NCBI RefSeq assembly: GCF_024346395.1
Contig: NZ_JAGQCW010000003.1
Coordinates: 1 to 64,000, forward strand
DNA: 64,000 nt
Origin: Cyanobium sp. AMD-g
Lineage (GTDB): Bacteria > Cyanobacteriota > Cyanobacteriia > PCC-6307 > Cyanobiaceae
Direction: 5' to 3'
Shown here: positions 1 through 64,000 of the stretch, piece by piece
Numbering within the stretch: the first letter of the stretch is position 1
Layout: each line of letters opens with the position of its first letter
The notes under the pieces: model-generated
Database searches by the model: none
What the model was told of the DNA's origin: nothing
The model's input: only the letters and a program-made list of their open reading frames with translations
Made by a program: the position numbers and the translations under genes

Positions 1-1816
1 AGATCACGGTGCGGGGGGCCATGCCATCGGCGAGGCCGTTCTTGATGCGCAGGTACTGGGCGATCACCTGCAGGGCATTGAGGTGCTGGCGCTTGTACTC
101 GTGGATGCGCTTCACCTGCACATCGAACATCGAGGCCGGATCCACGAGCACGCCCGTGTGGCGATGGATGTAGTTGGTGAGGTGGCGCTTCACCGACAGC
201 TTGGTGGCTCCCCAGTTCTCCAGGAAGCCGCCGTCGTCGGCGTAGCGCTCCAGCTGGCGCAGCTCATCGAGGTTGCGCACCCAGCCGTTGCCTATCGAGG
301 TGTCGAGCAGGGCCGAAAGCTGGGGGTTGGCCAGGGCCACCCACCGCCGTGGGGTGACGCCGTTGGTGACGTTGGTGAACTTCTCGGGCCAGAGGGCGGC
401 GAATTCGGGGAACAGGTCCTGCTTGACCAGGGCGCTGTGCAGGGCGGCGACGCCGTTGACGTGGTGGGAGCCGACGGTGGCGAGGTGGGCCATGCGCACG
501 GCCTTGCCGCTGGCCTCATCGATGATCGAGAGGCGCTGCAGCACGGCGTCGTTGCCGGGGTACTTGAGGCGCACCTGCTGGAGGAAACGACGGTTGATCT
601 CGAAGATCAGCTCGAGGTGGCGGGGCAACAGGGAGCCGAACAGATCGAGGCCCCATTTCTCGAGGGCCTCGGGCAGCAGGGTGTGGTTGGTGTAGGAGAG
701 GCAGGCGGTGGTGATGGCCCAGGCGGCGTCCCACTCCAGGTGCTTGTCGTCGAGCAGCAGCCGCATCATCTCGGCGACGGCGATCGAGGGGTGGGTGTCG
801 TTGAGCTGGACGGCCCAGTGGGCGGGGAACTCCTCGATGGGAATGCCGCGGGCATCGAGGCTGCGGATCATGTCCTGGAGGGAGCAGCTGACGAAGAAGT
901 GCTGCTGCTTGAGGCGCAACTGGCGGCCCTTGGCGGTGCCGTCGTTGGGGTAGAGCACCTTGCAGAGGGTCTCGGAGCCCACCTTCTCCTCCACGGCGCC
1001 GTAATAGTCGCCGCTGTTGAAGGCGTAGAAGTCGAAGGATTCGGTGGCATCGGCCCGCCACAGGCGCAGCCGGTCGCAGGTGTTCACCCGGTAGCCCAGC
1101 ACCGGCACGTCGTGGGGGACGCCGATGGCATGCTCGGCGGGGATCCAGCGCACCCGGTAGGCGCCGTTGCGGTCGCGGTAGCTCTCGGTGTGGCCGCCGA
1201 AGCCCACGAAACAGGCCTGGTCGGGGTGGGGGATCTCCCAGGGCCAACCAGCCTTGAGCCACTTGTCGGTGATCTCCACCTGCCAGCCGTCGCGGATCAG
1301 CTGGTCGAAGATGCCGAACTCGTAGCGGATGCCATAGCCGGTGGCGGGGATCTCGAGCGAGGCGAGGGATTCGAGGAAGCAGGCGGCCAGCCGACCCAGC
1401 CCGCCATTACCCAGGCCCGGCTCCTCCTCCACATCGAGGATCTCCTCGATGTCGTTGATGCCGAACTGCTTGAGGGCCTCGGCGGCCTCCTTCTGGATAC
1501 CCAGCATCAGCAGGTTGTTGCCGAGCTGGGGGCCGATCAGGAATTCGGCCGAGAGGTAGGCCACGATCCGCTTGGGGTTGGCGGCAATCGCTTCAATGCC
1601 CGCCAGGTAGCGAGTCATCAGCCGGTCGCGCACGGCGTAGCTGAGCGCCATGTAGAGGTCGTGGCGGCTGGCGCTGGGGGCGAGCTTGCCGAGCGTGTAG
1701 AAGAGGTGTTCGGTCATGCCGTCGAACACGTCCGTCGCCGTCAGGCCGCTGCGATCGGGGTCCGCGAAGCACCCGGGCGTGGGCAGGCTCAGGTTGCGAG
1801 GTTGTTGGTCGGTCAT
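1..1816 (-). CDS. glgP: Glycogen/starch phosphorylase, partial (C-terminus beyond window)
   Basis: Phosphorolytic release of glucose-1-phosphate from glycogen in the cytoplasm. Reading from the ATG at 1816 gives an uninterrupted frame of about 605 residues that runs off the left edge. It contains the phosphorylase landmarks YLSAEFLIG, EPGLGNGGLGRLAACFLES, YGIRYEFGIF, QLNDTHPSIA and NVTNGVTPRRW, and closes at the edge with KRIHEYKRQ followed by QYLRIKNG. The family is about 840 residues, so the last quarter, including the lysine that binds pyridoxal phosphate, is not visible. The long open frame on the other strand is its GC-driven shadow. The gene diverges from the antiporter gene, with 161 bp between the two starts. 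Family identification is near certain. Confidence 0.95.
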   Translation of the reverse strand, partial: MTDQQPRNLSLPTPGCFADPDRSGLTATDVFDGMTEHLFYTLGKLAPSASRHDLYMALSYAVRDRLMTRYLAGIEAIAANPKRIVAYLSAEFLIGPQLGNNLLMLGIQKEAAEALKQFGINDIEEILDVEEEPGLGNGGLGRLAACFLESLASLEIPATGYGIRYEFGIFDQLIRDGWQVEITDKWLKAGWPWEIPHPDQACFVGFGGHTESYRDRNGAYRVRWIPAEHAIGVPHDVPVLGYRVNTCDRLRLWRADATESFDFYAFNSGDYYGAVEEKVGSETLCKVLYPNDGTAKGRQLRLKQQHFFVSCSLQDMIRSLDARGIPIEEFPAHWAVQLNDTHPSIAVAEMMRLLLDDKHLEWDAAWAITTACLSYTNHTLLPEALEKWGLDLFGSLLPRHLELIFEINRRFLQQVRLKYPGNDAVLQRLSIIDEASGKAVRMAHLATVGSHHVNGVAALHSALVKQDLFPEFAALWPEKFTNVTNGVTPRRWVALANPQLSALLDTSIGNGWVRNLDELRQLERYADDGGFLENWGATKLSVKRHLTNYIHRHTGVLVDPASMFDVQVKRIHEYKRQHLNALQVIAQYLRIKNGLADGMAPRTVI

Positions 1817-1977
1817 GGCGGTCGGCGCGCGGTGGTCCCTCAGGCACAGGTCTGGCCGTGCGTCTCCAGACCGTAGCGGTGGTTGCCATTCCTCTCGACC
1901 GGCCTGTTGGGAGATCAGCAACGGCACACCTTCCCGACGCCAACGCCCTTAGCGTCCGCTCGCCATTGATTGCGTCC

Positions 1978-3363
1978 ATGTTCGCGCCCAGCCTTCTGCT
2001 CGAAGTCGGCACCACCCAGATCGAGACGGTGGAAACGCTGCTGGAGGTGGGTCGCTACCTGGTGATCTTCCTGGTGGCCCGGGCCCTGGCGGAGCTGATG
2101 GTGCGCCTCAAGCTGCCCACGATCCTCGGCGAACTGGTGGCAGGCGTGCTGATCGGCGTCACAGGGCTGCACCTGATCCTGCCGCCCGCCGCCCACGCTG
2201 AATTGAACCAGGTCATGCTCGATCTGGTCGGCTCCTGCGCCGGGGTCAGCCCCGAGGCGGTGGCCGAGATCTACACCGAGAGCTTCCCGTCCCTGGAGGC
2301 CACCTCCAAGCTCGGTCTCTATGCCCTGCTGTTTCTCACGGGCCTGGAAAGTGAACTCGACGAACTGATGGCCGTGGGCCAGCAGGCCACCACCGTGGCT
2401 CTCACCGGCGTGGTGTTGCCCTTCGCCATGGGCACGGCCGGCTTGTACCTCCTTTTCCATGTGCCGCTGTTTCCGGCGGTGTTCGCCGGTGCCTCGATGA
2501 CCGCCACCAGCATCGGCATCACCGCCAGTGTCTTCGGCGAACTGAAGTTCCTCAAGACCCGGGAAGGCCAGACCGTGATCGGCGCCGCCGTGCTCGACGA
2601 CATCTTCGGCATCGTGATCCTGGCGGTGGTGGTGGCCCTGGCTGGTGACGCGGTGCTCTCCGCCGGTCCAATCCTGCAGCTGGTGCTGGCGGCGGCGGTG
2701 TTCGTGGCCGTGGCCCTGTTCCTGAGCCGCACCGGCGCGCCGGTCTTCGACTGGGTCCTCGATCGCCTCAAGGCCCCTGGGGAAGTGGTGGTGGCCGGTT
2801 TCGTGGTGCTGGGCCTGTGCTGCTTCGTCGCCGAGGCCATCGGCCTGGAGGCGGCCCTGGGGGCCTTCGCGGCCGGCCTGATCCTGAGTGCCTCCAAGCA
2901 CACCAAGGCGATCCAGCAGTCGGTGAAGCCCCTGGTGGCCCTGTTCGCCACCGTGTTCTTCGTGCTGATCGGCAGCGCCCTCGACCTGTCGGTGATGAAT
3001 CCCCTCAACCCCGACAACCGCGAAGGGCTGGTGGTGGCCCTGTTCCTGCTGACCGTCGCCATTGCCGGCAAGGTGGCCGCCGGCTGGAGCTACATCAGCA
3101 AGGAGAAGACCAACCGGCTGGTGGTGGGCCTGGGGATGATGCCCCGCGGGGAAGTCGGTCTGATTTTCCTGGGTCTGGGCAGCCAGGCCGGCATCCTCTC
3201 GGCGCCCCTGGAGGCGGCCATCCTGTTGATGGTGATCGGCACCACGTTCCTGGCGCCGTTGTTGCTGCGCTTGGCGCTCAACGGCGTTGAGGTCCCCACT
3301 GAGGTCCCCACGGAGCCCCCCCTCAATGGTTCTGCGGATGGGCCCACTGAGCAGGCCGCCTGA
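1978..3363 (+). CDS. Cation:proton antiporter (CPA2 family, NhaS3-like)
   Basis: A 461-residue polytopic membrane protein predicted to exchange Na+ (or K+) for H+. I chose the ATG at 1978 (MFAPSLLLEVG) because the frame upstream of it is basic, non-hydrophobic sequence. Family features seen: a first helix ending in LKLPTILGELVAGVLIG, the motif ATSIGITASVF, and the paired acidic residues D207-D208 in VLDDIFGIVIL, the expected ion-binding site. A later helix carries LGAFAAGLILS, and MMPRGEVGLIF lies near the C-terminus. Length and motif order match cyanobacterial CPA2 antiporters such as Synechocystis NhaS3, which is known from a thylakoid location. The location and ion choice here are inference. 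Confidence 0.9.
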   Translation: MFAPSLLLEVGTTQIETVETLLEVGRYLVIFLVARALAELMVRLKLPTILGELVAGVLIGVTGLHLILPPAAHAELNQVMLDLVGSCAGVSPEAVAEIYTESFPSLEATSKLGLYALLFLTGLESELDELMAVGQQATTVALTGVVLPFAMGTAGLYLLFHVPLFPAVFAGASMTATSIGITASVFGELKFLKTREGQTVIGAAVLDDIFGIVILAVVVALAGDAVLSAGPILQLVLAAAVFVAVALFLSRTGAPVFDWVLDRLKAPGEVVVAGFVVLGLCCFVAEAIGLEAALGAFAAGLILSASKHTKAIQQSVKPLVALFATVFFVLIGSALDLSVMNPLNPDNREGLVVALFLLTVAIAGKVAAGWSYISKEKTNRLVVGLGMMPRGEVGLIFLGLGSQAGILSAPLEAAILLMVIGTTFLAPLLLRLALNGVEVPTEVPTEPPLNGSADGPTEQAA

Positions 3364-3387
3364 TCCCCTGTGGCGGTCCGGCCGGCT

Positions 3388-3711
3388 TCAGCGCTCTCGG
3401 TCGTCGGCTCTGCCGGCGGCCAGGCTGAGCGACAGGCCCCCCAGTACGGCGATCAAACCCAGGCTGCCGGCCCAGCCAGGCCCAAGGGCCCAGCTGAGCA
3501 GCAGTTCCACCACCAGGCCCACCGCCAGGGCCAGCAGCAGGCTGCCGCCCACCAGGACCAGTTGCTGCAGCCCTTCCTCCAGGGACGCCTCGGCCAGGGC
3601 CTGCTCCAGCCGGCCCAGCGGCACGCTCAGGGGCAGGTAAAGGGCCAGGGCCCACAGGGCCACCCCCGGCAGCAACGGGCTCAGGTCAGCGAGGGTGAAG
3701 GCGTCGGACAT
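3388..3711 (-). CDS. Small membrane protein, unknown function
   Basis: A 107-residue protein starting at MSDAFTLADLSPLLPG. An alternative start 60 bases upstream would add a basic, proline-rich leader that looks non-coding. It has three hydrophobic stretches: about residues 12-30, 47-70 (VLVGGSLLLALAVGLVVELL) and 78-97. A short amphipathic segment, GRLEQALAEASLEEGLQQ, lies between the first two. It ends 25 bp beyond the stop of the antiporter gene (tail to tail) and diverges from the hydrolase gene. I recognise no family. Strand and frame are supported by the ordered hydrophobic pattern, which the opposite frames lack. Confidence 0.65.
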   Translation of the reverse strand: MSDAFTLADLSPLLPGVALWALALYLPLSVPLGRLEQALAEASLEEGLQQLVLVGGSLLLALAVGLVVELLLSWALGPGWAGSLGLIAVLGGLSLSLAAGRADDRER

Positions 3712-3789
3712 GGCGGCAGGCGCAGGGGGCGGGGCCGCACGCTGGCCGGGCTTCCTAGCATCGTCCTTCACCGCAACGCCCCTGCGTCC

Positions 3790-4695
3790 ATGGCTTCGTC
3801 ACCCGAAATCCCCTGGCAGTTCCTGGGCCATCGGGTGCACGCCATTCGCTCGGCTCCGCAGCAGCCCACCGGCCCGGCGATCCTGCTGGTGCATGGCTTC
3901 GGGGCCTCCACCGACCACTGGCGCTTCAACATTCCGGTGCTGGCCCGCACCCATGAGGTCCACGCCATCGATCTGCTCGGCTTCGGCCGCAGCGCCAAAC
4001 CCGCTGGCCTCACCTACGGCGGCGCCCTCTGGCGCGACCAGCTCTGCGCCTATGTGGAGCAGCGGATCGGCCGGCCCACGGTGCTGGTGGGGAACTCCCT
4101 CGGCGGCTTTGCCGCCCTGGCCGCCGGCGCTGCCCTTGGTGATCAGGCTGCGGGCGTGGCGCTGCTGAACGCCGCCGGCCCCTTCAGCGACGAGCAGCAG
4201 CCACCCCAGGGGTGGGGGGCGATCGCCCGCCAGACAATCGGGTCGGCCCTGCTGCGCAGTCCGGTGCTGCAGCGCCTCCTGTTCGAGAACATGCGCCGCC
4301 CCGCCACGGTGCGGCGCACCCTCAATCAGGTCTACATCGACCGCACCAACGTCGATGACGAGCTGGTCGAGGCGATCCTGCGGCCCTCGCGGGATCCAGG
4401 GGCCTTCGGCGTCTTCCGCACCGTCTTCGACATCCCCCGCGGCCAACCCCTCGACGAACTGTTCGCCGGGCTCACGGCGCCGTTGCTGTTGCTCTGGGGC
4501 ATCCGCGACCCCTGGATCAACGCCGCCGGTCGCCGGGCCAGCTTCCAGCGGCATGCACCTGCCCGCACCACCGAAGTGGTGCTCGACGCCGGCCACTGCC
4601 CCCACGACGAGGTGCCCGACCAGGTCAACCGGGCCCTGCTGGAATGGCTGGCGGGGCTGGTGGAAAGCCCGGTTGCCGTGCTGACCGCCCACTGA
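3790..4695 (+). CDS. Alpha/beta hydrolase
   Basis: A 301-residue alpha/beta-hydrolase-fold enzyme. Visible landmarks are the oxyanion-hole motif HGFG (35-38), the nucleophile elbow GNSLGG with Ser103, an aspartate at 240 in WGIRDPW and His269 in AGHCPHDE, so the Ser-Asp-His triad is complete. A lid region of about 100 residues (about 125-225) separates the core halves. No signal peptide is seen, so it is probably cytoplasmic or membrane-associated. The start is the ATG at 3790. Similar cyanobacterial proteins resemble haloalkane-dehalogenase or pheophytinase-like hydrolases; the substrate cannot be read from sequence. It lies 53 bp upstream of the acyltransferase triplet. Confidence 0.88.
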   Translation: MASSPEIPWQFLGHRVHAIRSAPQQPTGPAILLVHGFGASTDHWRFNIPVLARTHEVHAIDLLGFGRSAKPAGLTYGGALWRDQLCAYVEQRIGRPTVLVGNSLGGFAALAAGAALGDQAAGVALLNAAGPFSDEQQPPQGWGAIARQTIGSALLRSPVLQRLLFENMRRPATVRRTLNQVYIDRTNVDDELVEAILRPSRDPGAFGVFRTVFDIPRGQPLDELFAGLTAPLLLLWGIRDPWINAAGRRASFQRHAPARTTEVVLDAGHCPHDEVPDQVNRALLEWLAGLVESPVAVLTAH

Positions 4696-4748
4696 ACCCG
4701 GCGGCGGCGGCTGGTCGGTACATTTCCCTCCACACAGGGGGGGCAGGG

Positions 4749-6857
4749 TTGATCGCCGCCGTCACAGGCACCGGAGCCGCGCCAGGGGCGAGCCGCCAGG
4801 CGGACGGTGTGGGCGGGAAGGCGGGTGGCTTTGCCTACCGGCCGGACATCGATGCGCTGCGCGGGGCGGCGATGCTGGCGGTGCTGGTGTTCCACCTGAA
4901 CAAGGGGTGGCTGCCGGGTGGCTTCACGGGGGTGGATGTCTTTTTTGTGATTTCGGGCTACGTGGTGATGGGCTCGCTGCTGGGCCAGGCGAGCAAGCCG
5001 CTGTGGCCGCGGCTGGGCAATTTCTATCTGCGGCGGGTGCGGCGTCTGCTGCCGAACCTGCTGGTGTGCCTGGGGGTGACCAGTCTGGGTGTGGCGATGC
5101 TGATCCCGCCGCTGGAGAGCGGGCCCTATTTCATCGTGGCCCTCAAGGCGCTGTTCGGCTGGTCGAACAACTACCTGATGGGCCAGTTGGATTACTTCGC
5201 CACGGATGCGGACCTGAATCCCTTTCTGCACACCTGGTCGCTGGGTGTGGAGCAGCAGTTCTACCTGGTGTTTCCGCTGTTGATGGTGGGGATCGGCTAT
5301 GGGGTGCGGCGGAGCGTGCCGCTGCTGGCGGCGCTGATCGTGCTGTCGCTGGGGGCGAGCTGGTGGTGGACGCAGAGCGCCCCGATGGCGGCTTTTTTCC
5401 TGATGCCGAGTCGGTTGTGGGAACTGACGGTGGGCTCGCTGCTGCTGGTGGCGCAGCGACGGGGTCTGCTGGGGGCGGATTGGCTGAAAGGCCGCTGGCC
5501 GCGGCTGGCGGGGGCGGCGCTGCTGCTGTGGGCGGTGGTGATGACGTCGGAGCGTGAGGGCTTCCCGGTGCCGGGTGTGCTGCCGGCGGTGCTGGGGACG
5601 CTGCTGGTGCTGCAGGCGGGCCCCGGTGAGGGGGGCAGATTCCTGCCGGGCCGTTGGCTGGAGCGCGGTCTGCTGACGTGCGGGCTGCTGTCGTATTCGC
5701 TGTACCTGTGGCACTGGCCTGTGATCGTGCTGCTGCGGTGGACGTGGGGGATGGAGACGTGGTGGCAGTACGTGGCGGCGGTGGCCGGGAGCGTGGTGCT
5801 GGCGGTGGCGGCGTACGGGCTGGTGGAGCAGCCGGTGCGGCGCTACCCGCTGAAGTGGTGGTGGGAGACGCTGCTGGCGCTGCTGGCCCTTGGGGGCCTG
5901 TGGATGGCCATCGACACCCTCCACTATTCGGTGCGCGGCCGCTTCTTCATCGGCACTGATCGGGATCCGGTTCCCCTGCACGAACGGGTGCAGGAGTGGA
6001 ATCCCACCCTGCCGGGCACCCGGATCGATCAGAACTGCGCCATCCCCTACTGGACCCCCTACAGCCCCGCCAGCCGCTCCGATCTTGAACGCTGCAGCAA
6101 GCCCGGTCGGCCCGGTGCCGGGGAGATCTTCCTGCTGGGCGATTCCCATGCCGAGCATCTGCTGCCGATGCTCGACCTGGTCACCGCCGTGACCGGCCAG
6201 CGCATCACCTTCACCAACAAGCGCTCCTGCTTCATTGATCCCCAGCTCACCCTGTTCCTCAACAACCGGCCCTACAAGCCCTGCACCGATTTCGCCGCCG
6301 GGGAGATGGAGCGGGCCCTCGAACGTCTCAAGCCGGGAGACATCGTGATGATTTCCAGCAACCTCAACAACTACCTGAGCACTTCTGATCCGGGGGGCAC
6401 AAGCCAGGGGCAGCCGGCCTACCTCTCAGACCGGCGGCTGAATGTCGCCGAGCTGCGTCAGGCCCACATCCTCAGCATGCGGGCCTATGCCCAGCGGCTG
6501 GCGGCCCGGGGCATCGAGCTTGTGCTCGTGGTCGACAACCCGGCCCTCGCCCGGGAGATCGTGGCCTGCCCGAAGGATTCCACCAGCAGCTGTGCCCCCA
6601 ACCCCGCCGTCACCGCCGCCGGTCAGCTCTCCGTGCGCCTCACCCTGGAGGCGGCGGCGGCTGGTCTGCCCAACGTGCACGTCTTCGACCCCACCCCCTA
6701 CCTGCTTGGTCCGGATGGCCGGGTGCGCTACCGCAATGACTTGGGCAAGATCATCTATTCCGACTCCCATCACCTCAGCGTGACGGGCAGCCGCTCGCTG
6801 GCGGAACCGTTCAGGCGGTTCCTTTCCGAGGCGGGCCTGATTCCGGGGGCCCGCTGA
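4749..6857 (+). CDS. O-acyltransferase, acyltransferase-3 + SGNH (copy 1 of 3)
   Basis: A two-domain O-acetyltransferase of the OafA type, 702 residues from a TTG start at 4749. This start is preferred because the resulting leader matches the length and Ala/Gly composition of copies 2 and 3. Residues about 28-380 form the polytopic acyltransferase-3 domain, with the catalytic-type His49 in VFHLNKGWLPGG, then GVDVFFVISGYVVMG, LRRVRRLLPN and HTWSLGVEQQFYLVFP. After a last helix comes a periplasmic SGNH domain with Ser466 in LLGDSHAEH and Asp672/His675 in the late DSHH motif. OafA-type proteins transfer acyl groups to surface sugars. The stop overlaps the next start (TGATG). The sugar acceptor is unknown. 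Confidence 0.9.
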   Translation: MIAAVTGTGAAPGASRQADGVGGKAGGFAYRPDIDALRGAAMLAVLVFHLNKGWLPGGFTGVDVFFVISGYVVMGSLLGQASKPLWPRLGNFYLRRVRRLLPNLLVCLGVTSLGVAMLIPPLESGPYFIVALKALFGWSNNYLMGQLDYFATDADLNPFLHTWSLGVEQQFYLVFPLLMVGIGYGVRRSVPLLAALIVLSLGASWWWTQSAPMAAFFLMPSRLWELTVGSLLLVAQRRGLLGADWLKGRWPRLAGAALLLWAVVMTSEREGFPVPGVLPAVLGTLLVLQAGPGEGGRFLPGRWLERGLLTCGLLSYSLYLWHWPVIVLLRWTWGMETWWQYVAAVAGSVVLAVAAYGLVEQPVRRYPLKWWWETLLALLALGGLWMAIDTLHYSVRGRFFIGTDRDPVPLHERVQEWNPTLPGTRIDQNCAIPYWTPYSPASRSDLERCSKPGRPGAGEIFLLGDSHAEHLLPMLDLVTAVTGQRITFTNKRSCFIDPQLTLFLNNRPYKPCTDFAAGEMERALERLKPGDIVMISSNLNNYLSTSDPGGTSQGQPAYLSDRRLNVAELRQAHILSMRAYAQRLAARGIELVLVVDNPALAREIVACPKDSTSSCAPNPAVTAAGQLSVRLTLEAAAAGLPNVHVFDPTPYLLGPDGRVRYRNDLGKIIYSDSHHLSVTGSRSLAEPFRRFLSEAGLIPGAR

Positions 6858-9800
6858 TGGTGGCCGCCGCCAGCATCGAACGCACCGCTGCCGCGGCGCA
6901 GCCGTCGGAGCGCTTTGCCTACCGGCCGGACATCGATGCGCTGCGCGGGGCGGCGATGCTGGCGGTGCTGGTGTTCCACCTGAACAAGGGGTGGCTGCCG
7001 GGTGGCTTCACGGGGGTGGATGTCTTTTTTGTGATTTCGGGCTACGTGGTGATGGGCTCGCTGCTGGGCCAGGCCAGTAAGCCGCTGTGGCCGCGGCTGG
7101 GCAATTTCTATCTGCGGCGGGTGCGGCGTCTGCTGCCGAACCTGCTGGTGTGCCTGGGGGTGACGAGCCTGGCGGTGGCCCTCTGGGTTCCCCCCGGCGA
7201 GAACGGGCCCTACTTCATGACCGCCATCAAGGCGCTGTTCGGCTGGTCGAACAACCACCTGATGGGCCAGATCGATTACTTCAATCCGGACGCCGACCTG
7301 AACCCGTTTCTGCACACCTGGTCGCTGGGTGTGGAGCAGCAGTTCTACCTGGTGTTTCCGCTGTTGATGGTGGGGATCGGCTATGGGGTGCGGCGGAGCG
7401 TGCCGCTGCTGGCGGCGCTGATCGTGCTGTCGCTGGGGGCGAGCTGGTGGTGGACGCAGAGCGCCCCGATGGCGGCGTTTTTCCTGATGCCGAGTCGGTT
7501 GTGGGAACTGACGGTGGGCTCGCTGCTGCTGGTGGCGCAGCGACGGGGTCTGCTGGGGGCGGATTGGCTGAAAGGCCGCTGGCCGCGGCTGGCGGGGGCG
7601 GCGCTGCTGCTGTGGGCGGTGGTGATGACGTCGGAGCGTGAGGGCTTCCCGGTGCCGGGTGTGCTGCCGGCGGTGCTGGGGACGCTGCTGGTGCTGCAGG
7701 CGGGTCCCGGTGAGGGGGGGAGATTCCTGCCGGGCCGTTGGCTGGAGCGCGGTCTGCTGACGTGCGGGCTGCTGTCGTATTCGCTGTACCTGTGGCACTG
7801 GCCTGTGATCGTGCTGCTGCGGTGGACGTGGGGGATGGAGACGTGGTGGCAGTACGTGGCGGCGGTGGCCGGGAGCGTGGTGCTGGCGGTGGCGGCGTAC
7901 GGGCTGGTGGAGCAGCCGGTGCGGCGCTACCCGCTGAAGTGGTGGTGGGAGACGCTGCTGGCGCTGCTGGCGGTGGCGGGCCTGTGGATCGGCATCGATG
8001 CCCTCCAGAACGGCCTGCGTGATCGTCTCTTTCTGGGCACGGATCGCGATCCGGTTCCCCGCACGGAACGGATCCAGAACCTGAAGATCCCCGGCACGGG
8101 CATCGGCAGCGGCTGCAGCCTTGTGTACGGCCAGCCCTACAACGACGCCACCCGGATCGATTTCGAGCGCTGCGGCCGGCCCGGCCGGCCCGGTGCCGGC
8201 GAGATCTTCCTGCTGGGCGATTCCCACGCCCTGCACCTGCTGCCGATGCTCGATGCGGTCACCGCCCGCACCGGCCAGCGGATCAGCTTCACCTATCAGA
8301 TGGCCTGCTTCACCGATCCCAGCCTGCTGATGAGCTGGGGCAACAAGAGCTACGGCCCCTGCCGCGACTTCGTGATCGGCGAGATGGAGCGCTCCCTGGA
8401 GCGCCTCAAGCGCGGCGATGTGGTCGTGCTCTCGTCCTGGCTCAACTACTACGTGGGCGATGTCACCCCCGCCGGCACCCCCAGCGAGGCCCAGGTGATG
8501 GACGGCGCCCGGCGTCTCACCCCGGCCCAGGCCCGAGCCCGCCACGTGGCCAACCTACGGGCCTACGCCCAGCGCCTCGCCGCCCGCGGCATCCAGCTGG
8601 TGCTGGTGGTGGACAGCCCGATGCTCGCCCGCAAACCTCTGGAGTGCCGCCGCTCCACCGGCCAGCCCGTCAGTTGTGCGCCGGAGGTGGCTGTGACGGC
8701 GGCGATGCAGCGCACGGTGCGCGACACCCTGACCGCGGCGGCGGCGGGCCTGCCCAACGTGCATGTCTTCGATCCCACCCCCTATCTGGTGGATGCGGAT
8801 GGCCGGGTGCTGGACCGCCGGCCAGATGGCACCCCCCTGTTCGCCGACAACCACCATCTCAGCGTCAGCGGCAGCCGATCATTGGCGGCGCCGTTCGAGC
8901 GGTTCCTGTCGCAGGCGGGCCTGATCCCGGGGGGCCGCTGATGGTGGTGGCACCGACCAGCCAGGGAGCCGCCGCCGCGGCGAGCGTCCCGGCGACCGGA
9001 GCCGGCGGGAAGGCGGGTGGCTTTGCCTACCGGCCGGACATCGATGCGCTGCGCGGGGCGGCGATGCTGGCGGTGCTGGTGTTCCACCTGAACAAGGGGT
9101 GGCTGCCGGGTGGCTTCACGGGGGTGGACGTCTTTTTTGTGATTTCGGGCTACGTGGTGATGGGCTCGCTGCTGGGCCAGGCGAGCAAGCCGCTGTGGCC
9201 ACGGCTGGGCAATTTCTATCTGCGGCGGGTGCGGCGGCTGCTGCCGAACCTGCTGGTGTGCCTGGGGGTGACCAGTCTGGGTGTGGCGATGCTGATCCCG
9301 CCGCTGGAGAGCGGGCCCTATTTCATCGTGGCCCTCAAGGCGCTGTTCGGCTGGTCGAACAACTACCTGATGGGCCAGTTGGATTACTTCGCCACGGATG
9401 CGGACCTGAATCCCTTTCTGCACACCTGGTCGCTGGGTGTGGAGCAGCAGTTCTACCTGGTGTTTCCGCTGCTGATGGTGGGGATCGGCTATGGGGTGCG
9501 GCGGAGCGTGCCGCTGCTGGCGGCGCTGATCGTGCTGTCGCTGGGGGCGAGCTGGTGGTGGACGCAGAGCGCGCCGATGGCGGCGTTTTTCCTGATGCCG
9601 AGTCGCCTGTGGGAACTGACGGTGGGCTCGCTGCTGCTGGTGGCGCAACGGCGGGGGCTGCTGGGTGCGGATTGGCTGAAAGGCCGCTGGCCGCGGCTGG
9701 CGGGGGCGGCGCTGCTGCTGTGGGCGGTGGTGATGACGTCGGAGCGTGAGGGCTTCCCGGTGCCTGGGGTGCTGCCGGCGGTGCTGGGGACGGTGCTGGT

Positions 9801-10079
9801 GCTGCAGGCGGGTCCCGGTGAGGGGGGGAGATTCCTGCCGGGGCGTTGGCTGGAGCGCGGTCTGCTGACGTGCGGGCTGCTGTCGTATTCGCTGTACCTG
9901 TGGCACTGGCCTGTGATCGTGCTGCTGCGGTGGACGTGGGGGATGGAGACGTGGTGGCAGTACGTGGGGGCGGTGGCCGGGAGCGTGGTGCTGGCGGTGG
10001 CGGCGTACGGGCTGGTGGAGCAGCCGGTGCGGCGCTACCCGCTGAAGTGGTGGTGGGAGACGCTGCTGGCGCTGCTGGC
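4830..10079 (+). repeat. Three direct repeats of a ~1,057-bp coding module
   Basis: Units lie at about 4830-5887, 6914-7971 and 9022-10079, spaced roughly 2.1 kb apart with equal lengths. Each runs from the codons for FAYRPDIDALRG to those for WWWETLLALL. Long stretches match base for base with only isolated, mostly silent differences. The sequence between units, encoding the SGNH domains, has diverged strongly. The pattern indicates tandem duplication followed by repeated sequence homogenisation of the membrane module only. Confidence 0.93.
6857..8941 (+). CDS. O-acyltransferase, acyltransferase-3 + SGNH (copy 2 of 3)
   Basis: A 694-residue paralogue of the preceding gene with the same architecture. 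The membrane domain (about residues 20-372) is almost identical at DNA level to copies 1 and 3. The exception is a divergent patch around residues 106-152, where ALWVPPGENGPYFMTAIK and IDYFNPDADL replace the sequence the other two share. The SGNH domain has Ser456 in LLGDSHALH and a C-terminal DNHHLS, but most surface residues differ from the other copies. The ATG at 6857 overlaps the stop of copy 1 by one base, and the stop overlaps copy 3 in the same way, so translation is probably coupled. Presumed role: periplasmic O-acylation of a surface glycan with its own acceptor preference. Confidence 0.9.
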   Translation: MVAAASIERTAAAAQPSERFAYRPDIDALRGAAMLAVLVFHLNKGWLPGGFTGVDVFFVISGYVVMGSLLGQASKPLWPRLGNFYLRRVRRLLPNLLVCLGVTSLAVALWVPPGENGPYFMTAIKALFGWSNNHLMGQIDYFNPDADLNPFLHTWSLGVEQQFYLVFPLLMVGIGYGVRRSVPLLAALIVLSLGASWWWTQSAPMAAFFLMPSRLWELTVGSLLLVAQRRGLLGADWLKGRWPRLAGAALLLWAVVMTSEREGFPVPGVLPAVLGTLLVLQAGPGEGGRFLPGRWLERGLLTCGLLSYSLYLWHWPVIVLLRWTWGMETWWQYVAAVAGSVVLAVAAYGLVEQPVRRYPLKWWWETLLALLAVAGLWIGIDALQNGLRDRLFLGTDRDPVPRTERIQNLKIPGTGIGSGCSLVYGQPYNDATRIDFERCGRPGRPGAGEIFLLGDSHALHLLPMLDAVTARTGQRISFTYQMACFTDPSLLMSWGNKSYGPCRDFVIGEMERSLERLKRGDVVVLSSWLNYYVGDVTPAGTPSEAQVMDGARRLTPAQARARHVANLRAYAQRLAARGIQLVLVVDSPMLARKPLECRRSTGQPVSCAPEVAVTAAMQRTVRDTLTAAAAGLPNVHVFDPTPYLVDADGRVLDRRPDGTPLFADNHHLSVSGSRSLAAPFERFLSQAGLIPGGR

Positions 10080-11067
10080 GGTGGTGGGGTTGTGGCTCGG
10101 CATCGATGCCCTGCACCACCCGTTCCGCGGCAAGTTGTTCCTGGGTGTGGATGCTGATCCTGTGCCGATCAGCGAGCGGGTCCATGCCCTCAATCCCCTG
10201 GTCCCGGGCACCGGGATCACCAGCGATTGCACGGTCGCCAGTGGCAAGCCCTATAACGCCACCACCCGGCCGAATTTCGACAAGTGCAACCGGCCCGGCC
10301 TCCCCGGTGCCAGGGAGATCTTCCTGCTGGGCGATTCCCACGCCCAGCACCTGCTGCCGATGCTGGACGCCGTGACGGCCCGCACCGGCCAGCGCCTCAC
10401 CTTCGCCGCCATGGGCGCCTGCCTGATCGACCCGAAGCTCACGGTCACCTGGCAGCAGGGCCGCTACGAATCCTGCCGCCAGTTCGCCGCCGGCGAGATG
10501 GATCGTTCCCTGCAGCGTCTCAAGCCCGGTGACATTGTCCTGGTGTCGGGGTTCCTGCACAACTACCTGGCCAGCAACGACATCGAGGGCCGGGGCTATG
10601 GCGCCCCCACCTACCTGGGCGACCGCCGCCTGAGCATCGCCGAGGTGCGCCGCGCCCATGTCGCCGGCCTGCGGGCCTACGCCCAGCGCCTCGCCGCCCG
10701 CGGCATCCAGCTGGTGCTGGTGGTCGACAACCCGTCCCTGGCCAGGGAGCCTGTGGCTTGCCAGGATCCGGCCGGCAGCAGTTGCTCCGGCGATGCCGCC
10801 ACCACGGCCCGGATGCGGGCGACCCTACGGACCCTGCTGGCTGAAGTGGCCGCCGGCCTGCCCAACGTGCATGTGTTCGATCCCACCCCCTACCTGGTCG
10901 GTCCCGATGGCCGGGTGGTCTACCGCCGGCCCGATGGCACGCCGCTCTACGCCGATTCCCACCACCTGAGCGTGTCGGGCAGCCGATCACTGGCAGCCCC
11001 GTTCGAACGGTTCCTGCAACAGCAGGGCCTTACCAGCCCCCGGCCCACCGCCTCCCCCTCCCCATGA
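8941..11067 (+). CDS. O-acyltransferase, acyltransferase-3 + SGNH (copy 3 of 3)
   Basis: A 708-residue third paralogue, starting at the ATG that shares its A with the stop of copy 2. The leader, rich in Ala and Gly, ends in GGKAGGFAYRPD as in copy 1. The membrane domain carries the copy-1 version of the patch (LGVAMLIPPLESGPYF) but has its own scattered silent changes. The SGNH domain has Ser466 in LLGDSHAQH and DSHHLSVSGS near the end, and ends in a Pro/Ser/Thr-rich tail. Its stop overlaps the start of the epimerase-like gene (ATGA), so the three acyltransferases and that gene form one coupled unit. Confidence 0.9.
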   Translation: MVVAPTSQGAAAAASVPATGAGGKAGGFAYRPDIDALRGAAMLAVLVFHLNKGWLPGGFTGVDVFFVISGYVVMGSLLGQASKPLWPRLGNFYLRRVRRLLPNLLVCLGVTSLGVAMLIPPLESGPYFIVALKALFGWSNNYLMGQLDYFATDADLNPFLHTWSLGVEQQFYLVFPLLMVGIGYGVRRSVPLLAALIVLSLGASWWWTQSAPMAAFFLMPSRLWELTVGSLLLVAQRRGLLGADWLKGRWPRLAGAALLLWAVVMTSEREGFPVPGVLPAVLGTVLVLQAGPGEGGRFLPGRWLERGLLTCGLLSYSLYLWHWPVIVLLRWTWGMETWWQYVGAVAGSVVLAVAAYGLVEQPVRRYPLKWWWETLLALLAVVGLWLGIDALHHPFRGKLFLGVDADPVPISERVHALNPLVPGTGITSDCTVASGKPYNATTRPNFDKCNRPGLPGAREIFLLGDSHAQHLLPMLDAVTARTGQRLTFAAMGACLIDPKLTVTWQQGRYESCRQFAAGEMDRSLQRLKPGDIVLVSGFLHNYLASNDIEGRGYGAPTYLGDRRLSIAEVRRAHVAGLRAYAQRLAARGIQLVLVVDNPSLAREPVACQDPAGSSCSGDAATTARMRATLRTLLAEVAAGLPNVHVFDPTPYLVGPDGRVVYRRPDGTPLYADSHHLSVSGSRSLAAPFERFLQQQGLTSPRPTASPSP

Positions 11068-11905
11068 CCCTGCAATCCCCCGCCGGGGACTTCCCCCACT
11101 GGCGCTTCACCGATCCGGCCAGCGGCGATTCGCTCACGGTCGCCCCCGAGCGCGGCGGGCTGGTCACCGGCTGGTGCTGTGGCGGAGCTGAGATCCTCTA
11201 CTTCGATGCGGAGCGCTTCGCCGACCCCGCCAAATCGGTGCGGGGCGGAATCCCCGTGCTCTTCCCCATCTGCGGCAACCTGCCGGGCGATGTGCTCACC
11301 CTGCCCCAGGGGACGTTCCCGCTGGCCCAGCATGGCTTCGCCCGGGATCTGCCCTGGTCCATCGCCCCGCTGGCCGACGGCAGCGGTGTGGCCCTGCGCC
11401 TTGAGGACGGCCCGCAAAGCCGCCCCCATTTCCCCTTCGCCTTCGCCCTGGAGTTGGAGCTGCAGCTCCACCCCTCGGCCCTGGCGATCACGGCCCGGAT
11501 CACCAACCGGGGCGAGGCCGGGACAGCGGCCCTTCCCTTCAGCCTTGGCCTGCACCCTTACATCGCCGTCGCCGATCTGGCCCGCGTGCGGCTCGAGGGC
11601 CTGCCGGAGAGTTGCATCGACCACCTCAGCATGGCTCCGGCCGCCACCGCCGATCAGCTGTCCCGGCTGGAGCAGGGGGTGGACTTCCTCTGCAGCGGCC
11701 AGGGCCCGGTGCGCCTGGTGGATCCAGCGGGGGGTCGGGTGGTGACGCTGCATCTCTCGGCGCCCATGGATCTGGTGGTGGTGTGGAGTGACCCGCCCCG
11801 GCCCATGCTCTGCCTGGAGCCCTGGAGCGGGCCGCGGGGAGCCCTGAGCACGGGGGAGCGGCGCCTGCTGGTGCCCGCCGGGGAGTCCCTGGAGCTGGGT
11901 TGCCG

Positions 11906-11927
<22 letters not shown>
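11064..11927 (+). CDS. Aldose-1-epimerase family protein (D-hexose-6-phosphate mutarotase-like)
   Basis: A 287-residue galactose-mutarotase-superfamily protein. Seen: VRGGIPVLFPICGNLPGD, the LAQHGFARDLPW histidine motif, LGLHPYIAV with the presumed catalytic histidine, and a C-terminal glutamate in LCLEPWSGP. This is the layout of YeaD-like hexose-6-phosphate 1-epimerases, which interconvert alpha and beta anomers of phosphorylated sugars in the cytoplasm. The start overlaps the stop of the third acyltransferase (ATGA). Its 3' end overlaps the convergent glcE by 22 bp. The exact sugar is not deducible. Confidence 0.87.
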
Positions 11928-13120
<1,193 letters not shown>

Positions 13121-13137
13121 CACGGCACGATGGTGCC

Positions 13138-14550
13138 ATGGCGCAGGCGACCGTCGATTCCGGGCCCGATCTCAAGATCGTCGTCATCGATGACGACCCC
13201 ACCGGCTCCCAGACCGTGCACGGCTGTCCGCTGCTGCTGCGCTGGGACGCCGAGACCCTGGCCGCCGGCCTGGCCCACCCGTCGCCGCTGCTGTTCCTCC
13301 TGGCCAACACCCGGGCCCTGGGCCCGGCGGCGGCGGCCGAGCGGGTGCGCGGGATCTGCCGCGCCCTGCGGCCAGCCCTGCAGGAGGCGGTGGCCTGCGG
13401 CCGCATCGCTGGCTGGCTGGTGGTGAGCCGGGGCGATTCCACCCTGCGGGGCCACTTCCCGCTGGAGGTGGATGTGATCAACGAGGAGCTCGGCCCCTTC
13501 GACGCCACCCTGCTGGTGCCGGCCTTTCTGGAGGGGGGGCGCACCACCGTGGATGGGGTGCATCGGCTCCACGGCCAGCCTGTGCATGAGAGCCCGTTCG
13601 CCCAGGACGGTCTGTTTGCCTACACCACCAGCCATCTGCCGGACTGGGTGGAGGAGAAAAGTGGTGGCCGCATTCCGGCTGCCGTGGTGGACCGGATCGG
13701 CTGGCGGGAGCTGGACATGGGTGGCGTCCCCCTGCTGCGCCACCTGGCAAGCCTGCAGGGCAATGGCTGCGTGGCGGTGGATGGGGCCTCCGCCCCGCAG
13801 CTGGCGACCCTGGCCGCTGCGGTGCGCGCCCTGGTGGTCTCCGGCGACGCCACTCGCGATGCAAGGCCCCGCCGCTTCCTGTTCCAGAGCGCCGCCAGCC
13901 TGATCCAGGCCCTGGCGGGCTTGCCCCCCCAGCCACTGGCGCCAGCCGCCCTGGCGGCCCTGCGCCGCCGCCGCGGCGAGCGGCCCCTGCCGGGGCTGGT
14001 GCTGGTGGGCTCCCATGTGCCCCTGGCCGACCGCCAGCTGGAGCGCTTACTGGCGGAACCCGGTTGCGTCGGGGTGGAACTGGAGGTGGCCAAGGTCCAG
14101 CGGTTGCTGGAGGGTCCAGAGCCCATGCGGTTGCTGGCTTCGCTGGAGCTGGCCTGGGGGCAGCGGCTGGCGGAGGTGCTGGCCGGCGGCCACACGCCGG
14201 TGCTGTTCACCAGCCGTGGCGAGGCCCGCTGTCGCCACGATCAGGAGCGCCGGGCGCTGGGCCTGGCCCTGGCGGGGGTGATGGCGCGGCTGGCGGCGGC
14301 CGTTGCCCCTGATCTGGGCTATCTGATCAGCAAGGGGGGGATCACCACCCACACCCTGCTGGCCGATGGGCTGGCCCTGGAGCAGGTGGAGCTCCAGGGC
14401 CAGCTGCTGCCAGGCCTCTCCCTGGTGCTGGCCGCCCCAGACACCGATCAGGAGCCCCTGCCCGTGCTCACCTTCCCCGGCAACCTGGGCGATGACGGCA
14501 CCCTGCGGGAGGCGTGGCGATGGCTGGAGGCTCAGGACGGGCCGCCGTAG
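13138..14550 (+). CDS. Four-carbon acid sugar kinase family protein (DUF1537)
   Basis: A 470-residue protein of the four-carbon acid-sugar kinase family, whose characterised members (OtnK, DtnK) phosphorylate D-erythronate or L-threonate. The N-terminal domain begins with VVIDDDPTGSQTVHG (acidic residues 18-20, T22-G23) and SRGDSTLRGHFPLE; the C-terminal nucleotide-binding domain has GSHVPLADRQL, TSRGEAR and SKGGITTHTLLADGL. All motifs expected for activity are present. It lies between glcE and glcF on the opposite strand and overlaps glcF tail to tail by 19 bp. Substrate and link to glycolate metabolism are inference from position. Confidence 0.85.
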   Translation: MAQATVDSGPDLKIVVIDDDPTGSQTVHGCPLLLRWDAETLAAGLAHPSPLLFLLANTRALGPAAAAERVRGICRALRPALQEAVACGRIAGWLVVSRGDSTLRGHFPLEVDVINEELGPFDATLLVPAFLEGGRTTVDGVHRLHGQPVHESPFAQDGLFAYTTSHLPDWVEEKSGGRIPAAVVDRIGWRELDMGGVPLLRHLASLQGNGCVAVDGASAPQLATLAAAVRALVVSGDATRDARPRRFLFQSAASLIQALAGLPPQPLAPAALAALRRRRGERPLPGLVLVGSHVPLADRQLERLLAEPGCVGVELEVAKVQRLLEGPEPMRLLASLELAWGQRLAEVLAGGHTPVLFTSRGEARCRHDQERRALGLALAGVMARLAAAVAPDLGYLISKGGITTHTLLADGLALEQVELQGQLLPGLSLVLAAPDTDQEPLPVLTFPGNLGDDGTLREAWRWLEAQDGPP

Positions 14551-15866
14551 CTGCGATCCAGCAGCTCGATCGGATGGAGCACCGGCAGCGGCCGCCCCTG
14601 CCCCTCCATCGCCTGGCGGATCTGGAGCGTGCAGCCGATGTTGGCGCTCACCGCCAGCTCGGCGCCGGTGCCGCTCAGATCCGCGGCCTTGATCCGGCCC
14701 AGCTCGGCGGCTTCCTCCGGCTGGACGAGGTTGTAGATGCCGGCGCTGCCGCAGCAGACGCCGGCTTCGCTGGCTTCGCGGATCCGCACATGGGGGATAC
14801 GGCCCAGCAGGCGACGGGGCTGGGCCGCCAGGCCCTGGCCGTGCAACTGGTGGCAGGCATCGTGGTAGGCCAACTCCAGGGGGCGCTCCGCACTGGCGGC
14901 CGTGCCGTCGTTGTGCGGGAGCGGCCGCAACGCCGCCTGGAAGCTGTCGCTGAGCCCGACCTCATCGAGGAATTCCTGGATGTCGGCCACCGTGCCCAGC
15001 AGCGCATGGCGGCTGCCGAGGATCTCCCCGTAGGACTTCATGGTGTGGCCGCAGCCCGAGGCCGCCACCAGCAGGGCATCGAGGGGTTCGGTCCCCGCCG
15101 CCCGTCCCGGGCCGATCACCGCCTCGAAGCTGGCCACCAGGGCGGTCGCCAGCTCCCGGGTCTGGGGCAGTTCCCCCTGGTGGTGGGTCATGGCCCCGCA
15201 GCAGCCCTGGTCGGGGGGGATCACCACCTCAATGCCGTTGGCGGCCAGCACCCGGATGGCGGCGGCGTTCACCCCTGGCTCAAAGACGCGCTGGACACAG
15301 CCGAGCACCAGCCCGACCCGTCGCCGGCGGGGCCCCTGGGCCGGCACCAGCACGGGCCAGTCGTCGCGGAAGGACTGCATCGGCAGTGGCGGCAGGAGCT
15401 TCTCCATCGCCGCGACCTGGGGCCCGAACAGCCGGGTGAGGCCGCTGCGGCGTGCCAGGGCCTGCAGGGGTGTGCCGGCGTAGCCCCGCAGGGGCGCCAG
15501 CAGGCCCCGCAGCCGCTGGGGGTAGGGGAGCAGGGCGAAGATCAGCCGCCGGAAGGCCCGCTGCGCCGGGCTGCGCAGCTCGGGCGCGTTCAGCCGCGGC
15601 CGCATGGTCTCGATGAGTTGGTCGTAGCGCACGCCCGCCGGGCAGGCGGTGACACAGGCGAAGCAGCCCAGGCAGCTGTCGAAATGCTTCGCCACCGTGG
15701 CATCCAGCACCAGCTCCCCGGCGTCGATCGCCTTGAGGGCATGGATCCGTCCCCGGGGGGAGTCCATTTCGGTGGCCAGCACCCGGTAGCTGGCGCAGGT
15801 GGGCAGGCAGAAGCCGCAGTGGACGCACGGGTCGGCGGCGATGAACGGAAGGCTCATGCGATCCAT
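14532..15866 (-). CDS. glcF: Glycolate dehydrogenase iron-sulfur subunit
   Basis: A 444-residue electron-transfer subunit. Two 4Fe-4S motifs are visible: C14-C17-C20-C24 (CVHCGFCLPTC) and C65-C68-C71-C75 (CLGCFACVTACP). Two CCG-type heterodisulfide-reductase-like motifs follow, in DQGCCGAMTHHQGE and in VCCGSAGIYNL. An ATG three codons downstream (15857, MSLPF) is an equally good start. It is read in the same direction as icd, 36 bp downstream of it, so the two may be co-transcribed. GlcF passes electrons from GlcD/GlcE to the quinone pool at the membrane. Confidence 0.93.
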   Translation of the reverse strand: MDRMSLPFIAADPCVHCGFCLPTCASYRVLATEMDSPRGRIHALKAIDAGELVLDATVAKHFDSCLGCFACVTACPAGVRYDQLIETMRPRLNAPELRSPAQRAFRRLIFALLPYPQRLRGLLAPLRGYAGTPLQALARRSGLTRLFGPQVAAMEKLLPPLPMQSFRDDWPVLVPAQGPRRRRVGLVLGCVQRVFEPGVNAAAIRVLAANGIEVVIPPDQGCCGAMTHHQGELPQTRELATALVASFEAVIGPGRAAGTEPLDALLVAASGCGHTMKSYGEILGSRHALLGTVADIQEFLDEVGLSDSFQAALRPLPHNDGTAASAERPLELAYHDACHQLHGQGLAAQPRRLLGRIPHVRIREASEAGVCCGSAGIYNLVQPEEAAELGRIKAADLSGTGAELAVSANIGCTLQIRQAMEGQGRPLPVLHPIELLDRSYGGPS

Positions 15867-15902
15867 TGTGGGCGCTCGCTCAGGCCCTTTGGCCCTGTCC
15901 CC

Positions 15903-17333
<1,431 letters not shown>

Positions 17334-17403
17334 TGAGTCGGCACGGAACGCGCCGTTGAGCCTAGGTTTCGGACACATTGGCTTTCTGCTCAGGGGAAAC
17401 GGC

Positions 17404-17856
17404 ATGAATGCGGCCGACCAGGCCCGATCGGTGGAACTGGCTGCCGCCATCGCCGCGGTGGTGGGTCATTTCCGGCTGCATTTCCCCGCCGCCCGGGCCA
17501 ACCTCACCCCCTGGCGCGACGATCCCCTCACCCGCGCCTTTGACGAGCGGGAGACGCTTGATCTCTCGCTCCACTTCCCCGGCTGGAGTCCGCGCCTGCA
17601 GTGCCGCTCCCTGCTCGTGCAGCTGCGGCTGGAGCGGGCTCCAGCCGGATCAGGCGAACGGCCGCGGCTGCTGGGCGTGCTGATCCGTGGCCTCACCTAT
17701 GAATCGGAGCGTTGGCGCCTGGCCACGGTCGGAGACTGGCAGCCTTCGGGGTCCCATCTCCCTTCGGTGGAGGTGGTGTCCTCACTCCAGCAGATCTGCC
17801 GTGAGCTGTTCGATCTCTTCGGGGATGTGGCGGACCGAGGGACGCGGGCCGCGTAA
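17404..17856 (+). CDS. Conserved hypothetical protein, 150 aa
   Basis: The likely start is the ATG at 17404 ([20 protein letters not shown]), 70 bp from the start of icd on the other strand. The frame stays open upstream through icd, but that part is antisense sequence. The protein is soluble, without signal peptide or membrane segment. It alternates acidic and hydrophobic stretches, for example [18 protein letters not shown], and ends in a helix [21 protein letters not shown] recognise no named domain. It precedes heme oxygenase on the same strand by 76 bp. Confidence 0.7.
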
Positions 17857-17932
17857 TCCTTCGCAACCTTGCCGCCTCGCCCGGAAGGCCCCACCTACCT
17901 TGGATCCTCTGCCCGCGCAGCCTTTCGATCCC

Positions 17933-18646
17933 ATGCCCGTCGCCCTTGCTTCCCAACTCCGTGAGGGAACGAAGAAAGCCCACACGATGGCCGAGAACAC
18001 CGGTTTCGTGAGCTGTTTCCTCAAGGGAGTCGTCGACAAGGCCAGCTACCGCACCCTGGTGGCCGACCTGTGGTTCGTCTACAGCGCCATGGAAGAGGAG
18101 ATCGGCAAGCTGGTCGACCACCCGGTCGTCGGTCCGATCGCCTCACCGGCCCTGAATCGCCGCGAGTCCCTCGAGGCCGATCTCACCTTCTACTTCGGTG
18201 GCGACTGGCGCCAGCAGATCCGCGCCACCCCCGGGGCCCAGGAGTACGTGGCCCGTCTTCACCAGGTGGCGCGGGAGTGCCCCGAACTGCTGGTCGGCCA
18301 CCACTACACCCGCTACATCGGCGACCTCTCCGGCGGCCAGATCCTCAAGAACATCGCCCAGAAGGCGATGAATCTGGGTGAGCACGATGGCCTGCGCTTC
18401 TACGAATTCGACGCCATCGATGACGAGAAGGCCTTCAAAGCCACCTACCGGCTCACCCTCGACAGCCTGCCCATCGACCAGGCCATGGCCGACCGGATCG
18501 TGGCCGAGGCCAACGAAGCCTTCCACTGCAACATGAAGATGTTCCAGGAGCTGGAGGGCAACCTGGTGGCCGCGATCGGCAAGGTGCTGTTCGGCTTCCT
18601 CACCCGCCGTTCCCGCACCGGCAGCACAGAGGCCGTGCCCGCCTAG
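17933..18646 (+). CDS. ho1: Heme oxygenase (biliverdin-producing)
   Basis: Opens heme to biliverdin IXa with release of iron and CO, using ferredoxin; the first step to phycobilins. 237 residues from the ATG at 17933 (MPVALASQLREGTKKAH). The proximal heme ligand is His17 in TKKAHTMAEN, and the distal-helix signature GDLSGGQILK is present, as are LVGHHYTRYIGDL and LRFYEFD. The length fits plant/cyanobacterial HO. The upstream in-frame extension is spacer sequence and overlaps the preceding gene, so it is excluded. Confidence 0.96.
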   Translation: MPVALASQLREGTKKAHTMAENTGFVSCFLKGVVDKASYRTLVADLWFVYSAMEEEIGKLVDHPVVGPIASPALNRRESLEADLTFYFGGDWRQQIRATPGAQEYVARLHQVARECPELLVGHHYTRYIGDLSGGQILKNIAQKAMNLGEHDGLRFYEFDAIDDEKAFKATYRLTLDSLPIDQAMADRIVAEANEAFHCNMKMFQELEGNLVAAIGKVLFGFLTRRSRTGSTEAVPA

Positions 18647-18686
18647 GTTTCCCAGGCCTTCGGCGGCCGCCGCCACCCCGATCCGC

Positions 18687-19721
18687 GTGCGTCCGATCCG
18701 TTTCCTGCTCCCCGGCACCACGGGCCGCTTTCGCGGCGGCGGTCTGCTGGTGGAACTGCAGACCGCACGGCTGACGGCCCAGCTGACCCCCACCGAGGTG
18801 GTCACCTACCGGCAGCGGGAGCCCGACCACCCGTTCCTGGATGATCTGCTGGCCCGGGAGCGGGCGCCCGGGGAGGCCCTCTGGATCGTCAGCTGGGGGT
18901 TCGACGTGCCCCGCCTGCTGCGGCGACTGCGGGGCAGGCCCCTGGCGTACCACGCCCACAGCAGCGGCTACGGGTTCTCCCTTCCTGCAGGCGTGCCGGT
19001 GTTGGCCGTCAGCCGCAACACCCTCGGCTACTGGGGCGACCGGGCTCCCCGCAACCCCCTGTTCCTGGTGCCCAATGCGCTCCAGCCCAAGTGGCTGGAG
19101 CGGGGCAACCGGGCGGCACCCCTGGGCTGCGGACGGCCCATCGATGTGCTCGTCCAGCAACGCAAGTGCAGCCGCTATGTCCTGCGGCACCTGGTGCCGG
19201 CCCTGCGCCGCCGGGGGCTGCGGGTGGAGGTCCAGAGTGGCTGGGTGGACGATCTGGTCGATCTGTTCAACAGTGCGGCGGTGGTGCTGTACGACTCCGC
19301 CGACTACTGGCGCGGCCGCGGGGTTAGTGAGGGATTCGGGCTGCCGCCGCTTGAGGCCCTGGCCTGCGGCTGCGTGGTGTTCAGCAGCCTCAACCACGCC
19401 CTGGCCGACAGCCTCGACCCCGGGGTGGTGGGCCACCAGATCGGTTGCGGCAGCCTGGAGAACGACCTGGACAGGATCCAGGCGGCGGTGGCCGATCCGA
19501 TGGCGTGGCTGCCGCCGGCGGCACGGCTGTCCAGCCTGTTGGAGGCCTGCAGCGAGCCGCTGCTTCAGGAGCGCTGGCACACGGCTCTGGAGGCCATCGA
19601 CGCCCACTGGAGCCACCTGCTGCTGGAGGGGGCTTCGCCGCTGCGTTCGCCCCCCCTGCTGGCTCTGCGGATCGACCAGTGGCGGCGGCGGTTCTGGACC
19701 TTGTGGCGATCACTGAACTGA
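18687..19721 (+). CDS. Glycosyltransferase (GT4-like)
   Basis: A 344-residue protein with a GTG start (MRPIRFLLPG). The C-terminal half has the GT-B nucleotide-sugar signature [20 protein letters not shown], with both acidic residues of the E-x7-E motif. Before it, LFNSAAVVLYDSADYW corresponds to the usual donor-domain helix. The N-terminal half is shorter than in typical GT4 enzymes but begins with the expected GTTGRFRGGGL loop. No membrane segment. It precedes an ABC exporter gene by 62 bp on the same strand, consistent with a shared glycan-export role. Donor and acceptor unknown. Confidence 0.8.
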   Translation: MRPIRFLLPGTTGRFRGGGLLVELQTARLTAQLTPTEVVTYRQREPDHPFLDDLLARERAPGEALWIVSWGFDVPRLLRRLRGRPLAYHAHSSGYGFSLPAGVPVLAVSRNTLGYWGDRAPRNPLFLVPNALQPKWLERGNRAAPLGCGRPIDVLVQQRKCSRYVLRHLVPALRRRGLRVEVQSGWVDDLVDLFNSAAVVLYDSADYWRGRGVSEGFGLPPLEALACGCVVFSSLNHALADSLDPGVVGHQIGCGSLENDLDRIQAAVADPMAWLPPAARLSSLLEACSEPLLQERWHTALEAIDAHWSHLLLEGASPLRSPPLLALRIDQWRRRFWTLWRSLN

Positions 19722-19783
19722 CTGGCTGGCGTCGGGGCGGCCCTCCTGAGCGCACGGGTAGATTTTGGCAAAAGTCTGACCAG

Positions 19784-21619
19784 ATGTTTCGCAAAAGCCA
19801 AACCTTCAAGAGTTTGGTGCGGCTTCTGGCCCAATTGCCGAGGCGCCGCAAGCGCGCGTTGATTCGACTGATTCCCCTGGCGATTCTTGCTGGCGTCGCA
19901 GACTTGGTCGTGGTGGCTCTGGTGGCCCGCCTGTTCACTGTGGTCGTTGGCGGTGAGAATCGTCCTTCCATCCCCTGGGATGGTGTGGTCCCGGAAGATC
20001 CGCGCGTCAAGGTGGTGGTTCTGGTGGTGGCCTTTGTTTCGGCTGCCTGGTTTTCTTCGCTTTCGAAGCTGCTGCTGCGGGCCTTCCAGCTGCGGCTCAA
20101 GGCGTCGATCTGGCGTGATCTTTCCGACATGGCCCAGCGCAAGCTGATCGCCCAGCCCTATGTCTATTTTCTGGGCGAATCGAAGTCAGATATCTCTTCA
20201 ATGGTGCTGATCAACGTGTCGCGCGTCGCGGACATTGTTGTGCTGCCCCTTCTGCAGCTGGCCAGTGGTGTGTTTGTGATCGCCCTGCTCTCCGCCGGCA
20301 TGCTGTTCGTCGGCAAGTTGCTGGCCGTGGGGTTGATCCTGGGTCTCCTGGCAGGTTATTTATTGATCTCTACTGCCATCACCCCATTCCTTCGCTTTGC
20401 CGCTCGGCAACGCATTCTGCTTGAAATGCGAACCAATACGATTCTCTCGGAATCGATGAGAACGGTTCTTGATGTTCAGCTCACAGGCTCCGAACCCTAC
20501 TTTGAGCGCCATTATCAACAGGCCGGTCGCGAGACCATTCCATTCATCTGGAAGGCTGATGTTCTGCCGGAGACACCACGAGCGCTGATTGAACCGCTGG
20601 GCATCACGATGATCTTCGCGGCTGGAATGTTGCCCCTTCTCGCCAATCCGGATCCGGGCGCCCTGTTGAAGATCATTCCGTTCCTGGCCACCGTTGCCGT
20701 CACCTCCTTGAAACTCACGCCTCCACTGCAGGACAGTTTCAGGGCCATCACCTCCCTGCGGGCCGGCCTGCCTGACCTGGAGGAAACGCTCAAGTTGATC
20801 GAACTTCCCGAGACTCGGCTCACGATTCGCTCTGAAGGTGTCCCCTCCCCCGATGGGGTGATGCCGAAGCGGCTGATTCGCCTCAAGAACATCAGTTATC
20901 GCTATCCAGGAACGGATGCCGATGTCCTCCGTGACATCTCCATGTCGATCCCAGTGGGTTCCCGCGTGGCCTTCGTTGGGGCCACCGGCAGCGGCAAGAC
21001 AACAACCGCCAACCAACTGCTTTGCCTGCTGCGTCCCACCACAGGCACCCTGCAGCTGGATGGAATCGATGTGGATGATGCCGATGTGCCGGCCTGGCAG
21101 GCGAACTGCGCCTACGTGCCCCAGGCGATCAACCTGCTCAACAGCAACATCATTGAGAACATCGCCTTTGCCGAGGAGGTTGATGAGGTCGATCAAATGC
21201 GGGTCTGGGAGGCCCTCCAGGCCGCCCAGCTAGCCGATATCGTCGCCGAATTTCCCCTGGGGCTGTTCACGCCGATCGGCGATAACGGCATCCGGCTGTC
21301 CGGCGGGCAGCGGCAACGGCTGGCCCTGGCACGTGCCTTCTACCGTAATTCCAAGTTCCTGGTGTTGGATGAAGCCACCAGTGCGCTCGACAACCGCACC
21401 GAATCCGAGGTGATGGATGCCATTGAGGTGATCGGTCGCCGCTGCACCTTGGTGGTGATCGCCCATCGGCTCTCCACCGTGATGCGCTCTGATTGCATCT
21501 TCGAATTTGAAGCCGGTCGTATCAAGGCTTCCGGCACCTTTGATCAACTTCGGCAACGCTCCGATACCTTCAACGATCTTGCCTCTTTCGAGCGGCATCT
21601 TTCAAGTCCTCTGAGCTGA
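19784..21619 (+). CDS. ABC exporter, fused membrane and ATPase domains
   Basis: A 611-residue half-transporter of the type I ABC exporter class. I start at ATG 19784 (MFRKSQTFKSL); upstream frame overlaps the glycosyltransferase gene. N-terminal residues about 25-330 hold the membrane helices. The ATPase domain has Walker A GATGSGKTT (about 399-407), Q-loop YVPQAINLL, signature LSGGQRQR (about 505), Walker B FLVLDEATSAL and H-loop VVIAHRLST. Domain layout and neighbours resemble lipid-linked oligosaccharide flippases such as PglK, but lipids or peptides are equally possible. Codon use is slightly AT-richer than in flanking genes. Confidence 0.88.
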   Translation: MFRKSQTFKSLVRLLAQLPRRRKRALIRLIPLAILAGVADLVVVALVARLFTVVVGGENRPSIPWDGVVPEDPRVKVVVLVVAFVSAAWFSSLSKLLLRAFQLRLKASIWRDLSDMAQRKLIAQPYVYFLGESKSDISSMVLINVSRVADIVVLPLLQLASGVFVIALLSAGMLFVGKLLAVGLILGLLAGYLLISTAITPFLRFAARQRILLEMRTNTILSESMRTVLDVQLTGSEPYFERHYQQAGRETIPFIWKADVLPETPRALIEPLGITMIFAAGMLPLLANPDPGALLKIIPFLATVAVTSLKLTPPLQDSFRAITSLRAGLPDLEETLKLIELPETRLTIRSEGVPSPDGVMPKRLIRLKNISYRYPGTDADVLRDISMSIPVGSRVAFVGATGSGKTTTANQLLCLLRPTTGTLQLDGIDVDDADVPAWQANCAYVPQAINLLNSNIIENIAFAEEVDEVDQMRVWEALQAAQLADIVAEFPLGLFTPIGDNGIRLSGGQRQRLALARAFYRNSKFLVLDEATSALDNRTESEVMDAIEVIGRRCTLVVIAHRLSTVMRSDCIFEFEAGRIKASGTFDQLRQRSDTFNDLASFERHLSSPLS

Positions 21620-21768
21620 TCACAGAGGCTTATCTGGAGATGGTGATCGCGCTCTGTCCAGCCATTGTGCATTGTTTGTTTTATGGAGGCTGCATGCATC
21701 TGATCCACTCAGCAGGTTGATCAGGTGGAGCTGCTAACGTCAAAAATGAAACTTCTGCGCCGGAGCCT

Positions 21769-24162
21769 GTGAGTTTTCTGGCCGGTCTGAACGAGGCCCA
21801 GCGGCGGGCGGTTGATCACCACACCGGCCCGCTGCTGGTGGTGGCCGGGGCCGGCAGTGGCAAGACCCGGGCCCTGACCCACCGCATCGCCCACCTGATC
21901 GGCCACCACGGGGTGGACCCGGCCCAGGTGCTGGCGGTCACCTTCACCAACAAGGCCGCCCGGGAGATGAAGGAGCGGCTGGAGGTGCTGCTGGCCCAGC
22001 GGCTGGCCCAGAGCCAGTTCGGCCAGCCCTGGAGCACCCTGCCGGCCCGGGAGCAGAAGCAGCTGCGCAGCCGCATCTACCGGGAGGTGATCAAGGACCT
22101 CTGGATCGGCACCTTCCACGCCCTGTTCGCCCGGCTGCTCCGCTTCGACATCGACAAGTTCCGCGACCCCGAAGGCCTCACCTGGACGCGCCAGTTCTCC
22201 ATCTATGACGAGAGCGACGCCCAGAGCCTGGTCAAGGAGATCGTCACCCAGGAGATGCAGCTCGATCCCAAGCGTTTCGAGCCCAAGAAGGTGCGCTGGG
22301 CGATCAGCAGCGCCAAGAACCAGGGCTGGCTGCCGGAGCGGCTTGAGGAGGAGCATCCCGGCCCCCGCGGCAAGCACGAGGCCGAGGCCTACCGCCGCTA
22401 CCGGCGCGCCCTGGCCGCCAACAACGCCCTCGACTTCGACGACCTGCTGCTGATGCCGGTGCAGCTGCTGCAGCAGAACGAGCAGATCCGCCACTACTGG
22501 CACCGGCGCTTCCGCCATGTGCTGGTGGACGAATACCAGGACACCAACCGCACCCAGTACGACCTGATCAAGCTGCTGGTGGCCAACGGCCAGGCGCCCG
22601 AGAGCTTCGACGACTGGGAGGGCCGCTCGGTGTTCGTGGTCGGCGACGCCGACCAGAGCATCTACAGCTTCCGGGCCGCTGACTTCACGATCCTGATGGG
22701 GTTCCAGAGGGAGTTCGGCGACGGCTCCCTCGACGGGGATACCGGCACGATGGTGAAGCTGGAGGAGAACTACCGCTCCACCGCCACGATCCTGGAGGCG
22801 GCCAACGCCCTGATCGCCAACAACAGCGAGCGCATCGACAAGGTGCTGCGACCCACCCGCGGTGAGGGTGAGCCCATCAGCCTCACCCGCTGCGACGACG
22901 AGATCGCCGAGGCCGAGGCGGTGGTGCACCGGATGCGGATGCTGGAGGCGGCTCACCCCGAGCTGCGCTGGGGCGACATGGCCGTGCTGTATCGCACCAA
23001 CGCCCAGTCCCGCGCCATGGAGGAGTCGCTGGTGCGCTGGGGCCTTCCCTACATCGTCGTGGGAGGCCTGCGCTTCTACGACCGACGCGAGATCAAGGAC
23101 GTGCTCGCCTACCTGCGCCTGCTGGTCAACCCGGCCGACACCGTCAGCCTGCTGCGGGTGCTGAACGTGCCGCGGCGGGGCATCGGCAAGACCACCATCG
23201 AGCGGCTCACCGATGCGGCCAACCAGCTGGGGCTGCCCCTGTGGGAGGTGGTCAGCGATCCGGAGGCGGTGCGCTCCCTCGCCGGCCGTTCCGCCCGGGG
23301 GGTGCTGCAGTTCCAGGAACTGATCTCCGACCTCAGTCGCCGTCTGCAGGACGCTCCCCCCTCCGAGCTGGTGCAGCGGGTGATGGAGCAGAGCGGCTAC
23401 CTGGCCGAGCTGCTGGCCGAGGCCACCGATGAATCGGAGGAGCGGCGCCGCAACCTGCAGGAGCTGGTCAACGCGGCCCTCCAGTACCAGGAGGAGAACG
23501 AGGAGGGCTCCCTGGAGGGGTTCCTGGCCTCCGCCGCCCTGGCCAGCGACGCCGACAGCAAGGACACCGAGGCCGACCGGGTCACGCTGATGACCCTGCA
23601 TGCCAGCAAGGGGCTGGAGTTTCCGGTGGTCTTTCTGGTGGGTCTGGAGCAGGGCCTGTTCCCCAGCTACCGCTCCCTGGAGGACCCCGCCGCCCTTGAG
23701 GAGGAGCGTCGCCTTTGCTATGTGGGCATCACCCGCGCCAAGGAACGGCTGTTCCTCTCCCACGCCAGCGAACGGCGGCTCTGGGGCGGCATGCGGGAGC
23801 CGGCGGTGCCTTCGGTGTTCCTCTCCGAGCTGCCCGAGGCGCTGCTGCAGGGCGACATCCCCCGCAGCGGCGGCGCGGCCCTGCGGCGGGAGCAGCGGCT
23901 GGAGCGGCTCACCCGGGTGGATCGGGACGACAGCCAGCGGGTCGCGGCCGGCGGGGCGGCCGGCGATCCCGCCAATGCGGTGCGGCGCCGCAGCCCGGCC
24001 CGCGCCTGGGCCGTGGGAGATCGGGTGCGGCACAGCAGTTTCGGCGAGGGCCATGTCACCCATCTGTTCGGCAGCGGTGAGAAGACCTCCATCGCCGTGA
24101 AATTCGAGGGCATGGGGCCGAAGATCCTCGATCCGCGCCTGGCCCCGATCGAACCGGCATGA
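21769..24162 (+). CDS. pcrA: ATP-dependent DNA helicase UvrD/PcrA
   Basis: Superfamily 1 DNA helicase, 797 residues with a GTG start (VSFLAGLNEAQRRAV). Motifs in order: I VVAGAGSGKTR (about 24-34), Ia TFTNKAAREMKERL, II VDEYQDTNRTQ, III GDADQSIYSFRAAD, IV AVLYRTNAQSRAMEE, V TLMTLHASKGLEFPVVF and VI YVGITRAKERL. The C-terminus ends in a tudor-like segment, VGDRVRHSSFGEGHV, typical of PcrA. It acts in repair and replication restart. The stop overlaps the start of a glycosyltransferase (ATGA), an unusual partner for a helicase. Confidence 0.95.
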   Translation: MSFLAGLNEAQRRAVDHHTGPLLVVAGAGSGKTRALTHRIAHLIGHHGVDPAQVLAVTFTNKAAREMKERLEVLLAQRLAQSQFGQPWSTLPAREQKQLRSRIYREVIKDLWIGTFHALFARLLRFDIDKFRDPEGLTWTRQFSIYDESDAQSLVKEIVTQEMQLDPKRFEPKKVRWAISSAKNQGWLPERLEEEHPGPRGKHEAEAYRRYRRALAANNALDFDDLLLMPVQLLQQNEQIRHYWHRRFRHVLVDEYQDTNRTQYDLIKLLVANGQAPESFDDWEGRSVFVVGDADQSIYSFRAADFTILMGFQREFGDGSLDGDTGTMVKLEENYRSTATILEAANALIANNSERIDKVLRPTRGEGEPISLTRCDDEIAEAEAVVHRMRMLEAAHPELRWGDMAVLYRTNAQSRAMEESLVRWGLPYIVVGGLRFYDRREIKDVLAYLRLLVNPADTVSLLRVLNVPRRGIGKTTIERLTDAANQLGLPLWEVVSDPEAVRSLAGRSARGVLQFQELISDLSRRLQDAPPSELVQRVMEQSGYLAELLAEATDESEERRRNLQELVNAALQYQEENEEGSLEGFLASAALASDADSKDTEADRVTLMTLHASKGLEFPVVFLVGLEQGLFPSYRSLEDPAALEEERRLCYVGITRAKERLFLSHASERRLWGGMREPAVPSVFLSELPEALLQGDIPRSGGAALRREQRLERLTRVDRDDSQRVAAGGAAGDPANAVRRRSPARAWAVGDRVRHSSFGEGHVTHLFGSGEKTSIAVKFEGMGPKILDPRLAPIEPA

Positions 24163-25022
24163 CCCTGCCGCTGGTCACCGCCGTGGTGCCCACCCGCAAC
24201 CGCCGCCAGACCACCCTGCGCTTCCTGGCCTCCATGGCCGGCCAGACGCACGGCGCCCTGCGGGTCGTGGTGGTGGATGCCAACTCCAGTGACGGCACCG
24301 TGGCGGCGATCCGCCAGCAGCATCCCAAGGTGACGGTGCTGGCGGCCGGCGACCGGGATTTCTGGGCCGGTGCCACCAACCGGGGTGTGCGGCGGGCCCT
24401 GGCGGCCGGCACCGACTACGTGCTCACCATCAACGACGATGCCGTCGTGCCCGCCGATTACGTGGAGCGGATGGTGGCCCTGGCCCAGCGCCACGGCTGC
24501 GGGATCCTGGGCAGCCGCATCGACCTGCTGGCGGAGCCCGGGCGGATCTGGGCCCTGGGCACCCGCACCGACTGGGGCACGGACCGCTTCCTGCGCCTGT
24601 CCCACCACGACGAGCTGGCCAGCCAGTTGGATTCGGCGCTGGCGGTCGCGGAGGTGCTCCCTGCCGAGGCGATGCCGGGTAACGGGGTGCTGATCCGCCA
24701 GGACATCTTCCGCCGTGTGGGCCTGTATGACGACTTCTGGCTTCCCCACTACCACGCTGATTCCGAATGGGTGATGCGGGCGGTGCGGCGAGGCATCGAC
24801 GCCCGCGTCACCCCGGGGGTCGTGGTGCTCAACGACTTCGGCGACGAGCAGAAACGGTTGCCCTTCGGCAGCCTGGGGGGCCTGCTGTTCACCTTCTTCC
24901 ATCCCAAGTCCCACCTCTATCTGCCGGCGGTGGCGGCGATCCTCTGGCGCTACTGCCCCCCCTCCCAGCGTTGGCCCACCCTGCGGGCCCTCGGCGGGCG
25001 TTTCCTCAGGATGAAACGGTGA
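24159..25022 (+). CDS. Glycosyltransferase family 2
   Basis: A 287-residue GT-A enzyme. It opens with VTAVVPTRNRRQTTLRFL, has VVVDANSSDGT for nucleotide binding, the metal-binding stretch LTINDDAVVPADYV, and an acceptor motif YHADSEWVMRAVRRG. There is no signal peptide, so it acts on the cytoplasmic side. Start overlaps the helicase stop; the 3' end overlaps the convergent GT2 gene by 17 bp. It most resembles rhamnosyl- or galactofuranosyl-type GT2 proteins, but the sugar is not determinable. Confidence 0.88.
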   Translation: MTLPLVTAVVPTRNRRQTTLRFLASMAGQTHGALRVVVVDANSSDGTVAAIRQQHPKVTVLAAGDRDFWAGATNRGVRRALAAGTDYVLTINDDAVVPADYVERMVALAQRHGCGILGSRIDLLAEPGRIWALGTRTDWGTDRFLRLSHHDELASQLDSALAVAEVLPAEAMPGNGVLIRQDIFRRVGLYDDFWLPHYHADSEWVMRAVRRGIDARVTPGVVVLNDFGDEQKRLPFGSLGGLLFTFFHPKSHLYLPAVAAILWRYCPPSQRWPTLRALGGRFLRMKR

Positions 25023-25956
25023 AGGAGGTGCGGGGATGGAACAGGCCGGGGCGCCGCAGCAGCCGTCGCCAGCACCAGCGCAGATAATCCCCTACTCCCC
25101 ACCAACGGCCCTGGGCACGGGCCGGGTCGGAGAGGCAGAAACTCAGGGGCCGGAGCGTGTAGTACAGCAGGTTGAGCAGCAGGGCCAGCGGAGTGGCGTG
25201 GCGGTGCAGGAAGTACAGCTTGCTGAAGGTGGCGTGCTGGTACTTGGCCCGTGGGGCCCGCTGGGTGATCGCCGAGACCTGATGCTCCACGAGCACGGCC
25301 TGGGTGACCCTCAGCCGATAGCCCAGCCGGTGCTGGCGCTCGGAGATGTCGGCGTCCTCGTAATCGAGAAAGTACTGGGGGTCGAATGCGGGGCAGTCCT
25401 GGAAGATCCCCAGGCGGAACAGCATGCTGCAGCCGGAGATCCAGCGGGTGGGCCAGGTGCGGACCGGGGTGGGGCGGCAGTCATCGCCGGGGAAGCGGTG
25501 GCCCAGCTGGCCGCTCCAGCGGTTGAAGCTGCCGTGGCTGAACCAGACGTCGCCCTGGGGGTCCCGAATCCGGGTGCCGAGCATGGCAATCTCGGTATCG
25601 TCCCGCAGGCACTGCCTCACATAGGCGATTGCGCCGGTATCGAGGCGGGCATCGGGATTGATCAGCCAGGCCAAGGCCTGACGGTCGGTCTGCCACACAT
25701 GGCGGAGGCCCAGATTGCAGCCGCTGCCGAAGCCGAGATTCCCACCGGCTTCGATCAGGGTCACCCGCTGGCGATGCGGTGTGGAGGACAGCCAGTCCTG
25801 CACACCGACGTCCTGTGGTGAGTTGTTGACGACGATGAAGCGCAGATCAGGTTCTCCCGAGGCGATGGTGTCCTCGATCAGGCCGATGATCAATTCGCTG
25901 CAGTGATAGTTAATCGTGATGAAATGGATCGGATGCAGCGCCCGCCCGTCGGTCAT
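25006..25956 (-). CDS. Glycosyltransferase family 2 (rhamnosyltransferase-like)
   Basis: A 316-residue GT2 protein starting at MTDGRALHPIHFITINYH. Features: VVNNSPQDVGVQDWL, LIEAGGNLGFGSGCNLGL, the metal site LINPDARLD, and LDYEDADISERQHRLGYRL in the acceptor region. This layout is that of WbbL/RfbF-like rhamnosyltransferases. A hydrophobic stretch near residues 258-280 could attach it to the membrane. Its ATG overlaps the stop of the RgpF-like gene upstream (ATGA), so the two form a coupled pair, and the rhamnan context supports a rhamnosyltransferase call. The donor is inference. Confidence 0.87.
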   Translation of the reverse strand: MTDGRALHPIHFITINYHCSELIIGLIEDTIASGEPDLRFIVVNNSPQDVGVQDWLSSTPHRQRVTLIEAGGNLGFGSGCNLGLRHVWQTDRQALAWLINPDARLDTGAIAYVRQCLRDDTEIAMLGTRIRDPQGDVWFSHGSFNRWSGQLGHRFPGDDCRPTPVRTWPTRWISGCSMLFRLGIFQDCPAFDPQYFLDYEDADISERQHRLGYRLRVTQAVLVEHQVSAITQRAPRAKYQHATFSKLYFLHRHATPLALLLNLLYYTLRPLSFCLSDPARAQGRWWGVGDYLRWCWRRLLRRPGLFHPRTSFTVSS

Positions 25957-27215
25957 TGATAGGTGGAGGGGTAGACGAAGGCGCCGGTGATGCCCTTGAG
26001 GGCGGCTTCTCGCAGCCTGTTGTTGTAACTCAGGGGCACTCCTCGTGAGTAGATGAGATCGCGAAAATCATCCGCGAGAGCCTTGACCTCCTGCTGGTGT
26101 TCCGCTCCCATGGAATCCATTAGGGCTTCTTTGAACAGACTGATTGCCTGAGCCATCGTATAGCTGCCTGCGGTTCCCAGGTCGTGCTTGACAAACGGAC
26201 AGTGGAGATAGAAGGGATACAGAAAAGCCGCGATATGACTGGGATTGCCATTTTCGATCAGATCCGGAATGCTGTAGAGCTCAACCCTTGAGAGGGCCTC
26301 TTGCTTGTCACTTTTTGCCATCAGCTGATTCAGGGAGTAGCCGATCTTCTTCATCTGCGAAGTCCTCGCAGGAGAGGGCATCAGGCGAAGGACTTCCTCG
26401 GCGGGAACTCCGGTATTGTCCGGGCAGGACTGCTCAATGGCCTCCAGGAGCTTGTCGCTGGTGTAAAGGGTCTCGACGGGGTTGAAGTGCCGGTAGACCT
26501 GCTGAGAAAGTTCAATTTCTCCGTTGTAGATGCAGTGCCCCCGATGAGATAAAGGTAGATATTTCTTCCAGAAGCGGATGAACTGCCTGGAGAGAAAGAC
26601 GTCGGGCTTGAGAACCTGAAAATAGGACTGATAGTGGGTCTGAATCTGATGGCTGATATGGCTGAAGAGGGCCTTCCGGTCGGAGTTGGCAAATTCCTCA
26701 ACCGACCTGACCAGGGCATCGGCATTCCTGCCCGGGATGAACTGCATCGAGTCGTTCACGACGCAGAGGAGTTGGCATCGTTGCAGATGCCCCTCCTCCA
26801 GAAGCAGCAGGATGCCATCCTTGAAGCCGCCAAAATCCCGACCGATGTTGCGTCTGTTGAACGCCCGCCAGCTCAGATCGCTGATGCTGCCAAGTGACCC
26901 CTCTTCCGTGGTCTCGTTGTTGATGTAGAGCACCGCAAAGCCGGCCTTGTTGAGTGCTTCGAGATAGGCCCTGTTGGATCGTGTCAGCCGCTTCGAATAG
27001 GCAACAAAGACAGCGATCCGGGATGGCGTCGTGCCATCGGCAGACGGATTGCCAATGGGCATGAGTCGCTGCGACGGGCTGCTTCGTGAACCATTGGGAC
27101 CGAGCCAGTACTCGCATTGGGACGCAAGGTAATCGGCCAGAATGAAGGCCTTGATCTTGATCCTTTTGTAGATTCCAAGCGGCGCTTTGATGAATTTCTT
27201 GGCGCTGTCAGTCAT
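25953..27215 (-). CDS. Rhamnan synthesis F (RgpF)-like protein
   Basis: A 420-residue protein. The recognisable block is AVFVAYSKRLTRSNRAYLEA, then LYINNETTEEG, then RRNIGRDFGGFKDGILLLLE and LLCVVNDSMQFIPG, the pattern of RgpF-family proteins linked to rhamnose-glucose polysaccharide assembly. The N-terminal 50 residues are basic. No membrane helix is seen. It is followed, with a 4-bp overlap, by a rhamnosyltransferase-like GT2. The function of RgpF proteins is glycosyl transfer in streptococcal rhamnan; the role here is inference. The gene is noticeably less GC-rich than its neighbours. Confidence 0.8.
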   Translation of the reverse strand: MTDSAKKFIKAPLGIYKRIKIKAFILADYLASQCEYWLGPNGSRSSPSQRLMPIGNPSADGTTPSRIAVFVAYSKRLTRSNRAYLEALNKAGFAVLYINNETTEEGSLGSISDLSWRAFNRRNIGRDFGGFKDGILLLLEEGHLQRCQLLCVVNDSMQFIPGRNADALVRSVEEFANSDRKALFSHISHQIQTHYQSYFQVLKPDVFLSRQFIRFWKKYLPLSHRGHCIYNGEIELSQQVYRHFNPVETLYTSDKLLEAIEQSCPDNTGVPAEEVLRLMPSPARTSQMKKIGYSLNQLMAKSDKQEALSRVELYSIPDLIENGNPSHIAAFLYPFYLHCPFVKHDLGTAGSYTMAQAISLFKEALMDSMGAEHQQEVKALADDFRDLIYSRGVPLSYNNRLREAALKGITGAFVYPSTYQ

Positions 27216-27464
27216 GCCGTTAGGGTGTGGCTTGTGGGAGTTCGTCGCTTCTGATCGCTGGCACTGGATCGCCGCATCGGTTCATGGCCTGGCGATGGGT
27301 GGGCTGCTGGCGGAGGCGACGACCGAGGGCGACGGTTAAAGGCGACGGCCAAGGGCGTTTGCCGGCGGACACCTTCCCGAAGTTTCTGTATCGGGACGTC
27401 GCACGATGTCGATGGCCCGAGTGTACCGTGCGCCTTCTGGACAGTCCTCGATGGGCCTGCCTTG

Positions 27465-28736
27465 ATGACGGTCTCCGTGATCGATCCCGGGGATTTCTCC
27501 CTGCCGCCCCGTCTGCTGGCCGCCTTCCATCGATCGGCGGACTGCGCCGTGCTGGCCGTCGTGGGCGGTGCCGTGCGGGATCTGCTGCTGCATCGGGTGC
27601 ACCGCGATCCCCTCCGGGGCCTGCCGGATCTCGACCTGGTGGTGGCGTTGGCCCCGGGGGCCGACCCGGCCGATCCGCGCCCGGCGGCCCATCGCCTGGC
27701 CGAGACGCTGCTGGAGGACACCCCGGCCGCGGCGGTGGGCTACTGCCAGTTCCATCCCGCCTTCGGCACCGTCGAGCTGGAGCTCGACGGGATCCTGCTG
27801 GACCTGGCCAGCGCCCGAAGTGAGACCTACCCAGCCCCTGGTGAGAACCCCATCGTCTCCTACGGCTCCCTGGAGGATGATCTCGCCCGCAGGGACTTCA
27901 GCATCAATGCCATGGCCTTGGTGTTCGCCGTCCCCGGGCCGGGTTTGCGTCTGCTGGATCCCCACGGTGGCAGCGGCGATCTGGCCCGGAGGCAGTTGCG
28001 TCTTCTGCATGACCGAAGCCTGGAAGACGATCCCACCCGGATCGTGCGGGCCGCCCGCTACGCCGCCCGGATGGGGTTCACCCTGGCGCCTGCCAGCCTG
28101 GATCAGCTGCGCTCCACCCTGGCCCGCTGGCCTTGGGGGAGGCGCGATCCGGCAGCGAAGGCCGGCCGGGTGCCCCCCGCGCTGGGCACCCGCCTGCGGA
28201 TGGAGCTGGAACTGCTGCTGGATCGGGAACCCTGGGAAGAGGCCCTGACCTGCCTGCAGTCCTGGGGTGCCCTGGTGCTGGTGGATCCGGCCCTGCAGGC
28301 CGACGTCACCTGGCGCCGCCGCCTGCGCTGGGCTCGGCGCTGCGGCTTGCCGCTTCTGGCGGCCCTGCTGGCCGGCGGCGAGACGGCCTCAGCCGTGGCG
28401 ACGCGGCTGCAGTTGCCCCACGGGCAGCAGCGGCTGCTGGCGCAGCTGGCCCTGCTGCGTCAGGCCTGGCGCGACAGCGAGGCCCCGCCCTCCACGGCCC
28501 TGGCCTGGAGCACCTTTCTGGAGCGGCCGGGCTGGTCCCCCGAGGCCGTCGCCCTGGCGCTGGTGAGCGGAGCGCTCCCCCGGCGCCCCCTGCTGCGCTG
28601 GTGGTGCCGCTGGCGGCATCTGGCCTCACCGGTGGCGGCGGCCGACCTGATCGCCGCCGGCCTGAAGCCCGGACCGGCCCTCGGGGAGCGCCTGCGCCGA
28701 CTGCGGGGTGAGCGATTGCAACTGGAGCGGGTCTGA
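27465..28736 (+). CDS. tRNA nucleotidyltransferase (CCA- or A-adding) / poly(A) polymerase family
   Basis: A 423-residue class II nucleotidyltransferase from the ATG at 27465 (a TTG sits directly before it). Motifs: AVVGGAVRDLLL, the catalytic aspartates in LPDLDLVVAL, RRDFSINAMAL and the tRNA-site block DDPTRIVRAARYAARMGF. It matures the 3' end of tRNA. Some cyanobacteria, such as Synechocystis, split CC-adding and A-adding between two enzymes, so full CCA specificity cannot be assumed. The gene diverges from the RgpF-like gene across a 249-bp spacer in which I see no further gene. Confidence 0.88.
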   Translation: MTVSVIDPGDFSLPPRLLAAFHRSADCAVLAVVGGAVRDLLLHRVHRDPLRGLPDLDLVVALAPGADPADPRPAAHRLAETLLEDTPAAAVGYCQFHPAFGTVELELDGILLDLASARSETYPAPGENPIVSYGSLEDDLARRDFSINAMALVFAVPGPGLRLLDPHGGSGDLARRQLRLLHDRSLEDDPTRIVRAARYAARMGFTLAPASLDQLRSTLARWPWGRRDPAAKAGRVPPALGTRLRMELELLLDREPWEEALTCLQSWGALVLVDPALQADVTWRRRLRWARRCGLPLLAALLAGGETASAVATRLQLPHGQQRLLAQLALLRQAWRDSEAPPSTALAWSTFLERPGWSPEAVALALVSGALPRRPLLRWWCRWRHLASPVAAADLIAAGLKPGPALGERLRRLRGERLQLERV

Positions 28737-28799
28737 ACGGTTGCAGCGGGTGGGCGAGGGTCCCTTAGGGTCTCGTGCCAGCGGCTCCCCCTGCGCCGA

Positions 28800-30764
28800 A
28801 TGTCTGCGCCGACCGATTCCTTGGCTCCGCTGCTGCTGGCCATCGCGGCGCCGCTGCTGTGGGGATGGCGCTGGCGGCGACCCACCTGGCAGATCCTTGT
28901 TCTGGGCGTGGGCTCCTGGGGTGCCATCGGCTGGCTGTCCCTGCTGCCGGGGGGACCAGGCCTGCGGCAGGCCTACGGGCTGCTGGTGGGCCTGGACGTG
29001 CTCCTGGTGGCGGCGGCGTTGCTTGTCCGGCCGCGCCGTTGGCGCGAGCGGCTGGCGGATCGGGCCCTGCGGCGGCCGCTGCTGGCGGTCCTGGCGCCTG
29101 CCCTTGTGTGCGCGGTGGCCCTGGGCTGGCGCGGGGTGATTGTGGAATTTCCCTCCGATGGGTTCGTTTACTACGCCACCTATTTCGGCAGTGATCTGCT
29201 CGATACGGTGCGACTCGATCCCTTGCGCTACAGCGCACCAACCAACTGGTTCTTCACGGCGGCCAGCTTCCTGTTCGGATTTCCTGAAGCACTTGAGCCG
29301 TGGCGGGCCAGTCTGCTGGCGGCACTGAACACCTTTCTGGTGCTGCTTGCCAGCTGCCAGCTCAGCCTGCGGCTCACCGGCAAGGTGGCCCTCTGCTGGC
29401 TGACGGCCCTGCTTTTTCTGCTGGGCATGGGGCACCAGAATTTTTCCTTTTTCCATCAGATTGCCCTCAACGGCACCCTCCCGGGGCTGACCCTGGTGCT
29501 GGCCGGGGCCTCCCCCCTTCTGGGGTTGCTGCAGGAGATGGCATGGCCGGGGGCGCGCCGGGTGGGCCAGGCGACGGCCGTGCTGCTGGTCTGCGGTTAC
29601 TTCGCCTATCACGCCCATGGCGTCACGGCCTTTCTCACGGTCAATCTGTTGGTCGTGGCCTGCGCCGCCAGCCTGGTGATCTGGCCCTCGCGGCAGCGCC
29701 GGGTGGTCGGCGTCGTGGGGGCCGGCTTGCTGCTCCTGGCCCTCAACCGGCTGCCCTGGCACCCAAAGCTTGCGTCGTTCTACGCCTGGCCGGAGACCAT
29801 GCGCTTCGTTCACGACTACCGGCTTCTGGGCCATCGCTTCTTCTATTTCTGGCCCAGCCTGCCGGTGGCCACGTGGGAGCCGGCCTTTCTGGTTGCCCTG
29901 GGGTTTTCGGGGGTGTGCCTCGTCCTGTGGCGGCGCTGGCGGCAACCCCCCGGCGCGGTGCTGGCCCTGGCCCTGTTGGCGCCGCTGGTGCTGCTGGAGT
30001 GGTGGGCCCCCTTCGTCAGCGATCTGGTTTTCAAGTTGATCGAGCCCGACAGCGCCTACCGGCTTGTCTGGACCTGCCTGTTCTGGATCAGCATTCCCGC
30101 GATGGCCTGGGCTCTTGACCGAAGCTGGAGGCTGAGCGTTCAAGGGGCGCCCTCGTGGAGGCGCCGAGGGTTGGTCGCCACCATCGCAGGCCTGATCGCC
30201 GTGCTGGCGTTTCCGCTGGATCTGGAGGGCCGACCCAATGTCTTTGTTTCCAAGGTGCCCCATCTGCTCATCCCCCTGGAGGAGGTGCGGCCGGCGGACG
30301 GGGCCACGATCGAACCGATCCTCAGATCTTTGGATGAGCTGTGTGATCGTGATCCGTTGTTGAAGGGCCGAGCCCTGTTGAGCGATCCCTACGTTGGTGC
30401 TGTGGTGGGCAAACGCCAGTGCCTGGCTCCTGTGGCGGCCAGGGACATCACCAAGCTGGCGGCCTTCACGGTGGAGTCGGGGCAATATCCAGGCCTGCGT
30501 CGTGCCCTGGGTTCGCCCGCCTCTCTGAGCCAATGGCTCGACCGGAATCGGGTTGATCTGGTCGTGCTGCGCGAGGCCTATGCGCCGTATGACAGCAGGA
30601 TCGGCCGGGCCAGTGGTCACTGGCAGCCGAATCTGGTCAGCAGTTACGCCGACCTTTCGCTCAACAGCCTCACGACGGCCCAGCTGCAACGGGTGGGCTT
30701 CCGGCTGGTCGGGCGCGAGCATGGGATGAGGATCTACCTCAGGACCCGTGCTGCGTCCCGATGA
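28800..30764 (+). CDS. Large polytopic membrane protein, possible GT-C glycosyltransferase
   Basis: A 654-residue protein with about ten to twelve hydrophobic segments up to residue 475, followed by a soluble C-terminal region of about 180 residues. The first large loop, after the fourth helix, contains GVIVEFPSDGFVYYATYFGS. Acidic residues in this position are typical of GT-C enzymes that use lipid-linked sugars. The C-terminal part ends in [15 protein letters not shown] find no diagnostic motif for a named family. It follows the tRNA nucleotidyltransferase by 63 bp and overlaps galE tail to tail by 26 bp. Confidence 0.75.
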   Translation: MSAPTDSLAPLLLAIAAPLLWGWRWRRPTWQILVLGVGSWGAIGWLSLLPGGPGLRQAYGLLVGLDVLLVAAALLVRPRRWRERLADRALRRPLLAVLAPALVCAVALGWRGVIVEFPSDGFVYYATYFGSDLLDTVRLDPLRYSAPTNWFFTAASFLFGFPEALEPWRASLLAALNTFLVLLASCQLSLRLTGKVALCWLTALLFLLGMGHQNFSFFHQIALNGTLPGLTLVLAGASPLLGLLQEMAWPGARRVGQATAVLLVCGYFAYHAHGVTAFLTVNLLVVACAASLVIWPSRQRRVVGVVGAGLLLLALNRLPWHPKLASFYAWPETMRFVHDYRLLGHRFFYFWPSLPVATWEPAFLVALGFSGVCLVLWRRWRQPPGAVLALALLAPLVLLEWWAPFVSDLVFKLIEPDSAYRLVWTCLFWISIPAMAWALDRSWRLSVQGAPSWRRRGLVATIAGLIAVLAFPLDLEGRPNVFVSKVPHLLIPLEEVRPADGATIEPILRSLDELCDRDPLLKGRALLSDPYVGAVVGKRQCLAPVAARDITKLAAFTVESGQYPGLRRALGSPASLSQWLDRNRVDLVVLREAYAPYDSRIGRASGHWQPNLVSSYADLSLNSLTTAQLQRVGFRLVGREHGMRIYLRTRAASR

Positions 30765-31875
30765 GCTCCGCTGTGTGCTGCGGCTCGTTGGTGCTGTAGC
30801 CCTGGGGATTGGCGCTCTGCCAGGCCCAGCCATCGCGGCAGATGTCCGCCAGGGAGCGCCGGGTCCGCCAGCCCATGCGACGTTCCGCCTGGCTGGGATC
30901 GGCCACACTCACGGCGGAATCACCAGGCCGGCGTGCCACCACGGTGTAGGGCAGCGTCAGGCCGTTGGTGGTTTCGAAGGTCCGCAACAGCTCGAGCACC
31001 GAATGGCCATGGCCGCTGCCCAGGTTGAGGGTGAGCAGCTGGGGCGGTTCCGCCTGGAGCACGTCGAGGGCCCGGCCATGGCCTTCGGCCAGGTCCATCA
31101 CGTGCAGGTAATCGCGCACGCCGGTGCCATCGCCCGTGGGCCAGTCGCCGCCGAACACCTCCAGCTGCTGCCGGCGCCCACTCGCCACCTGACAGAGGAA
31201 AGGAAACAGATTGTTGGGTCGGCCGTTGGGGTCTTCGCCGATGCGTCCGCTGGGGTGGGCGCCCACGGGGTTGAAGTAACGCAGCAGGGCGATGCGCCAC
31301 CCCGGTGCGCTGGTGGCCACGTCAGTGAGCATTCTCTCGACGGCGGCCTTGGTGAAGCCGTAGGGATTGATCGGTTGCAGCGGGGCTGTTTCGGGGATCG
31401 GCACCGTGTCGGTGGTGCCGTAAAGGGTGGCGCTGCTGCTGAAGACGAGCGTCTGGCAGCCATGGCGGACCATGGCCTCGAGCAACCTCACCGTGCCGGT
31501 GACGTTCACGTCCCAGTAGCGCAGCGGCTGGGCCATCGATTCACCCACGGCCTTGAGGCCGGCGAAGTGGAGCACGGCGCTGATGCCTCCGCCAAGGTCC
31601 GCGGCTTCGAAGGCTCGATCGAGATCCTGAGCAGAGCGCACATCACCCCGGAACAGGGTGAGACGGCTGCCCCCAGGCTCCGCCCCTGACCAGCGTTCCG
31701 CCGAGGTCTGCCGCCAGGGCCCAAGCCCCGCCAATTCGGCCACGCGGCCCAGAGCTTCGGCACTGCCGTTGCTGAAGTCGTCCATCACGACCACCTGATG
31801 GCCGGATTCCAGCAGGGCCAGGCAGGTGTGGCTGCCGATGAATCCGGCTCCTCCCGTGAGCAGGACCTGGGTCAA
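30739..31875 (-). CDS. galE: UDP-glucose 4-epimerase
   Basis: Interconverts UDP-glucose and UDP-galactose. 378 residues with a TTG start ([16 protein letters not shown]). Extended-SDR features: the NAD-binding GGAGFIGSH (8-16), [19 protein letters not shown] with the catalytic serine, and [13 protein letters not shown] with the Tyr-x3-Lys pair; then [13 protein letters not shown] and [15 protein letters not shown]. An insertion of about 20 residues rich in Arg, Ser and Gly near residue 53 is longer than in most GalE. The C-terminal tail after [11 protein letters not shown] is extra. A second epimerase of this family lies at 34.4 kb. Confidence 0.93.
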
Positions 31876-32015
31876 GGAACGGCCCCCCTCAGGCTGTCGA
31901 TCACAACTTACCTGTCCTTAACCTCCGCCACCGCCGGGCTTGTTCCCCACCTCCACACCCACAAAGGTCAAACCCGGGCAATGGCGGTAATCTCCGCGCA
32001 GCATTGTCTTCCCGC

Positions 32016-33427
32016 ATGGCTCCGGCCCCTTCGCCGATTCGCACCATCTGTTGCATTGGTGCCGGTTATGTCGGGGGGCCCACGATGGCGGTGATCGCCG
32101 ACCGATGCCCGGGGATTCAGGTCACCGTTGTGGATCTCAATGTCGAGCGGATCGCAGCCTGGAACGATCCGGATCTCTCGCGTCTTCCGGTGTACGAACC
32201 CGGGCTGGACGCCGTGGTGGGCAGGGCCAGGGGGCGCAACCTCCACTTCACCACCGAGGTGGATGCGGCCATCGCCGCCGCCGACATGGTGTTCCTCTCG
32301 GTGAACACCCCCACCAAGACCCGGGGCGTGGGGGCCGGCCAGGCCAGCGACCTGCGCTGGATCGAGGCCTCCGCCCGCCAGGTGGCCGCCTCCGCCCGGG
32401 GCCACACGATCGTGGTGGAGAAGAGCACCCTGCCGGTGCGCACCGCCGAGGCGGTGAAGGCCATCCTGGGGGCCGCCCAGCAGAACCGCCCGGAGGGCGA
32501 TCGCAGGCAAGCCAAGACCTTCGCCGTCCTCTCCAACCCCGAGTTCCTGGCCGAGGGCACGGCGATCGGCGATCTTGAAGCGCCCGATCGGGTGCTGATC
32601 GGCGGGGAGGACGCCGGCGCGATCGAGTCCCTGGCGGGCATCTACGCCACCTGGGTTCCGGATGACCGGATCCTGCGCACCAACCTCTGGAGCAGCGAGC
32701 TCTCCAAGCTCACGGCCAATGCCTATCTCGCCCAGCGCATCTCCTCGATCAACAGCATCGCCGCCCTCTGTGAAGCCACCGGTGCTGACGTGCGGGAGGT
32801 GGGCCGGGCGATCGGCACCGATTCCAGGATCGGTTCCAAGTTCCTGAAGGCTGGTCCCGGTTTCGGCGGCAGCTGCTTCCAGAAGGACATCCTCAATCTG
32901 GTCTACCTCTGCCGCCATTACGGCCTTGACGAGGTGGCGGATTACTGGGAGCAGGTGGTGACCTCAACACCTGGCAGCAGGACCGCATCGCCCGGATGGT
33001 GGTCCATCGGCTGTTCGGCACCGTCACCGGCAAGCGGCTGGCGGTGCTGGGCTTCGCTTTCAAGGCCGACACCAATGACACCCGCGAAGCGCCCGCCATC
33101 CGCATCTGCCAGAACCTGATTGAGGAGGGGGCCCGCCTGGCGATCGTGGACCCGAAGGTGTCGTCCGCCAAGATCGGCGCCGACCTGGGCCAGCCCGCCT
33201 CGGATGCCGATGGCGGCTGGCAGGCCGCGGCCTCGCCCCTGGAGGCAGCCAGCGGCGCCGACGCCGTGCTGATCCTCACCGAATGGCGCGATTACGCCCA
33301 GCTCGACTGGAACGCGATTGCGGCGGTGATGCGCCGCCCGGCCTGGCTGTTCGACGCCCGCGCCATCGCCGATGCTTCCGCCGCCCGGGCTGCTGGCCTT
33401 AACGTCTGGCGGGTAGGCGAGGGCTGA
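32016..33427 (+). pseudogene. ugd: UDP-glucose 6-dehydrogenase with a frameshift
   Basis: Makes UDP-glucuronate from UDP-glucose. The first part, from the ATG at 32016, has [51 protein letters not shown] and the catalytic cysteine in [16 protein letters not shown]. At about 32961-32963, after YWEQVV, the frame breaks. Adding one base restores [19 protein letters not shown] and [18 protein letters not shown], which continue to a stop at 33425-33427. In the given frame the protein ends abnormally at 33119. The restored protein would be about 471 residues. Everything else is well conserved, so a sequencing error or a very recent mutation is likely. Confidence 0.9.
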
Positions 33428-33430
33428 GTC

Positions 33431-34369
33431 ATGCACCGCAATCTGATCACCGGCGGTGCCGGTTTCCTTGGCTCCCACCTGACCGACCGGCTGATGGAGG
33501 CCGGTGAGGAGGTGATCTGCCTCGACAACTTCTACACCGGCCGCAAGGACAACATCCGCCACTGGCTGGGCCATCCCAACTTCGAACTGATCCGCCACGA
33601 CGTCACCGAGCCGATCCGGCTCGAGGTGGACAGGATCTGGCACCTTGCCTGCCCGGCCTCGCCGGTGCATTACCAGTTCAACCCGATCAAGACGGCCAAG
33701 ACCAGTTTCCTTGGCACCTACAACATGCTCGGCCTGGCGCGCCGTGTCGGAGCACGGTTGCTGATGGCCAGTACCAGCGAAGTCTATGGCGATCCTGAGG
33801 TTCACCCCCAGCCCGAGAGCTACCGGGGTTGTGTCAACACCATCGGCATCCGCTCCTGCTACGACGAGGGCAAGCGCATCGCCGAGACCCTCTGCTTCGA
33901 TTACCAGCGCATGCACGGCACCGAAATCCGGGTCATGCGGATCTTCAACACCTACGGTCCAAGGATGCTTCCCGATGATGGCCGGGTGGTGAGCAACTTC
34001 ATCGTGCAGGCCCTGCAGGGGCATCCCCTCACCCTCTACGGCGATGGCAGCCAGACCCGTTCCTTCTGCTATGTGGATGATCTGATCGAGGGCATGATCC
34101 GGCTGATGAATGGCGCCCACACCGGCCCGATCAACATCGGCAATCCGGGGGAATTCACCATCCGTCAGCTGGCTGAACGGGTGCGGGACCGCATCCAGCC
34201 CGGTCTGGAACTCACCACCCAGCCCCTGCCCCAGGACGATCCGCTGCAGCGCCAGCCCGTGATCGACCTGGCCCGTGAGCTGCTGGGCTGGGAGCCGAAG
34301 GTGAGCCTGGAGGAGGGACTGGAGCCCACGATCGCCTACTTCCAGAAGCGGTTGGAGCAGGCTCCATGA
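33431..34369 (+). CDS. UDP-glucuronate decarboxylase (UDP-xylose synthase)
   Basis: A 312-residue short extended-SDR enzyme that converts UDP-glucuronate to UDP-xylose. Seen: [67 protein letters not shown], and [12 protein letters not shown] with Tyr-x3-Lys; [16 protein letters not shown] follows. The block from [10 protein letters not shown] to [17 protein letters not shown] is characteristic of UXS rather than dTDP-glucose dehydratase. It starts 3 bp after the ugd stop, supplying the next step of the same pathway, and its stop overlaps the next epimerase (ATGA). Confidence 0.92.
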
Positions 34370-35400
34370 CCCTGCTCGTCACCGGCGGTGCCGGCTACAT
34401 CGGCAGCCACGCCGTGCGCGCTCTGCAGAAGGCGGGCTTCAAGCCGGTCGTGCTCGACAACCTGGTCTATGGCCATCGCCGCATTGTGGAGGAGGTGCTG
34501 GATGTGCCCCTGGTGGTGGGGCAGTTGGGCGAGCGGGACCTGCTCAATCAGGTTCTGCGTGGCGAGCATCCCGCCTGCGGCGGCGAGCCCGTTCAAGCCG
34601 TGCTGCACTTTGCCGCCTATGCCTACGTGGGCGAATCCGTGCAGGATCCGGCCAAGTATTACCGCAACAACCTGGCTGATTCCCTGACTCTGCTGGAAGC
34701 CCTGGTGGAGCCGGTACGCACCGGCACGGGGCCGGCGATCCCGATCGTGTTCTCGTCCACCTGTGCCACCTACGGCATTCCCGACACGGTTCCGATCAGC
34801 GAAGACACCCCCCAGCGGCCGATCAATCCCTACGGCCGCAGCAAGTGGATGGTGGAGCAGCTGCTTACCGATTTCGGTGAGGCCTATGGCCTGCCGAGCG
34901 TGATCTTCCGCTACTTCAACGCTGCCGGTGCTGATCCCGCCGGAGATCTCGGCGAAGACCACACGCCGGAAACCCATCTGATTCCGCTGGTGCTGGAAGC
35001 TCTGGCGGGGCGGCGTTCAGGGGTGGAGGTGTACGGCGACGACTACCCCACCCCGGATGGCACCTGCATCCGCGATTACATCCATGTCTGTGATCTGGCG
35101 GATGCCCATGTGCTGGGGCTCAAGCTGCTTCTGGCCAGGGGCGGGCAGCACGTGTACAACCTGGGCAACGGTACGGGTTGTTCGGTGCAGGAGGTGCTGG
35201 ATACCGCACGGCGTGTGACGCAACGCGAGTTGCAGGTGCGGATCGCCCCGCGCAGGAAGGGAGACCCTCCTGTACTGGTGGCCAGTGCCGAGCTGGCACG
35301 GCAGGAGCTCGGCTGGACGCCTGAGTTCCCCGATCTGGCCACGATCATCGGGCAGGCCTGGGCCTGGCATCAGCGTGATGCGCAGACCTTGGCGCCATGA
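34366..35400 (+). CDS. UDP-sugar 4-epimerase (GalE family, probably UDP-xylose/UDP-arabinose)
   Basis: A 344-residue GalE-type epimerase. [16 protein letters not shown] binds [26 protein letters not shown], and [14 protein letters not shown] give the catalytic Thr/Ser, Tyr and Lys; [19 protein letters not shown] follows. By sequence alone it could act on UDP-glucose. Its place directly after ugd and UDP-xylose synthase, with 4-bp overlaps on both sides, suggests UDP-xylose to UDP-arabinose conversion. The window's other galE, at 30.7 kb, would then cover UDP-galactose. This assignment is inference. Confidence 0.88.
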
Positions 35401-36608
35401 CCAGCCGATCAGGCGTGTCCGATGAGCTCCCGATGCCGGTCCAACCCATGGCGCCACCAACCCCCGTCCGCAAGGCCACTCGACCAGCCTGGAAAACAGC
35501 TCTGGTGGCCGCACTCGTCGTTGGTGCGGGCGTGGCTGTGTGGACCACCTACGACAGAGCCTTCAGGCAGCCCGCAGAGGCGCGACTCGCGCTCAAGAAC
35601 CTGCAGACGGTTGCCGTGACCACCGCAGACCTTGGCGCTTCGACCGAAGCCAGTGGCGTGGTGACGGCCGTGCGCAAGGTGAATCTCAGTCCCAATGTGG
35701 CCAGTCGCATCTCCCGTCTTTATGTGCGGGAGGGGGACCGTGTCTCCAGGGGGCAACTGGTCGCGGTGATGGAGAGCGAGCAGCTGGAAGCCAAGACAAA
35801 TCAGATCAGAGCCCAGCTGGATGCGGCCAAGGCCAACTTCAAGGCCACCGAGGCTCGCCGCAGTCGGCACGAAACGCTGCTGGCCAGCGGAGCCATCTCC
35901 CTGGAACTGATGGAGGAGCTCCGCAATGAGGAGCGGCAGGCCTCCATCAAGGTTCAGGAAGCGAAGTATCAGCTGCAGGAAGTGCAGGCGGACCTCAGGA
36001 ACAGCAGAGTTTATGCGCCGTTTTCGGGCATCATCACGCGCCAGTTCGCGCAGGAAGGGCAGTTCGTGACCCCCACCACCTCTGCCTCCGAGCAGGATGG
36101 TGCCACCTCCACCTCGATTGCCGAACTGTCCAGTGGCCTTGAGGTGGTGGGCAAGATCCCCGAAGCCAGCCTCACCGACATCGTTCCGGGTCAGCGGGTG
36201 GAGGTCACGACGGATGCTTTCCCCAAGGAGGTGTTCAGGGGGCGGGTGAAGATGGTCTCGCCGCGAGCGGTGACCGAAGATGAGGTCAATTCCTTCCCGG
36301 TGGCCGTGGCCATCGAGACGGGCCTGGGGAAGCTCAAGCCCGCCATGAATGTGCAGGTCCGCTTCCTCGCCAAAGCGATCCGTGGTGCCTTGGTGGTTCC
36401 CCTGGCCGCCCTCACCACCGGGGAGAAGAACACCAAAGGCGTGCTTCGGCTGCGGTCAGGCGGAGGGATTGAGTTCGTGCCGGTCACGGTGGGCCGGGTC
36501 AGTGGTGAGCAGGTGCAGGTGATCCAGGGCCTGCGGCAGGGTGAGAGGGTTCTGCTGTCGGCCCCCCCTGCGGATGTGCAGATTCCGGGCTACGTGCGGC
36601 AGAAGTGA
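35397..36608 (+). CDS. Membrane fusion protein (MacA/DevB-like periplasmic adaptor)
   Basis: A 403-residue adaptor protein. A signal-anchor helix lies at about residues 32-51 (WKTALVAALVVGAGVAV). Then come a lipoyl half-motif (GVVTAVRKVNLSPNVASRIS), a coiled-coil hairpin at about 125-190 (QIRAQLDAAKANFKATEARR), the second lipoyl half (VYAPFSGIITRQFAQEGQFV), and the beta-barrel and membrane-proximal domains. Such proteins link an inner-membrane ABC permease to an outer-membrane exit. The start overlaps the epimerase stop (ATGA), and the permease gene follows by 4 bp. In heterocyst-forming cyanobacteria, DevB in DevBCA is the best-known relative. Confidence 0.88.
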   Translation: MTSRSGVSDELPMPVQPMAPPTPVRKATRPAWKTALVAALVVGAGVAVWTTYDRAFRQPAEARLALKNLQTVAVTTADLGASTEASGVVTAVRKVNLSPNVASRISRLYVREGDRVSRGQLVAVMESEQLEAKTNQIRAQLDAAKANFKATEARRSRHETLLASGAISLELMEELRNEERQASIKVQEAKYQLQEVQADLRNSRVYAPFSGIITRQFAQEGQFVTPTTSASEQDGATSTSIAELSSGLEVVGKIPEASLTDIVPGQRVEVTTDAFPKEVFRGRVKMVSPRAVTEDEVNSFPVAVAIETGLGKLKPAMNVQVRFLAKAIRGALVVPLAALTTGEKNTKGVLRLRSGGGIEFVPVTVGRVSGEQVQVIQGLRQGERVLLSAPPADVQIPGYVRQK

Positions 36609-36612
36609 TCCC

Positions 36613-37833
36613 ATGATGCGGCTGACCTGGCGGGATACATTTGAATCGGCGGCGCAGTCGCTCGTGGCCCATCCACTGCGCAGTTGCCTCACGATGCTGG
36701 GGGTGATCATCGGCAATGCCAGCTTCGTGGCCATGGCCTCCCTTGGCGAGGCGGCGAAGGTGTACACGGTGCAGCGGCTCGAGGCGTTCCATGGCCCGAA
36801 TCGTCTGATCGCCTATGCCACGGCCAACGAGCCTGGTCAGATGATCAAGCGAGAGCCGAAGCTCTATCTGGGCGATGCCCTGGCCCTCGGTGCAGGTACG
36901 CCCGCCATTCGGGCTGTGGCGCCTGTCGTCGGGGCCGCCTTCCTGGGACGCGTCCGTGAGCAAAGTCAGTTCCTGTGGGTGACAGGGACGACGGCTGACT
37001 ATCTGGGCGTCAAGAATGAGACCGTTGCTCAGGGGCGCTTCTTTTCGTCGGAAGAGGTGGAGCAGACGGCCAGGGTGGCTGTTCTTGGGAGCAGCATCGC
37101 CAAGCGCTTTTTCCCTGATGGAGAAGCTGTTGGCCAGACGATGGCAATCAAGAACCTCTCCTTTCGGGTGATCGGCGTGATGCGTCCGAAGGGGAGCCTG
37201 GACAAGACCAGCCCGGATGAGTTTGTTTATGTGCCGCTTTCTACTTTTTCGCTGTTTCTGAGGGGCACCGTGGCCGGGATCGGAATCCCCGTGGATTACA
37301 TCGAGATTGCCGCTGCCAGCAAACAGCAGGTGAATGATGCGATCTTCCAGGCCACGAACCTGCTGGCCGCGAGGCGTGGGGCTCGTGACTTCGCCGTGGC
37401 CCCGAATATCCCCTACAAAGACCTGATCGGCCAGGTGAGCTCCACGTTGACCATCTTCCTGGCCGTACTGGCCGGCATCTCCTTGATCATTGGCGGTATC
37501 GGCATCATGAATGTGATGCTGGTGACCGTGAGTGAACGCACCAGCGAAATTGGCTTGCGCAAAGCAATCGGTGCGACCAACGGTTCGATTCTCTTGAACT
37601 TTCTGATTGAGTCGACGCTTCTTTCTGCAACGGGAGGCTTGTTTGGTGTGGCCATCGGCGTGGGCATCGTTGCGGTTGTAGTAGTTGTTACTCCATTACC
37701 TTTTTTGGTGCCTATCTGGTCACTTTTCACCTCCATCTTGCTTTCAGGTGTTGTCGGGATGATCTCAGGGGTGGTACCAGCCATGAGTGCGGCCAGATTA
37801 GATCCCATCTTGGCCCTAAGGGCTTCAAATTAG
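36613..37833 (+). CDS. ABC transporter permease, MacB/FtsX family (DevC-like)
   Basis: A 406-residue permease from the ATG at 36613 (MMRLTWRDTFESAAQS). Helix 1 contains the family signature LRSCLTMLGVIIGNASFVAM. A periplasmic MacB-type core spans about 45-280. Three C-terminal helices hold the FtsX domain, with GGIGIMNVMLVTVSERTSEI, GLRKAIGATNG and a final AARLDPILALRAS. It has no ATPase domain, and no separate MacB/DevA-type ATPase gene is present nearby. Codon use turns AT-rich in the last 80 or so codons. It works with the adaptor encoded just upstream. Confidence 0.88.
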   Translation: MMRLTWRDTFESAAQSLVAHPLRSCLTMLGVIIGNASFVAMASLGEAAKVYTVQRLEAFHGPNRLIAYATANEPGQMIKREPKLYLGDALALGAGTPAIRAVAPVVGAAFLGRVREQSQFLWVTGTTADYLGVKNETVAQGRFFSSEEVEQTARVAVLGSSIAKRFFPDGEAVGQTMAIKNLSFRVIGVMRPKGSLDKTSPDEFVYVPLSTFSLFLRGTVAGIGIPVDYIEIAAASKQQVNDAIFQATNLLAARRGARDFAVAPNIPYKDLIGQVSSTLTIFLAVLAGISLIIGGIGIMNVMLVTVSERTSEIGLRKAIGATNGSILLNFLIESTLLSATGGLFGVAIGVGIVAVVVVVTPLPFLVPIWSLFTSILLSGVVGMISGVVPAMSAARLDPILALRASN

Positions 37834-37834
37834 A

Positions 37835-39688
37835 ATGAAGAGAATACTCCCATGGGCACTTATACGAAAGTCTCTTGTTTATTATCGACCAGAGTTTCGG
37901 CTCGTCCTTATTGTCTGTGCTCTTGAAGTGCTAGGAACGTTGTTTGCCTTGGTCACACCTTGGCCACTCAAGCTAATTGTCGATGGCGTTCTGCAAGTAG
38001 GTGATGGTAGCGATAAATTGTTTTGGGGAGAGCTTATTCAGGTATGGCTTGGTTGGCTGACTCCTACGGGGCAGATTGTGCTTCTCTGCTTGACAATGGC
38101 TTTTGTTAGCCTTTGCTCGGGCTTTCTGGCTTATCTAGGTGGCAAGCTTTCGATCAATAGTGGTTTGAGGGCAGTAGTTCGCTTACGCGCCAGTCTTTAT
38201 GAGGCTCTTCAGTACCTGCCACTCAGGTATCACGATGCCGTGCCCAGCTCAGATTTAACCTACCGTGTGACTTATGACACCCAAGCCATCCAAACAATCT
38301 ACAGTGGTGTTTTTCTACCGTTGTTTGCTTCGTCACTGACACTTGCTGGATCTTTGGTTGTGATGCTACGTCTCAACACACCGCTCACGCTTGTCTCTTG
38401 TCTCGTTGTGCCTCCGGTATTTTGGTGCCTCGGTCACTATACCCGAACGATTGGAAAGTACTCAAACGAAAGGTCGGAAACTGAAAGTTCTCTGCAAAGT
38501 GTAGCTCAAGAAGTTCTCTCATCCGTAAGACATGTCAAGGCTAATGTACGAGAGCAGTCTGAGGTACGACGATTTCTTGGAGCTGCAGAGAAAAGTTTGC
38601 ACTCGTCTTACCTCTTAAACAAGACTCAGATGAAGTCTTCTTTTGCTGTGAGTCTTGTAATGTCCGTTGGTACTGCATCGCTTTATCTTGTGGGCTCTCT
38701 TCAGATACTTGCTCAGTCACTTACTCTTGGAAGTCTGTTGGTATTTGCTACCTATTTATCTCAGCTATACCGACCAATCGAGTCATTAAGTGGCATTGTT
38801 TCAATACTTGCTGGTGCGCAAGCAGGACTAGGACGCAGCTTTCAAATCCTTGAAGCCGAAACCGAAGAAAATGCTGAAGACTCTAGAAAGTCTCCACTTA
38901 GGCTTGGCAATGGAGCGATACACTTTGATAACGTTAGTTTCGGGTACAGTGAAAACAGCTCTGTTCTGAAAAGCTTTTCTCTTGATATCAGGCCTAGTGA
39001 GTTCGTCGCTATCGTTGGACCTACTGGTCAAGGGAAGAGTACATTGCTGAGTCTCTTGGCTGGATTCTATGATCCAACAAGTGGGAGAATTCTAGTAGAC
39101 GGCCAAGATATTGCCTTCTGTAGTAAATCAAGTCTGAGGTCTGAAATATCCTTGGTAATGCAGGACTCGATTCTATTCTCCGGTACAATTGCTGAGAATA
39201 TTGGTTATGGGAGGCCGAGTGCCACCCTTCAGCAGATTGAAGAATCAGCCAGGCGTGCAGAGGCCCATGACTTTATTGATCAACTCCCTTATGGTTACAA
39301 CACTATGATCGGTGAGGGTGGAGTGCGTTTGAGTGGCGGACAAAGGCAGCGTATCTCAATTGCCCGGGCATTTCTGCGGAACGTTCCTATCCTGATTCTT
39401 GATGAGCCCACGTCGGCTTTGGATAACCTAACGGAATCGAGGATCCGTGCGTCAATTGCGAGGCTAGCCGCAGGGCGAACGACACTTCTGGTTACCCATA
39501 GGTTGGCTCTGGCTGAGTGTGCGGATCGAGTTGTGGTTATGGATCGTGGTTCGGTTGCTGAGATAGGTTCTCCTGCGCAGCTGTTGAGTGCCAATGGTTA
39601 CTATGCAGCCCTAAAGAAAGCTTCTTCTGTTATGTCTATGACTGAGGGAGAATCTGACGGGTACATGCCAGATTCATTCACCGTATGA
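37835..39688 (+). CDS. ABC exporter, fused membrane and ATPase domains
   Basis: A 617-residue type I ABC exporter. Membrane helices lie in residues about 20-310. ATPase domain: Walker A GPTGQGKSTL (about 395-404), Q-loop LVMQDSILFSGT, signature LSGGQRQRIS (about 498), Walker B ILILDEPTSALD and H-loop LLVTHRLAL. The membrane domain looks like lipid A/multidrug exporters of the MsbA type. It starts one base after the permease stop, but as a complete half-transporter it probably does not supply that permease's missing ATPase. The whole gene is AT-rich compared with the core genes. A lipid-linked glycan is a likely cargo from its neighbours. Confidence 0.88.
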   Translation: MKRILPWALIRKSLVYYRPEFRLVLIVCALEVLGTLFALVTPWPLKLIVDGVLQVGDGSDKLFWGELIQVWLGWLTPTGQIVLLCLTMAFVSLCSGFLAYLGGKLSINSGLRAVVRLRASLYEALQYLPLRYHDAVPSSDLTYRVTYDTQAIQTIYSGVFLPLFASSLTLAGSLVVMLRLNTPLTLVSCLVVPPVFWCLGHYTRTIGKYSNERSETESSLQSVAQEVLSSVRHVKANVREQSEVRRFLGAAEKSLHSSYLLNKTQMKSSFAVSLVMSVGTASLYLVGSLQILAQSLTLGSLLVFATYLSQLYRPIESLSGIVSILAGAQAGLGRSFQILEAETEENAEDSRKSPLRLGNGAIHFDNVSFGYSENSSVLKSFSLDIRPSEFVAIVGPTGQGKSTLLSLLAGFYDPTSGRILVDGQDIAFCSKSSLRSEISLVMQDSILFSGTIAENIGYGRPSATLQQIEESARRAEAHDFIDQLPYGYNTMIGEGGVRLSGGQRQRISIARAFLRNVPILILDEPTSALDNLTESRIRASIARLAAGRTTLLVTHRLALAECADRVVVMDRGSVAEIGSPAQLLSANGYYAALKKASSVMSMTEGESDGYMPDSFTV

Positions 39689-40887
39689 GCATAATATCTC
39701 CAGATTCGCGATTGAGGATCATTGTTACCGGCCTTATTGCGCAATATCCCCTTGGGGGGGTTGCATGGGATTATCTTCAGTATCTTCTTGGACTTTCCAG
39801 TCTTGGGCATGAAGTCTATTATTTTGAGGACACAGGCCAGTGGCCCTATAACCCACACGAAGGAGGAGTCTCAGCAGGATGTGAATATAATGTGCAGTAT
39901 CTTTCTGGAATCATGGACTCATTTGGATTTTCTGATCGCTGGGCGTATAAGTTTACGTGGGAAGCCCAGTGGTTTGGTCTATCAGAGGTCAAGCGTCAAG
40001 AGATTGTTGGAACTGCTGATGTCCTAATCAACGTGTCGGGTTCATTGGTTTGTCCTTCGGACTATCGCGCTGTCAAGAAGCTAGTGTATATCGACTCCGA
40101 CCCAGTATTCACGCAAGTAAAACTTGCCAGGGGTCAACAAGACTTTAGAAGGTTGATAGACTGTCACGACATCCACTTCAGCTTTGGAGAGACGCTTTCT
40201 GGTATTGTACCTAGTATGGGCTATAATTGGATTCCAACTAGGCAACCTGTCGCAATGGGTGAGTGGGAGAATGAATACAGTCATCAAGGAGTATTCACTA
40301 CGGTCATGAATTGGAGTAGTTACAAGCCAGTAACCTACAACGGACTTGTTTATGGACAAAAGGATATCGAGCTCATGAAGTTTATTGACTTGCCGCAACT
40401 AGTCTCTCCATACATCCTTGAGCTAGCGATCAATGCGGGCAAGGTTACGCGTACTCCGAAGGACAGACTTGTCCGCCATGGATGGAAGCTTGTTGATCCG
40501 GATAAAGTTTGTCCCGATTACAAGGCTTATCGATCTTATATAATGACATCTATGGCGGAATGGAGTGTAGCAAAGAACGGGTATGTGCAGGGCCTCTCTG
40601 GTTGGTTTAGTTGCCGTTCGGCTTGTTACCTTGCGGCTGGCCGTCCCGCTGTTCTGCAAGATACAGGATTCAGCAAAATTCTTCCAGTAGGCGACGGTTT
40701 GCTTTCCTTTACTACGCAGGAGGAAGCAGTGCAAGCTATCGATGAAGTCAATAGCAACTATTCAAGGCATAGAGTGGCTGCAAGAGAGATTGCGTCTGCG
40801 TATTTTGATGCGAAGTTGGTCCTTGCTCGTCTCCTTAATCAGGTCTTCAGCCGCGTAGGCACTTCCGACTGTAGTAAGCTTGACTGA
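39685..40887 (+). CDS. Glycosyltransferase-like protein, paralogue A
   Basis: A 400-residue protein, first of three related genes. It begins with LRIIVTGLIAQYPLGGVAWDY and GHEVYYFEDTGQWPYNP. In the middle is LVYIDSDPVFTQVKLARG followed by HFSFGETLSG; near the end SVAKNGYVQGLSGWFSCRSA leads into CYLAAGRPAVLQDTGFSKIL. The overall two-lobed pattern and the late SACYLAAGRP motif resemble GT-B glycosyltransferases, but a classic E-x7-E site is not obvious. ATG overlaps the ABC exporter stop (ATGA) and the TGA overlaps the next gene (TGATG), so it belongs to the same transcript. Codon use is AT-rich. Confidence 0.75.
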   Translation: MSIISPDSRLRIIVTGLIAQYPLGGVAWDYLQYLLGLSSLGHEVYYFEDTGQWPYNPHEGGVSAGCEYNVQYLSGIMDSFGFSDRWAYKFTWEAQWFGLSEVKRQEIVGTADVLINVSGSLVCPSDYRAVKKLVYIDSDPVFTQVKLARGQQDFRRLIDCHDIHFSFGETLSGIVPSMGYNWIPTRQPVAMGEWENEYSHQGVFTTVMNWSSYKPVTYNGLVYGQKDIELMKFIDLPQLVSPYILELAINAGKVTRTPKDRLVRHGWKLVDPDKVCPDYKAYRSYIMTSMAEWSVAKNGYVQGLSGWFSCRSACYLAAGRPAVLQDTGFSKILPVGDGLLSFTTQEEAVQAIDEVNSNYSRHRVAAREIASAYFDAKLVLARLLNQVFSRVGTSDCSKLD

Positions 40888-42011
40888 TGAAGATATGCTT
40901 AGCGGCCTATAGCTTGCGTTATCCCCAAGGTGGTGCTTATCTTTGGGTCTTTCTGAACTGGGCACTTGGCTTAATTGATCTTGGAATAGAGGTTATTTGG
41001 CTTGATTCGGTACGTGAGGATACTCCTTGTGATGTGACTGCTCTTCGAGTCAATATGTTAAGGGATAGACTGAGCGATTTTGGGCTCTCAGATAGTCTTT
41101 GCATTGTAGGTCATACTGGTCGGTTTATTCCTGAGCATTCAAACTATTCTCTCTTGCAAGCCTCTTCTTCTGATCTTCTTATAAATCTGGGCTACGATTT
41201 ATCTCACGAAGTTGTCAGCTGCTTTCGGAGAACAGCATTTGTAGATATTGATCCAGGGCTTACACAGCTTTGGCTTAGCACTGGCCAGTTACACATTCCT
41301 GAGCACACACGATAATTCACGTATGGCGAGAATGTCTCTACAAACAAGCTTATTCCAGACTGCAACATAGAGTGGCAATACACAAGGCCTCCAGTGCATC
41401 TCTCATCATGGCTCGATAAGGCAAACCTGATGTCCACAACTTTTACGACAATCACTAACTGGTGGGGTTCTAAAGACTGGCTTGAAGTAGATGGTCAGCT
41501 TGTAGACAACAGCAAGAGAAGTGCTTTCTTAAGGCTCTTAAGTCTTCCAAGTATCACCCCTTCACTCTTAGAATTGCCAATCCCGCTTAGTGAGAATGAG
41601 GACGTCACCTCTGACCTGTCACTTCTGCGCTCAAATGGGTGGCCAATACGTCATGTTGATGAGGTAAGTTACACACCTGACTCATTCCGATCCTATGTTC
41701 ATTCTTCTAGAGGGGAATTGAGCTGTCTCAAGCAGGCTTATTCTTTTTTGAATACCGCATGGGAAAGTGAACGTGCCCTGATTTACTTAGCGAGTGGCAA
41801 ACCATGCGTAGTTCAATACACTGGACCGAGCACCTTTCTTCCTGATGATGAGAGAATTTTTCGCTTTCGTTCGTTGGAGGAGGCTAGGCATTGCCTTGCT
41901 GAAGTTGAGAATGACTACCCCGCCCACCGACTTGCGGCCAGAAGGCTAGCCGAATCTTTTTTTGACTCTGCCTCAGTAATTCCAAGATTTCTAGATCTTG
42001 CTCTTGTCTGA
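40887..42011 (+). pseudogene. Glycosyltransferase-like protein, paralogue B, interrupted by a stop
   Basis: The frame from the ATG at 40887 stops at TAA 41313-41315 after 142 residues (ending in PEHTR). In the same frame, coding continues directly as FTYGENVSTNKLIPDC, WQYTRPPVHLSSW and so on to the stop at 42009-42011, giving 374 codons in total. Alignment by eye with paralogue C, where HTHFFSFGEN occupies the same place, puts the TAA where C has a phenylalanine. A Tyr codon would need only one base change to become TAA. Upstream, VDIDPGLTQLWLSTGQ matches the IDSDPVFTQ motif of the neighbours. No frameshift is needed, so this is a single nonsense lesion. Confidence 0.85.
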
Positions 42012-42033
42012 ATAGACACTTGCCTTCTTCACA

Positions 42034-43206
42034 ATGACCCGTCTCCCTTCCGGTTCTTCTGAGCGACTAAGAATCGTGATTCTTGGCTATATCGTGCGGG
42101 GGCCTGTTGGGGGAATGACTTGGCACCATTTGCAATATGTTATTGGCATGATGCGACTAGGCCATGACGTCGTGTTTGTTGAAGATAGCGACGATTACCC
42201 TTCTTGCTACAACCCTGTTCATGGTGATACCAGTGAAGATGCAAGCTATGGAATCGCCTACGCCACTGAAATATTTGTGCGCTTAGGCATACCTGACTGT
42301 TGGACGTACTATGATGCTCATACTCACCAATGGTTGGGGCCTGCATCCAGCTCGATTCAGGCATTCTTGTCATCAGCTGATATCCTTGTTGATGTGTCAG
42401 GTGTTAATCCAGTTCGCTCTTGGATGATGTCCATTCCAGTCAGGATTCTCATCGATACTGACCCCGTATTTACTCAGATCAAACACTTATCCCGCCCAGT
42501 TGATCTTGAGCGGGCGGCTAAGCACACACACTTCTTCTCGTTTGGGGAAAATATTGGCTCTCCTTATTGTTCAATCCCAGATGATGGCTTCATTTGGCTA
42601 CGGACAAGGCAGCCCATTGTTCTTGATCTATGGCCTTCCGTGCCATTGAATCCTAATTCTTTATTTACTACTGTGATGCAGTGGGACAGCTATAAGGAGG
42701 AGTCTTATCAGAATGTACTCTATGGCATGAAGTCTCAGTCGTTTTCTCCTTATATGGCACTTCCGAAGAGTTGTCATGCTTCTCTGGAGCTTGCTCTTGG
42801 ATCTAGCACGGCGCCTCGATCGAAGCTTCAGTCATTTGGATGGAGTCTGCGTGACCCTCTCGAGGTTACAAAAACCCCGTGGACCTACCAAGCCTATATT
42901 GCAGAATCTAAGGCTGAGTTTAGCGTTGCCAAACATGGCTATGTTGTTAGCAACTCTGGTTGGTTTAGCGAGCGTAGCGCCTGCTACCTTGCTAGTGGCA
43001 GACCTGTTATTACGCAGGACACGGGCTTCTCCAGTTGGTTGACGATTGGACATGGTGTTATTGCATTCACTTCCTTCGACGAGGCAGTGCATGGGATTGA
43101 GCAAATCAATAACAATCTTTCTATGCATCATCATGCTGCATTGGAGATCGCAGCCGAGTTCTTTGATTCGGGCAAGGTCCTTGAGGACCTGCTCAGCCAG
43201 CTATAG
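42034..43206 (+). CDS. Glycosyltransferase-like protein, paralogue C
   Basis: A 390-residue intact paralogue. Shared landmarks with A: LRIVILGYIVRGPVGGMTWH at the start, GHDVVFVEDSDDYPSCYNP, ILIDTDPVFTQIKHL, HTHFFSFGENIGSP, FTTVMQWDSYKEESYQN and SVAKHGYVVSNSGWFSERSA then CYLASGRPVITQDTGFSSWL. No membrane segments. It starts 22 bp after paralogue B. A, B and C may transfer related sugars in the same pathway; the activity is not proven by any motif I can name with certainty. AT-rich codon use throughout. Confidence 0.77.
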   Translation: MTRLPSGSSERLRIVILGYIVRGPVGGMTWHHLQYVIGMMRLGHDVVFVEDSDDYPSCYNPVHGDTSEDASYGIAYATEIFVRLGIPDCWTYYDAHTHQWLGPASSSIQAFLSSADILVDVSGVNPVRSWMMSIPVRILIDTDPVFTQIKHLSRPVDLERAAKHTHFFSFGENIGSPYCSIPDDGFIWLRTRQPIVLDLWPSVPLNPNSLFTTVMQWDSYKEESYQNVLYGMKSQSFSPYMALPKSCHASLELALGSSTAPRSKLQSFGWSLRDPLEVTKTPWTYQAYIAESKAEFSVAKHGYVVSNSGWFSERSACYLASGRPVITQDTGFSSWLTIGHGVIAFTSFDEAVHGIEQINNNLSMHHHAALEIAAEFFDSGKVLEDLLSQL

Positions 43207-43383
43207 GCTTCTCCTGTGAATCAACAAGCTAGCGGCTGATTAGAATATTTCTGAATTGAGGTGGATACAGTAAGAAATTAATGATTGCGATATCCTTTCA
43301 AGATTCTGAATCGCTTGCGCCTAGGGATATGATGATTGCTGATTTCCGATTGCCTGAGTTGTGCCGATAACTATTTATACTCT

Positions 43384-44484
43384 TCAAGTATTGGCGGATG
43401 CTTTGAATCTTGACTTTAGCGACATGCATGGCATTTCTATAAAATGATAGGAAGCGCCTGCGATTAACAGTGTGCCTATGGATGTTGCAAGAATGAGCTG
43501 ACTAGGACTGATCTGGCCAGACTTGAGATGTGGCAGTATGCTATCTATGAGAAATGGATGAAATACATAGGCTCCGTAGCTTATTCGACCTAGGTATTGG
43601 AAAGGGGATATCTCAAGAATCAACCCCATGGCATTGGGCAAGGACAGGCCTGCTACTGCCACAATTCCTACGTAGCCTAGTCCAAAAGAAACATTTCCGA
43701 AAATAATATCTACCCATTTGGGGGCAACCCCAGTCTGTCGGATTATGAAAGCAGCTAAAACGTATGCTAAGGGCATGTAAGCAAAAAATCTTATGGTTCT
43801 TGTGTCAGCTTTGGATATTTTGGCTTTCAGTACAGGATAAACAAAGGAGAGTGCCGAGCCAAGGGCTAGAAGGTCAAGATTTGATTGTGTTGATATATAT
43901 GTGCCTAACGCAGTCATGGACGTATATCCTGAATGGATGTAAAAGGCCTTGGCCGATAGGGAAATGATTATGGCTGCTAATGGCGCGATCCATGTGACTC
44001 GCAATGGCAAGGCTAAAATCAATAATGGCCAGACCAAATAAAACTGATGCTCAACGGCTAACGTCCAAAAATGGGCAAAGTGTGGTTCATACCAGTCTTG
44101 TGCCCCCATCTTGAAATTTAGTGTGTAGGTGGCTAGCCATGGTGTCAATCCACGTGCGCCGCCAAGATTCATCAAGATTGCAGCAAGTACGACGGCGAAG
44201 TAAAGAGGGTAAATTCGAAGGGCGCGGCGGATAAAGAATTGTCTTAAGCCTCTCGGGAGCTTTTCGCTTCCATCTGCCACCTTGTTCTTTAGCTTCAATA
44301 GGATTGATGTGATTAGGAATCCGCTCAGCACAAAGAAGATATGAACACCTGCTGTCGCCACATAGTCAAGGTTTGGCGAACCCGGCACAGCTTGGCTTAA
44401 GTGATGAGCAATCACCCCCAGTACGGCTACAGCGCGTATGCCATCCAGTTGCGGCATGTAGGTTGATCTCGTGGTGGCTTTCAT
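43384..44484 (-). CDS. O-acyltransferase, acyltransferase-3 family (no SGNH domain)
   Basis: A 366-residue polytopic membrane protein starting at MKATTRSTYMPQLDGIRA. Catalytic-type histidines lie in AVLGVIAHHLSQAV; GVHIFFVLSGFLIT and RRALRIYPLYF follow, and HFWTLAVEHQFYLVWPL is the conserved second block. It ends with SYHFIEMPCMSLKSRF, so no SGNH domain is attached. The shared blocks (VEQQFYLVFP-like, GVxVFFVISG-like) place it in the same broad family as the triplet at 4.7-11 kb, but it is not a close copy. It probably acylates a surface sugar. AT-rich; convergent with paralogue C across a 177-bp gap in which I see no gene. Confidence 0.88.
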   Translation of the reverse strand: MKATTRSTYMPQLDGIRAVAVLGVIAHHLSQAVPGSPNLDYVATAGVHIFFVLSGFLITSILLKLKNKVADGSEKLPRGLRQFFIRRALRIYPLYFAVVLAAILMNLGGARGLTPWLATYTLNFKMGAQDWYEPHFAHFWTLAVEHQFYLVWPLLILALPLRVTWIAPLAAIIISLSAKAFYIHSGYTSMTALGTYISTQSNLDLLALGSALSFVYPVLKAKISKADTRTIRFFAYMPLAYVLAAFIIRQTGVAPKWVDIIFGNVSFGLGYVGIVAVAGLSLPNAMGLILEISPFQYLGRISYGAYVFHPFLIDSILPHLKSGQISPSQLILATSIGTLLIAGASYHFIEMPCMSLKSRFKASANT

Positions 44485-44625
44485 ATGAATTGCTGTAGAC
44501 AGTTTTCTATCTGGCTGTTTTCGAAGTGTATTTTCTGGCCGGTCTCCGGCTAGGTAAATATAACTGAATACAGGAAAGACAACTGGCTCTGCAGATACTC
44601 TTTGAAAATGTAGAATGCGCTCATA

Positions 44626-47115
44626 TCACCTGTTCGTCGTGGGCACCAGCGTAAACTTCTGGCCTGCAATCGTCACCACATCAGCCATTGATCTTGCCAT
44701 GCGTTTCATCTGGGATCGACAAGTCCAAATGAGGACTGTTCCTGGGATGAGCATCACCAGCACGGCCATCAGGCTCTTGCAAAGCAGCACAATCGAGAAC
44801 AGGGCGGCCCACATTCCCAGAATTGTCTTGGCAAGGCCAGATAACTTCAGTTTGAGCTTGAGCCGATGCAGCCGTTCGTAGCCACCATGGATTTCGGTTG
44901 CTGAGTACACATAGCACCAGGCCCAAAGGCCCTGCTGGACGCGGATATCCCAGCGCTCCCATCCATTCTGGATGTTCACGAAGTACTTTCTCTCCTGTAG
45001 CTGATGAATCACGTCCTGCAGGAAGATGTCTCTTTCGATTCCTTGATCCGACCAGAAATTCAGGCCGTAGGTTCTTTGAAGAGGGAATTTACTCTTCAGT
45101 GGTTTTTCCAGTGGTCGCTTCGTTGCACCCTTGGCGCCGAGCAGCTTCCTTCTCCACTTGTACCGCTCGATGCTCCGCACCAGCGGGCCGCCCAGAATCA
45201 GGTAGCTGATCAGCAGCCGGCTGCGCAGCCCCGTGAAGCGGGGATCCACCGGGGCTCGCCAGGCCGAAATCAGGCTGCTGACCACCGTGATCAACAGGGG
45301 GATGGCTCCCAGCAGCAGCCCAACGCTGGCCAGGGGGGCCAGCAACAGCATCACCAGACCGAAGACGTTCCATTCCAGGGTCTGGGGTAAGTAGGCCCAC
45401 AGGCTGGCGGGTTGCTGGTAAAGGCTCTGGAACGGGGCCATGCCGAACACGCCCGAGTAGATGAAGGGTTTCCCCGGCAGCAGCGACGTGCTCAGATCGC
45501 CGTAGATCCTGCCCAGCCAGCGGGCCTGGCCCAGCAGGTTGAATCGCTCCGGGTGCTTGTAGTACACCATCGCTTCGGCCTTGCCATAGCCCCGTTGCTG
45601 GTTGAAGTAGTCCTTCACGGTGTTGCGGCGGAAGTGCCACACCTGGGCTGCGGGACTGAAGCCGATGGAATGGCCGGCGTCCTGCAGGCGCCAGCAGATG
45701 TCCACATCGTCGCCCGCGGCCCGGTACTGGGCATCAAACCCCCCCAGCTCCCGCAGCACATCCGCCTTGAAGGCCATGTTGCAGCCTGCGATGTGCTCGG
45801 CTTCCAGGTCGTCGATCAAAACATGGGTGGGCCCTCCGGGGGACACGGCCACGGCGGAGGGCACGAGGGAGTTTTCAGGTGGGGGCAGGTTGGGGCCGCC
45901 GACGGCCACTTCGCCGGTGATCCGGAACCCATGCACCAGATAGGTGATCCAGTCGGGGTCCACATCGCAGTCGGCATCCGTGTAGGCCACGATTTCGCCT
46001 GTGGCCGCTTCCAGGCCCACGTTGCGTGCCACGCTCAGGCCTTTGTTCTCCTGGCAGATCAGGCGGATATAGGGGTACTTCCGGCAGATGTCCAGGGTGC
46101 CGTCGTTGGAACCGTCGTTCACCACGATCACCTCGTAGTTCGGGTAGTTAACGGTTTCCAGCGCTGCCAGGCAGGTATCGATCGTGCGGTCGGCGTTGTA
46201 GGCGCAGACCACCACCGACACCTTCGGACATTCCGCTGGCAGCGGCGGTAGGGGCTGCTGGTAGTAGCGCTTCACCACGTCAAAGGCCTGCTTCGGCTGG
46301 CGCTCGGCACTGACCACCCCAAAGGCCCAGTCGGTGATGGCATGGCCACCGGTGAACCATTCGTCGGTCCAGGCGAACACGATCGTGCCGGCCGCACCCA
46401 TTTCAAAGCTGGTTTTCAGCTTCTGATCGAGAATCTCGCTCTGCCCATCCTCCCCTTCCCGAATGGAGTCCGCCCCGAATTCGCTGAGCACCAGAGGCTT
46501 GTTGCCGGCCAGATTCTGAAGTCGGCCCAGGTATTTCTGGAAGACCTCCTGACGGTGCAGGTACACGTTGTAGCAGTGGAAGTCGACGAAGTCGAGCTCG
46601 AGATATTCAGTGGAGGGGAAATTGGCATAGCTCACCAAAGCTCCAGGATCCCTGCCCCGGATCATTTCGGTGAGCTCCCGCAGATATTTCTGCACCTTCT
46701 CGGCCCCATGCCAGCGGATGATGTCGGCAGGAATCTCGTTGCCAACCATGTAACAGAACAACGAGTTGTATCCCTTGCATTCCTCCACGACGGCCGTGAC
46801 AGCCACGTGGATTTCCTTCTGCACGGCCTTCGAATCAAGGAACGTGACATGCTCTGCCCAGGGAATCCCAGCCATCACCAACAGATCCCACTCCTCGGCC
46901 AGCTCTAACAGCCAGGCCGGGGGAGAGGTGTAGGTGCGGAGGCAGTTGACACCGAGTTCCCGCATCAGGGAGAAATCTCGAACAACCTGCTCCTTCTCAG
47001 GAAACTGGCGACCGTGGGACGCCACTTGAAAGGGGCCGTAACTGACTCCTTTAAGGTAAATCTTCTCTTCCCCTCTGAAAAAGAACTTTCCGGACGTGCG
47101 AATGTTGGCGCTCAT
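44626..47115 (-). CDS. Glycosidase (GH-A TIM barrel)-GT2 glycosyltransferase fusion
   Basis: An 829-residue protein. Residues about 5-285 form a GH2/GH5-like TIM barrel: LKGVSYGPFQ, the acid/base Glu127 in MVGNEIPADII and the nucleophile Glu212 in LVLSEFGADS, then FAWTDEWFTGG. Residues about 298-540 form a GT2 domain: VSVVVCAYNADRT, VIVVNDGSNDGT, YTDADCDVDPDW and YRAAGDDVDICWRL, with QQRGYGKAEA after it. Two hydrophobic hairpins follow, at about 595-640 and 760-795. No signal peptide precedes the barrel, so both domains appear to be cytoplasmic unless topology differs. The promoter-side part is GC-rich, the 3' 350 bp less so. Substrates unknown. Confidence 0.87.
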   Translation of the reverse strand: MSANIRTSGKFFFRGEEKIYLKGVSYGPFQVASHGRQFPEKEQVVRDFSLMRELGVNCLRTYTSPPAWLLELAEEWDLLVMAGIPWAEHVTFLDSKAVQKEIHVAVTAVVEECKGYNSLFCYMVGNEIPADIIRWHGAEKVQKYLRELTEMIRGRDPGALVSYANFPSTEYLELDFVDFHCYNVYLHRQEVFQKYLGRLQNLAGNKPLVLSEFGADSIREGEDGQSEILDQKLKTSFEMGAAGTIVFAWTDEWFTGGHAITDWAFGVVSAERQPKQAFDVVKRYYQQPLPPLPAECPKVSVVVCAYNADRTIDTCLAALETVNYPNYEVIVVNDGSNDGTLDICRKYPYIRLICQENKGLSVARNVGLEAATGEIVAYTDADCDVDPDWITYLVHGFRITGEVAVGGPNLPPPENSLVPSAVAVSPGGPTHVLIDDLEAEHIAGCNMAFKADVLRELGGFDAQYRAAGDDVDICWRLQDAGHSIGFSPAAQVWHFRRNTVKDYFNQQRGYGKAEAMVYYKHPERFNLLGQARWLGRIYGDLSTSLLPGKPFIYSGVFGMAPFQSLYQQPASLWAYLPQTLEWNVFGLVMLLLAPLASVGLLLGAIPLLITVVSSLISAWRAPVDPRFTGLRSRLLISYLILGGPLVRSIERYKWRRKLLGAKGATKRPLEKPLKSKFPLQRTYGLNFWSDQGIERDIFLQDVIHQLQERKYFVNIQNGWERWDIRVQQGLWAWCYVYSATEIHGGYERLHRLKLKLKLSGLAKTILGMWAALFSIVLLCKSLMAVLVMLIPGTVLIWTCRSQMKRMARSMADVVTIAGQKFTLVPTTNR

Positions 47116-47281
47116 GTCGGTGGGGAAAGAAAAACCATTCGCTTGCTGATTGCGAAAACTTACACCAATACACCGTTTTCGTCAGCTTTCCTCCTGACGA
47201 AACCGCGCAGAGACTGGGCTGACCGCTCACCAACGCCTGTCATGGAAGAATGGTCAGCGTGATTTTGCTGGGTCCTTGTTG

Positions 47282-48325
47282 GTGACTCCTGACCCTTCAG
47301 TGACACGGGGTCCTCTTCTCGTCACAGGGGTCGCCGGCTTCATCGGGGGAGCTGTGGCCGAGGAGCTCCTGGCCCGTGGAGAGCGGGTGATCGGCCTGGA
47401 CAACCTCAACGCCTACTACGACCCAGCCCTGAAGCAGGCGCGGCTGGAGAGGCTTGAGCGTCTGGCCCCCACGGGGGCTTTCCGCTTCCATCGCCTCGAC
47501 CTGGTGGACTCTGAAGGGGTCGCGGCACTGTTCGCCGCCGAGCGGCCCACCCGGGTGCTGCATCTGGCCGCCCAGGCGGGCGTCCGCCATTCGATCGACA
47601 ACCCGTCGCTTTACATCCAGAGCAACCTGGTGGGCTTTGCCACGATCCTCGAAGCCTGCCGCCATGGGGCCGTGGACCATCTTGTGTACGCGTCGAGCAG
47701 TTCGATTTACGGCGGCAACCGCCACATGCCGTTCTCTGAGCAGGATCCGGTCAACCATCCGGTCAGCCTGTACGCGGCCACCAAGAAGGCCAACGAGCTG
47801 ATGGCCCACACCTACAGCCATCTCTATGGGTTGCCGGCCACCGGGCTGCGCTTCTTCACCGTTTATGGCCCCTGGGGGCGGCCTGACATGGCGCCGATGC
47901 TGTTTGCCAAGGCGATCCTGGCTGGCGACCCGATCCGGGTGTTCAACCACGGCCGCATGGAACGGGATTTCACTTACATCGATGACATCGTCGAAGGGGT
48001 GATCCGCTGCCTCGACAAACCCGCCACGGCGGATCCCGGCTTTGACCCGCTGCATCCCAACCCGGCCACCGCCGCCGCCCCGCACCGGATCTTCAACATC
48101 GGCAATGCCCAGCCGGTGGCCCTGCTGCAGTTCATCGCCCTGCTGGAGCGGGCCCTCGGACGCCCCGCGATCATGGATCTGCAGCCCATGCAGCCCGGCG
48201 ACGTGCCGGCCACTGCGGCCGACACCACGGCCCTGGCGGCCTGGGTGGGGTTCCGCCCTTCCACCCCGATCGAGGCGGGGATCGAGCGTTTCGCCGCCTG
48301 GTTCAAGCCGTTCCACGGCGGCTGA
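47282..48325 (+). CDS. UDP-glucuronate 4-epimerase-like NAD-dependent epimerase
   Basis: A 347-residue extended-SDR protein. Start uncertain: GTG 47282 is used, TTG codons at 47276 and 47279 are alternatives. Features: LLVTGVAGFIGGAVAEELL, GLDNLNAYYDPALKQARL, HLAAQAGVRHSIDNPSLYIQ, SSSSIYGGNRHMPFSE, and SLYAATKKANELMAH with Tyr-x3-Lys. FFTVYGPWGRPDMAPMLF is the typical UDP-GlcA 4-epimerase block. It would make UDP-galacturonate and therefore depends on UDP-glucuronate from a working ugd. It diverges from the fusion gene across about 165 bp and precedes hisS. Confidence 0.9.
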   Translation: MTPDPSVTRGPLLVTGVAGFIGGAVAEELLARGERVIGLDNLNAYYDPALKQARLERLERLAPTGAFRFHRLDLVDSEGVAALFAAERPTRVLHLAAQAGVRHSIDNPSLYIQSNLVGFATILEACRHGAVDHLVYASSSSIYGGNRHMPFSEQDPVNHPVSLYAATKKANELMAHTYSHLYGLPATGLRFFTVYGPWGRPDMAPMLFAKAILAGDPIRVFNHGRMERDFTYIDDIVEGVIRCLDKPATADPGFDPLHPNPATAAAPHRIFNIGNAQPVALLQFIALLERALGRPAIMDLQPMQPGDVPATAADTTALAAWVGFRPSTPIEAGIERFAAWFKPFHGG

Positions 48326-48370
48326 GCCGACCCCTTCGGGCACAATGAATCGCTGCCGATCCGCACCGTC

Positions 48371-49681
48371 TTGAAACCGCTCCAGAGCCTGCGGGGCATG
48401 GTTGACCTGCTGCCCGGTCAGACCCCCTTCTGGCAGCGGATCGAAGCCACCGCCCGGGACCACTTCCGCCTGGCCGCTGTTGAAGAGATCCGCACGCCGC
48501 TGCTGGAGGTGACCGAGTTGTTCGCCCGGGGCATCGGTGAGGCCACCGACGTGGTGGGCAAGGAGATGTACAGCTTCCAGGATCGGGGCGAGCGCCACTG
48601 CACCCTGCGGCCAGAGGGCACCGCCTCGGTGGTGCGGGCCGCCATCCAGCACGGCCTGGTGGCCCAGGGGCCCCAGCGGCTCTGGTATGGCGGCCCGATG
48701 TTCCGCTATGAGCGTCCCCAGGCCGGCCGCCAGCGGCAGTTTCACCAGATCGGTCTGGAGTTTCTCGGCCATGGCGATCCGCGCAGCGACGTGGAGGCCA
48801 TCGCCATCGCCTGGGATCTGCTGATGGATCTGGGGGTGGGCGGCCTGTCGCTGGAGCTCAACTCCCTGGGCAGTGCCGACGACCGCCGGTGCTACCGGGC
48901 CGAGCTGGTGGGCTGGCTGGAGGCCCATCGGGAGCGTCTGGATCCCGATTCGCAGCAGCGGATCAGCACCAACCCCCTGCGGGTGCTGGATTCCAAGAAC
49001 CCCGAGACCCAGGCCCTGCTGGCCGGAGCCCCCACCCTGGCCGACGCCCTCAGCGGCGAGAGCCATGAACGCTTTCTGCGGGTGCGGCAGGGCCTCGAGG
49101 CGCTCGCCATCCCGTTCGAGCTCAACCCGCGCCTGGTGCGGGGCCTGGATTACTACGGCCACACTGCCTTTGAGATCACCAGCAGCCAGCTGGGGGCCCA
49201 GGCCACCGTCTGCGGCGGCGGCCGCTACGACGGGCTGGTGGAGCAGCTGGGCGGCCCCCCCACGCCGGCCGTGGGCTGGGCCCTGGGCATGGAGCGGCTG
49301 GTGCTGCTGCTCAGCCAGGCGGAGCAGGGCGAGGGCGCCGGACAGCGGCCCGCCGCGGCGCCCGACCTCTACGTGGTGAGCCGGGGGGTGGCGGGCGAGG
49401 CCTATGCCATGCGGCTGGCTCGCCACTGTCGCCATCGGCCCGGGGAGCCGCTGGCTGTGCAGGTGGATCTCTCGGGAGCCGGCTTTGACAAACAGCTGAA
49501 GCGGGCCCGCCGCAGTGGGGCCCGCTGGGCGCTGCTGCTGGGGGATGAGGAGGCTGCCAATGGCAGCGTGCGGCTGATGCCCCTGGCGGCCCGGCCAGGC
49601 GATGGGGGGACAGGACAGACGGATCGCCACATGAGCGAGACGGAGTTCCTGGCGCTCAGCCTCGATCAGCTCAACGGCTGA
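48371..49681 (+). CDS. hisS: Histidyl-tRNA synthetase
   Basis: A 436-residue class II synthetase that charges tRNA-His. A TTG start at 48371 gives [17 protein letters not shown], matching the usual HisRS N-terminus; a start at the internal ATG would remove conserved residues. Motif 2 is [19 protein letters not shown], preceded by [12 protein letters not shown]. The histidine-specific block is [14 protein letters not shown], and motif 3 lies around [18 protein letters not shown]-terminal anticodon-binding domain follows. Its end is 95 bp from the convergent psbJ. Confidence 0.96.
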
Positions 49682-49712
49682 GGGGAGACCGGCGCGAATA
49701 AGGGGGCGCCAT

Positions 49713-49744
49713 AAAAAAGGACGCTCCCGTGACTTGGAACGTCC
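49713..49744 (-). terminator. Intrinsic terminator of psbEFLJ
   Basis: Read on the minus strand: GGACGTTCC, a 7-base loop, then GGGAGCGTCC, then six T residues. The nine-base-pair stem has one G-U pair. It lies 33 bp past the psbJ stop, between psbJ and hisS, and is oriented to end psb transcription. Confidence 0.85.
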
Positions 49745-49776
49745 AGAGATCTGATGATTCTCGTCGCTGGGCTGAA

Positions 49777-49977
49777 TCAGGCCGAACCGACGCCCACGTA
49801 GGAGCCGTAGAAGAACAGGCCGACCACGAAGATGACGGCCATGCCGCCGGCGGTGGCGACCATCCAGAGGGGCAGAACCCCTTCGGTCCAACGGCTCTTC
49901 CAGGCCACGGCCGGGCGGCCATCGGGAAGGCGGTCGGGAATACGGCCGTCAGGAAGTGAGGATTTCTTGCCGCTCAT
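49777..49977 (-). CDS. psbJ: Photosystem II protein J
   Basis: A 66-residue protein whose C-terminal half, from about residue 33, is the classic Psb[21 protein letters not shown] followed by [11 protein letters not shown], a single thylakoid helix. The N-terminal half is a basic, Asp/Pro-rich extension with a repeated DGR motif ([13 protein letters not shown]) as in picocyanobacterial forms. PsbJ affects electron flow on the PSII acceptor side. Last gene of the psbEFLJ operon, 18 bp after psbL, followed by a good intrinsic terminator. Confidence 0.97.
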
Positions 49978-49995
49978 GGATGGGGTGCCTCCCGA

Positions 49996-50115
49996 TCAGT
50001 TGAAGAAGTAGCTGGAGAAGAGGATGCCGATGACGAACACGAACAGCAGGCCCAGGTAAAGGCTGGTGCGGTTCAGTTCGACCGGCAGGTTGTTGGGGTT
50101 GGGATTGCGCTGCAT
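49996..50115 (-). CDS. psbL: Photosystem II protein L
   Basis: A 39-residue protein: [20 protein letters not shown] followed by the single helix [19 protein letters not shown]. This is the canonical PsbL length and sequence pattern. It stabilises the PSII dimer and the QA site. The start is 7 bp downstream of the psbF stop; psbJ follows by 18 bp. Confidence 0.97.
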
Positions 50116-50122
50116 GGATGTC

Positions 50123-50260
50123 TCAGCGACGGACGAACTGCATGGCGGCCAGGGCACCCAGGAAGAAAACCGTGGGGATGCCGAGGGCGTGGACGGACAG
50201 CCAACGCACCGTGAAGATCGGATAGTTGCGCGGCGTGGTGGGGGCGGTGGACTGGGTCAT
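50123..50260 (-). CDS. psbF: Cytochrome b559 beta subunit
   Basis: A 45-residue protein, [20 protein letters not shown] then [19 protein letters not shown] and MQFVRR. His24 is the heme ligand shared with PsbE. One transmembrane helix. The ATG overlaps the psbE stop (ATGA), which fits coupled, equimolar production of the two cytochrome b559 subunits. Confidence 0.97.
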
Positions 50261-50511
50261 GGTTCCTGGAGGCGCAGATCAAGGCTGCTCTTGCCCTCGT
50301 AACGCTGGCTCACAACGGGAGCCTTGGTTTCCTGGGCCTGGAAGTAGGCATCCGGACGGGGCGTGCCGAAGGCGTCGTAGGCCAGGCCGGTGGACACGAA
50401 CATGAAGCCCGCCAGGAAGATGGCCGGCAGTGTCACCGCATGGATGACCCAGTAGCGGATGCTTGTGATGATCTCGAAGAACGGGCGTTCCCCTGTGGAG
50501 CCGGCAGCCAT
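50257..50511 (-). CDS. psbE: Cytochrome b559 alpha subunit
   Basis: An 84-residue protein of canonical length. [20 protein letters not shown] gives the stromal start of the helix with heme ligand His24; [20 protein letters not shown] completes it, and [10 protein letters not shown] begins the lumenal tail. With PsbF it forms cytochrome b559, needed for PSII assembly. First gene of psbEFLJ, 87 bp after ycf48 on the same strand. A weak -10-like TAGGAT occurs about 30 bases upstream of the ATG, so a separate promoter is possible but not shown. Confidence 0.98.
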
Positions 50512-50598
50512 AGCAACAAGCGTTCAGCCCGAAGATCCTAGGGGTCGACCGGGTGCCACCGACGGCCGGGCGGGGGGTTGGTTACAGAGGGACGCAGT

Positions 50599-51639
50599 TC
50601 AGCCGACCCAGCGCAGCAGCACGCCCCGCTCGCCCAGGACGAAGCCCTTGCCGCCGGGGGCGAAGACGATCCGCGAGAAGTTGGTGGGCTGTTCGCTGCC
50701 CACCGGATCCCGCTGCCAGCTGGCGCCGGAATCGTTGCTCACCAGCAGGGTGCCGTTGCCGCCGCCGGTCCAGATGGCGCCGCGGGGATCCCAGGCCATG
50801 TCGAGGTAGCCGTAGCCGTTGGTGATCGGGATCACGGGCTTGCTCCAGTCGCCGCTCTCGGTGGTCTCGGCGGTGCTGGGGTCACCGTCGAAGCGCAGCT
50901 GGGCACCCCGGGCCACCATCCAGAGATGGCCGTCGGGCTGGAATCCCATCGACTGCAGCCGCTGGCTGCTGACGCGCTGATGCACCTGCCAGGCGGGCTG
51001 GCCCGGTTCCCAGGTGGCGAAGAAGTTTCCGAGGCTGCTGACGCTCACGTAGTCGCCCTCGGGGCTGCGGCGCAGGTCACGGATGGCGCCGGCGGCGTCA
51101 CCCACCAGGGCCTGCCAGCTGGAGCCGGCATCGCTGGTGCGGTACACGGCGCCCACGTTGGTGGCCAGCTCGGCGCTTTTCGGCCCCTGGGCCGTGACCA
51201 GGTACGGCTCACCCGGGAGCTTGGTGTCGAGCAGCAGCCGGCTCCAGCTCTTGCCGGCATCGTCGCTGTGCAGCAGCAGGCCCGGCTGGCCCACGATCCA
51301 GCCCTCATCGCCCCTGAAATCGATGCTGATCAGGCGGAAGTTCTCCTCCTCGGGCAGATCGAGGGCCCGCTCCTGCCAGCTGGCTCCGCCGTCGTCGGTT
51401 TCCATGATCAACCGGTTGCTGCCCACCAGGAAGCCGTGGTCGGCGTTGGTGAAGGCGACGTCGAGGGGGTTGGAGCGGGTGTCCAGGGGAACCGACTGCC
51501 ACGGGCTGGCGGCCGCCGTGGGCAGGCCCGTGGTGACGCAGCCCGTCAGACCGAAGGCGAGCACCAGCGACAGGGCCAGGCTGAGCAGGGGGCGCAGCGG
51601 GCGCAGGACGGCCGGCAGGGCAGGGAGGGGCGCAGGCAT
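50599..51639 (-). CDS. ycf48: Photosystem II assembly factor Ycf48 (HCF136)
   Basis: A 346-residue lipoprotein-like beta-propeller. The start at 51639 gives a signal peptide with an LTGC lipobox at Cys34. The body has repeated blade motifs: TDDGGASWQERAL, SDDAGKSWSRLLL, TSDAGSSWQALVG and SNDSGASWQRDP, each with the Asp-x-Gly-x-x-Trp pattern, and VGSNRLIMET and VGQPGLLLHS in neighbouring strands. Ycf48 binds the D1 precursor early in PSII assembly in the lumen. The start codon overlaps the rubA stop (TGATG), and psbE lies downstream, an order conserved in cyanobacteria. Confidence 0.95.
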   Translation of the reverse strand: MPAPLPALPAVLRPLRPLLSLALSLVLAFGLTGCVTTGLPTAAASPWQSVPLDTRSNPLDVAFTNADHGFLVGSNRLIMETDDGGASWQERALDLPEEENFRLISIDFRGDEGWIVGQPGLLLHSDDAGKSWSRLLLDTKLPGEPYLVTAQGPKSAELATNVGAVYRTSDAGSSWQALVGDAAGAIRDLRRSPEGDYVSVSSLGNFFATWEPGQPAWQVHQRVSSQRLQSMGFQPDGHLWMVARGAQLRFDGDPSTAETTESGDWSKPVIPITNGYGYLDMAWDPRGAIWTGGGNGTLLVSNDSGASWQRDPVGSEQPTNFSRIVFAPGGKGFVLGERGVLLRWVG

Positions 51640-52037
51640 CAACGCAGGGAGTAAAGGGAGAGGAAGAAGGCGAACGCCAGGGCGAAACCGCCGAAGATCA
51701 GCACGTTCTTCTGGCCGGGGGTGAGGCGGTTCACCCCCAGGCCGAAGTTGAGGTTCTCCTCGAAGCCGCTGGGCTTGTTGCGGGGGCCGATGTCCTTGAA
51801 GGCGCCCACCCGGCTGCGGCAGACGGGGCAGCGGAAGCCCACGGGGTCGAGGTCGAGGAAGGAGGTGCCGGCGGGAATGGCCAGCTTCTTGACCCCTTCG
51901 CCGGGGTCGTAGACGAAGCCGCAGCTGCGGCATTCGAAGCGGTGGCTGGCGGGGTCGTCGACGACGGCTTCCGGCGCCTCGCTGGGCGCCTCGATCGGGG
52001 CCTCGGTGGGCAGTTCCGTCGGCGGTTCCGTGCTCAT
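51639..52037 (-). CDS. rubA: Membrane-anchored rubredoxin RubA
   Basis: A 132-residue protein required for PSII assembly in studied cyanobacteria. The rubredoxin domain has four iron-ligand cysteines, C36-x2-C39 (ECRSCGFVYDP) and C70-x2-C73 (RCPVCRSRVGAF). A C-terminal helix (VLIFGGFALAFAFFLSLY) anchors it in the membrane. The N-terminal 27 residues are a low-complexity Pro/Thr/Glu/Ala stretch with repeated TE-P and EAP units. It leads the rubA-ycf48-psbEFLJ group and diverges from ndhC with 90 bp between starts, so that spacer probably carries both promoters. Confidence 0.96.
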   Translation of the reverse strand: MSTEPPTELPTEAPIEAPSEAPEAVVDDPASHRFECRSCGFVYDPGEGVKKLAIPAGTSFLDLDPVGFRCPVCRSRVGAFKDIGPRNKPSGFEENLNFGLGVNRLTPGQKNVLIFGGFALAFAFFLSLYSLR

Positions 52038-52127
52038 CCCTTGCCTGGCCGTACCGACTGATCCTATCGACGGCTACCCCAGCCCCCGGAGGCAAGTGGC
52101 AGAATGCGCGCCAGGTTGGGTCTGCCG

Positions 52128-52490
52128 ATGTTCGTGCTCTCCGGCTACGACGCCTTTCTGGGCTTCCTGCTGATTTCGGCGGCAGTCCCGGTGCTGGCGC
52201 TGGTGGCCAACAAGCTGCTGGCCCCCAAGAGCCGCCAGGGGGAGCGCCAGCTCACCTATGAATCGGGGATGGAGCCGATCGGCGGCGCCTGGATTCAGTT
52301 CAATATCCGCTACTACATGTTTGCGCTGGTCTTCGTCATCTTCGATGTCGAGACGGTGTTCCTTTACCCCTGGGCGGTGGCCTTCCACCGGCTGGGTCTG
52401 CTGGCCTTCATCGAGGCCCTGATCTTCATCTCCATCCTGGTGCTGGCCCTGGCGTACGCCTGGCGCAAGGGCGCCCTCGAGTGGAGCTGA
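52128..52490 (+). CDS. ndhC: NDH-1 subunit 3 (NdhC)
   Basis: A 120-residue three-helix membrane subunit of the photosynthetic NDH-1 complex. The start at 52128 ([20 protein letters not shown]) gives the standard cyanobacterial length; an upstream in-frame ATG would add eight atypical residues. Family blocks: [40 protein letters not shown] and LYPWAVAF. It heads the ndhC-ndhK-ndhJ operon, with ndhK 12 bp downstream. Confidence 0.97.
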
Positions 52491-52502
52491 TCACCCCCCA
52501 CC

Positions 52503-53246
52503 ATGACCCTCACCTCCCCTGCAGGATCCCTCTCGGTCGATGCGCTGCGCGATCTGCGTGAAGCCAGTTGCGGCCCCGTGGGCGCCCCCGGTGTCACCGC
52601 CGACCTGTCCGAGAACATCATCCTCACCAGCCTTGACGACCTGCACAACTGGGCCCGGCTCAGCAGCCTCTGGCCGCTGCTCTACGGCACGGCCTGCTGT
52701 TTCATCGAGTTCGCGGCCCTGATCGGTTCCCGCTTCGACTTCGACCGTTTCGGCCTGGTGCCACGCTCCAGCCCGCGCCAGGCGGATCTGCTGATCGTGG
52801 CCGGCACCGTCACGATGAAGATGGGGCCAGCGCTGGTCCGGCTCTACGAGCAGATGCCGGAGCCGAAGTACGTGATCGCCATGGGCGCCTGCACGATCAC
52901 CGGCGGCATGTTCTCCGCCGACTCGACCACGGCGGTGCGCGGTGTCGACAAGCTGATCCCCGTTGATCTCTACCTGCCGGGTTGCCCACCACGGCCGGAA
53001 GCGATCTTTGATGCGGTGATCAAGCTGCGCAAGAAGGTGGGTAACGAAACCTTCGCCGAACGCGGCAACCTGCGCCCCACCCACCGCTACTGCACCATCC
53101 CCCACCAGATGAAGCGGATGGAGCCGATCGTCACCGGTGCCTACCTGCGGGCCGAAACCCAGCAGGCTGCCCTCGCCGCCGCTGCCGGCCTGCCGATGGC
53201 TGCCACCGTTCCTGCCACCACCACCGCCCCTAGCACCGATGCCTGA
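52503..53246 (+). CDS. ndhK: NDH-1 subunit K (NdhK, N2 cluster)
   Basis: A 247-residue peripheral-arm subunit that carries the terminal 4Fe-4S cluster N2. The ligand cysteines are visible: the tandem Cys65-Cys66 in [10 protein letters not shown], Cys130 in [12 protein letters not shown] and Cys161 in [12 protein letters not shown]. The C-terminal Ala/Thr/Pro-rich tail (about 220-247) is typical of picocyanobacteria. Electron transfer from ferredoxin toward plastoquinone. Overlaps ndhJ by 8 bp. Confidence 0.97.
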
Positions 53247-53796
53247 GGAGTCCTCGATCACGACCCCTGCCACCGGTCCGGTGGGCACCTGGTTGGGCGG
53301 CCAGGGTTTCGATGCTGCGCCGCTGGGCCCCGACCATGACGGTGTCGAGATGCTGGGAGTGGAACCCGCCGCTTTGCCCCTGGTGGCCACGGCCCTGAAG
53401 GCCGCCGGATTCGATTATCTGCAGTGCCAGGGCGGCTATGACGAGGGACCGGGTGGGCGGCTGGTGAGCTTCTACCACCTGGTGAAGATGGCCGCGATGC
53501 TGGATCAGCTGGAGGCTCTGGCCGTTGGCACCGGTCCCCTGCCGGCCGACGTTCGGCCAGAGGAAGTGCGCCTGAAGGTGTTCCTTCCCCGTGACGGCGC
53601 GCTCACGATCCCCAGCCTCTATGGCCTGTTCCGCGGTGCCGATTGGCAGGAGCGCGAAACCTTCGACATGTTCGGCATCACTTACGAGGGCCATCCCCAT
53701 CCCAAGCGTCTGCTGATGCCGGAGGACTGGAAGGGTTACCCGCTGCGTAAGGATTATGTGCAGCCTGATTTTTATGAGATGCAGGATGCGTATTGA
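53239..53796 (+). CDS. ndhJ: NDH-1 subunit J (NdhJ)
   Basis: A 185-residue hydrophilic subunit of NDH-1 (30-kDa/NuoC family). The ATG at 53239 lies inside the end of ndhK. A variable N-terminus of about 35 residues is followed by [18 protein letters not shown] and the signature [20 protein letters not shown] with [16 protein letters not shown]. Last gene of ndhC-K-J. Its stop is only 5 bp from the stop of the convergent WbsX-like gene, where the polysaccharide block begins. Confidence 0.96.
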
Positions 53797-53801
53797 GTGG
53801 A

Positions 53802-54890
53802 TCAGCGGCTGAGCGCTGAAAGGGTTTCCTCGAGGTAGCGGGTTCCCCAACGTTGGTCCGGTTCCAGATGGTTGCCTTCGGCCCATTCGTTCCAGGCATT
53901 GATGAATACCACCGGCTCGGGTAGGCCGCGAGTCGGCAGTTGCGCCACGGTTTGCCGAAGCCATTCGCCGTAGCGCTCGGGGGTCGCATCCTGAAGCACG
54001 ATGCCTCCCCAGCGCCGGCGAGCCGTGTTGTCCCATGAGGGTGTCACACAGGGGAAGCGGGTATAGGGCGGAACGGGTCTGGAAAGGGCGGCTTGGCATA
54101 CCTTCTCGTAGTCGACAACCCGGTGGATTTTCTTTCCCGGGGATTCGTTCTTCATTTTCCCCTTGATTCTTTCGCGGAGGCTGGGGGGCTGGGAGGAAAG
54201 AGTGCCCAGGATCGGCCAGCATGGCTGAAACTCCACAGCTGCATCAAAGCCGAAGTCGTGTGGGTTGCGTATCTCACTTTCTTTTGATTCGACGGAAACG
54301 AGATAGAGATCACCCAATCCTTGGCTTCGGGAAACGGATCGCCAGATCTCTGCTGTTCGGGCAGGATCTGGCATGGCGCTTGTTCGGTAGACAAGAAAAA
54401 GTGGCTTTCCTTCAATCCGGATGTAGCGAGGATCCCTGAAGGCCTCAAGTAAGGATGTCAGATGGTCATGGTCGTCCTGCTCGCTGTAGGCCTGCTCAAG
54501 GAGAATCTCATCATCGGAGCCGTCCCAGCGGCGGGTCCAGTTTTCGTTGGCCCAGCAGAGGCAGAAGGGGAAATCTGGTTCTCCTGAAGCCAGCACGTCT
54601 TCGAACGGCCGTTGCAGCACCCTGCGGCCATTGAACCAATAGTGGTAGTAGCAGAAGCCATGGATGCCGAAGGCTTTTGCCAGTTCAGCTTGGGCTTGGC
54701 GTGCTTCCGGCAGGCGTAGGTCATAAAAGCCGAGGTCGGCAGGAAGGTGGGGTTGGTAGTGATGAGCAAACAGGGGCCGTGCCTTGGCCACGTTGCGCCA
54801 TTCGGTGAAACCCTTTCCCCACCAGGCGTCGTTTTCCGGGATTGGGTGGTATTGGGGTAGGTAGAAGGCGATGGCCTTGGTCAGGAGCAC
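53802..54890 (-). CDS. WbsX-like (GH99-like domain) glycan biosynthesis protein
   Basis: A 362-residue protein with a GTG start (MLLTKAIAFYLPQYHPIPEN). The whole length matches the WbsX/glycosyl-hydrolase-99-like domain: DAWWGKGFTEWRNVAKARPL, HGFCYYHYWFNGRRVL, PFCLCWANENWTRRWDG and FINAWNEWAEGNHLEPD at the C-terminal end. These proteins occur in O-antigen and capsule clusters and have a TIM-barrel fold; whether they transfer or cleave sugars is not settled. It is at the downstream end of the minus-strand block, 60 bp after the GT4 gene. Confidence 0.85.
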   Translation of the reverse strand: MLLTKAIAFYLPQYHPIPENDAWWGKGFTEWRNVAKARPLFAHHYQPHLPADLGFYDLRLPEARQAQAELAKAFGIHGFCYYHYWFNGRRVLQRPFEDVLASGEPDFPFCLCWANENWTRRWDGSDDEILLEQAYSEQDDHDHLTSLLEAFRDPRYIRIEGKPLFLVYRTSAMPDPARTAEIWRSVSRSQGLGDLYLVSVESKESEIRNPHDFGFDAAVEFQPCWPILGTLSSQPPSLRERIKGKMKNESPGKKIHRVVDYEKVCQAALSRPVPPYTRFPCVTPSWDNTARRRWGGIVLQDATPERYGEWLRQTVAQLPTRGLPEPVVFINAWNEWAEGNHLEPDQRWGTRYLEETLSALSR

Positions 54891-54950
54891 GGGGTTGTTG
54901 TACGGAAGATGATTTTGAATCTTAGACTTTTTGTGTGCGCTTTCTTCTCA

Positions 54951-56201
54951 TCAACGATTGCTTACCTGAAGCAGATGATGCTCGATTCGATCGATGGCTG
55001 ACTCCACAGGCCAGGTGGCCATCACATGCTGGCGTGCCTGAAGGCCCATGCGCTTCGCCGCGCCAAGATCCAGGGTGAAGCGGAGGATGAGTTCAGCCAG
55101 AGCCTCCGGGTCACTGTCGTTGGCGAGGAGGCCATTCACTCCCGGGACAATCGTTTCCTTGACCCCCCCCTCGGCAATGGCCACCACTGCCGTGCCACAG
55201 GCATTGGCTTCAAGGGGGGCTAGACCGAAAGGCTCAAGAAATGGGGTGTAGAGGAAACAGGCGGCCCGCCCCAGGATCTGCTGGAGTTCCTGATCGGAGG
55301 CCCTGACAATATGCTGAAAATCGACGCCAAGATCGGCCGCCAAGCCGTGCATCGCTGAGACATAGTCTGGATCTGCAATGTTGCCGATCCATTTCAAGGG
55401 AGGACGCAGATTCTGAGGGATGACAGCTATGGCATGGAGGGCCCTTTCCACTCGCTTGCCATAGTGGAGTCCGCCAACACTGACGACATAGCTCTCCTTC
55501 TCTCCATCAGAGACGTTGAAGTCAGAGGTGTCAATTCCTAAGTAGCAGACTTTCGAATCCAGATTGTAGGCTCTCAAAATACTTTCGCGGCTGAACTGAG
55601 AGTTGCAGAGTATGCGATTGTAACTGCGAGCCCAACGGAACTCTTCTGAGGCCTGGAGCCGGATCCAATGATTGCGATGCAGATCTCTGCACCGTTCGGC
55701 GGAGCGTTTGAAGGGATTATGTGGATGCCGCGTTGCAACCTGTGGCAGGAGCCAGGGCAGGCGTGGAGAGGCTTCATAGAACGGGCGGTAGGGCTCTTGC
55801 AAATAGATGAGGGAGGGAATATCAACATAGGTGCCGATGCATGTGTTGTATGTCAGCGTGCAAGAATTGGCAAAGAGGATGTCGAAACCACCTTTGCGGA
55901 TAGCTTCGCCACATTGGCTGCCATGAATTAGCATTCGATTGAGCTGGCCGATTCTGTACTCTGCTTCTTTGGAACGAAGCCAATCAGGGAGCAACTTCTT
56001 TGGCCCTTGCCTCTTAGGTTCGCTTGGCAGGACCAGCACATCCTCAATGGCATGAGGGGAGAGTGGAAGATAACCATGATCTGCGATATTCGTGCTGAAG
56101 GCATGAATCTTATGGCCTCTCCTTGCGAGACCTTGAACATGCATATGCAAAGCACGCTTGGCACCGCCCGAATTGAGATTGTGCCAGACTGCGATTTTCA
56201 T
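54951..56201 (-). CDS. Glycosyltransferase family 4
   Basis: A 416-residue GT-B enzyme. The ATG at 56201 (MKIAVWHNLNSGGAKRALHM) gives the standard start; an upstream GTG would add 13 residues. Acceptor-side features: GGAKRALHMHVQGLARRGH and the later NSQFSRESILRAYNLDSKVC. Donor side: VSVGGLHYGKRVERALHAI, ASDQELQQILGRAACFLY and PFLEPFGLAPLEANACGTAV with E-x7-E. Retaining GT4 activity on a surface glycan is expected; sugar unknown. It is moderately AT-rich. Upstream there is a 333-bp stretch without a gene. Confidence 0.88.
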   Translation of the reverse strand: MKIAVWHNLNSGGAKRALHMHVQGLARRGHKIHAFSTNIADHGYLPLSPHAIEDVLVLPSEPKRQGPKKLLPDWLRSKEAEYRIGQLNRMLIHGSQCGEAIRKGGFDILFANSCTLTYNTCIGTYVDIPSLIYLQEPYRPFYEASPRLPWLLPQVATRHPHNPFKRSAERCRDLHRNHWIRLQASEEFRWARSYNRILCNSQFSRESILRAYNLDSKVCYLGIDTSDFNVSDGEKESYVVSVGGLHYGKRVERALHAIAVIPQNLRPPLKWIGNIADPDYVSAMHGLAADLGVDFQHIVRASDQELQQILGRAACFLYTPFLEPFGLAPLEANACGTAVVAIAEGGVKETIVPGVNGLLANDSDPEALAELILRFTLDLGAAKRMGLQARQHVMATWPVESAIDRIEHHLLQVSNR

Positions 56202-56534
56202 GGGGTGGTGTGATCCGGCTGTGCTGATGTTGTCAACCACTGGCCCAACTCTAGCTTGTCAAGCCTTCCTGATCCGCTCATTTCACCTCGCGGGGCTCCC
56301 CGTTGATCTTGTGTGTCTGCATGAGATGAACTGACATTGCCGCCTTCACCTATTATAGCTGAAGTTTGAATCCTGCTAGACCAGCGATGGTCTCTTGCCC
56401 TGCTGAAACATTCTCCTGCCGTGCATCTACTGAATGGGAGTAAAGGAGTTGCTTTGCGACTCCTTGACAAAAGGTTCTGACCGCCCTGCCAGAAACAGTT
56501 TCTCTCGTGGAAGAGAGTGAGCTTTGAATCGTGA
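56202..56534 (-). other. Intergenic stretch without recognised gene
   Basis: 333 bp between the GT4 gene and the decayed glycosyltransferase. Short open frames exist but none has a recognisable protein pattern or a convincing ribosome site. It probably holds the promoter of the GT4/WbsX pair; I cannot place it. Confidence 0.5.
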
Positions 56535-57485
56535 TTAGCACTGGCGCACCAAAGGCGCTGCAAGAGTATATCGAGCTTTGGAATGATCGCAGCTGAGGCT
56601 GATGTAAGGCCTTTGGCTTTGATTTGTGCTCATCAGGATTTCCCTGCGACGAGCAGGCCTCTTAACAACACGCCTGAAGTGGTTGAAGATATGGTGATGC
56701 GGCAGTGTGGATTCCAGATTGCATCCAGCCCAGTGAATAGCTGGAATCAGTCGCCCATCGGGCCAGGTGACTCCAATGGCGTCACCGCAGTGGAAGGCGC
56801 TCATCGGACGAGGATCGCCCGCCCAAGTGCAATCGAAAGCTTCGTAGATTTGGCTCATCCCAATGCTTGAGACATCCAGGCAACAATTCATAAATGGCTA
56901 CTTAGGAGTATGATAGAAATGATCTGCAATCATTCGAGGCCTCGCCGCCAGTCCTTGAATCTGTTGAAGTGAGAAGGTGCCCCTTTGAGAGGCCCAAAGA
57001 TCTGTGTTGATCCCTCTCGAATGATGATTCGGCGCCATCCGCACCCGAAGTGGCCCAGGCTTTTACACCTGGCTTATGTCTGCGTGGGCGTATGCCAGCT
57101 GCTGGTCGGAATTCGTTGCGTGCTTGAACAACTGCTTGAATCCTTTTGGCACAACCACGTCACTATCGATGTATAGAAGCCTCTCGAGCGGGCCACAGAA
57201 CATGAAGAACTTCTTGAAAGGACCGACTAGATGAAATGGCGGAGTGTGATTGGTGTGATGGTCAATATCGCGTCCAATGTCGTCCAGTTCACTCAATGTC
57301 CGATCATCGATCATGGCGAATCCGAATCGGCTTCTCAGTCGCTCAGGGTGCGATGTACGATCTGAGAATTGTATATAGTAAACATTGAAAGCCGGTGCTT
57401 CGATATGTAGACTGCTGAGCATGGCGGCAGCCCAATTCGCTTGATCTCGGCGACAGGAGAATCCGAAGCCTAAACAAGAGAAAAT
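56535..57485 (-). pseudogene. Decayed nucleotide-sugar glycosyltransferase
   Basis: One reading frame runs across the region with two in-frame stops. From ATT at 57485 (or ATG 57422) it reads IFSCLGFGFSCRRDQANWAA, then FAMIDDRTLSELDDI and LLYIDSDVVVPKGFKQLF, a DxD metal site, up to TAA 57063-57065. It continues in frame through MAPNHHSRGINTDLWASQRG and ARPRMIADHFYHTPK to TAG 56898-56900. It then gives CTWAGDPRPMSAFHCGD and AIGVTWPDGRLIPAIHWAG, ending at 56535. The parts look like N-terminal, middle and C-terminal sections of one GT-A (GT8-like) protein of about 315 residues. The start overlaps or abuts the upstream glycosyltransferase, and no ATG is present at the conserved beginning. Confidence 0.78.
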
Positions 57486-57486
57486 C

Positions 57487-59184
57487 TTAGCGTCTGAAAC
57501 GGTTGGATTTCAGTTTGGGTGCCAGATCTTGGCGCTGTCCCCAAAGCTCCTCAAGTCTCAGGCGGTAGCACTTTCCTACCTCAGTAAAAGTGAAACGTTG
57601 GCGGTAGGGGGTGGTAAGGGTTGGATCAGGTTCGGCTGACTCCAAACGGCGTAGGGCTACTTCACGCAAGCGCTCGGCGGCATGGTGCACATCTGCATCA
57701 GCCCAGAACTGTCCTTTGTGGTCGAAATACTCCCCCTCCTTAACAGGGATCATTCGGCAGCGGACCGGATGTGCCAGCGGCCCCACACAGAAGTCCGTTG
57801 TGGATCCGTAGTCGGTCACGATCACGTCGAGCCCAAGCTGCAGCGCTTCGGCATGGCCACGTCCCAACCCTTCGGACCGGTGCAGAGATATGAATCCGTC
57901 GCAGCAGCCATAAAGAGAAAGCAGATCGGTTCGGCTCAGATCAGCCTCAATGACATGAAAGCGTGGGTCTTCACGGCAGTGAGCCTTGAGAGCTTCCCAT
58001 TCCGGGTGAGGCCACCCGGGCCGTAGGGTTTTGATCACAAGGGCAACCCGATTCGCCAGTGGATCCGAGGCAGGAAAGGCTAGCTGGAAGGCTTCAATGA
58101 CCGCATGGGGATTCTTGCGGCTGATGGTGGAATTGAGGTCGAAACCGAAGACAAACAGGACCTGGCCGGCTGGAAGGCTGAATCGGTGTCTGGATTCGAG
58201 ACGTGACTTGGGATTGGCGAACCGTTCCAGGTCTTGAATTTCTGCCGGAGCGGGCATGCGGGTGAGATGTAGTGACTGAGGATGACCATCCTGTCCCTCA
58301 TAGGGTTGCAAAGCGCCTTCAATCAGACGGCTGAAGGGCCAGGCCTCGTCAGCAAGTTCCAGGCATGGCTCCCAAGTTTCGGGCCATCGTTCCAGTTCCC
58401 AGGGCCAGGAAACGATGGTGTAGCGATCCAGGAGCTGTCTCAGGCCCTCCTGGCAGACCCAACGGGCGTGGATAGGAGCTGCCATGCAGACGAGATTGAA
58501 GGCATAGGGTCCAGCCTGTCCCGAAGGCAGGGTGAGGCGCTCCAGAGTCCGGTCGGATGTGGCTGAGCCGTTGTCGGCTGGATGGTCGATGACGCAGCAA
58601 GGAATGCCTGCGGCCTCAAGAGCAGCTGTGATGCAGCGCGCGTCTTCGCCGATTCCGAAGACGTTGAAGGCATGGCCGATTACGTTGACCCCGAAGGGAC
58701 GGTCAATGAAGGCGGCTCTTTCTGGATTTCCGTTGTCCAGATTTGAGGCCTCCTGAAGAAGCCTCCGGGCTTCTATCGCCTTCGTGGAGGCTATGCCATG
58801 CCAGAGGCGCAGGAAGGCACTCGCGCGAAAAGGTAACAGGAACCTTGGCTGCCATGCCCTATTCTCCAGCCAGGTGCTTGCAATTAGAAGATCCAGACCG
58901 GTGTGTGAGATTTTATGCGTGAGAAGCTGACATGATTCGCGATCTGCTGCCAGAATGGGATACCGCTGTAATGCCTGCTCTAACCTAGAGGCGTATGAGC
59001 CAACTGTCGTCTGGTGAGGATCTTTATTAAATGGCTTTAGCAGGTCTGCCTCAAGACACTTGATCAACAGACCTGCTCGCGAATTGTTGAGATCCTTCTG
59101 GCGTGCCACTATCGCATCCCGCACAGGATCCAAGACGGGATCACTCAACAGCAACAATAAGGATCGTGTGAAACTTCTCAGCAT
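57487..59184 (-). CDS. Glycosyltransferase (GT4-like), 565 aa
   Basis: A long protein. An N-terminal region of about 165 residues (MLRSFTRSLLLLLSDPVLDP) has no family features I recognise. The GT-B part begins at about 166 with FGVNVIGHAFNVFGIGEDAR and includes YTIVSWPWELERWPETWEPC. The donor domain has QVLFVFGFDLNSTISRKNPH, LLSLYGCCDGFISLHRSEGL then GRGHAEALQLGLDVIVTDYG with the E-x7-E pair. The arrangement resembles multi-domain GT4 proteins of O-antigen clusters. It ends 2 bp before the decayed glycosyltransferase. The 244 bp upstream (59185-59428) contain nothing I can identify. Confidence 0.83.
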   Translation of the reverse strand: MLRSFTRSLLLLLSDPVLDPVRDAIVARQKDLNNSRAGLLIKCLEADLLKPFNKDPHQTTVGSYASRLEQALQRYPILAADRESCQLLTHKISHTGLDLLIASTWLENRAWQPRFLLPFRASAFLRLWHGIASTKAIEARRLLQEASNLDNGNPERAAFIDRPFGVNVIGHAFNVFGIGEDARCITAALEAAGIPCCVIDHPADNGSATSDRTLERLTLPSGQAGPYAFNLVCMAAPIHARWVCQEGLRQLLDRYTIVSWPWELERWPETWEPCLELADEAWPFSRLIEGALQPYEGQDGHPQSLHLTRMPAPAEIQDLERFANPKSRLESRHRFSLPAGQVLFVFGFDLNSTISRKNPHAVIEAFQLAFPASDPLANRVALVIKTLRPGWPHPEWEALKAHCREDPRFHVIEADLSRTDLLSLYGCCDGFISLHRSEGLGRGHAEALQLGLDVIVTDYGSTTDFCVGPLAHPVRCRMIPVKEGEYFDHKGQFWADADVHHAAERLREVALRRLESAEPDPTLTTPYRQRFTFTEVGKCYRLRLEELWGQRQDLAPKLKSNRFRR

Positions 59185-59428
59185 GGGTCGCGCTACCTTC
59201 GTGGTGGGACAATAGTATGTGGATCTTAATGTATATTGTACAACTAGACAGGGCTTGAGCTTTTCGAAGCTTTGGGAAGACCCAACAATCTAAGAGGTTA
59301 CTTCTTTTTGCAGAATGTCTCTCTCTAATCCTCAGAGGTGGGGTAGTTGACATGCGATGCCATCACTTGCTTGGGCAGTTACTTCCATTGCCCATTCAGG
59401 GTGTCAAAGAATGGTTGGAGCGGCCAGG

Positions 59429-60766
59429 TTATTGGATTGCATAGTTGTATGCTCTCGTAACGGTATCAGCCATACGCCCCCAGGTGAAAAGTCTTGAACG
59501 CTCAACTGACTTAATTGAGTATATATTCCTCAATTCAGGGTCGCATGTCATGGCTAGCATTGCCTGAGAGAGCACTTCGCAATCCATAGGATCAATGAGA
59601 ATTCCAGCTTCCCCTACCACCTCAGGCAGTGAGGATGTATTCGAGCAAATAACCGGGGTACCACACTTCATGGCTTCTAAAGGTGGTAAACCAAAGCCTT
59701 CATAGAGAGAGGGGAAGAGAAAGCATGTTGCACCAGCGTAAAGTGTAGGCAAATCATCATCCGCTACATATCCAGCGAGCAGTACGCGGTGCTTGTGAAC
59801 ATTTAGTCGATCCAGCTTTTCATGAATAGAGCCGTACTTCCAGCCAGGTGCTCCTGCCAGAACCAAATAGGGGGTATCGATCCCCAGTTGAGATGCTACC
59901 TTTCCGTAAGCTTCTATTACCGAGTCAAGGTTCTTTCGCGGTTCCAATGTGCAAACTGAGAGATAGTAAGTGTCATCATAGGCCATGCCAAGTTGCCTCT
60001 TTAAACTCATGATCTGGTCTTCTTCCGCATAAGGATGGAATATCTCTGATGCGGCAGGGTAGGCTACATGTACGTTTTTAGGGTCAAAGTCCTGCCGAAA
60101 GGCAAGAAAATCTTGCTTTGAGCATTCGGAGATGGTGATGACATGACCATGCAGTGGTATAGAGTTCACCATCTCCCTAGTAAAGCCTATGTCGTAATCT
60201 GTGCAATATACTGGGTAAAGTAGGGGGATCATGTCGTAGGATGTCGCAAAAGGAACTATATCCCTCATCCTTGAGATGACGGCCGGGATGGGTTGATGTG
60301 TCGCGTGGTAAATGCTCATGTCCTTCTTATTGATAAGCATCCTTCTACAATTCCTTGAGCGAGCTCTATTATTCTTCCAAGCCTGAATCCCCTTGTTGCG
60401 AAACCTGCTAATACAGTAGCCAGCACGCCAGAGAAGACTTACAGTTCTGCCCTTTCGGGCATCCATAACAATCTTACTCATCGCACCCCTTTCAATGTCC
60501 TGGCAGCTGATTAAAGGTATTGAAGTCTCCGAAAGGTAAGGGGAGTTGAGCTTATGTGCCTCCTCAAGATATCTATGACAGCGACAGATGCACTCTTCAT
60601 CTAACTGTGAAAGTAACTGGAGTTGGATGTCGTCGCGCGCCTCAAGCGCCATAGCGAGTTCTTCAATCACCTTAAAGATTCCTGTCCTGGAGCGTTCTAT
60701 TTCATGTCCTAACCCCAAAACAGATATGTCGTAGTGGACTGAGACTGGAGTGGTCGACATGGGCAT
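59429..60766 (-). CDS. Glycosyltransferase family 4
   Basis: A 445-residue GT-B enzyme; the ATG at 60760 ([16 protein letters not shown]) is an alternative start. [19 protein letters not shown] is the N-terminal acceptor loop; [15 protein letters not shown] and [13 protein letters not shown] follow. Donor domain: [38 protein letters not shown] and [20 protein letters not shown], then [16 protein letters not shown]. All GT4 landmarks are intact. It resembles mannosyltransferase-type enzymes such as WbaZ/MtfB, but the sugar is not certain. AT-rich codon use. The GT2 gene lies 10 bp upstream. Confidence 0.88.
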
Positions 60767-60776
60767 CTGATGTTGT

Positions 60777-61691
60777 TCAGCGGTTTAGAAGAGCAGTCTG
60801 CTTGAGCTTAATCGTGACATTCTTATTAACATATAGAACTAGTCTTCTGAGGTTGTGCTTTAACGCCGAACGCACAATAGGGAATAGCAATCCTGGATAT
60901 GTCAAAGATGCTGACATGAAGACTCGCCATCGTGGCATGAAAGGATAGGGCAAGATGAAAGCACGTCTTTCTTGCCAAGACAGAAAGTAGTAGACTAAGT
61001 GATCAACTATGGCTGGACTTAGCCTAGGATAATATAGTGATGCAGTCTCGCGGACTTCTTGAGCATGTATACGCAAATTGCTAGATGTGCCACCAAGGGT
61101 GAAATACACAGTGGTTTTGTCTGTGTATTGGAATGTGCATCCGGCTGCATAGGCGCGAATTACCCACTCTGAGTCGGCGGCTATTCTAAATCTTGTATTG
61201 TATACGCCGACCCTTTCATAAGCTCTTCGTGATACAAAGAGGCTATTATGGCAAAGATTTGGGCAGCGAAAAACGCTTAGTCGGTCAACCTTGGCTGGAG
61301 TCCAGTGCGATTCACTCCAATCGGACTGAACATTTGCTGCGGCTGCCAAGATATCAGGCTTGGGCGATTGCGTGGTGATTATTCTGTTTGCTTCAGTCGT
61401 CGCGCTTGGATGAAGCCAGTCGTCAGCATTTACGAAGCAGATATAATCACCAGTTGCCCACTCCAAACACTTGTTCATTGCATAGTATATGCCATCGTCT
61501 CGTTCCCTCTTGATTATGTCTATTCGCTGGGCATATCTTTCGATCACTTCATAGGTTCCATCAGATGAGCCACCATCAAGCACTACATACTGGACCTCCG
61601 AATGCTCCTTTTGCAATAGTATGCTGTCGATGCATCTGCTGATTGTCTCTAGGTTATTGAGCACAACTGTTACGTAGGTGAAGCTCGTCAT
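60777..61691 (-). CDS. Glycosyltransferase family 2
   Basis: A 304-residue GT-A enzyme. The start region is TYVTVVLNNLETISRCIDSI; YVVLDGGSSDGTYEVIERY and GIYYAMNKCLEWATGDYI lead to the metal-binding NADDWLHP, and NLCHNSLFVSRRAYERVG with RIAADSEWVIRAYAAG follow. The layout is that of WcaA-like colanic-acid or WbyL-type GT2 proteins. C-terminal basic sequence may contact the membrane. AT-rich, and 10 bp upstream of the GT4 gene, so co-transcribed. Confidence 0.88.
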   Translation of the reverse strand: MTSFTYVTVVLNNLETISRCIDSILLQKEHSEVQYVVLDGGSSDGTYEVIERYAQRIDIIKRERDDGIYYAMNKCLEWATGDYICFVNADDWLHPSATTEANRIITTQSPKPDILAAAANVQSDWSESHWTPAKVDRLSVFRCPNLCHNSLFVSRRAYERVGVYNTRFRIAADSEWVIRAYAAGCTFQYTDKTTVYFTLGGTSSNLRIHAQEVRETASLYYPRLSPAIVDHLVYYFLSWQERRAFILPYPFMPRWRVFMSASLTYPGLLFPIVRSALKHNLRRLVLYVNKNVTIKLKQTALLNR

Positions 61692-61820
61692 GACAGATGA
61701 TTCGGGTGTCCAATGGTGCGGGATGTACTGTTATAACCACTGTCGTAAATCTCTGACGCGCTCAACTAGTATGGTGTTGTCTTTGAATCTTAGTGGGCAG
61801 GCGAGCTTGCCTGTTCTGTA

Positions 61821-62102
61821 TTAACTGGCATTTTTCTTCGATCGGAAATGGGTATGGAAGCTGGTCCTTGTTCGGCTTTGGCCAGTATACACCGAATGTG
61901 TTTGATAAACAACTAAGGGCTTTTCTCTTTGTGGCAAATCCATGGGGATTAGGAACAAAACTCTTGTGTGAGTCCCCACAGATAGTTCAAGTGAGTCCTT
62001 GGGTAAGCTAGCGGATCCTATGACAATGTACCTGCGATCATTGTACCGATCAGTAATGCCTCGGCTGCTGAGCAGATCATGAATGCTCAGCTCGTTACTC
62101 AT
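61821..62102 (-). CDS. Short hypothetical protein, possibly a gene remnant
   Basis: A 93-residue frame starting MSNELSIHDLLSSRGITDRY, with a purine-rich GGTGAAGAG just before the ATG and 43 bp after the stop of the FkbM-like gene. The first 55 residues look protein-like (RRYIVIGSASLPKDSLEL, RVLFLIPMDLP), the last 35 do not. No family recognised. It could be the 5' piece of a decayed gene. The 129 bp between it and the GT2 gene contain nothing I can identify. Confidence 0.35.
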   Translation of the reverse strand: MSNELSIHDLLSSRGITDRYNDRRYIVIGSASLPKDSLELSVGTHTRVLFLIPMDLPQREKPLVVYQTHSVYTGQSRTRTSFHTHFRSKKNAS

Positions 62103-62145
62103 CTCTTCACCTGCCCCGTGAGCTGTTGAATGTCCTAAATTTGGA

Positions 62146-63222
62146 TCATGACTCAGTTGAGCCAGTAGGTTTATATCGGAACCGCTGATACGATCTTTTC
62201 ATGAGGTGCTTAATAGCAAGGTAGAGCCTTATTGGTCGCTCTAGTTCGGCAAAGCGCTGTTCCAAGTAGTCAATCCTGTTGCCTGCTGACTTTTGTCGAG
62301 AGTCAAGCCACTTATTTTCAGATTCTAGGTATTGTATCCTTTGACGTGAATGCTCAAGCTTTTGGGCTAGCAAGCTGACTTTTTTCCAAGTGCTCAACTC
62401 CTGGATTGGCATTGAGCTGAGACTCTCTTCGTCTAGCCAATCGCCATCAAGAAAAAGGGGCGCATTCCCTTCTACATTGCAATCGATATCAAGTGGATGC
62501 GGCAGCATGGGAGGATACAGCCTGCCATTTGGTTTTTGGAGAAAGCGATCTCTTCGTAGAAATGTAAGCTCAATGAAGTGCGGAATTGCCAGACTTGAGC
62601 CCTCAAGGACAAATTCTCCGTCGCAATTGTTGGGATGTGCATGTACGCAGATATGAGTCTTGTCCAGTTTTCTCAGTAGGGGTCCTAGTTCTTCTTCAAA
62701 CCTGCTTGGGTCATTGGCAACACTTAGGCCGTGAAGCTCAACCAGAATAATTCGGAAGCGGTTAATGGTGGCTTCGCTGCAGGTAAGCAGGTTTCTGAAT
62801 TCGGCGCCTTCGATATCCATCTGAAGCAGAAGGTCTTCATTGTGGGCAGACTCTTCGCCTTCCACCCATTCATCAATGGTGATGCTATCGCTCCCGCCAT
62901 CCACGTCCAGCCATTTCTTCCTGAACGTTTGCAACCCTTCCCGAAGGGGAGTCTTCATTGTCTCTATGTCGCACGTGAAATCGCACATGTGACAGGGAAT
63001 TCCATGGTTGTCTGTCAGGTCATCTTCAAAGTCCTTAGTGTTATTGACGCCTGGCGAGAAGCAGGCCTTGATCCCTTGAAGATCGTCTGGAACCAAGTAC
63101 GCACCGTCTCCCTTTCCTCCTATCCTGATAAGGGGATAGGGTGACGGTTTGGGCCTCATGATCATGATGCTATCGATCCGGCTGGTCAGTGAGCCCAGTT
63201 GAGAATCTATGTTGTTAAGCAT
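62146..63222 (-). CDS. FkbM-family methyltransferase-like protein with C-terminal coiled coil
   Basis: A 358-residue protein. LIRIGGKGDGAYLVPDDL and ACFSPGVNNTKDFEDDL form the SAM-binding start, and LLLQMDIEGAEFRNLLTC is the FkbM signature. After about residue 280 comes a predicted coiled coil (LLAQKLEHSRQRIQYLESEN and on to RIDYLEQRFAELERP), then a basic tail. FkbM proteins usually O-methylate sugars or secondary metabolites. The coiled coil suggests an oligomer or a tether to a glycan-assembly complex. Lies between gmd and the remnant gene, same strand. AT-rich. Confidence 0.82.
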   Translation of the reverse strand: MLNNIDSQLGSLTSRIDSIMIMRPKPSPYPLIRIGGKGDGAYLVPDDLQGIKACFSPGVNNTKDFEDDLTDNHGIPCHMCDFTCDIETMKTPLREGLQTFRKKWLDVDGGSDSITIDEWVEGEESAHNEDLLLQMDIEGAEFRNLLTCSEATINRFRIILVELHGLSVANDPSRFEEELGPLLRKLDKTHICVHAHPNNCDGEFVLEGSSLAIPHFIELTFLRRDRFLQKPNGRLYPPMLPHPLDIDCNVEGNAPLFLDGDWLDEESLSSMPIQELSTWKKVSLLAQKLEHSRQRIQYLESENKWLDSRQKSAGNRIDYLEQRFAELERPIRLYLAIKHLMKRSYQRFRYKPTGSTES

Positions 63223-63273
63223 CCTGAAGGCAAAGTCAGATTTCGTAATTTAGCAGCATGTTGCCGATGCTTT

Positions 63274-64000
63274 TCAGTGCAGAACAGATTCATACATCTT
63301 GCTCACTACTTTTCTTAAGTCTTGCTTGGTACTCCAGCCTAGCTCTGACATGATCCTTTCTGGAGCCAGCGCTGAGTATCGCAGGTCGCTTGGCCGAAGC
63401 AGATCCTCTGATGCTTCGACCAATCCATGAGAATCCAAGCCGGCCATCATAAATGTTTCATCAACGAGATCCCTCAAGGAATGGGTGCGTCCCGAAGCAA
63501 TGACGTAATCGCTCGGCTTTTCTGCTTGCAGCATTATAAACATCGCCTCCACATAGTCTGGTGCCCAGCCCCAGTCACGCCAGATGTCGAGATTGCCGAG
63601 CTTCAGTTTCTCCTTGCTGCCGTTGGCGATCGCTTTCACTCCCTGGATGATCTTCTGGGTCACGAACCGCTCCGGCCGTAGCGGCGATTCATGGTTAGCC
63701 AGGATGCCGCTGCAGGCAAATAGACCGTAGGCCTCCCGGTAGTTGGCCACCTGCCAGAAGGCCGTGGCCTTGGCGACCGCGTAGGGGCTGCGGGGGCGGA
63801 AGGGGGTGTCCTCGTTGGCTGGTTCCTTGCCCGTATCCCCGAAGCACTCGGAGCTGCCGGCGTTGAACAACCGCACTGGGGCGCCCAGGTAGCGGATCAC
63901 CTCCAGCAGGGTGAGGCTGCCGCCGGCGATTGATTCCATGCATTCCACTGGCTGCTCGAACGACAGCCCCACGCTCGTCTGGCCTGCCAGGTTGTAGATC
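63274..64000 (-). CDS. gmd: GDP-mannose 4,6-dehydratase, partial (N-terminus beyond window)
   Basis: Converts GDP-mannose to GDP-4-keto-6-deoxymannose, the precursor of GDP-fucose or GDP-rhamnose. The frame is open to the right edge: IYNLAGQTSVGLSFEQP, then SSECFGDTGKEPANEDTPF, SPYAVAKATAFW with Tyr-x3-Lys, GILANHESPLRPERFVTQKI, LGNLDIWRDWGWAPDYVEA and ASGRTHSLRDLVDETF. Only the last 240 or so residues of about 340 are visible; the NAD-binding glycine motif is outside. The right-hand part is GC-rich, while the last 100 bp and the next gene are AT-richer. Confidence 0.95.
   Translation of the reverse strand, partial: IYNLAGQTSVGLSFEQPVECMESIAGGSLTLLEVIRYLGAPVRLFNAGSSECFGDTGKEPANEDTPFRPRSPYAVAKATAFWQVANYREAYGLFACSGILANHESPLRPERFVTQKIIQGVKAIANGSKEKLKLGNLDIWRDWGWAPDYVEAMFIMLQAEKPSDYVIASGRTHSLRDLVDETFMMAGLDSHGLVEASEDLLRPSDLRYSALAPERIMSELGWSTKQDLRKVVSKMYESVLH

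Follow-up and report, generated by a model that had tools for sequence, protein, structure and literature searches.

The window, a 64,000-nucleotide stretch of the Cyanobium sp. AMD-g genome, carries at positions 4749-11067 three coupled AT3-SGNH acyltransferase genes. Their recognition in a sequence-only reading is confirmed by the open reading frames, by the one-base overlap of stop and start at both junctions (genes 1/2 and 2/3) and by Pfam, which places PF01757 followed by PF19040, above curated cut-offs, in all three proteins. The first gene begins with TTG, and its start region (LIAAVT.T) is retained in all four of the other first genes compared. The features of the locus are as follows, with the repeats termed GRINS-like as discussed below.

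3787..4695, + strand: alpha/beta hydrolase, conserved neighbour upstream of the array
4749..6857, + strand: gene 1, AT3-SGNH acyltransferase with head type A (TTG start; ORF and Pfam)
4830..5888, + strand: homogenised skewed AT3 module, copy 1 (GRINS-like region 4771-5970)
5928..6854, + strand: linker/SGNHext and SGNH head type A (gene 1)
6857..8941, + strand: gene 2, AT3-SGNH acyltransferase with head type B (ATG start overlapping the gene 1 stop; ORF and Pfam)
6914..7972, + strand: homogenised skewed AT3 module, copy 2 (GRINS-like region 6901-8040)
7166..7315, + strand: unconverted island of gene 2, end of TMH3 and TMH3-TMH4 loop, type-B version with weak skew
7940..8011, + strand: TMH11 of gene 2, end of the copied tract (model residues 362-385)
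8012..8938, + strand: linker/SGNHext and SGNH head type B (gene 2)
8941..11067, + strand: gene 3, AT3-SGNH acyltransferase with head type C (ATG start overlapping the gene 2 stop; ORF and Pfam)
9022..10080, + strand: homogenised skewed AT3 module, copy 3 (GRINS-like region 8971-10110)
10120..11064, + strand: linker/SGNHext and SGNH head type C (gene 3)
11064..11927, + strand: aldose 1-epimerase family gene, conserved downstream neighbour whose start overlaps the gene 3 stop

The array products resemble the OafA, OafB and OatA fusions (PMC7448272, PMC9833829, PMC9558356) in domain order, predicted helices, R-X10-H and RXXR residues, SGNH residues and the OafB-like fold of the head. Unlike those enzymes as described in these sources, they are encoded by three genes in tandem whose AT3 domains are homogenised. 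In an alignment for which 21 viral-contig loci served as depth, both the R-X10-H and RXXR residues (R30, H41, R88 and R91, gene 2 numbering) and the catalytic Ser, Asp and His of SGNH (S456, D664 and H667) are invariant in 31 of 31 proteins. The predicted model of the gene 2 product (mean pLDDT 83.1, pTM 0.58) has a helix pattern that would fit a 10-TMH AT3 core plus TMH11, ending with helix 362-385, which is followed by the head. A search of the PDB by sequence gave no match, while fold searches paired the head of the model with the periplasmic domain of OafB (6se1; Z 19.4, rmsd 3.5, 239 aligned) and the membrane part with HGSNAT (Z 13.9, rmsd 4.9, 268 aligned), the latter Z being near that of helical bundles matched by arrangement alone.

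Distribution of the array

The same neighbours flank the array in related genomes whose array contigs extend beyond it. The triplet is not an assembly artefact, because the single-contig genome G022 has the same A-B-C set and the drafts G012 and G025 (approximately 10 and 30 contigs) resolve three-gene arrays. Resolved arrays in related genomes contain two or three copies, that of G005 having no B gene, and in G022 a frameshift of one base lies inside the module of gene 1. The draft contigs of nine genomes end inside the array, so such arrays are probably under-counted. In BO 8801 (G005) a short extra contig is 99.94 % identical to part of the array and has about twice the coverage, reflecting either duplication or assembly redundancy; its two rows were counted in the skew tally and excluded from the trees.

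The sequence-only reading had suggested looking among relatives for other SGNH sets and copy numbers; copy number varies as given above, and another clade has a different head set (D, E and F) at the same locus. The D/E/F heads are low in GC (0.55-0.58, vs 0.68-0.72 in the G025 flanks). Among 300 family genomes, 17 of which matched at E<=1e-60, no donor of the type-F head was found; its best matches were 96 and 88 % identical (G203 and G024), the next being the E head of G025 itself at 59 %. At the level of the phylum, AT3-fused SGNH was detected in 4 of 146 genomes (E<=1e-12), with neighbouring copies only in the window's own genome. One array-like case outside the genus, in G102, is an unskewed pair with 79 % AT3 identity. 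A phage or mobile origin was considered and rejected, as no close viral source was seen: the best 80 of 230 viral-contig loci were all 25-38 % identical.

Homogenised modules and orthologous heads

Over a segment of approximately 1,060 bp the AT3 parts of the three window genes are 96-98 % identical in DNA, as had been claimed, except for an island in gene 2 (codons ~112-161) that is only 78 % identical. Three full-length module copies are present in the genome (100, 98 and 96 % over 1,011 bp), and three other matches are short fragments. Across module codons 30-372 the pairwise dS (sliding NG86, three window genes) is mostly <0.1, the exceptions being one gene 1/gene 3 window, at up to 0.34, and the surroundings of the gene 2 island, at 0.25-0.66; permutation of silent-site runs gave p 0.0001-0.0002 for all three gene pairs. 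In SGNH windows, dS ranges from ~0.2 to 2.6 (sliding NG86). The predicted near-zero synonymous divergence of the module thus largely stands, whereas the heads are divergent (domain-wide dS 0.64-0.74) and not saturated. Nor are they alike only at the catalytic motifs, since the SGNH cores of the window are ~62 % identical to one another in protein.

Comparison between genomes demonstrates that homogenisation of the AT3 modules takes place inside each genome, whereas every SGNH head type forms an orthologous lineage of its own. At AT3 codons 161-370, dS within a genome is 0-0.19 over six genomes (0-0.12 inside any A/B/C genome, up to 0.19 between the modules of G025), and that between the window genes and their same-position orthologues in G012, G022 and G005 is 0.14-0.22. 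The heads behave in the opposite manner, with dS of 0.52-0.76 within A/B/C genomes vs 0.23-0.41 against same-position orthologues in the same three relatives. The SGNH topology (A/B/C rows) requires two changes by type, the minimum, vs ten by genome, and the AT3 topology without the loop island requires four changes by genome, the minimum for five genomes, vs nine by type; with the island included the AT3 tree is nearly even (six by genome, seven by type). Rows with <240 codons in either domain were excluded from the SGNH tree and from the AT3 tree with the island. Not every site allows gene conversion to be distinguished from repeated crossing-over.

The A, B and C heads are stable orthologous types, conserved by array position in their clade. 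They occur in the same order in three resolved genomes, and as partial sets in others; same-type cores are 93-97 % identical in protein in seven window-to-relative pairs and down to 89 % for some C heads. The sequence-only reading had named identical SGNH sets in orthologues as evidence against its proposal, and such conservation by position is partly what was observed, the other clade having D/E/F. Its picture of a uniform engine with diversifying heads is therefore supported in that one AT3 module precedes different heads, but not in that the heads would be diversifying now, as they are orthologous types with dN far below dS (dN/dS ~0.07-0.13 for A/B/C).

The copied tracts end in or just after TMH11, and the TMH3-4 loop has been spared by copying in four of five B genes. 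In OafB models this loop gates the channel. The loop is not always paired with head type: the B gene of G011 has an A/C-like loop and the C gene of G002 a B-like one. Gene 1 of G011 starts with an N-terminus of type A and carries a B head together with an A/C-like loop, and recombination through the module has, judging by this composition, made a chimera; it has probably also changed copy number.

Strand skew and similarity to GRINS

The module carries an intense coding-strand skew of G over C that is absent from the non-homogenised homologues examined. At fourfold sites of the window modules, 80-83 % of bases are G. The fourfold GC skew is 0.65-0.84 in all 24 array AT3 stretches of >90 codons (seven shorter ones were not scored), compared with -0.09 to 0.28 in seven non-array homologues, -0.27 to -0.03 in the array SGNH heads and -0.26 to 0.02 in five other AT3 genes of the window genome (first 370 codons of open frames). 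At this locus G019 has a single-copy homologue, which likewise lacks the GC skew. Within AT3 the skew is stronger where the copies of a genome are more identical (rho 0.35, 257 overlapping windows). Codon usage of the module is extreme (Val GTG 0.95, Leu CTG 0.97, Ala GCG 0.82). The sequence-only reading made no mention of this GC skew. Two causes of the skew were considered. With regard to G-quadruplexes, G-run motifs are over-represented on the module's coding strand, but this enrichment follows from the skew itself; an effect of the replication strand is doubtful, as the array of G022 lies on the opposite contig strand and its skew still follows the coding strand.

The sequence-only reading knew of no described arrays of this form, yet GRINS and the concerted evolution of polyketide synthases are close described relatives. 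GRINS are described as regions of ~1 kb that are >80-90 % identical to a region next to them, are strongly skewed in both GC and TA and take part in gene conversion in a modular array (PMC9899208, PMC10394414, PMC11907408). The array modules share with them the length of ~1 kb, the near-identical neighbouring copies, both skews and gene conversion, the last indicated by the dS comparison, the trees and the run permutations. Under the duplication threshold (>80 % DNA identity to a nearby region over at least 500 bp, measured by blastn rather than the published pairwise2), all three window regions qualify at 1,140-1,200 bp and mean identity 0.95-0.98. Their mean absolute skews, GC 0.25-0.27 and TA 0.36-0.37, both exceed the threshold of 0.15. 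Across five resolved arrays, all 14 duplicated regions qualify as well, while the incomplete loci L064 and L051 contain no GRINS region, one having a deletion that interrupts the module and the other containing no more than the end of a second one. A TA skew of 0.34 occurs in the single-copy G019 AT3 too, and the TA skew possibly results from membrane-protein coding, so that the GC skew alone is distinctive. Unlike GRINS as described in these sources, the repeat lies in separate tandem genes for membrane acyltransferases, not in megasynthase modules, its TA skew may reflect membrane-protein coding, and the differing head lies outside it. Since the host genes are AT3-SGNH and not assembly-line PKS, the repeats are termed 'GRINS-like' only.

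The array paralogues are closer than orthologues, and the domains that stay different escape homogenisation, as in the PKS/NRPS domains of PMC4256081 and the 26 prokaryotic genes of PMC6053082; unlike in those systems as presented there, one domain per protein is homogenised in the array. Among the genes of PMC6053082 are tuf, amoA/B, psbD and fla; its main text nowhere uses the word transferase. Among the literature matches listed, some of them unrelated and one concerning a plant gene also called AT3, none dealt with AT3-SGNH genes in connection with gene conversion, GRINS or tandem arrays.

Proposed explanation and its alternatives

The locus is very probably an operon of three surface-glycan O-acyltransferases of the OafA/OafB type, the membrane halves of which undergo concerted evolution via a GRINS-like skewed repeat of ~1 kb. 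Homogenisation would proceed by recurrent gene conversion with occasional unequal recombination between AT3 modules. By analogy with the family, each AT3 domain is expected to take the acyl group of acyl-CoA through the membrane and pass it to the SGNH head of the same protein, and this head would place it on an extracytoplasmic glycan, while the heads and their linkers (SGNHext) may differ in acceptor or position. One channel would thus be repaired and shared, and three acceptor specificities kept.

The concerted evolution could be neutral, with long identical tandem segments converting by chance, the skew a by-product and the three enzymes redundant, which is a real prospect short of being favoured. 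Conversion of tandem repeats is common, the loop is not strictly tied to the head, B is lacking in the resolved array of G005, the first gene of G011 has a B head, and the module of gene 1 in G022 is frameshifted. On the other hand, the heads stay distinct at their low dN/dS, A, B and C are retained in several species, and tract ends cluster at TMH11, though loss of homology also accounts for the clustering. An import of the module from a foreign source with its skew in place, and its later spread among the array genes, is unlikely: its skew is unlike that of the other AT3 genes of the genome, but 300 family genomes, 16 of which matched the single-copy homologue at E<=1e-110, yielded no skewed homologue outside the genus, the six genes taken from other genera range in skew from -0.09 to 0.28, and the same-locus homologue of G019 is unskewed.

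A recent tandem duplication of a single gene, after which SGNH was replaced or diverged fast with no ongoing homogenisation, is what near-identical modules beside divergent heads look like within one genome, and the low GC of the D/E/F heads gives the impression that heads are replaceable. Nevertheless, the shared A/B/C heads in the same order, 89-97 % identical to those of the window, indicate that the triplet is older than these species; had each genome duplicated the gene recently on its own, identical head types would not have arisen again, the modules are closer within than between genomes, and the reciprocal trees (SGNH by type, AT3 by genome) largely refute this very improbable history. 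Strong purifying selection at the RNA or codon level, keeping modules identical with no recombination, would suit the extreme codon usage and the conserved AT3 protein but is extremely improbable, since selection on sequence alone does not make paralogues (dS 0-0.12 in an A/B/C genome) closer than same-position orthologues (0.14-0.22), and we know of no constraint acting separately in each genome, which such a reading would need.

Beyond concerted evolution of the membrane halves, it is possible, if doubtful, that homogenisation of the GRINS type serves outside assembly lines to maintain one acyl-CoA channel behind exchangeable heads. The skewed module might then be a recombination handle for engine repair, for chimeras and for the gain, loss or swap of heads, including the sets A/B/C and D/E/F, and the TMH3-4 gate and the TMH11/SGNHext junction might resist conversion because they must match the head.

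A kind of repeat described in giant antibiotic synthases thus has a GRINS-like counterpart in a three-gene operon at a fixed locus, where a related genome has an unskewed homologue in single copy, and this could provide a simple system for the cause of GRINS skew and conversion. The limits of conversion also map which parts of AT3-SGNH proteins are common to the heads, namely most of TMH1-10, and which usually are not (the TMH3-4 loop of gene B, TMH11 with the linker, and SGNH), a map that bears on how AT3 and SGNH cooperate.

Three tandem acyltransferase genes in the window

The genome of Cyanobium sp. AMD-g (3.12 Mb in 13 contigs, with the window on contig C3) carries three AT3-SGNH genes arranged head to tail, the starts of genes 2 and 3 each overlapping the preceding stop by 1 base. 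An aldose-epimerase-family gene (Pfam) comes next, overlapping the stop of gene 3.

Genes of the array; all three proteins show the same Pfam domain order
4749-6857, + strand: gene 1, AT3-SGNH ORF, PF01757 then PF19040 (Pfam)
6857-8941, + strand: gene 2, AT3-SGNH ORF, PF01757 then PF19040 (Pfam)
8941-11067, + strand: gene 3, AT3-SGNH ORF, PF01757 then PF19040 (Pfam)

The AT3-coding segment common to all three genes (the module) is 98% and 96% identical in DNA to copy 1 over 1,011 bp in the other two copies, and no further full copy was found in the genome. The sequence-only reading had set a near-identical module against diverged SGNH domains, and this was borne out by a sliding comparison, in which synonymous divergence between the window genes is mostly <0.1 over codons 30-372 versus ~0.2-2.6 in SGNH windows. 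An even spread of identity over silent codons was rejected in all three gene pairs (permutation test, p 0.0001-0.0002). Nevertheless, both halves of that description need tempering: the SGNH cores of the paralogues are still 62% identical in protein, and the uniformity of the module is broken in gene 2 by an island (codons ~112-161) with 78% DNA and 74% protein identity. Two ORFs lie antisense to the genes on the - strand (6770-8545, 591 aa; 8782-10659, 625 aa), and are most likely not genes but a consequence of the module's G-rich codons.

The locus and its SGNH heads in related genomes

A search with gene 3 at E<=1e-100 across 42 genomes of the genus gave matches in 16, counting the genome of the window itself. 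One match (G338) was left out of the locus comparison, which covered 18 fetched regions plus named GTDB contigs, among them Synechococcus sp. BO 8801 (G005), an Aphanothece saxicola MAG and Cyanobium sp. Aljojuca 7A6. As had been anticipated, the same array recurs in relatives, with conserved neighbours and complete arrays of two or three genes. Wherever array contigs extend beyond the array, the same genes follow in the same order: a phosphorylase, a Na/H exchanger and an alpha/beta hydrolase on one flank, and an aldose epimerase, a FAD-binding gene (presumably glycolate-oxidase-like) and further genes on the other. Three genes are complete in the window's genome (G000), G012, G022 (single contig) and G025, and two, with heads A and C only, in BO 8801. 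In G019, a single contig, the locus holds one gene and no match to the epimerase gene was found there, and contig ends fall inside the array in nine more genomes (G002, G003, G007, G008, G011, G017, G024, G203 and G169).

Three irregularities were observed. In BO 8801 (L060/L048), part of the array recurs at 99.94% identity on a separate contig of 3.1 kb, whose coverage is ~2x that of the main contig and which is possibly an unresolved extra A-C unit. A one-base frameshift in the module divides gene 1 of G022 (L058 10163-12332) in two, reflecting either real loss or a sequencing error. The last gene of G002 (L064 5539-7971) is missing ~57 in-frame codons of its AT3 module, through either deletion or assembly collapse.

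The SGNH heads form stable types A, B and C, corresponding to genes 1, 2 and 3. The head of window gene 1 is 90-96% identical to those of gene 1 in G012, G005 and G022; for gene 2 the identity to the four remaining B heads is 93-96%, and for gene 3 the identity to the C heads seen elsewhere is 89-97%. Heads inside the window are ~62% identical to each other. Orthologous heads in G012, G022 and G005 differ from those of the window by dN 0.02-0.05 at dS 0.23-0.41, which indicates purifying selection rather than an arms-race signature, and the earlier suggestion that the heads are diversifying was not upheld. Different head sets do occur, as had been expected: G025 carries D, E and F instead of A, B and C, the seen part of G203 carries E and F, and G024 carries F. 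The D head is 63-64% identical to A. The GC content of D/E/F heads is 0.55-0.58, that of their modules 0.66 and that of the G025 flanks 0.68-0.72; this low GC is consistent with replaced heads, and no donor of the F head was found in a search of 300 family genomes.

Homogenisation of the module within genomes and its nucleotide skew

Over codons 161-370, AT3 dS within a genome is 0.02-0.08 in G000, 0-0.12 in G012, 0.02-0.07 in G022, 0.01 in G005, 0.03 in G002 and 0.04-0.19 in G025; between window genes and same-position orthologues in G012, G022 and G005 it is 0.14-0.22. The AT3 part reverses the SGNH order, paralogues inside a genome being closer than orthologues. ML trees comprised 25 rows (18 for AT3 without the loop island), with D/E/F and outgroup rows excluded from type and genome counts and G011 (one row) from genome counts. 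The SGNH tree requires 2 changes when grouped by type and 10 when grouped by genome; for AT3 without the island, grouping by genome takes 4 (the lowest possible number for five genomes) and grouping by type 9. With the island, the AT3 tree is almost balanced (6 by genome versus 7 by type), and the island-only tree contains one clade (100/100 support) of B from G000, G012, G022 and G002 plus C from G002. The module has been homogenised within genomes, and the heads have remained stable. Recombinants exist among the array genes: N-termini have shifted between genes (B-type on G012 gene 3, C-like on G022 gene 2), and G011 gene 1 joins an A-type N-terminus and an A/C-like loop to a B head, which suggests unequal exchange within the module.

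Module windows are the top 19 of 631 overlapping 1-kb windows of the 64-kb stretch by absolute GC skew. According to criteria from the methods of PMC9899208 and section 7 of PMC10394414, all 14 duplicated regions in five arrays qualify as GRINS-like (GRINS being skewed, duplicated ~1-kb repeats known from polyketide synthases), and no such region was found at L064 and L051, where copies are incomplete or interrupted, or at L063, which has a single copy. All 24 array AT3 stretches of >90 codons have a fourfold GC skew of 0.65-0.84 (two of them lie on the BO 8801 contig that may be redundant; seven shorter stretches unscored). The skew is -0.27 to -0.03 in array heads and -0.09 to 0.28 in seven AT3 domains of non-homogenised homologues, among them single-copy G019 (0.04) and an unhomogenised tandem pair in G102 (0.08 and 0.02). 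At third positions C gives way to G (Ala GCG 0.82 in the module versus 0.22 in A/B/C heads; Val GTG 0.95 and 0.67), T versus C at twofold sites is near equal (0.31 versus 0.29), and the sign of the skew goes with the coding strand. Across AT3 windows skew falls with lower homogenisation (rho 0.35; the windows overlap and the p-value is a rough guide), its mean being 0.32 at <85% identity (7 windows) and 0.78 at >=98% (167 windows). TA skew is uninformative here, because it reaches 0.34 in G019 too. GC skew is linked to homogenisation; that it drives conversion, rather than being its by-product, is speculative. GRINS were reportedly also found in other gene families in the original GRINS study. 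The AT3-SGNH pair of G102 (L131 7058-11325), from another genus, has DNA identities of 79% in AT3 and 57% in SGNH and no intense skew, and may show the state preceding homogenisation.

Structure, precedents and possible function

An AlphaFold2 model of gene 2 (31 sequences; mean pLDDT 83.1, pTM 0.58) has helices up to H362-385, followed by the head, whose best fold match is the OafB periplasmic domain 6se1 (Z 19.4, rmsd 3.5, 239 aligned). The membrane part matches HGSNAT with Z 13.9, middling for helical bundles (rmsd 4.9, 268 aligned). In gene 2, residues ~104-153 make up the island: the last part of helix 77-110 together with everything up to helix 154-173. This is the position of the OafB TMH3-4 loop (residues 95-135), which opens or blocks the acyl-CoA channel in simulations (PMC9833829). 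Matching of loop to head is speculative, with exceptions in the B gene of G011 and the C gene of G002. The final near-identical run ends at codons 374-399 (gene 1 numbering) in all 12 within-genome pairs, and inside TMH11 (370-393) in 10 of them. Directly after it, the linker/SGNHext, which limits acceptor specificity in OafA/OafB (PMC7448272), shows 43-53% paralogue protein identity; only the N-terminal tail differs more.

The array form had been called undescribed, and among the open-licence papers listed by the literature searches none reports it for AT3-SGNH genes. Its nearest precedents are GRINS, as described in PMC11907408, and PKS/NRPS domains under concerted evolution (PMC4256081), where a homogenised domain set adjoins domains that escape. 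Whole genes with long-lasting concerted evolution are listed in PMC6053082.

Elsewhere in the window, 37835-63222 encodes an ABC exporter, several glycosyltransferase-like genes and epimerase-like genes (all named from their translations), as well as a separate AT3 gene (43384-44484) with A-rich fourfold sites. Judged from its gene content, this stretch looks like a surface-polysaccharide region and is a possible source of the acceptor glycan. By analogy, the array enzymes would transfer acyl groups to an extracytoplasmic glycan, the acceptor being set by the head, and a benefit against phage or grazers may be speculated.
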